Below are positions 1 through 34,807 of a DNA stretch of 34,807 bases, one piece after another (the first letter of the stretch is position 1; each line of letters opens with the position of its first letter). The position numbers and the translations under genes were made by a program. This stretch comes from Candidatus Omnitrophota bacterium (GTDB lineage: Bacteria > Omnitrophota > JAUWXU01). The notes under the pieces are model-generated. The model saw only the letters and a program-made list of their open reading frames with translations, did not search any database and was not told the origin of the DNA. Where the stretch lies: contig JAYELI010000036.1 of the NCBI GenBank assembly GCA_034717435.1, forward strand, positions 1 through 34,807, read 5' to 3'.

Positions 1-83
1 AAAGTAGTCTTTCCATGATCTACGTGCCCAATAGTGCCGATGTTGATATGAGGTTTGGTGCGTTCAAATTTTTCTTTGGCCAT
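1..83 (-). CDS. tuf: Elongation factor Tu, N-terminal fragment (cut by window edge)
   Basis: Only the first 27 codons are present. They read MAKEKFERTKPHINIGTIGH followed by VDHGKTT, the signature N-terminus of EF-Tu including the start of the GTPase P-loop (GHVDHGKT). EF-Tu is the cytoplasmic GTPase that delivers aminoacyl-tRNA to the ribosome. The ATG at 83-81 is preceded by a strong GGAGG at 94-90. The gene lies 23 bases downstream of tRNA-Thr(GGT) and is probably co-transcribed with it from the promoter at 302-332. The rest of the gene lies beyond base 1. Confidence 0.97.
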   Translation of the reverse strand, partial: MAKEKFERTKPHINIGTIGHVDHGKTT

Positions 84-106
84 AAGTTACCTCCTTTTTC
101 ATCAAG

Positions 107-179
107 AGCCCACGCCCGGGATTGAACCGGGGACCTTATCCTTACCAAGGATACGCTCTACCAACTGAGCTACATGGGC
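107..179 (-). tRNA. tRNA-Thr (anticodon GGT)
   Basis: The sequence folds as a full cloverleaf. The acceptor strands GCCCATG and CGTGGGC pair with one G-T wobble, and the anticodon loop TTGGTAA gives anticodon GGT. The D arm and the T arm (GGTTCAATC) are canonical. The discriminator is T, and CCA is not encoded because the next bases are CTT. It sits just ahead of tuf, as thrT does before tufB in E. coli. Confidence 0.97.
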
Positions 180-181
180 AA

Positions 182-203
182 AAAAAGACACACCTGTCTT
201 TTT
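182..203 (-). other. Hairpin just upstream of tRNA-Thr(GGT)
   Basis: A perfect 9-bp stem (AAAAAGACA with TGTCTTTTT) and a 4-base loop end two bases before the tRNA. With its T-rich 3' side it looks like a weak terminator or attenuator. Because it lies between the promoter and the tRNA, it may instead be a leader or processing hairpin. The function is not resolved. Confidence 0.4.
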
Positions 204-301
204 ACGAAGATTACTATAGCACAAATCAAATCTTCGCACCGCCCAAATATATATTATTTTATCTTACTTAACCTATATAGTTAGAATATACAAGTAAAGA
301 T

Positions 302-332
302 ATTATACTAACATAAAAAAAATCTTTGTCAA
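302..332 (-). promoter_or_regulatory. Sigma-70-type promoter for tRNA-Thr(GGT)-tuf
   Basis: Read on the minus strand, a perfect -35 TTGACA (332-327) and a perfect -10 TATAAT (307-302) are separated by 19 bases, which is slightly long. The region around it is very AT-rich. It lies in the gap downstream of the OmpA/LysM gene, so it gives the tuf end of the cluster its own transcription start, about 115 bases before the tRNA. Confidence 0.75.
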
Positions 333-417
333 GGATTTTTAAAAAAATTTTAAAAAATGACAACTATGGACTAATTATAAGCTACATAACTCATTTGGTA
401 GTTTAGGGATATGAAAA

Positions 418-1380
418 TTATTCGATAGGTATAATAATAGAAGTTCCGGCTTCGAGCCTGTCGGGATTTTTAATCCTATCCTTATTCAATTCATAAAGAT
501 ACTTCCAGCGATGCCCGCTGCCTAATTGTTCTTTGGCTATATCCCAAAGTGAGTCGTTTTTCTTAATTATATATTCTTTAGTGGAAACTCTTACTTCTGT
601 CTCTACTACTTCTTTTTTCTCCAAAATGTATTTGCCTTCTTCCAGAGGCACTGCCTCTTCTGTAGAATCTATTTCGCGCTTAGATAACATTACCTCTTGT
701 ACCTCAGCAATCATAAATTGGGCATTTCTGTCCTTCTGCATACCGACAAGGTCTGTAATCGGCGCAACAGCATCAAGCTTACCCCTGCTGACTATCAGGA
801 TATGCTCAGGAGAAACATTTCTTTCCAGCATAAAATTCTTGATCGCATCACCCCGGCGTTTGCCTAATTTTAAATTATAGGCTTCTGGGCCGCGACGGTC
901 GCAGTTACCGGTGATCAGAATAGTTGCTTCGGGGTTCTTTTTAAGAGTTTTTACCGCGCGTTCTAAAATCACAACTGCATCATCGCGTATTCCGGCTTTA
1001 TCAAAGTCAAAGTAAACCTTTATATTTTTGATTATCTTTTTGATCAATAAAGACGGCCTTGGTTCTTCGGGCTTAGCCGGTGGAAGTTCTTCAGCTTTAT
1101 AATCGTAGATAATCTTATAAAGGTAGACATAGCCCCTGTTCCCCCAGGGTGTTATTTCGCCAGGCCGGGTTGGCCACCACCAGTAGCCTGAGCGGTACTT
1201 GTCTTTTACCGGACGCGGAGTAGCATCTGTCGGCCACCATTCAAACCGTTTTTGCATTTTCTCTATTTCCCGCTGTTTTCTGGCTGCCCGCTCTTTTCCT
1301 CCCCGGCCATACACATAACTATTGGCTATAAAAGAAAAAATTAAAATTAAAACAAATACTTTTTTTGTTATGTTTAACAT
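418..1380 (-). CDS. Secreted OmpA-like / LysM peptidoglycan-binding envelope protein
   Basis: This 320-residue protein begins with a signal peptide (residues 1-25, hydrophobic core VFVLILIFSF). A basic and tryptophan-rich segment follows (about 28-90, with FEWWP and GYWWWP). An OmpA-like domain covers about 118-227: VYFDFDKAGI, the turn GNCDRRGPEAYN and the helix KLGKRRGDAI. A C-terminal LysM repeat (about 268-318: YIIKKNDSLWDIAKEQLG to IIIPIE) completes it. Both domains bind peptidoglycan in known families, so the protein probably tethers the envelope to the wall from the periplasm. The ATG follows a G-rich Shine-Dalgarno. It lies 14 bases downstream of pckG and interrupts the tRNA-tuf cluster. 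The function of the Trp-rich part is unknown. Confidence 0.88.
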   Translation of the reverse strand: MLNITKKVFVLILIFSFIANSYVYGRGGKERAARKQREIEKMQKRFEWWPTDATPRPVKDKYRSGYWWWPTRPGEITPWGNRGYVYLYKIIYDYKAEELPPAKPEEPRPSLLIKKIIKNIKVYFDFDKAGIRDDAVVILERAVKTLKKNPEATILITGNCDRRGPEAYNLKLGKRRGDAIKNFMLERNVSPEHILIVSRGKLDAVAPITDLVGMQKDRNAQFMIAEVQEVMLSKREIDSTEEAVPLEEGKYILEKKEVVETEVRVSTKEYIIKKNDSLWDIAKEQLGSGHRWKYLYELNKDRIKNPDRLEAGTSIIIPIE

Positions 1381-1394
1381 ATTTTCCCCCTCTT

Positions 1395-3266
1395 TTAAAA
1401 TGTGTTTGGAGTTATATAATCTCCTTTTTTTAATTTTATATCTTCCAGCCTCTTTTTTTGCTCCTTAAGTATCTTAAATAAAATGTCCGGTGTATCAGGA
1501 ACTTTAGTTTTATAGATCTTAATGATTCTGTCGATCTTGACAAGATTTTCCGGAACTCTTAGAGTGAACTGCGCTATATAATCTTCTTGGCTATAATCTT
1601 TATTAAACGTTTCTTTAAACAGCTTTTTAAGATCTTCGTACTTCGGAATATACCCGGTTGGAGTTTTAATCGCCCCTACCTCGTTATGAACGCGAAGCTC
1701 CATCCATTTAAGCCATACTGCCTTATCTATTTTATCATTTATAAAATTACCCTTGTTATCTTTTAAAAAGTAATTTACCGAGAATATCAGCGGTGGAGAC
1801 GTTATGCTACCGCCAAATTTCAGGTTGTTTTTAATATATTTACCTATCGGTATAGAAAGAAAAGCCAGGTTTGCCATTGGATTAAATTTCCTAATACCGC
1901 TTTTTCCTAAAGCGGCGGCTGTGGTTTCTGACTCTAAAGACGCGCCTTTGGTTATTATTCCATGTTTCCAGTTAAACGACTGCTCAACGGGAAGCCATGT
2001 ATCTGAATCACGACCGCCATAGATTATCCCTTTTACCGCAACACCTTCCGGATTGTTAAGCTCCGGATCTATATTTTCCAGCAACTTTATACCAAGAGTA
2101 AAACGGGCATTAGGATGTGATAACGGTACTTCTTTACTATCGGCATCTAATTTTCCACGAAACCAGTTGCCTGCGTGATTAAAACCTTTTTCAGGAGACC
2201 CAGTGTTCTTTCCAAGCCAGTAAGCGTGATTATCTTCAGTAACTAATATATTTGAAAATATAACCTCGCCAGCTGAGTTTAAAGCCTTCCATATTATAGG
2301 ATCATCTTTTGAATTTATGCCCTGGATTATTCCGAACATTCCCTTTTCTACGTTAACTGCGCGAATCTCTGCGTCCTTCACTCTAAGATAAGCTATATCA
2401 TCTCCGACTATGGTCTCTCCCTTCAGCATAGAAGTAGAAGTCTTTCCGCAAAGCGAAGGAAACGCCCCGGTAAAATAAGTTACTCTGCCTTTTGGGCCGT
2501 GAACCCCCATAAGAAACATATGTTCTGTCAGCCAGGACTCTTCAGACGCCTTATTTATCGCCAATCTCATTGCCAGTTTTTTATGCCCAAGGGTATTACC
2601 GCCATACTGAGTGTTTACGCTATAAACAATATCCTCTTCGATATCAATATATATCCGGCGTTGGTCAACATTTTTACTGACACCATTTTTAAGTTCTCCG
2701 GCAGAATGCACAAACTTAAAGAATGCTTGAGGTTTATCCAGTTTTTTGAACTCTTCATAACCCAGTCTATAAAGTAAATCCTGGGAATGGGCCACATAAC
2801 TGGAATCAGTAAGCTGAACCGCAAGTATGGAAAATTCGGAATTTGTCGGGCCTAAACAAAAAAACTGAATAAAAAGCATCCGGCCATTCATGCTATTTTT
2901 TAAAAAACCATAAATCTCTTTTAATCCTTCTTTTTTATCCGTGGACTTTATATTGGGTCCTAAATCAACGCCTTTTGCTAAAAGAAATTTTGTGTTTTTT
3001 TGATCCCTGGCCTGGTCATAATAACCGTCAAAATGAACCGTGTGACCGTCTATGGAAAGCTTACCTTCTTCGTCATTCTTCACTGCTGTTTCTCTAATAA
3101 AGGAAATATCTTCCGGCCGGTCAGTTGAAACAAAAATCTTATCAGGTCTGCAGATCTCTACATACTTTGCCAGAAAATCAAGCAGCGCCGGATTATTTAA
3201 CATCACGAGCTTCTCAAAATTCCCCGGCATGCATTTAGTTTTAAGTAGGTTTAGTGTTTTTTCCAT
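1395..3266 (-). CDS. pckG: Phosphoenolpyruvate carboxykinase (GTP), archaeal-like type
   Basis: The enzyme interconverts oxaloacetate plus GTP with PEP, CO2 and GDP in the cytoplasm. Family motifs are present in order: NTQYGGNTLGHKK with the metal-binding lysine, EHMFLMGVHGP with the metal-binding histidine, the P-loop with mobile cysteine FPSLCGKTSTSM, the kinase-2 motif GDDIAYLR, and the substrate motif NARF. Phrases such as KGASLESETTAA and FSVNYFLKD match, from memory, the 620-residue PEPCK of Thermococcus and Pyrococcus better than common bacterial forms. I chose the ATG at 3266 (623 residues) because it fits that length. The frame stays open to a TTG at 3338, but those extra codons would translate a palindromic repeat. 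No strong Shine-Dalgarno is seen at 3266. Confidence 0.93.
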   Translation of the reverse strand: MEKTLNLLKTKCMPGNFEKLVMLNNPALLDFLAKYVEICRPDKIFVSTDRPEDISFIRETAVKNDEEGKLSIDGHTVHFDGYYDQARDQKNTKFLLAKGVDLGPNIKSTDKKEGLKEIYGFLKNSMNGRMLFIQFFCLGPTNSEFSILAVQLTDSSYVAHSQDLLYRLGYEEFKKLDKPQAFFKFVHSAGELKNGVSKNVDQRRIYIDIEEDIVYSVNTQYGGNTLGHKKLAMRLAINKASEESWLTEHMFLMGVHGPKGRVTYFTGAFPSLCGKTSTSMLKGETIVGDDIAYLRVKDAEIRAVNVEKGMFGIIQGINSKDDPIIWKALNSAGEVIFSNILVTEDNHAYWLGKNTGSPEKGFNHAGNWFRGKLDADSKEVPLSHPNARFTLGIKLLENIDPELNNPEGVAVKGIIYGGRDSDTWLPVEQSFNWKHGIITKGASLESETTAAALGKSGIRKFNPMANLAFLSIPIGKYIKNNLKFGGSITSPPLIFSVNYFLKDNKGNFINDKIDKAVWLKWMELRVHNEVGAIKTPTGYIPKYEDLKKLFKETFNKDYSQEDYIAQFTLRVPENLVKIDRIIKIYKTKVPDTPDILFKILKEQKKRLEDIKLKKGDYITPNTF

Positions 3267-3290
3267 CAGCGTATGAAAATCTTCGATTAA

Positions 3291-3329
3291 GGTACCGACA
3301 ACTTGCCGTTGAGGCAAATTGTCGGTACC
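3291..3329. repeat. Palindromic repeat, copy 1 (35-bp core 3293-3327)
   Basis: Two 17-base arms, one starting GGTACCGACAACTTGCC, flank a 5-base loop GTTGA with a single mismatch. The 35-bp core aligns without gaps to the palindrome at 13444-13478: 27 of 35 positions match and all eight differences are transitions. It lies in the leader of pckG, 24 bases before the ATG. It is a member of a dispersed REP- or MITE-like family, or possibly a structured leader element. Confidence 0.8.
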
Positions 3330-3339
3330 AATTCGCAAT

Positions 3340-3376
3340 ATAATTTACAAAAAATCTTTGATTTTTTGTAAATTAT
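3340..3376 (-). other. Perfect AT-rich 17-bp hairpin between tRNA-Gly and pckG
   Basis: Arms of 17 bases (ATAATTTACAAAAAATC and its complement) enclose a 3-base loop. The hairpin starts 8 bases after the encoded CCA of tRNA-Gly. No T-run follows it, so it is a poor terminator. A processing site, or a barrier between tRNA and mRNA, is an alternative. Confidence 0.6.
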
Positions 3377-3384
3377 TTGCTCAT

Positions 3385-3458
3385 TGGAGCGAGAGATGGG
3401 AATCGAACCCACGTAGGTAGCTTGGAAGGCTACTGCACTACCACTGTGCTACTCTCGC
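3385..3458 (-). tRNA. tRNA-Gly (anticodon TCC)
   Basis: The cloverleaf has acceptor GCGAGAG/CTCTCGC with seven Watson-Crick pairs. The anticodon loop CTTCCAA gives TCC, and the T loop is TTCGATT. Discriminator T and CCA are encoded. It corresponds in order and anticodon to glyT of the E. coli thrU-tyrU-glyT-thrT-tufB cluster. Confidence 0.97.
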
Positions 3459-3466
3459 GATTTTTA

Positions 3467-3509
3467 CACAGATTGGCACAGATGTCTTTTACGTTTGTGC
3501 CCATCTGTG
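3467..3509. repeat. Imperfect palindrome between tRNA-Tyr and tRNA-Gly
   Basis: Fourteen-base arms (CACAGATTGGCACA and TGTGCCCATCTGTG, one mismatch) flank a 15-base loop and fill most of the gap between the two tRNAs. The internal CACAGAT-type reiteration resembles the other degenerate intergenic repeats in this window. A role in tRNA processing is possible but not shown. Confidence 0.6.
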
Positions 3510-3515
3510 GTTACA

Positions 3516-3602
3516 TGGTGGGCAGGGGAGGGTTCGAACCTCCGTAGGTCTAAGACCGCCAGATTTACAGTCTGGTACGTTTGGCCACTCCGTCACCTGC
3601 CC
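3516..3602 (-). tRNA. tRNA-Tyr (anticodon GTA)
   Basis: This is an 87-base class II tRNA. Its acceptor is GGGCAGG/CCTGCCC, the anticodon stem CCAGA/TCTGG holds GTA, and there is a long variable arm and a canonical T loop TTCGAAC. Discriminator A and CCA are encoded. It matches tyrU in the conserved cluster order. Confidence 0.97.
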
Positions 3603-3621
3603 AAAACTTCTACGGTTCAAG

Positions 3622-3693
3622 AGCCGAGGATAGGACTTGAACCTACAACCTGAGGTTTACAAAACCCCTGCTCTGCCATTGAGCTACCCCGGC
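3622..3693 (-). tRNA. tRNA-Thr (anticodon TGT)
   Basis: The acceptor strands GCCGGGG and CCTCGGC pair with one G-T, and the anticodon loop TTTGTAA gives TGT. The discriminator is T, and CCA is not encoded because CTT follows. It starts 27 bases after the nnrD stop with no promoter visible in between. It may therefore be transcribed with the nnrD operon or from a promoter inside nnrD. It corresponds to thrU. Confidence 0.96.
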
Positions 3694-3720
3694 AAAACTT
3701 ATCTCAAAGCAAAACTTAAG

Positions 3721-4584
3721 TTAAGAAAGCGCTTTAAACACTGCCGCCAAGTTATCCAGGATATCACTGGCAATCAAACTGATCTTACCCTTTTTTTTAG
3801 ACGCTAAGTCCCCGGCTTTTCCGTGGGTATAAACCGCTAATTTTGCTGCTTCATATTCCGGGATCCCCTGACTGATCAAAGAAGCAATCATTCCGGTCAG
3901 GATGTCACCCGCTCCAGCAGTAGCCATACCGGAATTACCGGTTTTATTCACATAACTATCTGTTTCAGGGCCGGCAACAACGGTTTGATAGCCTTTAAGC
4001 ACGACTACCAGATTATGCCTATTGGCAAAATCTTTAGCGACCTTCTGCCGATTTCTCTGGATAGTGTCGATTTCCATCCTGGCCAGCCTGGCCATTTCCC
4101 CGGGATGGGGAGTAATTACCACCGGGTATTTAATTAACTTCAAGACTGAACTATTCCCAGCTATGCAATTCAATCCATCAGCATCAAGAACTAATGGTTT
4201 ACTTATGGTTTTTATTAATTCATTGACTAACGATTTTGTCCCTTTGTTGGTAGTAAGCCCTGGACCTAAAGCAACCACATCAACATCTTTTAAGATGCGT
4301 TTGATTTCCGGAGCTGCCTTCAAGCTTAACGAGGCATTGGTTGTTTCAACAAGAGGCTTGGTCATAACTTCGGTAAGCTTAACCTCCATTATCGGGTTAA
4401 GGCTCCGCGGAATCCCCAAAGTAACCAGACCGCACCCTGAACGAAGCGCCCCCAGACTGCATAAACTGGCAGCTCCGGTCATGCCCTCTGAGCCGCTCAA
4501 AACCAGAACATGGCCATAATCACCCTTATGGGAATTCTGTTTTCTCTTCGCAATGATTTCTAAAAATTGTTTATTAATAATCAC
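3721..4584 (-). CDS. nnrD: ADP/ATP-dependent NAD(P)H-hydrate dehydratase
   Basis: This enzyme repairs damaged NAD(P)H hydrates in the cytoplasm, in the YjeF C-terminal ribokinase-like fold. Visible motifs are GDYGHVLVLSGS (21-32), LGPGL (106-110), DADGLN (134-139), TPHPGEMARL (158-167) and the nucleotide/catalytic loop GMATAGAGDILTGM (219-232). At 287 residues it carries only the dehydratase domain. The epimerase (NnrE) half found in fused bacterial YjeF proteins is absent and would have to be elsewhere. Its ATG overlaps the acpS stop by four bases (ATGA), which indicates translational coupling. Confidence 0.95.
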   Translation of the reverse strand: MIINKQFLEIIAKRKQNSHKGDYGHVLVLSGSEGMTGAASLCSLGALRSGCGLVTLGIPRSLNPIMEVKLTEVMTKPLVETTNASLSLKAAPEIKRILKDVDVVALGPGLTTNKGTKSLVNELIKTISKPLVLDADGLNCIAGNSSVLKLIKYPVVITPHPGEMARLARMEIDTIQRNRQKVAKDFANRHNLVVVLKGYQTVVAGPETDSYVNKTGNSGMATAGAGDILTGMIASLISQGIPEYEAAKLAVYTHGKAGDLASKKKGKISLIASDILDNLAAVFKALS

Positions 4585-4970
4585 GGCTCGGCGTTTGCGA
4601 TTAAGATAGCGCTGGCCAAGGCAAACTTTTTTGTGTGGGAGAGACTTATGGCTATCTTGTTGATTCTCGAATTTTCTCCTAATCTCTTAGCCGAGTTGGA
4701 AAAATTGACTTCGGGTTTACCGCTTTTATCATTCAGAATTTCGATGTCGCGCAATCTTATCGCTTTTATTTTTTCATTGCCAAAGGCTTTAAGCACAGCT
4801 TCCTTAGCGGCGAATCTTGCCGCCAGATGTTCAACCGAAGACTTTTTGTTTAAAGAGTATTTTATTTCGCGATCGGTAAAGACTCTTTTAATTAACTTAT
4901 CATTCCATCTGTCAAGGGCTTTCTTAAAATGCTCTATTTCTACTAGATCTATGCCGCTGCCAGCTATCAT
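4581..4970 (-). CDS. acpS: Holo-[acyl-carrier-protein] synthase
   Basis: The enzyme transfers 4'-phosphopantetheine from CoA to acyl carrier protein. At 129 residues it has the usual length. The N-terminus GSGIDLVEIEHF supplies the magnesium-binding Asp8. The block HLAARFAAKEAVLKAFG supplies Glu57, and FTDREI (31-36) is typical. It overlaps both neighbours, pdxJ and nnrD, by four bases. The pdxJ-acpS-nnrD order is a common bacterial arrangement. Confidence 0.96.
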   Translation of the reverse strand: MIAGSGIDLVEIEHFKKALDRWNDKLIKRVFTDREIKYSLNKKSSVEHLAARFAAKEAVLKAFGNEKIKAIRLRDIEILNDKSGKPEVNFSNSAKRLGENSRINKIAISLSHTKKFALASAILIANAEP

Positions 4971-5677
4971 ATTAATTCCAGCATCTCCCGAACAGCCCTA
5001 TCCAATCCAACAAACACGGCCCGGGAAATAATCGAGTGTCCAATATTTAACTCTTCAATACCGTTGATCTCGGTTATCCTCTTAACATTTTGATAGTTCA
5101 AGCCATGTCCGGCTGCTACTATTAATTTTTTCTCAACAGCTAAATCCTTGGCTTTAATCAGGTCAGTCAACTGATGGTTCTGGGTTGCCTGATCAGCCGC
5201 ATTGGCAAAATTACCGGTATGAAGCTCGATTAAATCTGCGCCTACGCTTTTCGAGGCCTCTACCTGAATATTAACCGGGTCAATAAACAGGCTGACCCTA
5301 ATGCCTTCGTTCTTTAACTTTAAAACTACTCTTTTAATCTCCTGCTCTGCGCTTACCAGATCCAAGCCGCCTTCGGTAGTAAGCTCCTGTCTTTTTTCCG
5401 GCACTAATGTCGCCTGATCCGGTTTTATCTGAATAGCCAAGTCTACTATCTCAGGCGCGATAGACATCTCAAGGTTTAATTTAGTAAAAACCATCTTTTT
5501 TAATGACCTGACATCTTTTTCATTAACATGGCGCCGATCTTCGCGAAGGTGGACTACTATTGATCCGGCCCCGGTCTGTTCTACTATCCTGGCCGCTTGA
5601 ACCAGGTCAGGCTCTTTTCCTCCCCTGGCCTGCCTTAACGTAGCCACATGATCAATATTTACACCAAGCAACGGCAT
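4967..5677 (-). CDS. pdxJ: Pyridoxine 5'-phosphate synthase
   Basis: PdxJ condenses 1-deoxyxylulose 5-phosphate with 3-amino-2-oxopropyl phosphate in DXP-dependent vitamin B6 synthesis. It is a 236-residue TIM barrel. The N-terminal GVNIDHVATLRQARGG, the segment VHLREDRRHV, the strand LNLEMS and the C-terminal AAGHGLNYQN are diagnostic. The first base of its ATG is the last base of the TAA that ends the small upstream gene, so translation is probably coupled. The presence of pdxJ implies the DXP-dependent rather than the PdxS/PdxT route. Confidence 0.97.
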   Translation of the reverse strand: MPLLGVNIDHVATLRQARGGKEPDLVQAARIVEQTGAGSIVVHLREDRRHVNEKDVRSLKKMVFTKLNLEMSIAPEIVDLAIQIKPDQATLVPEKRQELTTEGGLDLVSAEQEIKRVVLKLKNEGIRVSLFIDPVNIQVEASKSVGADLIELHTGNFANAADQATQNHQLTDLIKAKDLAVEKKLIVAAGHGLNYQNVKRITEINGIEELNIGHSIISRAVFVGLDRAVREMLELI

Positions 5678-5847
5678 TATTTATACCCTTGGGTTTTTAT
5701 TTCTATTTTATAGCGCAAAAAATCAATCACGGATTTAAGATCTATCCCTTCCTGCTCCCCGGCTATATAAAGCCAGAGAAGTATTGCCATAACCAAAGAC
5801 AGTACCTTTAAGCCGATATTATTCAACAACCACGTCTTTATTCTCAT
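5677..5847 (-). CDS. 56-residue membrane protein resembling the N-terminus of CdaR/YbbR
   Basis: This short frame reads MRIKTWLLNNIGLKVLSLVM and then AILLWLYIAGEQEG, a soluble tail of about 25 residues, and TAA. The pattern of a basic start, NNxGLKxLSL and a single transmembrane helix ending in LWLY is how YbbR/CdaR proteins begin. CdaR is the membrane partner encoded next to cdaA in many bacteria, but the extracytoplasmic YbbR repeats are missing here. The ATG overlaps the cdaA stop (ATGA), and its stop overlaps the pdxJ start by one base. Both junctions are tight, which argues for a real gene rather than decayed DNA. Calling it a CdaA-interacting protein is inference from position and N-terminal likeness. 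Confidence 0.75.
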   Translation of the reverse strand: MRIKTWLLNNIGLKVLSLVMAILLWLYIAGEQEGIDLKSVIDFLRYKIEIKTQGYK

Positions 5848-6647
5848 TGGCGTTTCTCCGGCACTCTTTGCTTTTTAAAACGCCAGTAGCTGTGTTTAAC
5901 TTGCTGCTTACTCTGCCTGGAAATATAGAGGTTCCTTAAAACCTTCCTTAAGGTCTGCGGTTCTAAATCACGGGTCAATTTGCCACCAATAGCTACTGAA
6001 ATAGCGCCGGTTTCTTCGCTTATAACCACACAAGCCGCATCCGTCTCTTCAGTAAGCCCCAGGGCTGCCCGATGACGAGTCCCCACTGTCTTGCCAATTG
6101 AAGGATTTTGAGTTAATGGAAACAGGCAACCTGAGGCTGCAAGCCTTTCTTCTTTAATAACCACTCCGCCGTCATGCAGCGGGGTATTGGGCATAAAGAT
6201 CGTCTGGATAAGCTCACTGGTTACCTTAGCATCCATTGCAACTCCGCTTTCAATATAAACTTTTAATCCAATGTCCTTTTCTATGGCAATCAGCGCCCCG
6301 ATCTTTCGCTTAGAAAGGTACGTGCAAGCCTTGACTATTTCGTTGACTGTTTCTTCTCCCCGGGAAAAAATCGCAAAGAAACGATTGCGCCCAAGATGAG
6401 CTAGGCCCCGGCGAAGTTCGGGCTGAAAAATTATCAAAAGGGCTATTATGCTTATTGCAAAAATCTTTGTTAATAGCCAGTTAATGCTGGTAAGATGGAA
6501 GATTTGAGCGATAAAAAACGCGATAAATAAAATCACCAGGCCTTTTAATACTTGTATCGCCCTGGTCCCTTTAATAGAAACAAGAATCCAGTAAAAAACA
6601 AACCAGATTATCGCAATTTCCAACAAGGGCTTCCAAAGTTCCGTCAT
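5844..6647 (-). CDS. cdaA: Diadenylate cyclase, CdaA type (c-di-AMP synthase)
   Basis: CdaA joins two ATP into the second messenger c-di-AMP at the cytoplasmic membrane. It has 267 residues. Three transmembrane helices fall at about 10-26, 34-52 and 58-75. The DAC domain follows with LHDGGVVI (157-164), GTRHRAALGL (189-198) and VVISEETGAIS (207-217). The usual DGA motif reads DGG here, a mild change, while the RHR motif is intact. It lies between folP and the cdaR-like stub, and its stop overlaps the stub's ATG by four bases. In known bacteria c-di-AMP controls potassium and osmotic balance. Confidence 0.95.
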   Translation of the reverse strand: MTELWKPLLEIAIIWFVFYWILVSIKGTRAIQVLKGLVILFIAFFIAQIFHLTSINWLLTKIFAISIIALLIIFQPELRRGLAHLGRNRFFAIFSRGEETVNEIVKACTYLSKRKIGALIAIEKDIGLKVYIESGVAMDAKVTSELIQTIFMPNTPLHDGGVVIKEERLAASGCLFPLTQNPSIGKTVGTRHRAALGLTEETDAACVVISEETGAISVAIGGKLTRDLEPQTLRKVLRNLYISRQSKQQVKHSYWRFKKQRVPEKRQ

Positions 6648-6701
6648 TCTTTATTCCTTATACACAAATTTCTTCAAAAGCAAAGAGCACATCTCGTTAC
6701 T

Positions 6702-7928
6702 TTATTTATGTTTAATGATCGCCTCAGTCATTCTTACCACCTGCGCCATCTGCTTTACGTCATGGACTCGCACTATGCTGGCACCGTTATTTATAGCTAT
6801 GGCCACGGTTGCAGCCGTTCCCAAAAGACGCTGGTCGACCGGACAGTTAAGTATGTTGCCGATTAAAGATTTTTTTGAAGTGCCAACCAGTATTGGCCTG
6901 CCTAAGCTTTTAAACTCTCGAAGTCTCTTCAGGATCTCCAAATTATGTTCAACGGTTTTTCCAAAACCAATACCCGGGTCAATAATTATTCTTTCCCGTT
7001 CTATAGATGCTCCTTCAGCTATTTCAATGCCTTCTTTAAGCCAGTCGATCATCTCGGAAACCAAAGAATCATATTTAGGGGCCTTTTGCATAGTACGCGG
7101 CCTGCCTTTAATATGCATGATTACTATTCCGGCATCATATTTAGCGATTATCTTTGCCAGATGGGGATCATCCCGCAAACCGGTAATATCATTAACCAGA
7201 GAAACGCCCACATCTAAAGCTAGCTGGGCTACTTCGAATTTTGTAGTGTCTATTGAAATAGGAATTTTGGTTCTTTTAACCAACTTTCTTATAACAGGCA
7301 TCACTCTACTTATCTCTTCTTCTTTATCAATGCCTTTCGATCCCGGCCTTGTTGACTGTCCGCCAACATCGATAATATCAGCTCCATCCTCAGCCATTTG
7401 CTCAGCAATCTTGACTGCCTTATCGACCTGCCGGTACACTCCATCCCCGCTAAAAGAATCCGGGGTCAAATTGAGTATCCCCATCAGACAGGCCTTGTTG
7501 TTAAAGTCAAAAATAAACCTGCCACATTTTAACTTGATATCTTTTATTTCATAATTATTCAAAACATCTTCTATTGATTTACCGATCTCGTCCAACCCGA
7601 ACGGCTGCTGGTTCAGTTTTAAGCAAAGTTTTTTAAGCTGGGCCAGCGTCCCCAAAAGAACACAGTCCGAAGGCCCGGCCTTTCCAGTAATAACCTCCTT
7701 TTCAACAGCAGCTTCTCCTCCTAAAGCGAGCATCTCCTGTTTAATGATGTTGCCAGTTCCTGCGTCAATTCTGCTTAGCCTGACCGCCCGGTTAACAGCC
7801 TTGAGTTTCATTAACTCGATTCCTCGGGAACTTACGCCAATCTCTTTCATTTGACGGCTGGCATCAAGCTGATCAAATATTTCTACTGCCCTTGCTTTCA
7901 TTTTTTTACCTACCCTGCTTGTCTTCAT
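6702..7928 (-). CDS. folP: Dihydropteroate synthase with N-terminal extension
   Basis: The enzyme makes 7,8-dihydropteroate from the pterin pyrophosphate and p-aminobenzoate in folate synthesis. The catalytic TIM barrel starts near residue 148: GILNLTPDSFSGDG (150-163), DVGGQSTRPG (187-196), SIDTT, DPGIGFGKT and the closing RVHDV. At 408 residues it is about 130 longer than a minimal FolP. The extra N-terminal domain contains RAVRLSRIDAGTGNIIKQEM and KLNQQPFGL. I recall similar extensions in other anaerobes' FolP, and its role is unknown. Its ATG lies 23 bases inside the 3' end of ftsH. Confidence 0.95.
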   Translation of the reverse strand: MKTSRVGKKMKARAVEIFDQLDASRQMKEIGVSSRGIELMKLKAVNRAVRLSRIDAGTGNIIKQEMLALGGEAAVEKEVITGKAGPSDCVLLGTLAQLKKLCLKLNQQPFGLDEIGKSIEDVLNNYEIKDIKLKCGRFIFDFNNKACLMGILNLTPDSFSGDGVYRQVDKAVKIAEQMAEDGADIIDVGGQSTRPGSKGIDKEEEISRVMPVIRKLVKRTKIPISIDTTKFEVAQLALDVGVSLVNDITGLRDDPHLAKIIAKYDAGIVIMHIKGRPRTMQKAPKYDSLVSEMIDWLKEGIEIAEGASIERERIIIDPGIGFGKTVEHNLEILKRLREFKSLGRPILVGTSKKSLIGNILNCPVDQRLLGTAATVAIAINNGASIVRVHDVKQMAQVVRMTEAIIKHK

Positions 7929-9783
7929 TTATCTTTACGATCCTGGCTACTTCCTGACCATCCAGAACCTCTTTTACTAACAGAGTGTCTGCTAGAAGCT
8001 TAAGTTCATCTTTGTGTTTTAAAAGCAAGCCTTCGGCCTGCTGATAACAACTATCCACGATCTTGCGAATCTCCTGATCTATTGCCAAGGCTGTTGCCTC
8101 GCTATAATTCTTTTCTTCTCCTATATCACGGCCGAGAAATATTTCCTGCCGGGACTTGCCAAATCTGATATGCCCGAGTTTCTCGCTCATTCCAAACCGG
8201 GTTACCATCATCCTGGCTTTTTCGGTAACTATTTTAAGGTCGGATTCTGCCCCGGTGCTCAATTCATCAAACATAATTTTTTCGCTCACCCTTCCGCCTA
8301 AAGCCACAGTAATTTCAACCATCAACTTCTTTTTGGTGTAAATGTGTTTATCCTCCAAAGGAGGGGCCATGGTATAACCAAGGGCTATTCCCCGAGGCAA
8401 AATCGATACTTTATGTAAAGGATTAGCCTCTGAAATAATCAAAGCAAGCAAGGCATGCCCGGATTCGTGATAAGCAGTTAAGATTTTTTCTTCCTTATTA
8501 ATCACCCTTGATTTTTTTTCCGGACCGGCGATAACCCTCTCAATGGCTGATTCCAGATCTTCCTTACCTACTGATTCCTTGTCTTCCCGGGCAGCAAGTA
8601 TCGCGGCCTCATTGGTAAGATTTGCTATATCTGCTCCGGAAAAACCGGGGGTTTGCCGGGCAATCGCTTTTAAATCAATTGATTTATCCAGTTTTATATT
8701 CCGCGTATGCACCTTTAATATTTCCTCTCTTCCTTTTATATCCGGCCGGTCCACCACGACTCTCCGGTCAAACCTGCCCGGCCGAAGCAAAGCTGAATCC
8801 AGGACATCCGGCCGATTGGTGGCAGCGATAAGAATAACGCCTGCCTGGGTATCAAACCCATCCATTTCAGAAAGCAGTGCGTTTAATGTCTGTTCCCGTT
8901 CATCGTGCCCGCCGCCGATACCGGCAAACCTCTGCCGGCCAACTGCATCTATTTCATCAATAAAAATAATCGCGCCATGGCCTGTACCTTTAGTTGATTT
9001 CTTTGCCTGTTCAAAAAGGTCTCTAACCCGGGCCGCGCCGATACCGACAAACATCTCGACAAAATCAGAACCAGAAATGCTGAAAAAAGGAACATTGGCT
9101 TCTCCGGCCACCGCCTTAGCTAACAAGGTCTTCCCTGTGCCGGGATAACCCATCAGAAGCACGCCCTTGGGGATTTTACCCCCCAGGCGTTGAAACCTTT
9201 TCGGGTCTTTTAAAAATTCTATGATCTCTTTTAATTCCTCTTTTGCCTCATCTACCCCGGCTACATCCCTAAATGTAGTCCTTTCTTTGCCCAAAACCAT
9301 CTGTCGGGCGCGGGATTTGCCAAAAGAAAGCAGTTTGCCGCCCCCTTGCTGAGCACCACGATATAAGAAAAACCACAAAAAGGTGATGAATAATACTACC
9401 GGGCCCAGGGAGTAGAGCAAGCTTACCAGTATGGTCTTAGCCGGCTCTATTCTGAAATCTTCCACATTTTCTCTGAGGAGTTTGATCAAATCCTGGTCCT
9501 GGCCGGGAACGTTTACGGTATAACCACCTCCATCAATCAGCATTCCGCGAAGCACATTCTCCGTTTTCTGGCAGCTTTTGACCATTCCATCTTCAGCTAA
9601 CTGATAAAATTGGGAATATGACAGATTTTTAGGCCCTTGTCCCATGGAAGCGGCCTGAAAACTATAGAGATAGAGCAAGCCTAAGCCTATTATTATCCAA
9701 ATAACCGAGGTTCTGTTTGGCTTGACCGGCTTTTTCTTTTTGTTTCGGTTGTTTTTGTTCCTGTTAACATTCCTGTCAGGCAT
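7906..9783 (-). CDS. ftsH: ATP-dependent zinc metalloprotease FtsH
   Basis: FtsH is a membrane-anchored AAA+ hexamer that degrades misfolded and regulatory membrane proteins. In its 625 residues are transmembrane helices at about 26-42 and 118-141, Walker A GYPGTGKT (212-219), Walker B IIFIDE (272-277), the second region of homology with RPGRFDR (334-340) and the zinc site HESGH (439-443). Asp515 in GAESDL is the likely third ligand. Walker A has Tyr where most FtsH have Pro (GPPGTGKT), and the zinc motif has Ser for the common Ala; neither should abolish activity. It sits between tilS and folP, and tilS-ftsH-folP is a recurrent bacterial order. Confidence 0.98.
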
Positions 9784-9824
9784 TTTAGATTCCTTGTGTA
9801 AATTATTAGTTTAGCAAAAAAAAC

Positions 9825-11228
9825 TTAAGAATACAAGGTTATTTTTAAGATCTGCTTTGTCCGAGACGTGATCTTAAACCTGTCTGAGACCTTTAGGCCG
9901 ACCAGCCAGACAATCTCTCCGTCAGCCGATACAATGACCAACGTGGAATTTCGCTTTAAAAGCGGAACTTTCTGATCGATAAATATATCTTTTAATTTCT
10001 TCTCTCTGCTCATGCCCAGAGGCCTAATTCTGTCTCCCTTGGTCCTATTTCTTAATAAAAGGGGAAGGTTGAGTTTGTTGTAGTCAAAAATTTCGCTTGT
10101 TTTATCTTTTTGTTTTTTTCTGATTGTTTTCTTAACTAACTTTGCCTCAACGCGCAACCGGGTTTCTGGAATTGTTGTAACCCCCGGGACCCTCAGCGGA
10201 TATCTAAATTTCTTTACTATTGAGGAACCTGGCTTTTTATAAAAGACAACTCTGTCATATTCTTTTCTTGCTTTAATTCCTTCGCTTAAATCTAAAAATT
10301 TGTTCCCAGCCGGATCTTTAATCAATCCATCCAGGTCTTTCCAATTCTGATAACTAATCTTTTGCAAATTCCCTTTTATTTGTTTAATCGCCAGCCGTAT
10401 AATTCCTCTCTGGATGGCTATTGAATGTTTCTTTAATTTTTTTATTGAAAAACCAGCCTCTGAATAAGAGCTCCCGGGGCCTGTTAATTTTAGAAAGGCT
10501 TCTTTTGTCCTGTCCGCCAGATAGCTATAATCTTCTCTGGCAGATTCACCCAAACGGAAAAGTGTTTCCTTTATCCTGGGATTATACTCCCTGGATAGAT
10601 AAGGAATAAGCCCTAACCTGACTTTATTGCGAAAATAGGCCTTGTTTTTGTTAGAAGAGTCTATTTTAAAGTTTAGCCTTCTTTGTGTTAGATAGCTTAA
10701 AATATCCTTTTTCCATATTTCGATCAAAGGACGGATTATGGTTATCCCTTCCCGTTCAGAAACCGGATGCATGCTGCCCAGGCCTTCCAGCCCTGTTCCC
10801 CGAATAATCCTGATCAATACCGTTTCAGCCTGGTCATCCGCATTATGAGCCAAGGCTATTTTTTTTGCCCTGATTTTTTCAGCTGTTTCTAAAAAAAACT
10901 TATACCTTATTATCCTTGCCCCTTGTTCAAGCGTTAGTTTTCTCTTCCGGCTGAAAGATACGGCATCCTTAACTTTCGAAATAACCGGCAATCCCAGCCT
11001 ATCTGCCAGACCGTGAACGAATACAGCATCAGCCCGGGACTGATCGCCCCGGATCATATGATCTAAATGAGCAAGATACAGCTTCAGGCCATATTTGCGT
11101 TTCAGGGAATAAAGCAGGTCAACAAGCGCTATTGAATCCGGGCCTCCGGAAACACCGACCAGTACCTTGTCCCCTCTGGATAACATTCTGTATTTAGTTA
11201 TGGTTTTTTCTATGTTTAGAGATTTCAT
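9825..11228 (-). CDS. tilS: tRNA(Ile)-lysidine synthase
   Basis: TilS converts the wobble C of tRNA-Ile(CAT) to lysidine, so that it reads AUA. The PP-loop ATPase motif VGVSGGPDS lies near the N-terminus. LAHNADDQAETVLIRIIRGTG follows in two parts (LAHNADDQAET, then IRGTGLEGLGSM). A C-terminal TilS substrate-binding region includes RTKGDRIRPLG and KKLKDIFID. I placed the start at the ATG at 11228 (467 residues) because family members begin shortly before the PP-loop. The frame stays open to 11258. The start lies inside the rlmB 3' end. Confidence 0.95.
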   Translation of the reverse strand: MKSLNIEKTITKYRMLSRGDKVLVGVSGGPDSIALVDLLYSLKRKYGLKLYLAHLDHMIRGDQSRADAVFVHGLADRLGLPVISKVKDAVSFSRKRKLTLEQGARIIRYKFFLETAEKIRAKKIALAHNADDQAETVLIRIIRGTGLEGLGSMHPVSEREGITIIRPLIEIWKKDILSYLTQRRLNFKIDSSNKNKAYFRNKVRLGLIPYLSREYNPRIKETLFRLGESAREDYSYLADRTKEAFLKLTGPGSSYSEAGFSIKKLKKHSIAIQRGIIRLAIKQIKGNLQKISYQNWKDLDGLIKDPAGNKFLDLSEGIKARKEYDRVVFYKKPGSSIVKKFRYPLRVPGVTTIPETRLRVEAKLVKKTIRKKQKDKTSEIFDYNKLNLPLLLRNRTKGDRIRPLGMSREKKLKDIFIDQKVPLLKRNSTLVIVSADGEIVWLVGLKVSDRFKITSRTKQILKITLYS

Positions 11229-11919
11229 GGCAAAAAATAGCGCAAGCCATATTAACATTAAACGAAAGTTTAGCTCCCTGCATCGGAATATATGCCTTTA
11301 GATCAAGGTGTTTTCCAAGCCCGTGACGAATACCTCCGCCTTCAGATCCCAGAACAACTCCTATTGGAAAAGGCAAAGAAACCTTATTTATGTCTTCTGC
11401 CTCCTGGCTGACTACAGCCCCGATAATCCAGTAGCCAGATTCCTTGGCCTTAATTACAGCATTGGGAAGATTGTTTACCATTGATATCGGAGTATAATTT
11501 TCGCCTCCAGAAGCTACATGCAAAACTGTTTCATTGACTTCGCAGGCTTCAAATTTAGGAATCACGATCCCAAACCCGCCAAAGCAGGCCACAGTGCGGA
11601 TAATAACCCCTAAATTATGAGGGTCATTTACTCTATCCAGAAATATCAGCGCTAATTGCTCATTTTTAGGTTTATTCAACAAATTCTCAAAAAGGATATA
11701 TTTAAACTTATCTACCCTTGCAACTATTCCCTGCAGGTCTTTGGCGCGCTTAAGGTTGGCTAATCGGGAAGAAGGCAGACGCTCTACCGGAATATTATTT
11801 GTCTTGATTGATTTTTCCATCTGCGGAAGGTTGAAATTATTATCTAACAGTATTTTTTTTATGCTCTTAGGACTTGCCTTCAACCGCTCAAAAACCGAAT
11901 TCTTCCCATAAAGCAGCAT
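11194..11919 (-). CDS. rlmB: 23S rRNA (guanosine-2'-O-)-methyltransferase RlmB / TrmH family
   Basis: This SPOUT-fold methyltransferase modifies 23S rRNA (G2251 in E. coli). An N-terminal substrate domain (LLYGKNSVFERLKAS) precedes the three SPOUT motifs: NLGVIIRTVACFGGFG, VVLGSEGGGIRHGL and IPMQGAKLSFNVNMA. I prefer the ATG at 11919 because AGGAAC lies directly before it and family members begin with a similar YGxNxVxE phrase. A TTG at 11949 would add ten residues. It is the first gene of a nine-gene operon and has its own extended -10 promoter. TrmH paralogues differ in target, so the exact rRNA site is inferred. Confidence 0.92.
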   Translation of the reverse strand: MLLYGKNSVFERLKASPKSIKKILLDNNFNLPQMEKSIKTNNIPVERLPSSRLANLKRAKDLQGIVARVDKFKYILFENLLNKPKNEQLALIFLDRVNDPHNLGVIIRTVACFGGFGIVIPKFEACEVNETVLHVASGGENYTPISMVNNLPNAVIKAKESGYWIIGAVVSQEAEDINKVSLPFPIGVVLGSEGGGIRHGLGKHLDLKAYIPMQGAKLSFNVNMACAIFCHEISKHRKNHN

Positions 11920-11973
11920 AAAGTTCCTGGCCAATTTATTTTTCTCCAACGGTAATGAAATAAGGCGGTTATT

Positions 11974-11982
11974 ATTATAGCA
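11974..11982 (-). promoter_or_regulatory. Extended -10 promoter for the rlmB operon
   Basis: On the minus strand TGCTATAAT is a perfect TG-n-TATAAT extended -10 element. No good -35 stands at the right distance (TTGCAC at 16 bases is poor), which extended -10 promoters tolerate. The predicted start near 11967 gives a leader of about 48 bases to the preferred rlmB ATG. Confidence 0.65.
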
Positions 11983-12012
11983 TTAAATTCCGCCCGTGCA
12001 AAGACAAAAAAA

Positions 12013-12051
12013 TTCCGGGGACACAATATTTAACGTACTGTATCTCCGGAA
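12013..12051. repeat. REP-like imperfect palindrome
   Basis: Sixteen-base arms beginning TTCCGGGGACACA and ending TATCTCCGGAA surround a 7-base loop. The three arm differences are all transitions. The phrase CCGGGGACACAAT resembles, from memory, sequences found around REP-associated tyrosine transposases. No transposase gene is nearby. Confidence 0.6.
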
Positions 12052-12146
12052 GCTTTCCGAAATTATCTGTCTCCGAAACTATCTGGCGAATATTATACTG
12101 ACCATAATATTGTTTTTCTATTCTCTTTTATTGCCCTAATTTCAAG

Positions 12147-12162
12147 TAAAAAACTAACTTTT
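12147..12162. repeat. Direct repeat flanking the orphan gene, left copy
   Basis: TAAAAAACTAACTTTT recurs in the same orientation at 13099-13114. Similarity extends a few bases further to a TCAA on the left of each copy. The two copies bracket the secreted orphan gene and most of its promoter region. Confidence 0.55.
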
Positions 12163-12172
12163 TCATACACCG

Positions 12173-12943
12173 CTATTTCGTAATTTTCCTTTTTCGGAGC
12201 ACTTTAAAATCAATGCACTTACCCTCTTTATACGTCATAACCACTATTCCGCTGTTATTTATTGGTTTAGCCCATACACCTTTCCAGCGCTGCCAGCTTA
12301 CTCCTCCATTAAGACCTACCTTTACTTTATACTTTCGGCCAAGTTCATCAGAGGCTATTTGTTCCCTTTTATCCGTAAGATAATACAACACTATATCAGA
12401 ACGCATATAGTCATGTATAGCTAATACTGCAAGTGTTGCAGGGACTCCTGACCCTGTAGGGACTCTATAGATATAATCATCGTAATGAGATATTAGTATT
12501 CGTTCATCAACTATAACTAAATTACCGTCTTTATCAAAAAGCTCTTCGCCGGTAATGTGTGAGGATGGAACTATTCCTTCTTCGGGATCTCCGGTTACGG
12601 TGTAGACTACTGGACGGTTTGTTCCATTTACCAACTTAGCTTTGTTGATTATAACCCCTACGACTTTATATATAATATTTATAACCTTTTGAGTCATCTT
12701 GCCAATCACACCGCCTACAACAGGTTTACTTGTCGATTTATACAAAGTAGTTTTGTTCTCGTTCTCCTTGACAGTAACAACTGGCTTCAGGTAACGGTTT
12801 CCACTTCGGGGCATCGCACGCAAAGCCCTTCTGCCTGTCATCTCTCTTATGTTCCGAGCCATTACCGGAGAAACCGAAAAACATAAAAAAAGCAACACCC
12901 CTATTATTGCTATTAATCTTTTCCTGATTTTTATTTTATCCAT
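12173..12943 (-). CDS. Secreted protein of unknown function
   Basis: I do not recognise this 256-residue protein. It has a clear signal peptide (KIKIRKRLIAIIGVLLFLCF, then SVSPVMA, with cleavage probable near residue 29). A basic stretch with RRALRAMPRSGNRY follows. A mixed region contains VINIIYKVVGVIINKAKLV (about 87-105). The C-terminal half has VLYYLTDKREQI, SWQRWKGVWAKP and KCIDFKVLRKRK. The ATG is preceded by a strong AAGGAG. It has its own promoter and a leader of about 118 bases with a hairpin. Short direct repeats and palindromes surround it, and it sits between two conserved operons, which suggests lineage-specific gain. The coding potential looks real. Confidence 0.75.
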   Translation of the reverse strand: MDKIKIRKRLIAIIGVLLFLCFSVSPVMARNIREMTGRRALRAMPRSGNRYLKPVVTVKENENKTTLYKSTSKPVVGGVIGKMTQKVINIIYKVVGVIINKAKLVNGTNRPVVYTVTGDPEEGIVPSSHITGEELFDKDGNLVIVDERILISHYDDYIYRVPTGSGVPATLAVLAIHDYMRSDIVLYYLTDKREQIASDELGRKYKVKVGLNGGVSWQRWKGVWAKPINNSGIVVMTYKEGKCIDFKVLRKRKITK

Positions 12944-13010
12944 AAAATTATCTCCTTTAATTCTTATTCTTGTTTGTTTATTTCTATCGTAGCTATATTT
13001 AAAACTTTTT

Positions 13011-13045
13011 AAAAGTGTTTAATTAAAAAGCAAAAAAACACTTTT
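13011..13045 (-). other. Leader hairpin of the orphan gene
   Basis: Ten-base arms AAAAGTGTTT and AAACACTTTT enclose an A-rich 15-base loop within the predicted 5' leader of the orphan gene. It could affect transcript stability or termination. No known riboswitch core is recognisable. Confidence 0.4.
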
Positions 13046-13067
13046 TTCAAAGATGAACGACTGTTAA

Positions 13068-13096
13068 AGTATACCCTATAACTATCCCAATGTCAA
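13068..13096 (-). promoter_or_regulatory. Sigma-70-type promoter for the secreted orphan gene
   Basis: Perfect -35 TTGACA (13096-13091), 17-base spacer, and -10 TATACT (13073-13068), a five-of-six match. It lies about 118 bases ahead of the start codon. The -35 overlaps the edge of the right direct repeat. Confidence 0.75.
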
Positions 13097-13098
13097 AT

Positions 13099-13114
13099 AA
13101 AAAAACTAACTTTT
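13099..13114. repeat. Direct repeat flanking the orphan gene, right copy
   Basis: AAAAAACTAACTTTT matches the copy at 12147-12162, with one extra A in the run. The same-orientation copies are about 950 bases apart. Confidence 0.55.
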
Positions 13115-13140
13115 GTGCTGATTAACCCGGAGTTTTAAAC

Positions 13141-13170
13141 CCGTAGGGCATGCTTAAGCATGCCCTACGG
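13141..13170. repeat. Perfect 30-base palindrome
   Basis: CCGTAGGGCATGCTT and its exact reverse complement make a fully symmetric 30-base element with no loop. It is upstream of the orphan-gene promoter. It has the look of a dispersed REP-like palindrome; no second copy is present in this window. Confidence 0.75.
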
Positions 13171-13320
13171 CTGTGGATAACTCAAGCAGTTATACGAACA
13201 CAGAGATCCAGGGAAAAAGATAAAGGATTGAATAAACTACTATTGAGATTGGAAAAAAGTATCGATTTGTAGATTTGTCAAGTGTAGAGACCTGACCCCT
13301 TTATTTCTCCTATTTTAGGT

Positions 13321-13397
13321 TGGTAGCGGCGATAGGACTCGAACCTATGACATGCCGGGTATGAGCCGACCGCTCTAACCAACTGAGCTACGCCGCC
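13321..13397 (-). tRNA. tRNA-Met (anticodon CAT, elongator)
   Basis: The acceptor is GGCGGCG/CGCCGCT with a G-T closing pair. The anticodon stem GTCGG/CCGGC holds loop CTCATAC. Discriminator A and CCA are encoded. The 5' half closely follows the common elongator-Met pattern. A tRNA-Ile(CAT), the TilS substrate, shares the anticodon but usually has a different acceptor, so it is the less likely reading. Confidence 0.93.
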
Positions 13398-13406
13398 AAT
13401 AAGGAT

Positions 13407-13430
13407 ATAATCCCGAAATTTTGGGATTAT
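13407..13430. other. Symmetric hairpin upstream of tRNA-Met
   Basis: ATAATCCC and GGGATTAT arms face each other across an 8-base AT-rich centre that can also pair, giving a nearly continuous palindrome ten bases before the tRNA 5' end. It lies between the tRNA promoter and the mature tRNA, so a leader-processing role is possible. Confidence 0.45.
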
Positions 13431-13443
13431 GTGTCCGAGTTGA

Positions 13444-13478
13444 TATCGACGACTTACCATTAAGACAAGTTGTCGATA
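13444..13478. repeat. Palindromic repeat, copy 2
   Basis: This 35-bp palindrome starts TATCGACGACTTACC. It aligns without gaps to 3293-3327, with eight differences that are all transitions. One pair (positions 3 and 33) changes from C-G to T-A, so pairing is kept. It lies in the leader between the tRNA-Met promoter and the tRNA. Confidence 0.8.
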
Positions 13479-13490
13479 CATTCCTTGTTA

Positions 13491-13518
13491 TTTATATCCT
13501 TTACTTGAACAATCTCAA
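13491..13518 (-). promoter_or_regulatory. Promoter for tRNA-Met
   Basis: -35 TTGAGA (13518-13513), 16-base spacer, and -10 TATAAA (13496-13491). The spacer end TAAAGGA and flanking bases closely copy the promoter of the initiator tRNA at 13729-13757. Confidence 0.65.
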
Positions 13519-13593
13519 AGATCCTTTGGTAAATTTTGCATAGAGCATTCTTAGGTATATTCTACAGTTATGGATAACTATTTGTTTTCTATA

Positions 13594-13634
13594 AAGACCA
13601 AAATATCCGCCAGGATTACTCACATGGCGGACAT
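13594..13634 (-). terminator. Rho-independent terminator after initiator tRNA
   Basis: A 10-bp stem (ATGTCCGCCA with TGGCGGATAT, one G-T) and a 12-base loop begin five bases after the tRNA CCA end. TTTTGGTCTTT follows. The GC-rich core and partial T-tract make termination of the tRNA-fMet transcript likely. Confidence 0.65.
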
Positions 13635-13638
13635 TTAC

Positions 13639-13715
13639 TGGTAGCGGGGGTCCGATTTGAACGGACGACCTCAAGGTTATGAGCCTTGCGAGCTACCTGG
13701 CTGCTCTACCCCGCA
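13639..13715 (-). tRNA. Initiator tRNA-fMet (anticodon CAT)
   Basis: Residue 1 T opposes residue 72 T, so the top acceptor pair is not formed, which is the hallmark of bacterial initiators. The other six acceptor pairs are intact. The loop CTCATAA gives CAT, and CCA is encoded. The anticodon stem is CAAGG/CCTTG, so the usual run of three G-C pairs at 29-31/39-41 is A-T, G-C, G-C here. Confidence 0.95.
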
Positions 13716-13728
13716 ATATTTTTGTTTT

Positions 13729-13757
13729 ATTATATCCTTTAATCCAAACAATGTCAA
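13729..13757 (-). promoter_or_regulatory. Fully consensus promoter for tRNA-fMet
   Basis: Perfect TTGACA (13757-13752), a 17-base spacer and perfect TATAAT (13734-13729), with the -10 ending about 14 bases before the mature tRNA. This is the strongest promoter match in the window. Confidence 0.9.
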
Positions 13758-13904
13758 ACTATTTAACTGTATAAAAATATCCTAACAGAAATACAGATTT
13801 ACGCGGATTTCTTACGGATCCACACGGATGTTTTAACCCACAGCCACCGTGTCCCTTTGTTTCTATTATATTTCTTTTTACCTATATCTGTATATATATG
13901 CTAT

Positions 13905-15466
<1,562 letters not shown>

Positions 15467-15514
15467 TTACAAAGATTACAAAAAAGCTTCGCATTTTCTT
15501 TGCGGATTTTACGG

Positions 15515-16132
15515 CTAATTTTGCGGCCTTTGCGTATTAATTTTTACTCTTCTGCCTTCTACCTTTAACCTGTTTTCTATAAATAATTTTACTGCCCGGG
15601 GATAAATTTCATGTTCAGCCTTATGAATCTTTTCTTCCAAGGTCTTAATAGTATCTTCATCTTCTATTATTACTGGTTTCTGTAAAATTATCGGCCCGCT
15701 ATCTAAGTCTTCGGTCACAAAATGCACAGTGGGCCCGGTCACTTTTACCCCATAATCCCATGCATCCTTTATCCCCCGGGTGCCGATAAAGGAAGGAAGA
15801 AGCGCCGGATGAACATTCATAATGCGGTTTCTATATTTACCTATAAAATAAGGGCTTACTATCCTCATAAACCCGGCCAAAACCACCAGTTCAATCTTGT
15901 ATTTTTCCAAATAGGTTATTGTTTCTTTGTCAAAGTCTTCGCGGGATGAAAAATCCTGGGGATTGATATAAACAGCTTCTATCCCGGCTGACCTTGCCTT
16001 TTCTAAGGCCCCGGAATCCTTGCGGTCGCTGATAACCAGCGATAGATCGGCCTTTATTTCGTCTGCTTTAGCTACATCGATTATTGCCTGTAAATTTGTG
16101 CCCCTGCCTGAGGCAAAAACAGCTATATTCAC
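15515..16132 (-). CDS. purN: Phosphoribosylglycinamide formyltransferase 1
   Basis: PurN formylates GAR with 10-formyl-tetrahydrofolate, the third step of purine synthesis. In its 205 residues are the ribose-phosphate loop ASGRGTNLQAI (7-17) and the catalytic triad at the same numbers as E. coli: Asn106 and His108 in MNVHPALLPS, and Asp144 in TEDLDSGP. The ATG overlaps the rsmI stop by four bases. Folate supply from folP elsewhere in this window feeds this reaction. Confidence 0.97.
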   Translation of the reverse strand: MNIAVFASGRGTNLQAIIDVAKADEIKADLSLVISDRKDSGALEKARSAGIEAVYINPQDFSSREDFDKETITYLEKYKIELVVLAGFMRIVSPYFIGKYRNRIMNVHPALLPSFIGTRGIKDAWDYGVKVTGPTVHFVTEDLDSGPIILQKPVIIEDEDTIKTLEEKIHKAEHEIYPRAVKLFIENRLKVEGRRVKINTQRPQN

Positions 16133-16818
16133 AGCTTCCCCCTCTTTGGTATGATCACAACGAATTCGCCCCGCGGATTTGTTATGCTAAAATGTTCGAT
16201 TGACTGGCTGATGTTCTCTCTCCTGGTCTCTTCAAACTTTTTAGTAAGTTCCCGTGTAATTATGATCTTTCTGTTTCCTAAAACTTCGATCATGTCATTT
16301 AAACTTTTAAGCAGCCTGTGCGGAGCTTCATAAAAAACTACTGTCCTATTTTCACCTGCTATTTCTCTAAATCTATCTTTTCTTTTTTTAGTCTTTGGGG
16401 GCAGATAGCCCACAAAAATAAAGCTATCTGTTGCTGCGCCGCCGGCCTGCAAGCCACAAAGAAATGCCGAAGCGCCCGGAACAGGAACTATTTTAACTGC
16501 GCTCTTAATCGCTATATTAACTATCAAATAACCCGGGTCGCAGATACCCGGCGTACCGGCATTACAGACCAGGGCAATATTATTGCCTTGTTTCAGTTTT
16601 TTAAGCAGTAGTTCGGAACGGGTAAGTTTGTTATGCTCATAATAACTTATTAGCCCGGTGCGAATAGAATAATGCGAAAGTAATTTTTTAGTCTGTCTTG
16701 TATCTTCAGCAGCTATCAGATCTACTTCTTTTAAAACCTCAACAGCCCTTAAGGTAATGTCTTTCAGGTTGCCAATAGGTGTGCTAACTATATATAGTAT
16801 ACCGCTGGAATTATTCAT
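16129..16818 (-). CDS. rsmI: 16S rRNA (cytidine1402-2'-O)-methyltransferase, short form
   Basis: RsmI methylates C1402 in the decoding centre of 16S rRNA. The tetrapyrrole-methylase fold is shown by LYIVSTPIGNLKDITLRA, LIAAEDTRQTKKLL, VCNAGTPGICDPG, PVPGASAFL, FVGYLPPK and FYEAPHRLL. It has 229 residues, whereas E. coli RsmI has about 286. The missing part is the C-terminal region after the catalytic fold. It abuts nadE upstream and overlaps purN downstream. Confidence 0.95.
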   Translation of the reverse strand: MNNSSGILYIVSTPIGNLKDITLRAVEVLKEVDLIAAEDTRQTKKLLSHYSIRTGLISYYEHNKLTRSELLLKKLKQGNNIALVCNAGTPGICDPGYLIVNIAIKSAVKIVPVPGASAFLCGLQAGGAATDSFIFVGYLPPKTKKRKDRFREIAGENRTVVFYEAPHRLLKSLNDMIEVLGNRKIIITRELTKKFEETRRENISQSIEHFSITNPRGEFVVIIPKRGKL

Positions 16819-19104
<2,286 letters not shown>

Positions 19105-19956
19105 TTATAGATTAGACGCAGCCATTATATCCAATATTTCTTTGGTTATAACCGCCTGTCTTGTCTTGTGATAATTGAGGATCAACCTGTCTATAATCTC
19201 TTTCGCATTATCAGAAGCCTGCTTCATGGCAAACATCCTGGCCATTTCTTCGGCAGTGTTGGACTCCAGTATCGTCTGGTAGATCTGGCTGACCAGATAT
19301 TCTTTAAGCAGCCCGTCCAGAACATCTCCTACTGAAGGTTCATACCTGTAATCGCGAACCCTCTTTATTTTTTTCTGTCTTTCTAAGCCAACCGGCAGGA
19401 GCTGTGCGACAACGGCTTTACCTAATAAATGCGTCCTGAATTTATTATAAATTATATGCAAAGAATCTATTTTTTTATCTATAAACATACCGCTAAGTTC
19501 TAAGGCGATTTCCCGACAATCAGCTAACGGCTCTTTTTTTATAGAAGAATTGAAACATCGCAGTAATTCGGTTTTGTTCCCGGATTTAAAAAAATTTGCT
19601 CCTTTTCTTCCGAAGCAAACCAGTTTTATTTTTAGGTCCTCTGAAGAAGTGAACTCCCGGAACTTTTCGAATATACTGCTGTTAAACCCCCCGCAGAGCC
19701 CTTTATCGCTTGCGACAACGATCAGGCCGGTTGTCTTGATATCTCTTTTTTCAAGCAGGGGGTGAGACTGGTAAATGACATTATCTGCGACGCCGAAGAC
19801 AACCTCTCTTATCTTCTCAAAATAGAAACGGCAGTTTAAAGTAACAGATTCGATCTTTTTTATCCGGTTTAAGGATACTATTTCTAAGGCATTAGTAACC
19901 CGGCCTATTTTCCCTATCGAACCTATTTTTTGTTTTATCTCGCGTAACGTAGCCAT
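19105..19956 (-). CDS. atpG: F1F0 ATP synthase subunit gamma
   Basis: This is the central rotor shaft of F1. In its 283 residues the N-terminal helix reads LREIKQKIGSIGKIGRVTNA. The Rossmann-like middle contains VVASDKGLCGGFNSS. The C-terminal helix carries the usual ASDNAKEIIDRLILNYHKTR and QAVITKEILDI. These two helices form the coiled coil. The ATG follows a palindrome directly and has no obvious Shine-Dalgarno. Confidence 0.96.
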   Translation of the reverse strand: MATLREIKQKIGSIGKIGRVTNALEIVSLNRIKKIESVTLNCRFYFEKIREVVFGVADNVIYQSHPLLEKRDIKTTGLIVVASDKGLCGGFNSSIFEKFREFTSSEDLKIKLVCFGRKGANFFKSGNKTELLRCFNSSIKKEPLADCREIALELSGMFIDKKIDSLHIIYNKFRTHLLGKAVVAQLLPVGLERQKKIKRVRDYRYEPSVGDVLDGLLKEYLVSQIYQTILESNTAEEMARMFAMKQASDNAKEIIDRLILNYHKTRQAVITKEILDIMAASNL

Positions 19957-19970
19957 AATGTGAGCTTTGG

Positions 19971-20022
19971 GCTGTGAGCTGTGGGCTATGCGCTAAAAAG
20001 CTCACAGCCCACAGCTCACAGC
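19971..20022. repeat. Perfect 17-bp intercistronic hairpin between atpA and atpG
   Basis: Arms GCTGTGAGCTGTGGGCT (19971-19987) and their exact complement (20006-20022) enclose an 18-base loop. The repeat starts on the last base of the atpA stop and ends 15 bases before the atpG ATG. Internal GAGCTGTGGGCTGTG reiteration allows alternative registers. It could stabilise the upstream mRNA or limit gamma translation. Confidence 0.8.
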
Positions 20023-21545
20023 TAATCTGTGTTTCTTTTAACAAATATCTTCTTAAAATCCTCTACCGCCCCTATAAGTTCGGCCTCAAGCTCTTCGGAC
20101 AATTCCTTTTCAGCGATCAGTTTATTGCGCAACTTTTTCTTTTTCTCCCTGATAAAAGATAAGAATTCTTTTTCAAACCTTTTTATGTCGCCAACAGGCA
20201 CGTCATCCAGATATCCTTTTACCCCGCTAAAAATTATAACGACCTGATCGGCTATATCCAGCGGTTTATATTGGTCCTGTTTTAATATCTCGACTAATCT
20301 TTTTCCGCGCTCCAGCTGCCTGACAGTGGCTTTATCCAGCTCTGTCCCGAATTGAGTAAATGCCTCCAGCTCTCTATATTGGGCTAGATTCAACCTTAAA
20401 GTACCGGTTATCTTTTTCATCGTTTTTATCTGGGCATTAGCCCCGACCCGGGAAACGCTTAGACCAACATTTATTGCCGGCCTCACTCCCTGATGAAAAA
20501 GTTCTGTTTCTAAATAGATCTGTCCGTCGGTTATTGAGATTACATTGGTGGGGATATAGGTCGTAACATCGCCGGCCTGCGTTTCGATAACCGGAAGCGC
20601 GGTAAGCGAACCACTGCCTTGTTCTTCGCTAAATTTGCAAGCTCTCTCCAGCAATCTCGAATGGGCATAGAATATATCTCCGGGATAGGCCTCTCTACCC
20701 GGCGGCCTTCTTAAAAGTAAGGACAACTCTCGATAGCAGTTAGCATGTTTGGTCAAATCATCATAGACTATTAAGGCGTGACGTCCTTTATCCCTGAAAT
20801 ATTCACCAATAGCACAACCGGCATAGGGCGCAATCCATTGCAGCGGCGTGGGGTCGCTCGCCGTAGCACTGACTATTATGGAATACTCCATTGCCCCATG
20901 CTTCTCCAGTCTATTTATTATTGATGCAACCGAAGATTTCTTTTGGCCAATAGCCACATATATACAAATCAGGTTCTTTCCTTTAGAATTTATTATAGCA
21001 TCTACGGCTATGGCTGTTTTCCCGGTTTGTCTATCACCAATTATAAGTTCTCTCTGGCCCCTGCCGATAGGAATCATAGAATCTATTGCCTTAAACCCTG
21101 TCTGGAAGGGCTCCCTTACCGGCTGGCGTTTTATAACTCCGGGAGCAACCTGCCAAATTGGACGAACCTCTTTGGTTTTTAAAGGCCCTTTTTCGTCAAT
21201 GGGTTGGCCCAGGCCGTTCAAAACTCTGCCCACAAGGGCCTCTCCAACACCCACTTCACACACCATTCCGGTCAGCCTTACCTCTTCACCTTCTTTTACT
21301 AAGGCATCTTCCCCGAAGATACAGGCAGAAACCACCTTGTCTTCCAAATTTAATACCATGCCGTAGAGATTATCTGAAAATTTCAGGAGTTCCCCGGACA
21401 TAGCCTGGTCCAGGCCGTAAATTTTGGCTATGCCATCGCCCACTTCCAGAACTGTGCCAACAACTGCGGTATCCACGCGGCGTTGATAGTTCTTTATCTC
21501 TTTCTTTATTATCGAGGTAACCTCCTCAGGCCTTATTCTGGGCAC
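20022..21545 (-). CDS. atpA: F1F0 ATP synthase subunit alpha
   Basis: This is the non-catalytic nucleotide-binding F1 subunit. In its 507 residues are a P-loop GDRQTGKT (170-177), the strand [25 protein letters not shown], the motif [13 protein letters not shown] and [12 protein letters not shown] near the C-terminal domain. The N-terminus [16 protein letters not shown] is the usual delta-binding helix. Its ATG lies 13 bases inside the end of atpH. Confidence 0.98.
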
Positions 21546-22078
21546 AGTATTTCCTCCAGTTTCCTTAATTTCCCCCTGACAGAGTCATCATAGATATTGT
21601 CACGATAGCGCACATATAATCCGCCGATTAGGCTGGAATTTTCTCTTAATTTTAAGTGAATTTCTTCCCTGAATTTTAAAGTCAATACATCCATCAATAG
21701 AAATTTCTCATCCGCTGTAAGCAGAGAGGCGCTTTCTACTTCTATCCTTATTTTGTTCTTCTTAGCTTCATAAAGGTCTCTATAGCGAAGATATACGCCG
21801 TGGATTAAATTTTCTCTTTTACTGTCTACCAGAAGGCTTAAGAAATCTAAAACAGTATTCGAAAATTTTCTTTCGCCCAATAGTTTTTCAATTACTCTTT
21901 TTTTCTCATCCCTGGTAATAAGCGGATGAAGCATAAAATGGCGAAGCTCCCCGACCTCAAGCCACTCTTCACTTAGAATCTCCAGTTCCTCCATTACTTT
22001 ATCCAGAGTATTTCTTTCTTCAGCCATCAGAAAAAGGGCAGTGGCATATCGGTCATGTAAAAGTTCTAAGTTATCCAC
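21533..22078 (-). CDS. atpH: F1F0 ATP synthase subunit delta
   Basis: Delta (OSCP) clamps F1 to the peripheral stalk. This 181-residue protein has the N-terminal six-helix domain beginning [15 protein letters not shown] and the family C-terminal segment [28 protein letters not shown] (about 143-170), including the IGG turn. It overlaps atpF by eight bases and atpA by thirteen. The order b-delta-alpha is standard. Confidence 0.95.
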
Positions 22079-22550
22079 GGCTTAGCTCCTTTAAGGACTG
22101 TTCAATAAATTTTTTATGATCCTCTTTTTTTATTTCGCGTTCAATGATTTTTTTGGCTATCTCCAGAGAAATCGAAGAAATATCTTTTTTAAGGACCCCT
22201 CTGGCAAGCTTGACTTCTTCATTCAGTTCAAGCTTGGCCCTTTCCAATATCCTGGCTGCTTCCCTTTTGGCCTCCTCGATCATCAAAAGCCGCAATTTAT
22301 CTGTCTCTTGCCGGGTCATATCCTTTATCCGCAGGGCTTCCTTTTTAGCAACCTGCAGGACTTCATTTGATATTTGATTATTTTTCTCAGAATCTTCGCT
22401 GGCCTGCCTGGCCTGCTCAAACATCTCTTTAACTTCCTGACCTCTTTTGTCTAAAAAACCCAATAGGGGACGATAAATAAGCTTTGTTAATACAGCTACT
22501 AATATCAAAAAGCTTATAATTTCTAATATGAACGTAAAATTTATATTCAT
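22071..22550 (-). CDS. atpF: F1F0 ATP synthase subunit b
   Basis: This 159-residue peripheral-stalk subunit starts with a membrane helix (FTFILEIISFLILVAVLTKL, residues 5-24). A long charged helix follows, rich in Glu, Lys, Arg and Ala (about 35-155), as expected for the dimeric b stalk. Only one b-type gene is present. The ATG has no good Shine-Dalgarno; upstream is the GCTAATTT repeat block. Confidence 0.94.
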   Translation of the reverse strand: MNINFTFILEIISFLILVAVLTKLIYRPLLGFLDKRGQEVKEMFEQARQASEDSEKNNQISNEVLQVAKKEALRIKDMTRQETDKLRLLMIEEAKREAARILERAKLELNEEVKLARGVLKKDISSISLEIAKKIIEREIKKEDHKKFIEQSLKELSRG

Positions 22551-22678
22551 AATACGCTAATTTCCGCTAATTTTTCGGGTATTGAATTTCGACTCATACG
22601 CTAATTTCCGCTAATTTTATTGGCTAATTTCGCTAATTAGCGGAAATTAGCGTCCTTTTATCAGCGAAAATTCGCGTT
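22551..22678. repeat. Reiterated GCTAATTTCCGCTAAT repeat between atpE and atpF
   Basis: About 128 bases consist of variants of CGCTAATTTCCGCTAATTT in both orientations. Near 22627-22652 they form a strong inverted repeat (CGCTAATT facing AATTAGCG with GGAAATTAGCG beyond). No gene is present. It is the longest gap inside the atp operon. Confidence 0.75.
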
Positions 22679-23081
<403 letters not shown>

Positions 23082-23735
23082 TTAATATCTCAGCACCGAA
23101 ATATATGCAACCGCCAGTATCGTAAACACAAACGCCTGGATGCACCCGATAATCACCCCGAAGAAAAGATTGATCATCGGCATCAGCATCAGATTTAAAG
23201 GTACAGCCCAGCCAGCGGGGAACATCTTCATTATAACCGGTAAAAACGAAAGCATCAAGCCCCCGGCAAACATATTGCCAAATAAACGAAGAGAATGCGA
23301 AAGGACCTTGCTAAACTCGGAAATTACATTGGATGGAAAAAGCCACCAAAAAGGCTTAAAATAATGGCCTAAATAATTTTTAACACCCAGTTTTCTTATT
23401 GCGCTGACATGCGCTATAAAAAATACCAACAGTCCCAACCCAAGACAAGTGTTCAGGTCAGCAGTTGGACTGCTTAAAGCCGGAACAACGGAAAGCAGAT
23501 TTGAAACCAACACAAATAAAAACAGCGTCATTATTAAAGGCAGAAATTTTCTTCCGCTTTCTCCCAGGCTTTCCTTCAACATATCATCAAACCATACGCT
23601 AACCGCCTCCAACAGGCACTGCCGCCTGGAGGGAACAACGCTCAATCTCCCCTTAAGCAGAACCAGCCCTGAGGTTACTATCGCGATAACCACCCAGGTC
23701 ATCTTTAAAGCTAAAAAATTTAGTGGGTTTTCCAT
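23082..23735 (-). CDS. atpB: F1F0 ATP synthase subunit a
   Basis: Subunit a carries the ion half-channels beside the c ring. In its 217 residues are about five hydrophobic helices. The essential arginine is Arg150 in SHSLRLFGNMFAGG. The last helix reads IIGCIQAFVFTILAVAYI with the conserved Gln. It is about 50 residues shorter than E. coli AtpB, mostly at the N-terminus. No clear Shine-Dalgarno precedes the ATG. Ion specificity is set mainly by c, so it should work with the sodium-type ring. Confidence 0.95.
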   Translation of the reverse strand: MENPLNFLALKMTWVVIAIVTSGLVLLKGRLSVVPSRRQCLLEAVSVWFDDMLKESLGESGRKFLPLIMTLFLFVLVSNLLSVVPALSSPTADLNTCLGLGLLVFFIAHVSAIRKLGVKNYLGHYFKPFWWLFPSNVISEFSKVLSHSLRLFGNMFAGGLMLSFLPVIMKMFPAGWAVPLNLMLMPMINLFFGVIIGCIQAFVFTILAVAYISVLRY

Positions 23736-23796
23736 ATTTCACAAAAGACTCTACTAAAATTATCAATTAACATTCTAAATTTTAAATTGATAGTTG
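23736..23796. repeat. AT-rich self-complementary spacer between atpI and atpB
   Basis: TATCAATT faces AATTGATA, and overlapping it AATTAACA faces TGTTAATT. All arms are perfect eight-mers within 61 bases that begin right at the atpI stop. Confidence 0.6.
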
Positions 23797-24174
23797 TTAA
23801 TTTTGTAATGATCTGTTTTTATAAAAAATGGTATCCACGAATATCGACAGCCGCAGGCAAAATAACCCGATCGCGCCTCCGATCAAACATTCTAACCCCT
23901 TAAAAGACAAACCTAAAAGTATAGCTGTCATTGTAGCATATCTTAGGAAATAACCGGCCGGAAAAAACAAATAATTTTTTTTGCCGCTAAACTCAATTTT
24001 TTTCTTTGCGCTTTTTACCATCAATTTAAAATTTATACTACTGCCCATACCGCCGATGACAACGCCAAGAGAGATCTTGCTTTTTCCTAATAGAAAAAAT
24101 AAAGTGCCAACTAAAAAAACTATGCCTAATATTTCTACAGTTAATCTATTTTCGAAGGCCCTTGCCTGCTTCAT
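23797..24174 (-). CDS. atpI: ATP synthase protein I (AtpI-like)
   Basis: This 125-residue hydrophobic protein has about four membrane segments: LTVEILGIVFLVGTLFFLLG, LGVVIGGMGSSINF, a middle FPAGYFLRYATMTAILLGL and ECLIGGAIGLFCLRLSIF. Short basic loops separate them. AtpI proteins assist c-ring assembly or stability in studied species. The name rests on topology and on its position just ahead of atpB, as sequence identity in this family is low. Its start lies 29 bases inside atpZ. Confidence 0.75.
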   Translation of the reverse strand: MKQARAFENRLTVEILGIVFLVGTLFFLLGKSKISLGVVIGGMGSSINFKLMVKSAKKKIEFSGKKNYLFFPAGYFLRYATMTAILLGLSFKGLECLIGGAIGLFCLRLSIFVDTIFYKNRSLQN

Positions 24175-24376
24175 TATCCTTTTCTCTGATCAACTGATAG
24201 GCGGCCTTAAACCCGCCGGCCACGCCAAATATCGAAAAAACAACCGTAAATAAAAAACCGCTGCCCAGTTTACTATCTAAAAAAACCCCAATAGATAACC
24301 CAACAGCCATAGCCACTATTATTACCAGGCCTAACTGAATCACCAGGCCAAGATAGTGAAAAAAAGAATTATTCAT
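24146..24376 (-). CDS. atpZ: AtpZ-like two-helix ATP synthase accessory protein
   Basis: This 76-residue protein has two hydrophobic helices (about 8-31 and 41-62). They carry the glycine-rich pattern AVGLSIGVFLDSKLGSG and GVAGGFKAAYQLI that is typical of AtpZ/AtpI-family small subunits beside F-type operons. Known relatives form a magnesium or calcium transport unit with AtpI. It lies between atpC and atpI. Confidence 0.8.
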   Translation of the reverse strand: MNNSFFHYLGLVIQLGLVIIVAMAVGLSIGVFLDSKLGSGFLFTVVFSIFGVAGGFKAAYQLIREKDNEAGKGLRK

Positions 24377-24384
24377 TGGCTATA

Positions 24385-24639
24385 TTACGCTTTTTTAGCT
24401 AATATAGTTACTCCCTGTTCGGTTACTTCGATAAAGCCCTCTTCAATCTCAAATTCTTGCCTGTTATTTTCCTTCTTTATTATTTTTATTTTTCCTTTTT
24501 TGAGAATAGCTAAAAGCGGGGCATGGCCTGCTAAAACAGTCAACCAGCCTTCTTTAGCAGGCACGGTTATTTCGCTAATAACTTTGTCCTGGAATATTTT
24601 CTTTTGGGATAAGGTTATGGTAAGGTTAAAATTCTTCAT
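24385..24639 (-). CDS. atpC: F1F0 ATP synthase subunit epsilon, N-terminal domain only
   Basis: This 84-residue protein covers just the beta-sandwich of epsilon: FNLTITLSQKKIFQDKV, TVPAKEGWLTVLAGHAPLLA and the closing EGFIEVTEQGVTILAKKA. The C-terminal two-helix domain, which can insert into F1 and block ATP hydrolysis, is absent (full-length forms are about 130-140 residues). The gene directly abuts the ROK stop (TAGATG) and stands at the front of the atp genes, not after atpD as is usual. The domain likeness is strong, and the position next to atpZ and atpI supports it. Confidence 0.92.
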   Translation of the reverse strand: MKNFNLTITLSQKKIFQDKVISEITVPAKEGWLTVLAGHAPLLAILKKGKIKIIKKENNRQEFEIEEGFIEVTEQGVTILAKKA

Positions 24640-25812
24640 CTAGGCCTGTAAGAATACTTCCCGAATGACAAGGCCGGCCGCACCGGCAACTGCTGAATCT
24701 TCTCCTAACTGGGCGGGAAGAATTTTGGCCGCACTGGCAGTTTCCTCAAAAGCATACTTTTTTACTGTCTTTCTGATCGGGTCTAAGAGCAATGAACCGG
24801 TGCCGATCAGCCCTCCCCCGATTATAACCATTTCCGGATTAAATATATTAACTAAACAGGCAACCCGCATACCTAAATTTACACCGGCATCTTCGACCAA
24901 TTCCATGGCTAATTTATCACCGTTTTTAGCCGCCTGCGTTATGGTTTGGAAGGTTAACTGTTCCAGATTTTCGCCAGCTATCTGGTTTATTTCAGACTCC
25001 ACTCCCTGTTTAAGGATATGCTTAGCATAAGTCAGCGTTCTCAAACCGCTCTCCCCGGTTTGTAACCATGGTCCCCGGCGGGCCTTGATAAACCCGTTTC
25101 CATTACTAAGCTGTTCCCTGAAAGCTAACTCGCCTGTGCTTCCGCTCGTCCCCCGATATATCTCTCCGTTAATTATAATCCCGCAACTCGTCTCAGAATG
25201 CAGATAGACTATATTTTTAACCTCCGGGGTTAACCCGATCATCTTCTCGCCAAAAGCAGACAGATTAGCGTCGTTGTCAATAAAAACAGGCATACCGAAC
25301 TCCTGTTCAATCCGAGACTTAATAGCCGGGTAACTACTCAGGGCAACCGCCGGAATACTTATTCCCGCGCCTTTTATTTTTTCTCTGCCGACGGCAGAAT
25401 TTTTTATTAGCTCGCTAATCAGGCCTGTTGATTTGTCGAGCAACCTATCTATGTCTTCTTTGGGACGGCTTCGTTTTAATTTTACGATTACCCTTCCGGA
25501 TAAGTTTGTTAAGATAGCTGTCATATCCGCCGCAGGCACATTAAGCGGTCCCAGGTCAAGGCCGACAGCAAAAGCAAAATCACTATTTAGTTCCACCAAT
25601 TCCGGTTTGCGCCCACCGGTCGAGGAGTCAAGCCCTCTTCCCCGCACCAACCCTTGATCCAAATATTTATTAACATAATTTGAAACGGTGACTATATTTA
25701 TTCCGGTAAGCTGGGAAATGTCGGTCTTGGTAACAGGCCCGTTTTTCCTTATTATTTCAAGAATTACCCAATTCTTTTTCTCAAGTTCGGTTAGGAATTG
25801 TTTTGGTTCCAT
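24640..25812 (-). CDS. ROK-family transcriptional regulator (NagC/XylR type)
   Basis: An N-terminal winged helix-turn-helix (about 13-60: ILEIIRKNGPVTKTDISQLT and VSNYVNKYLDQGLV) precedes a ROK sugar-kinase-like domain with AVGLDLG (82-88), DNDANLSAFGE (179-189) and IIGGGLIG. The family zinc motif (CxCGxxGC after GEIGH) is missing; that place reads GELAFREQLSNGNGF, so metal binding is probably lost. Such proteins are usually sugar-responsive repressors. The gene lies directly upstream of atpC with no gap and follows the PilZ genes. A GAGG precedes its ATG. Which operon it controls is not shown by the sequence. Confidence 0.88.
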   Translation of the reverse strand: MEPKQFLTELEKKNWVILEIIRKNGPVTKTDISQLTGINIVTVSNYVNKYLDQGLVRGRGLDSSTGGRKPELVELNSDFAFAVGLDLGPLNVPAADMTAILTNLSGRVIVKLKRSRPKEDIDRLLDKSTGLISELIKNSAVGREKIKGAGISIPAVALSSYPAIKSRIEQEFGMPVFIDNDANLSAFGEKMIGLTPEVKNIVYLHSETSCGIIINGEIYRGTSGSTGELAFREQLSNGNGFIKARRGPWLQTGESGLRTLTYAKHILKQGVESEINQIAGENLEQLTFQTITQAAKNGDKLAMELVEDAGVNLGMRVACLVNIFNPEMVIIGGGLIGTGSLLLDPIRKTVKKYAFEETASAAKILPAQLGEDSAVAGAAGLVIREVFLQA

Positions 25813-25821
25813 TTAAAAACC

Positions 25822-26184
25822 TCAATTAGCCACTGCCAAAAATATGGCATCCTTGTTAAATTCTAACGCCAATCCCAGGCAGGACGGACAATCCGGATCC
25901 TGCTTGGTTAATTTTTCTCTTCTTAATACCCTGGCTTTTCCGACCAATCTGGAGAAAAGAGGGGCTTTTGCTTTTTCACGCGGCAGGGAAATGTGAACAA
26001 ATACATTTTCACCCGGTTCGACAACATACTTCTCAGGCACCCTTAAGTACAAACCTCCCTGGCTTAAATTGTCGGTAACGGCTCCTTCAAACAACCGGGG
26101 GAAATCCTCGGTTATGCTTTTAATCTCTACCGGTATAGACAAGTCTACTCTTTTATGTTTTCTCTTTTCAGAATCAAAATCCAC
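25822..26184 (-). CDS. PilZ-domain protein (second of a tandem pair)
   Basis: In 120 residues it carries the c-di-GMP-binding signature: RKHKR (8-12) as RxxxR, and DNLSQGGLYL as (D/N)xSxxG. The rest fits a six-stranded PilZ barrel (FVHISLPREK, GKARVLRREK). The segment DPDCPSCLGLALEF contains a CPSC pair. PilZ proteins couple c-di-GMP to motility, polysaccharide or surface functions. It is one base from the first PilZ gene and 9 bases from the ROK gene. Confidence 0.88.
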   Translation of the reverse strand: MDFDSEKRKHKRVDLSIPVEIKSITEDFPRLFEGAVTDNLSQGGLYLRVPEKYVVEPGENVFVHISLPREKAKAPLFSRLVGKARVLRREKLTKQDPDCPSCLGLALEFNKDAIFLAVAN

Positions 26185-26185
26185 T

Positions 26186-26569
26186 TTATTTATTCCTCAA
26201 CGATTGCTTTTCAGCCCAGCGATCATATGCATAATCCAGTAGAATGCTTTTGTCAGCCGGTCTTATATCGACAAATTCTACGCCATTACTCAACAAAGAT
26301 GCATCCTCTGCAGAAACTTTGTTAAACCAAACCGCTTTCCCTTTAGTCAAAATCGGATAGTCCTCACCCGGAACATCTATCTCAAAGTCTGCCGATGCAT
26401 CTTTGAGTAAATCCTTTCCTTTAATCACCGAAAACCCCATCCCGCCTCTGCTAATATTTTTCAAAGTAGCAATGCCTTCTATTTCAGAGAATAAAATCTT
26501 ATACCGCATTTTCAAGGAAGCGTCAAATCTCAAAAACTCTCTTCTTTCCCTTCCTATTTTCTTTTCCAA
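26186..26569 (-). CDS. PilZ-domain protein (first of a tandem pair)
   Basis: This 127-residue protein begins at a TTG (26569) with GGAGGG upstream. An ATG at 26576 is in another frame and stops quickly. The signature residues are RREFLRFD for RxxxR and NISRGGMGF for NxSxGG, both expected to bind c-di-GMP. It is clearly different in sequence from its neighbour, so if duplicated the event is old. It follows the GH116-like gene by 21 bases. Confidence 0.86.
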   Translation of the reverse strand: MEKKIGRERREFLRFDASLKMRYKILFSEIEGIATLKNISRGGMGFSVIKGKDLLKDASADFEIDVPGEDYPILTKGKAVWFNKVSAEDASLLSNGVEFVDIRPADKSILLDYAYDRWAEKQSLRNK

Positions 26570-26590
26570 AACGCATCCCTCCCCTCATTA

Positions 26591-28759
26591 TTAATTATAC
26601 ACCTTTTTCTTGCTTTTTCCAAGAAATAAGTTTATATTTTTGTTATTCCGGGACACCCTGGCCAAAGCCAATGGGATACCCCAGATTGATAAATTACGCA
26701 AATACAGCTCACCATCTCCCAATCGGCCGTCTTTAGCATAGATTACATCCGGTTGGGACCAGGGGTTTAAGGCATTCTTTGTAAAATGAAACCAGGTTTT
26801 ACGGGCTAACGACAGGCCTTCCTCCACAAACCCTTCATATATCGCCAAACAACAAAGGGTATAGGTTTCGCCGGGCCAGATGTTCTCAGCGTGATAACTG
26901 GAGTGATCGATCCTGCCATCGGGAAATACAGAATTCACCGCTCCAAATTCCGAAGCGCGGGCATTTAGTTCAAGCATAGATTTAACCGCCTTTTTAACAG
27001 ACTGTTCGGGAAGAATATAACCTAAGCCTAACAGATGAGCATACCACTGGCCATTAAGCTGGCCGACCATAGAGTTGGGGTATACTTTAAAATTATTCTC
27101 ATAGCCTGAGATATAAAATTTTCCGTTCCAAAGCTTTTTTTGAAAAACCTCTCTTCCTTTTAAGAAATACCTGCGGCATTTTTTTAAAAAGTCGTGGTCG
27201 CCTAACTTCTTTGCCATCTTTTGAGTCGCCAGCAGCGAGGCCAGAAAAACCGAAGAAGTATAAGAGTTTACCCCGTGAAAATCCCACATATCAAAAGTTG
27301 AATCTTTACCTTCGTTATCAGGCAGGCAGTCCTTATTTTTATCAGTAGAAAACTGCCATTTCATCGCTTTCTTAACAACAGGGTACATCTTTTTTAAAAA
27401 AATCTCATCCTTACTCCATAAATAATCCCGATAAACCATCAGGCTGAATTTTGTGCTCAGATCTTTCCATGGTTTACCGGCTGTTGTCCCATCAGATGGA
27501 CAATCAATCTGCCTCCTGCCTAAATCATGGGGAATGCGGCCGTCGCGGCGCTGCGCCCGGGCAAACATTTCCATAGTCCTTTTTTCCAATTCAGGGAAAA
27601 AAAGAACCAGGGGAATTGTCCCGTAATACCTTACATCTAAGGAATCCATCAACGGCCACTTAACGGTGTTTTCATATAAAGCGAAATCACCTTTTTTGGT
27701 CCACCAACTTGCCGCAGTATAAACATAAAGGTTATTGATCAAGGCGTCTTTAAGCCAATCAGGCAGGCCGGAATTCTTTAGAGCTTCCTGCCATTTTAAT
27801 GTCTTTTTTAAAAGCCTATTTTTGTTTTTGTCAATGTATTGAGCCACCTCCCAGGAGTCCTTGAACCAATTTTGATACATATGACCTAAATAATGCTTCG
27901 GCATATACCAACTGTAATAGATCGGTATTTCTTTGGTCTGATGCGGCCTGAGCTTAAATTTGACAGCCAGGGCACCCATCCACTCGTCAAATTCACCAAA
28001 GGCCTGCTGTTTGGTGTTGGTATTAGGTAAAGTGCCGTCGCGGCTAAAATATTTCCAGGCATCAAACCGCCTGTCTTTCAAATCGCCCCTGAATGCTTCT
28101 TTGGCGTAGGGCCACTCTCCGAAATAGCTAACTTTGCCTTTCCGGCAGTTGGTTGTCAAACTTACTATTCCTGCTGTTTCATCGGATGGCCGGGGATTTT
28201 TTTTATGAAAATTAATGCCTATTAGCCGGCCATTGCTGATAACTTCATTAAACCTGCCTACGTTCCAATCAGCGTTGGCGTTTATTCCCGAGGCTAACAA
28301 CGAAACAACAGCCGTACTATTTGTTGGATTGGTTATCTTAAAGGCATAAACAGCGCAGGGAAGGCCTGAATTTTTGCAGTCATCTTTGATAAAAGGGGAA
28401 AATGCTCTTAACTTTATCTTAATTGGCAGATCGGCATCCTTAAATTCCAGATCAGCTATAGGAAAAGCGCCTTCAAATTTAATCTCTTTTATGGTGGGGC
28501 ATCCTGCTAAGGAAACTGTCTGCAAGAGCTTGGCTGTCTTTCTGTCTTTTTTCTCAACGTATATCGCAAAGGGATTGGCTGCCCTGAAATCACCGGCGCT
28601 GCCTGGCCTGAACCAATGGAGCTGGCCTAAGGGATGCTCCCAATTATTTTGTCCGGTAAACACACCCCTGGTTCCATCGGGAAATATCTGAAGCGTGCCT
28701 GTTCCCAGACCGCCCAAATGCAGGCCGGATTTTAGATTGTCTCTGGAAGTGTATTTCAT
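26591..28759 (-). CDS. GH116-like glycoside hydrolase (beta-glucosidase / glucosylceramidase type)
   Basis: This 722-residue protein has no signal peptide and is probably cytoplasmic. The N-terminal domain starts with the family phrase GLHLGGLGTGTLQIFPDG. The alpha/alpha barrel holds LYENTVKWPLMDSLDVRYYG, with Glu363 as likely nucleophile. It also holds DSTFDMWDFHGVNSY, with Asp490 as likely acid/base, and the C-terminal AENIWPGETYTL. GH116 enzymes (GBA2, Thermoanaerobacterium TxGH116) act on beta-glucosides or xylosides. The exact substrate is inferred. It lies between the barrel protein and the PilZ genes, with 8-base and 21-base spacings. Confidence 0.85.
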   Translation of the reverse strand: MKYTSRDNLKSGLHLGGLGTGTLQIFPDGTRGVFTGQNNWEHPLGQLHWFRPGSAGDFRAANPFAIYVEKKDRKTAKLLQTVSLAGCPTIKEIKFEGAFPIADLEFKDADLPIKIKLRAFSPFIKDDCKNSGLPCAVYAFKITNPTNSTAVVSLLASGINANADWNVGRFNEVISNGRLIGINFHKKNPRPSDETAGIVSLTTNCRKGKVSYFGEWPYAKEAFRGDLKDRRFDAWKYFSRDGTLPNTNTKQQAFGEFDEWMGALAVKFKLRPHQTKEIPIYYSWYMPKHYLGHMYQNWFKDSWEVAQYIDKNKNRLLKKTLKWQEALKNSGLPDWLKDALINNLYVYTAASWWTKKGDFALYENTVKWPLMDSLDVRYYGTIPLVLFFPELEKRTMEMFARAQRRDGRIPHDLGRRQIDCPSDGTTAGKPWKDLSTKFSLMVYRDYLWSKDEIFLKKMYPVVKKAMKWQFSTDKNKDCLPDNEGKDSTFDMWDFHGVNSYTSSVFLASLLATQKMAKKLGDHDFLKKCRRYFLKGREVFQKKLWNGKFYISGYENNFKVYPNSMVGQLNGQWYAHLLGLGYILPEQSVKKAVKSMLELNARASEFGAVNSVFPDGRIDHSSYHAENIWPGETYTLCCLAIYEGFVEEGLSLARKTWFHFTKNALNPWSQPDVIYAKDGRLGDGELYLRNLSIWGIPLALARVSRNNKNINLFLGKSKKKVYN

Positions 28760-28767
28760 TCAAACTC

Positions 28768-29913
28768 TCAATGGGGCCGAAGAGACAAGGGAAAACCACA
28801 ATTAACTTTAAATGTAATCTCGGAAGCAGCGCCAGTATTTTTACCAGCGAACGTCCTGCCATAACCCAACTCAAGGTCAAGAGAATCTGCCGGCCCTGTG
28901 CCCTGTCTTAGGTTATAAATCAGGCCAACGGCACCTTTGGTGTAATCCTCATCATCTATTTTCCCTGTGCCGTTTAAACCTTCCATCCCATCCAACCCAA
29001 TTTTAAGGGTTAACTTATCTATAGGTTTGTATCCAAACTCAAAGAAATAGGGTAGTTCGTCATTTGGATCCTCAAATCTGACTCTATAACCCAGTTCTCC
29101 TTTTAGATAACATGGTAAAGGATCGAAGCTTTTCTCGCCAAGAAGCATTATCTCTAAATCTATCTGTCCTGCTCCCAAGGCGGGAATGGCATTTTTATCA
29201 TATCCCCCGGGGAATTTTCCCCTCAGTTGAACAGCAGTTACTATTGGTTCCTCAAAAAAGCGGTACTTTCCACCCACCCGGATATCTGCCATGCCCGAGG
29301 TTGTCTGCTTTGCGAAATCATCCTTCCAGCAAGCATACTTATAGGGAAAGTATCCCACTAAAGTAAATTTATCATAAAGCCCGTATTCTATTTTTAATTC
29401 TGTAAGCATCTCTTTATATGCCCCGCCAAATTCCCATTCCATTTCATTTCCGTCATTATCGAAATGGGAATTGTGCCAGTAATATTTTAAATATAATTCA
29501 AGAAGGCAGTGTCCTTTAGGCGCCCCCCAAGCCCCTCCGCTGGAAACGGCCCTGCCTGCCTCGTCTGCTGGTTCTTCTGCTGGTTTCTTTCCCAATTTCT
29601 CTGTTGGCTCTTTTGTCTTTCCTAAAGCCCGCTTTACTGCTTCCTGTCGGCTAAGACCTTCCTCTTCCAAAGCCATTTTTTCCTCAATAATTTGAACGTA
29701 TAACGAGGCCCGTCTATTTTCCGGTTCGATCAAAATAACCTTATTAAATTCGACCAGGGCTCTTTGGTAATCACCCTGTTTATAATATTCCTTCCCCATT
29801 TCAAGTAAAAATTCTGCAGTACCCATGTGGTTTTGGCTGAATGCCGGCAAGTTAAAAATAAACATCACCGTCAGACAGACAACAATAAAGACAATGCTGC
29901 ATCGATAGCGCAT
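28768..29913 (-). CDS. Secreted TPR plus outer-membrane beta-barrel protein
   Basis: A signal peptide (about 1-26, ending PAFSQ) comes first in this 381-residue protein. A TPR unit (about 30-66: EMGKEYYKQGDYQRALVEFN) follows. Next is a charged Lys/Glu/Pro linker (about 75-130). The C-terminal 250 residues are amphipathic strands with alternating aromatic residues (LELYLKYYWHN, FTLVGYFPYKYA, KGELGYRVRFEDP). These resemble the phenol-degradation-type outer-membrane channel family. A porin-like or scaffold role in sugar uptake is possible. It does not end in a terminal Phe, so it may not be a standard BAM client. The call is from pattern, not from a recognised homologue. Confidence 0.65.
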   Translation of the reverse strand: MRYRCSIVFIVVCLTVMFIFNLPAFSQNHMGTAEFLLEMGKEYYKQGDYQRALVEFNKVILIEPENRRASLYVQIIEEKMALEEEGLSRQEAVKRALGKTKEPTEKLGKKPAEEPADEAGRAVSSGGAWGAPKGHCLLELYLKYYWHNSHFDNDGNEMEWEFGGAYKEMLTELKIEYGLYDKFTLVGYFPYKYACWKDDFAKQTTSGMADIRVGGKYRFFEEPIVTAVQLRGKFPGGYDKNAIPALGAGQIDLEIMLLGEKSFDPLPCYLKGELGYRVRFEDPNDELPYFFEFGYKPIDKLTLKIGLDGMEGLNGTGKIDDEDYTKGAVGLIYNLRQGTGPADSLDLELGYGRTFAGKNTGAASEITFKVNCGFPLSLRPH

Positions 29914-29922
29914 AAACTCCTT

Positions 29923-31008
29923 TTAATATTCCTTAGGAGAAACTGATTTTTTATACCATTGTTTGATTACTTCCTGGGCTAGTTTATTTTGAGGGGTGAA
30001 CCCGCGGTGAAATTTTCCGCCCATCTTAGGGCTAACACCCCAATGCCACCAGTATACGCCGTAAAACCAGGGTTTCTCGTAGAAAGTTGCCAGCACTGCC
30101 TCATAACAATCAGCCTGTATTTGTAAATCTACTTTACCGGCAGGGGAATGCCGCCAGGGCTCATCAGTTGCGTCCTCTGAGCTTTTATAGCCAATTTCGG
30201 TAAAAATAACCGGTTTGTCTATCTCTTTTTGCCAGGCCTCGATCATCTCCAGCCAGTCTTTCCAGACTTCCATTAACTGTTCTTTAGTCGGATGAGAAGA
30301 GCTAACCAAGGGAAAATAAGGATCGACTCCGGCGTAATCCAATTCATTCCAGAACTCAATGTTATCAAATTCCTGATACCAATTTGCCGCATAAGTCAGT
30401 TGTCCGTTATATACTTCTTTTACTTTTTTTATCAAGCTCCTCCAAAAATCAGGTTGGCTGAGAGTAGCATTGGTGAGCTCTGTTCCAATACAGAATAATT
30501 CAACATTCTCCTGTTCGGCCAAACGGGCATAATAAAGAACAAAATCGGCGTAGCTGCTAAACCAAGCCTGCCAGTCAGCAGTATTGGTAAATCCAATATC
30601 TCCCCGCCATTTACCTTCTGATTTGATGAGATCGAGATGGGGCTTGAGCATTACCTTAAGACCTAAACCATGGAGTTTTCTGACCGCAAAGAGCAAACTT
30701 TCATCAGAAGAAGTCTTCTCATTTAAAGAATATACTTTTGTGGAATCTGCCCGGTCCTGATACCAGGTGGTAACTAAAGCAACCCAATCTACCCCTAAAG
30801 AAACTAACTGTTCCATTGACTTAATTGAATCGGCATTACGGTGCCCTTCCTTTGTCCATGCAACATAGGTCATTCCCTTCTGGAATTCAGGCCCCTGCGG
30901 TACAACTAATAATCCGGTTGACTTTTTAAAAATGACAACACCTGTTATACTCAAAGCAACAATAACTACTACTCCGATAAAAAGATAAAAAAGATCCCTT
31001 TTCTGCAC
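29923..31008 (-). CDS. Membrane-anchored GH113-like endo-beta-mannanase
   Basis: A transmembrane anchor (about 7-28) precedes a TIM barrel (361 residues in all). The barrel contains GMTYVAWTKEGHRNADS, VMLKPHLDL, LFCIGTEL with acid/base Glu177, ANWYQEFDNIEFWNELDYAGVDPYF and IFTEIGY with nucleophile Glu271. The two glutamates on strands 4 and 7 are the clan GH-A pattern, and the flanking words fit GH113 enzymes such as the Alicyclobacillus mannanase. The catalytic domain should face the periplasm or outside. The substrate (mannan or another beta-glycan) is inferred. The gene is one base from the lipoprotein gene. Confidence 0.82.
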   Translation of the reverse strand: MQKRDLFYLFIGVVVIVALSITGVVIFKKSTGLLVVPQGPEFQKGMTYVAWTKEGHRNADSIKSMEQLVSLGVDWVALVTTWYQDRADSTKVYSLNEKTSSDESLLFAVRKLHGLGLKVMLKPHLDLIKSEGKWRGDIGFTNTADWQAWFSSYADFVLYYARLAEQENVELFCIGTELTNATLSQPDFWRSLIKKVKEVYNGQLTYAANWYQEFDNIEFWNELDYAGVDPYFPLVSSSHPTKEQLMEVWKDWLEMIEAWQKEIDKPVIFTEIGYKSSEDATDEPWRHSPAGKVDLQIQADCYEAVLATFYEKPWFYGVYWWHWGVSPKMGGKFHRGFTPQNKLAQEVIKQWYKKSVSPKEY

Positions 31009-31009
31009 G

Positions 31010-32263
31010 TTATCTCCTTTTTTGTTCTAGCTGTCTATTTATTTCCCGGACAGCCCGGGTAAGCTCTTCCCGAGCATCTGCCCCCTGCAAAACTACCTTC
31101 TGGATTGCCTGTTCGATAAACCGTGTACTCTCATCCCAGCCAAGGACTGAAGGCGGGCCTTTTCCATCTTCTGCCTGTAATTTTAATACCTGTTTAAACT
31201 CCGATTCCATCGGCAGTATGTTCCAGCCAGTTTTATTGGAAGGTAAATAAGAATCCTGAGATTCCCGCGCTGCCTGGTATAACTCCCTCTGTATCCGGGA
31301 AGAGAACAAAAACTTGATAAATTCCCAGGCCAGCTGTTTATTTTTCGATGCATTGAAAATCCCCATTACCCGGCCGCCAAGAAAAGCAGTACGGGCGCCT
31401 GCCGGTCCAGCCGGTAGTAACGCAATCGACCACTTTCCTTTAATTTCCGGCGCGCAAAGCCTGAGACTATCGATCTTCCAATTTCCTGAAATTACCAAGG
31501 GAAAATCTCCGATACGCATTCCCTGCTCTACGGGAATCCGGGTCCTGGGAACCCCTAATTTAGTATAAAAACTGCTAAAAAACCTTAAAGCTTCAACCGC
31601 TTCTTCTGAATCCAGGGTTGACCTTGTGCCTTCCTGATTATAAAAATCTCCTCCTGCCTGCCAAAGATAGGGAGCAAGGCCAATCCAGCTCATTGAACCC
31701 CAATCAAAGATCATACCTTTGCCTTGAGCCTTTAATTTGTTTAACAAATCTTCTAACTCCAACCAGGTTGTCGGAGGTTCGAGAATAATGTCATTGCGAT
31801 AAAACATAATCTGCAGGCTTATATCAAAAGGAATTCCGTAAACTTTTCCTTTGTAATCAATAGAATCCCATAGACCATGGAAGGTATTTTTTCTGATTTG
31901 TTCTAAATCCTCCGGGAATTCCTCGGTTAAATTTACCATTGCTCCTAACTGGCCGAATTCCGTGCCCCAGGTAAGGCCCATTGTGCCAATATCCGGGACA
32001 ACATTCCCGGCAATGCAGGTTAGATATTTAGTATGCGCGTCGCCCCAGGAAATTGCCTGACACCTAAAAACGACATTCCTGCTTTTAAAAAACTCATCAC
32101 CAATTCTCTGGATCTCCTGCGCCTGGCTCTCTGAACCAACCAGCCACATTACCAATTCCCGAGGCTCCTTTACCAACTGCTGTTTATCCGGCAGCGGTTG
32201 TTTTTGCCCGCAGCCAACCAAAAGAAAACAAAATCCTAATATTAAAATCCAAATTTTTCGCAT
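31010..32263 (-). CDS. Sugar ABC transporter substrate-binding lipoprotein
   Basis: This 417-residue family-1 (MalE-like) solute-binding protein has a lipoprotein signal with lipobox LVGC (Cys18). Typical segments are ELVMWLVGSESQAQEI, IPDIGTMGLTWGTEF-like words (PDIGTMGLTW), KVYGIPFDISLQIMFYRND, PLVISGNWKIDSLR and the hinge-side SKNKQLAWEFIKFLFS. It would capture oligosaccharides at the membrane for an ABC importer. No permease or ATPase gene is in the window, so those parts must be elsewhere. Its place between GH113 and GH94 suggests oligosaccharide uptake. Confidence 0.93.
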   Translation of the reverse strand: MRKIWILILGFCFLLVGCGQKQPLPDKQQLVKEPRELVMWLVGSESQAQEIQRIGDEFFKSRNVVFRCQAISWGDAHTKYLTCIAGNVVPDIGTMGLTWGTEFGQLGAMVNLTEEFPEDLEQIRKNTFHGLWDSIDYKGKVYGIPFDISLQIMFYRNDIILEPPTTWLELEDLLNKLKAQGKGMIFDWGSMSWIGLAPYLWQAGGDFYNQEGTRSTLDSEEAVEALRFFSSFYTKLGVPRTRIPVEQGMRIGDFPLVISGNWKIDSLRLCAPEIKGKWSIALLPAGPAGARTAFLGGRVMGIFNASKNKQLAWEFIKFLFSSRIQRELYQAARESQDSYLPSNKTGWNILPMESEFKQVLKLQAEDGKGPPSVLGWDESTRFIEQAIQKVVLQGADAREELTRAVREINRQLEQKRR

Positions 32264-32273
32264 TTTTTCTCCT

Positions 32274-34622
32274 CTAACGGCTTCCCATTATAACTTTAAC
32301 CCGGTGGGTACTTCCTGGTTTAAAGAAGGGCAAGATATCTCCTTCTATTTTTTTCCCATCTACCGTAATTGATTTAACACCGCGAGAAACCCGCTGAGGG
32401 TTGAGTACTTCAATTTTATATATTATCTTTCGAAATCGCCGGCTTATTCGAAATCCGGGCCAGTGCCCGGGAATACAGGGCGAAATTCGCAGCCCCCGAT
32501 ACTCCGGCCTGATACCCAGGATATACCAGGTGACAGCAATAAAATTCCAGGTTGCTGAACCGGTAAGCCAGGAATTTTTAGCCCGCCCGAATTCCGGGCT
32601 GTGCCTGCCGCTAATAAACTGGGAATAGATATAAGGCTCTGTCATATGAATTTGAGCAATTTTATTGTGGGTAGCGGGGGCGATCTTTTTATAGTAATCA
32701 AACGCCTTCTCTGCCCGGCCAAGTATAACTTCAGCAATTACTGCCCAGGGATTGGCATGACAGAAAATGCCGCTGTTTTCTTTTAATCCAGGAGCAAATG
32801 TTCCGATCGCTCCGACCTGCGGGTCAAAATCCCGGTAGGGCGGGTCGAGAAGTATTATCCCATATTTAGTATCAAGATTCTTTGCTACCATATCCATGCA
32901 CTTAACAAGCCTTTGTTGAGGAGCGATTCCAGCCATTACTGCCCAGGATTGAGGATTAAGATAAATTTTACCTTCCCGGCAATCTGAGGAACCAACCGGC
33001 CTTCCCTTGCTGTCAAAAGCGCGAATGTACCAGCTGCCGTCCCAGGCAACCCGATTAATCGTCTTTTCCATCTTTGAGGCTAAGCTGGTGAATTTTAAAC
33101 TATCCTTTTTTTTACTTGTAAATCCGGCTAATTCGGCCATCTGGCGGCAGACAAAGCAAAGAAGTTGTCCAACCCACACGCTCTCTGCGCCCGGCCCCAT
33201 ATTATTAAGACAATCGTTCCAGTCAGCATAACCCATTAACGGCAGTTTATGTTTGCCGACATGCTTAAAGGAATAATCAATTGCCCTGCTCAGGTGGTTA
33301 TAAAGCGTATCCTTGCCGGCATTGGCAAAAGGAATTATCTTGTCCAAGAAGGCCCTGTCTCCGCTTTCCTTAATATAGCTGACCGTGGAAATAATCAGCC
33401 AGAGGTGATCGTCAGAATACCCGGTTTTATCGCCTTTTTTGGTAAGAGGGAAATATTGGTGGAACGAACTGCCATCCTTAAACTGGTTGCTTGCCAAATC
33501 CGTAATTCTCTGCTTCACCTTTTTGGAAACAGAGTGCAGGACCCCCAGGCAATCCTGGTTAGAATCACGAAAACCCATTCCCCGGCCAATACCCGCCTCA
33601 TAATAAGAAGCGGAACGTGACCAGTTAAAAGTAGTATGGCATTGGTAGGCATTCCAGGTGTTAACCATTGCATTCAGTTCTTTATCCGGGGTCGCAACCT
33701 GATAATCAAGATATCTCTGCCAGCTTTTCTTAATTTCAGCCAGTTCGCCCAACGCAACTTTTAACTTAGTAAATTTAGCGGCCTTCTGTTTAGCTTTAAG
33801 TTTGTTTTTCTCAACTCCGAGCACAAACACGATAGTTTGTTCTTGTTTAGGTTTGAGCTTTAAATGAAAAGATTGCGAGCCGATTGGGTTCCCGCCCACA
33901 GCCCGGGAATTAAAAGAGCGGGCTTTTTCTACAGCTAAAGGGTTAGATTCACTGCGGTAAGGCCCGATAAACCTTTCCCGGTCGCAGTCAAAACCTTGTG
34001 GTTTTCGGCTTGCACCTAAATAGGCCAGGGAAGAAAAACCTGCTTTCGGATAATAATTGGTTAGATGATAGATTATCCTGTCTTCAGAAATGCAGTTGGC
34101 AATATTCAACGTATATTGAAAATCGGCAGCGTCGGCTACTGCCTGCCAGAGGCAAAATTCCGCGTAAGAAAAAACCGCCAGATTCCGGGGTTTACTGCTT
34201 GAGTTTTTTAGGTGTAAAATCCAGATTTCCAGATTTTCGCCGCGGGGGACAAAATAGGTAACTTCACTGTTTATCTGCCTGTATCCGGCGCTTATTTTGG
34301 TATAACCCAAGCCGTGCCGGCACTCATACCTAAACTCATTAAGAGGTTTCATTACCGGCTGCCAGGAACATGACCAAAACTCGCCTGTATCCTTGTCGCA
34401 AAGATATAAATACCTTCCCGGCCGGTCCACCGGCAGGTTATTATAGCGATAGCGCAAAATCCGTTTGTCACGCGGGTCTTTATGAAAACTGTAACCGCCG
34501 GCGGTATTGGAAATTATTGCGCAATATTCATCCACACCCAGATAATTGATCCAGGGCGTAGGCGTATCCGGCCGGGTAATCACATACTCTCTATTTTTCT
34601 GGTCAAAATGTCCGTAATTCAT
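32274..34622 (-). CDS. GH94 cellobiose phosphorylase-like enzyme
   Basis: Cellobiose phosphorylase splits cellobiose with phosphate into glucose 1-phosphate and glucose in the cytoplasm. This 782-residue protein has no signal peptide. It starts like the family (MNYGHFDQKNREYVITRPDT, then PTPWINYLG), with AGGYSFHKDP next. The catalytic region has GRGMGFRDSNQDCLG (346-360) and YADWNDCLNN (465-474), where Asp470 is the likely general acid. A shift toward laminaribiose or cellodextrin cannot be excluded. It is the first gene of the long run and has a consensus promoter. The ATG is only about six bases from the predicted transcription start, with no Shine-Dalgarno. Confidence 0.93.
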   Translation of the reverse strand: MNYGHFDQKNREYVITRPDTPTPWINYLGVDEYCAIISNTAGGYSFHKDPRDKRILRYRYNNLPVDRPGRYLYLCDKDTGEFWSCSWQPVMKPLNEFRYECRHGLGYTKISAGYRQINSEVTYFVPRGENLEIWILHLKNSSSKPRNLAVFSYAEFCLWQAVADAADFQYTLNIANCISEDRIIYHLTNYYPKAGFSSLAYLGASRKPQGFDCDRERFIGPYRSESNPLAVEKARSFNSRAVGGNPIGSQSFHLKLKPKQEQTIVFVLGVEKNKLKAKQKAAKFTKLKVALGELAEIKKSWQRYLDYQVATPDKELNAMVNTWNAYQCHTTFNWSRSASYYEAGIGRGMGFRDSNQDCLGVLHSVSKKVKQRITDLASNQFKDGSSFHQYFPLTKKGDKTGYSDDHLWLIISTVSYIKESGDRAFLDKIIPFANAGKDTLYNHLSRAIDYSFKHVGKHKLPLMGYADWNDCLNNMGPGAESVWVGQLLCFVCRQMAELAGFTSKKKDSLKFTSLASKMEKTINRVAWDGSWYIRAFDSKGRPVGSSDCREGKIYLNPQSWAVMAGIAPQQRLVKCMDMVAKNLDTKYGIILLDPPYRDFDPQVGAIGTFAPGLKENSGIFCHANPWAVIAEVILGRAEKAFDYYKKIAPATHNKIAQIHMTEPYIYSQFISGRHSPEFGRAKNSWLTGSATWNFIAVTWYILGIRPEYRGLRISPCIPGHWPGFRISRRFRKIIYKIEVLNPQRVSRGVKSITVDGKKIEGDILPFFKPGSTHRVKVIMGSR

Positions 34623-34634
34623 AAAAGTGAATTT

Positions 34635-34663
34635 ATTTTAACATCTAATTTGTTGATTGTCAA
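34635..34663 (-). promoter_or_regulatory. Consensus promoter of the carbohydrate-ATP synthase run
   Basis: Perfect -35 TTGACA (34663-34658), 17-base spacer and -10 TAAAAT (34640-34635), a five-of-six match. The predicted start near 34628 leaves a 5' leader of about six bases before the GH94 ATG. Confidence 0.8.
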
Positions 34664-34740
34664 GGCAGGTTTAGAACATATGTTATTTAAAAATTAAAAG
34701 TGCACACCTTAACCGAAATTAAAAATAATAACGCTAAAAA

Positions 34741-34807
34741 GGTCATTCTGAGGCCGAAGGCCGAAGAATCTCAGAAAACACGGTTTTATGGGAGATCCTT
34801 CGGTCGC
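34741..34807. repeat. Dispersed palindromic repeat cut by the window edge
   Basis: GTCATTCTGAGGCCGAAGGC is followed by CGAAGAATCTCAG and, at the edge, GGGAGATCCTTCGGTCGC. The inner GGCCGAAGGCC is a small perfect palindrome, and the ends echo each other inverted (GAATCTC and GAGATCC). Such CATTCTGAG/GAATCTC units are widespread bacterial intergenic repeats, by recollection. The element continues past base 34807. Confidence 0.6.

Follow-up and report, generated by a model that had tools for sequence, protein, structure and literature searches.

Two probable events at a split tRNA-tuf cluster of a Candidatus Omnitrophota bacterium: a gene insertion and a one-sided palindromic element

Two separate events probably shaped the junction between tRNA-Gly and tRNA-Thr(GGT) in the window, the whole stretch of 34,807 nt from a Candidatus Omnitrophota genome (G000) analysed here. 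On this reading, a tRNA-tuf cluster was split by a pckG-ompA gene pair, and the palindromes next to this pair are a one-sided copy of a palindromic mobile element.

tRNA genes adjoining the translation factor gene tuf form an ancient and widespread grouping. The relevant features of the window are as follows:

1..83, minus strand: 5' end of a second tuf copy, truncated by the contig edge
106..179, minus strand: tRNA-Thr(GGT), thrT equivalent (ARAGORN)
about 302..332, minus strand: promoter-like site of tRNA-Thr(GGT)-tuf; TTGACA, then TAGTAT (spacer 16) or TATAAT (spacer 19)
418..1380, minus strand: OmpA/LysM-domain protein of 320 aa, putatively inserted gene (Pfam PF00691 and PF01476)
1395..3266, minus strand: pckG, GTP-type PEP carboxykinase of Hadarchaeota-like type, putatively inserted gene (NF003253; tree)
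3291..3329, minus strand: second hairpin, the closed inner inverted repeat of the element (copy included in model R2)
3329..3387, minus strand: first hairpin of the element (R3, 81.5 bits; copy included in the model)
3385..3458, minus strand: tRNA-Gly(TCC), glyT equivalent (ARAGORN)
3516..3602, minus strand: tRNA-Tyr(GTA), tyrU equivalent (ARAGORN)
3621..3693, minus strand: tRNA-Thr(TGT), thrU equivalent (ARAGORN)
3721..4584, minus strand: nnrD, NAD(P)H-hydrate dehydratase, conserved neighbour upstream of the cluster (PF01256)
4581..4970, minus strand: acpS, neighbour upstream of the cluster (PF01648)
13396..13482, plus strand: second, weaker copy of the element, abutting the 5' end of tRNA-Met at 13321-13397 (R2, R3)

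ARAGORN tRNAs, tuf identity and protein domain matches confirm the minus-strand order given in a preliminary description of this DNA: tRNA-Thr(TGT), Tyr, Gly, pckG, ompA/lysM, tRNA-Thr(GGT), tuf. Its claim that removal of the two protein genes leaves the E. coli order held as well, as tRNAs, anticodons and order beside tuf all match thrU(UGU)-tyrU(GUA)-glyT(UCC)-thrT(GGU)-tufB of E. coli K-12. The window cluster differs from that of E. coli in contiguity, with pckG and ompA/lysM (418-3266) and a hairpin repeat between glyT and thrT, and in having a promoter-like site immediately 5' of thrT-tuf. Bases 1-99 of the window are identical to the start of a complete tuf on contig C17 (C17:14274-14372), which is preceded by an EF-G-like ORF (named by sequence pattern). 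Since the first 127 nt of C17 match the end region of its own complete tuf perfectly and are followed by rpmG, tRNA-Trp and secE, the canonical order past the window's tuf edge most likely continues there.

The pckG product matches NF003253 over its full length with 639.5 bits (NCBIfam cut-off 504), as expected of a GTP-type PEP carboxykinase. In the phylogenetic tree it groups with sequences of G001 and one Omnitrophota MAG. The clade that holds them has 10 rows, four of them Hadarchaeota (SH-aLRT 99), and the archaeal-type pckG that other members of the phylum carry falls elsewhere. Homologues of the OmpA/LysM protein were detected in 12 relatives (46-63% identity). Neither pckG nor OmpA-LysM homologues lie beside the tRNA-tuf cluster in relatives (29 and 11 loci, mostly with about 1.5 kb of flank); in three loci checked by Pfam (L044, G016 and G046), pckG adjoins purC.

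Insertion into an ancestral arrangement is the best reading of the split, because the cluster order is intact in G025 (Gly-Thr gap of 231 nt), tRNA-Gly is 132-306 nt from Thr(GGT)-tuf in G023, G057 and G030, and other genes occupy the junction in two further relatives. These are a nucleotidyltransferase/HEPN pair in G046 and, in G024, a PIG-L-domain protein, tRNA-Thr(TGT) and MgtE. Insertion, as claimed in the preliminary description, is thus favoured by the intact and near-intact clusters and by the lack of the protein genes at this place in the loci compared; two further inferences made there, the newness of the promoter and the link of the palindromes to the insertion, failed (see below). 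General rearrangement could instead have dispersed the cluster, pckG-ompA being no insertion at all. The cluster is indeed often dispersed: of the 21 relatives in which Thr(GGT)-tuf is preceded by 1.4 kb or more of sequence, just seven show tRNA-Gly on that side, while in 14 the three other tRNAs are all missing from view, and the tRNA order is altered in G024. However, the four tRNAs of the window retain order and strand, with nnrD upstream, a neighbour that Pfam also identifies in G046 and G024 and a sequence pattern in G025. Simple insertion fits this better, and we regard dispersal as unlikely. In G001, the sole same-family genome compared (72% complete), none of the cluster's tRNAs are among those found.

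By insertion, an ancestral thr(TGT)-tyr-gly-thr(GGT)-tuf cluster would have been split by a Hadarchaeota-like pckG and an OmpA/LysM gene, entering between tRNA-Gly and the promoter already driving tRNA-Thr(GGT)-tuf. Promoter-like sites over positions 1-4600 (12 in total) are in no excess over shuffles (mean 9.3). In 17 of 21 genomes, that of the window included, tRNA-Thr(GGT) is preceded by a TTGACA/TATAAT-type site with no more than one mismatch, as against 0.23 expected from shuffles; this count covers 21 regions, G011, G033 and G055 being left out although they too have Thr(GGT)-tuf. The site had been taken for a new promoter that restores tuf transcription. It is present, but it is not new, as intact or near-intact clusters of relatives have it too. 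As the promoter would predate the insertion and the insert lies upstream of it, tuf would have kept its own, pre-existing promoter. Transcription of pckG-ompA would most likely proceed by read-through from the upstream acpS-nnrD-tRNA transcript.

The palindromes described on the upstream side of the inserted genes are real. Arms of the first hairpin (3340-3356/3360-3376) are 17 nt long and 100% complementary, those of the second (3291-3307/3313-3329) 17 nt and 94% complementary, and the outer stem of the first is able to pair using the CCA end of tRNA-Gly. Both stems covary (12/119 and 24/189 cells changed on both sides, values that 0/500 shuffles reach); a covariation measure that counts further pair types was not above shuffles for the second hairpin (145/500). 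In G000, the first hairpin starts at CCA or a few bases past the 3' end of nine tRNAs, namely Gly(TCC), Gly(GCC), His, Leu(CAA), Pro(TGG), Pro(CGG), Ile, Trp and Arg(CCG). The copy between tRNA-Gly and pckG is one-sided, ORF-less and without the right-hand hairpin. The weaker copy scores 46.2 bits with R2 at 13434-13482 and 23.1 bits (E 0.006) with R3 at 13396-13442.

We examined distribution of the first hairpin across the phylum with model R3, for which nine copies came from G000 and one from G001 (R2 was built from seven G000 copies). R3 matches 93 of 193 phylum genomes at E<=1e-4, including G000 and G001, where R2 and R3 matches arise partly by construction. At the strict setting, 100 of the 193 genomes show no match, and at E<=1 there is none in 923 kb of other loci. 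Because at most 28 candidates per genome were scored under strict filters, copy numbers are lower bounds. The first hairpin is located between stop and start codons, even within ribosomal-protein operons. Within genus g8, the rpmC|rpsQ junction measures +378 nt in G007 versus -4 in G013, and the rpsQ|rplN junction +156 versus -1. Complete copies in relatives consist of hairpin, inner inverted repeat and inverted hairpin.

In six loci of four relatives (three in G024, one each in G014, G023 and G007), this hairpin family encloses a small GIY-YIG endonuclease gene, confirmed by Pfam. The arrangement that we propose as diagnostic, a family hairpin enclosing a GIY-YIG gene, thus occurs in relatives, and the window copy is without the gene. 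In G000 itself, this hairpin type was not seen to enclose a GIY-YIG gene: three GIY-YIG loci searched with R3 gave no match. Exact inverted repeats of at least 12 nt were present at both sides of 14/27 small GIY-YIG ORFs versus 14/364 control ORFs, the latter including spurious ORFs and palindrome-holding loci. The 27 ORFs come from those 30 of 60 GIY-YIG matches that had loci, after removal of three UvrC-sized ones (inverted repeats of 0, 10 and 0 nt). L314 and L315, two of the 14 positives, had already been recognised with R3 among the six elements above, and in a third, L319, the arms are 111 and 76 nt distant. In named records, 8/12 related GIY-YIG genes have such repeats at both sides, as inverted palindromes of the CGTC REP kind, versus 0/24 control CDS; the sample is 12 of 33 matching records, hand-picked across genera with Neisseria H4 and close duplicates omitted, and the control is 24 of 38 annotated features from one 45-kb stretch of one plasmid. 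Such flanks are missing from 13 of the 27 small ORFs and from 4 of the 12 genes in named records. In three Azospirillum relatives there is no GIY-YIG gene between sufB and sufC.

Several explanations of the palindromes compete with a mobile element of this kind. They lie right at the upstream border of the inserted pair and might be the vehicle or scar of pckG-ompA. This did not survive comparison: eight or more other tRNA genes of G000 are followed by this repeat and bear no such insert, and R2 and R3 have no match at the downstream edge (180-418), so that a vehicle or scar is highly improbable. Their being part of the pckG cargo was rejected on the same ground, that the repeat follows other tRNAs without insert. 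The host could also make the palindromes as hairpins that act in termination, processing or stability where tRNAs end; this would agree with covariation and with the first hairpin lying at or just past the 3' end of nine tRNAs in G000. We nevertheless doubt that the palindromes are such signals rather than mobile DNA, since in relatives the hairpin also occurs between protein genes and in inverted pairs enclosing GIY-YIG genes, and its presence varies inside one genus. Intrinsic terminators in particular were discarded, as there is no T-run and no terminator-like call at 3289-3387. No known Rfam family accounts for the palindromes either; in a search of seven loci, matches at or above the gathering score are confined to tRNA and one group I intron. 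The first bases of the element (ATG AGC AAA TAA) were considered as a conserved mini-ORF, for which the copies are too variable.

Y1 (RAYT-like) transposases, which serve GTAG REPs, could also mobilise the hairpins, and G000 has three Y1_Tnp (RAYT-type) matches. However, the two genes that are complete in their loci bear other flanking repeats (judged by eye), the third being truncated by a contig edge. On this ground the palindromes were rejected as repeats of the RAYT genes found, neither of the two complete ones being flanked by them. G001 (72% complete) has hairpin copies and no Y1 match, and the ORF inside the element in relatives is GIY-YIG. Mobilisation by Y1 enzymes is accordingly improbable.

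The window family resembles GTAG REPs/REPINs with RAYTs in its short intergenic palindromes, inverted pairs and small enzyme gene within some copies. It differs in having longer stems with GA/GA mismatches (by eye), in enclosing a GIY-YIG instead of a Y1 gene and in lacking the terminal GTAG tag: the 10-copy consensus begins CCAATGAG and finishes GAATTG. CGTC REPs are defined, in the accessible part of PMC3733652, by CGTC tag, 8-9 bp stem and CCA-like tail, and are reported there as a class without dedicated transposase. They share with the window family inverted palindromes that flank, in several genomes, a related 96-aa GIY-YIG gene. The window repeat consensus does not conform to that definition as given there (PMC3733652), having no CGTC tag and a two-hairpin build. 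The seg genes of phage T4 are free-standing GIY-YIG homing endonucleases, segB lying between two tRNA genes, and are similar as small GIY-YIG genes in intergenic positions (accessible part of PMC2988022). Unlike them, the GIY-YIG genes of the relatives are bounded by inverted palindromes, and many ORF-less copies exist in bacterial chromosomes.

On the reading of the palindromes as a mobile element, a complete element would consist of hairpin, inner inverted repeat, sometimes a small GIY-YIG gene, inner inverted repeat and inverted hairpin, and its mobility would, judging from sequence, be driven by the GIY-YIG enzyme. The nuclease would cut intergenic target DNA, the element would be copied into the cut site through break repair, and ORF-less copies would be mobilised in trans. 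In RNA, the insert is predicted to fold as a row of hairpins, with the upstream stop codon or tRNA CCA, and likewise the downstream start codon, held at their bases. Position and folding suggest that this fold-out may let the element occupy essential operons and sites behind tRNAs with expression intact; we propose that it is tolerated there because of what the hairpin bases hold. More broadly, small single-domain GIY-YIG enzymes may mobilise a wide class of intergenic palindromes, including the window family and CGTC REPs. On this proposal, to which we give an even chance, such elements would enter the gap separating a stop from a start codon, or the DNA directly after a tRNA, and would leave the following gene translatable by folding out of its mRNA. 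Searches of the open-access PMC literature returned no paper joining GIY-YIG to repetitive extragenic palindromic repeats, subscription papers being outside this scope and a prior description possible; the papers returned on GIY-YIG with REPIN concern, by title, restriction enzymes or restriction-modification. The accessible part of an Omnitrophota paper (PMC10066038) has nothing on repeats.

By itself, the split of the cluster is a modest example of genes inserted into an ancient tRNA-tuf junction. The palindromes matter more, as they suggest repeats that travel with a GIY-YIG nuclease in place of a Y1 transposase. If true, this would account for the way in which uncultured bacteria tolerate, between genes for ribosomal proteins, inserts that are one to several hundred bases long. 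The association also points to a candidate enzyme that cultured bacteria, Azospirillum for example, possess, which makes the proposal testable at the bench.

The split tRNA-tuf cluster reported in the preliminary description is real. The window is contig C36 of a 1.0 Mb genome (G000) that is 96% complete, and ARAGORN places the four cluster tRNAs, Thr(TGT), Tyr(GTA), Gly(TCC) and Thr(GGT), on its minus strand. Between tRNA-Gly and tRNA-Thr(GGT) lie genes for a GTP-type PEP carboxykinase (pckG) and an OmpA/LysM protein. E. coli K-12 has the identical tRNA order, adjoining tufB. The left edge of the window falls within tuf. The first 127 nt of contig C17 are identical to the end region of the complete tuf that C17 also carries; rpmG, tRNA-Trp and secE come next, so the canonical gene order most likely carries on from the window tuf into C17, a join deduced from assembly breaks. 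An insertion is the best reading of the split, which is in itself of modest interest.

Comparison of the locus across same-phylum relatives, the check proposed for this reading, agrees with it in part. tRNA-Thr(GGT) stands just upstream of tuf in 23 genomes, 21 of which have at least 1.4 kb of readable upstream sequence (all but G011 and G033). tRNA-Gly(TCC) is also upstream in 7 of the 21, while in 14 none of the other three cluster tRNAs is in view. The entire cluster is intact in G025, with 231 nt from tRNA-Gly to tRNA-Thr(GGT), and these two tRNAs are similarly near in G023 (267 nt), G057 (306 nt) and G030 (132 nt). Elsewhere the gap has different contents: an ORF on the opposite strand within about 1.5 kb in G045, a nucleotidyltransferase/HEPN pair in G046, and a PIG-L-domain protein, tRNA-Thr(TGT) and MgtE in G024. 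Thus an uninterrupted cluster occurs in the phylum, and other DNA has come in between Gly and Thr(GGT) on more than one occasion. Directly upstream of the cluster, nnrD is found in G000, G046 and G024 (by Pfam) and in G025 (by sequence pattern). In G046, tRNA-Thr(TGT) and tRNA-Tyr are moreover separated by an inserted 23S-rRNA-IVP-family (four-helix) gene (locus L196, contig C15). G001 belongs to the same family as G000 and is 72% complete; none of the tRNAs detected on its contigs belongs to the cluster.

The promoter before tRNA-Thr(GGT)-tuf had been taken for a new one. In 17 of 21 genomes, that of the window among them, a TTGACA/TATAAT-type site stands there with no more than one mismatch; base-shuffling these regions gives an expectation of 0.23. 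Two mismatches occur in G027, G053 and G043, and three in G009. Where the cluster is intact or nearly so (G025, G023, G057 and G030), such a site likewise lies between Gly and Thr. The two protein genes entered upstream of an already existing promoter.

The nearest PckG proteins are those of G001 (75% over 406 residues), of Hadarchaeota (up to 71%) and of scattered bacterial MAGs. In a quick tree of 93 rows, with SH-aLRT as sole support measure, the window protein groups with G001 and an Omnitrophota MAG in a ten-row clade (SH-aLRT 99) that includes four Hadarchaeota; the archaeal-type pckG found in other members of the phylum falls elsewhere. Most likely, pckG was gained horizontally by the family and later placed at the cluster. 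Pfam places purC after it in each of three loci examined (L044, G016, G046), and in G001 an AMP-binding enzyme gene follows; the window pckG has no evident Shine-Dalgarno sequence (by eye). Had pckG and ompA/lysM commonly stood at the cluster elsewhere, the insertion reading would have suffered. None of the pckG loci examined (29 loci of relatives with flanks up to 1.5 kb, and 25 named loci) has the cluster around it; a lone tRNA-Met is near pckG in 1 of the 29, and one other tRNA each in 4 of the 25. OmpA-LysM homologues occur in 12 relatives (46-63% identity), with the tRNA cluster at 0 of 11 loci scanned and two tRNA-Arg genes near one of them (G022).

The palindromes between tRNA-Gly and pckG had been tied to the insertion, but the same repeat lies 3' of at least eight other G000 tRNA genes. 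DNA search with the window recovered the region beside other tRNAs. Judging by eye the 3' flanks of 45 tRNA matches in G000, we found the repeat, whole or as first hairpin alone, after Gly(TCC), Gly(GCC), His, Leu(CAA), Pro(TGG), Pro(CGG), Ile, Trp and Arg(CCG), and in shorter form after Arg(ACG). G000 has no fewer than 13 distinct sites of the first hairpin (model R3), nine of which went into the model. For the second (model R2, built from seven G000 copies), a scan of 58 genomes gave nine sites in G000, a single one in G001 and a weak match in G050. In both stems, base pairs are changed on both sides more often than in shuffles; for the second hairpin, further pair types were not above shuffles (145 of 500; one of five measures). 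The outer stem of the window copy can take in the tRNA-Gly CCA (CCAAT with ATTGG). The window holds one further copy:

13396-13482, second, weaker hairpin copy, adjoining tRNA-Met

Copies distant from tRNAs also occur, e.g. on contig C44 of G001.

Some G000 loci deserve separate mention. On contig C20 (L121, 2127-2203), tRNA-Arg(ACG) is followed by a shortened hairpin copy and then by a tadA-like deaminase gene; deaminases of this class modify the anticodon of tRNA-Arg(ACG). On contig C54 (L217, 1694-1982, minus strand), tRNA-Arg(UCU), located between tRNA-Pro and tRNA-His, contains a 212-nt group I intron (RF00028, 53.1 bits against a gathering threshold of 50). Two Y1 (RAYT-like) transposase genes (L255 on C57, L256 on C41) each have their own inverted repeat around them.

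R3 matches were obtained in 20 of 36 genomes at E<=0.05 and in 93 of 193 phylum genomes at E<=1e-4, G000 and G001 included in both cases; 78 other loci (923 kb, mostly archaeal and other bacterial) gave none at E<=1. By eye, 26 loci have a common, slightly varying frame, T-N-A-A-T-G-A-G ... G-C-G-A-A-T-T-N-A, in which the N positions mostly pair. Complete elements consist of hairpin, arm, content, arm and inverted hairpin, the content being a short spacer or a 76-85 aa ORF assigned by Pfam to GIY-YIG, a small DNA-cutting enzyme type (three such ORFs in G024, one each in G014, G023 and G007). Loci L340 and L341 share one inner module, in opposite orientation. Elements start at the upstream gene's stop codon or adjoining it, and their far edge falls at or close to the following gene's start codon or ribosome-binding site, as in G014, with elements before groES (by Pfam) and between groES and groEL (the latter from a partial match just below its cut-off). 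The window palindromes are probably a copy of a palindromic mobile element variant that is apparently not yet described; in open PMC literature, no paper joining "GIY-YIG" and "repetitive extragenic palindromic" was found.

The S10-spc ribosomal operon was compared across 14 genomes, several on partial contigs, for presence/absence differences; its junctions vary from overlaps up to hundreds of bases. Within one genus (g8), the rpmC-rpsQ junction measures +378 nt in G007, containing a GIY-YIG element, versus -4 in G013, and rpsQ-rplN +156 versus -1. The rplP-rpmC junction spans 199 nt in G007 and 173 nt in both G013 and G016, with differing inner modules, and is -4 in G004 of the same family. 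The 10 R3 matches in these operons are confined to G007, G010, G013 and G016; in the remaining genomes, the longer gaps contain either palindromes of other kinds or no palindrome. At rpmC, rplN, rplX and rplV, 0-3 bases separate the last insert stem from the start codon, with no evident Shine-Dalgarno sequence (by eye). G001 contig C105 (L360) displays an odd operon order, rpsC-rplP and rplC-rplD being seemingly exchanged, either genuinely or by assembly fault.

Association of GIY-YIG genes with inverted palindromes was also examined beyond the R3 elements. Exact inverted repeats of at least 12 nt within ~120-130 nt of both ends were found for 14 of 27 small GIY-YIG ORFs (12 genomes) and for 14 of 364 control ORFs. 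Since just 2 of 30 GIY-YIG loci (L314, L315) contain R3 matches, most of these repeats are of other kinds. Some arms are of CGTC or TGTC type, among them those of GIY-YIG genes on C20 of G000; there (28120-29051, L334) one such gene stands in two tandem copies with CGTCATTGCGAGG palindromes at the flanks, followed by short tandem repeats. Relatives of a 96-aa GIY-YIG type occur in 33 plasmid-collection records. Among 12 examined, 8 have inverted palindromes on both sides, their start being of CGTC type as judged by eye (Azospirillum, Neorhizobium, Shinella, Rhizobium CIAT894, Novosphingobium, Sphingobium, Aeromonas, Neisseria); two-sided palindromes are absent from the records of Photobacterium, Sinorhizobium, Rhizobium tumorigenes and Planktothrix, and from all 24 control CDS of the Azospirillum plasmid. 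The A. lipoferum gene is situated between sufB and sufC, a position without any GIY-YIG gene in three other Azospirillum records. In G014 (C23, L326), a GIY-YIG element separates the truncated start of a formyltransferase-like gene from a second, recoded start, a layout that may be likened to homing elements.

The closest functional parallel to GIY-YIG-carrying palindromic elements is offered by the T4 seg genes; segB is located between two tRNA genes (PMC2988022). Because no GIY-YIG gene was found inside an R3-type hairpin in G000, the window copy is tied to GIY-YIG through the R3 family in relatives. Element structure, stem covariation, distribution, differences in presence and the link with GIY-YIG genes are observed. 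We propose that the GIY-YIG protein would cut and move the repeats, and that the folded insert may keep stop and start codons of neighbouring genes near each other.
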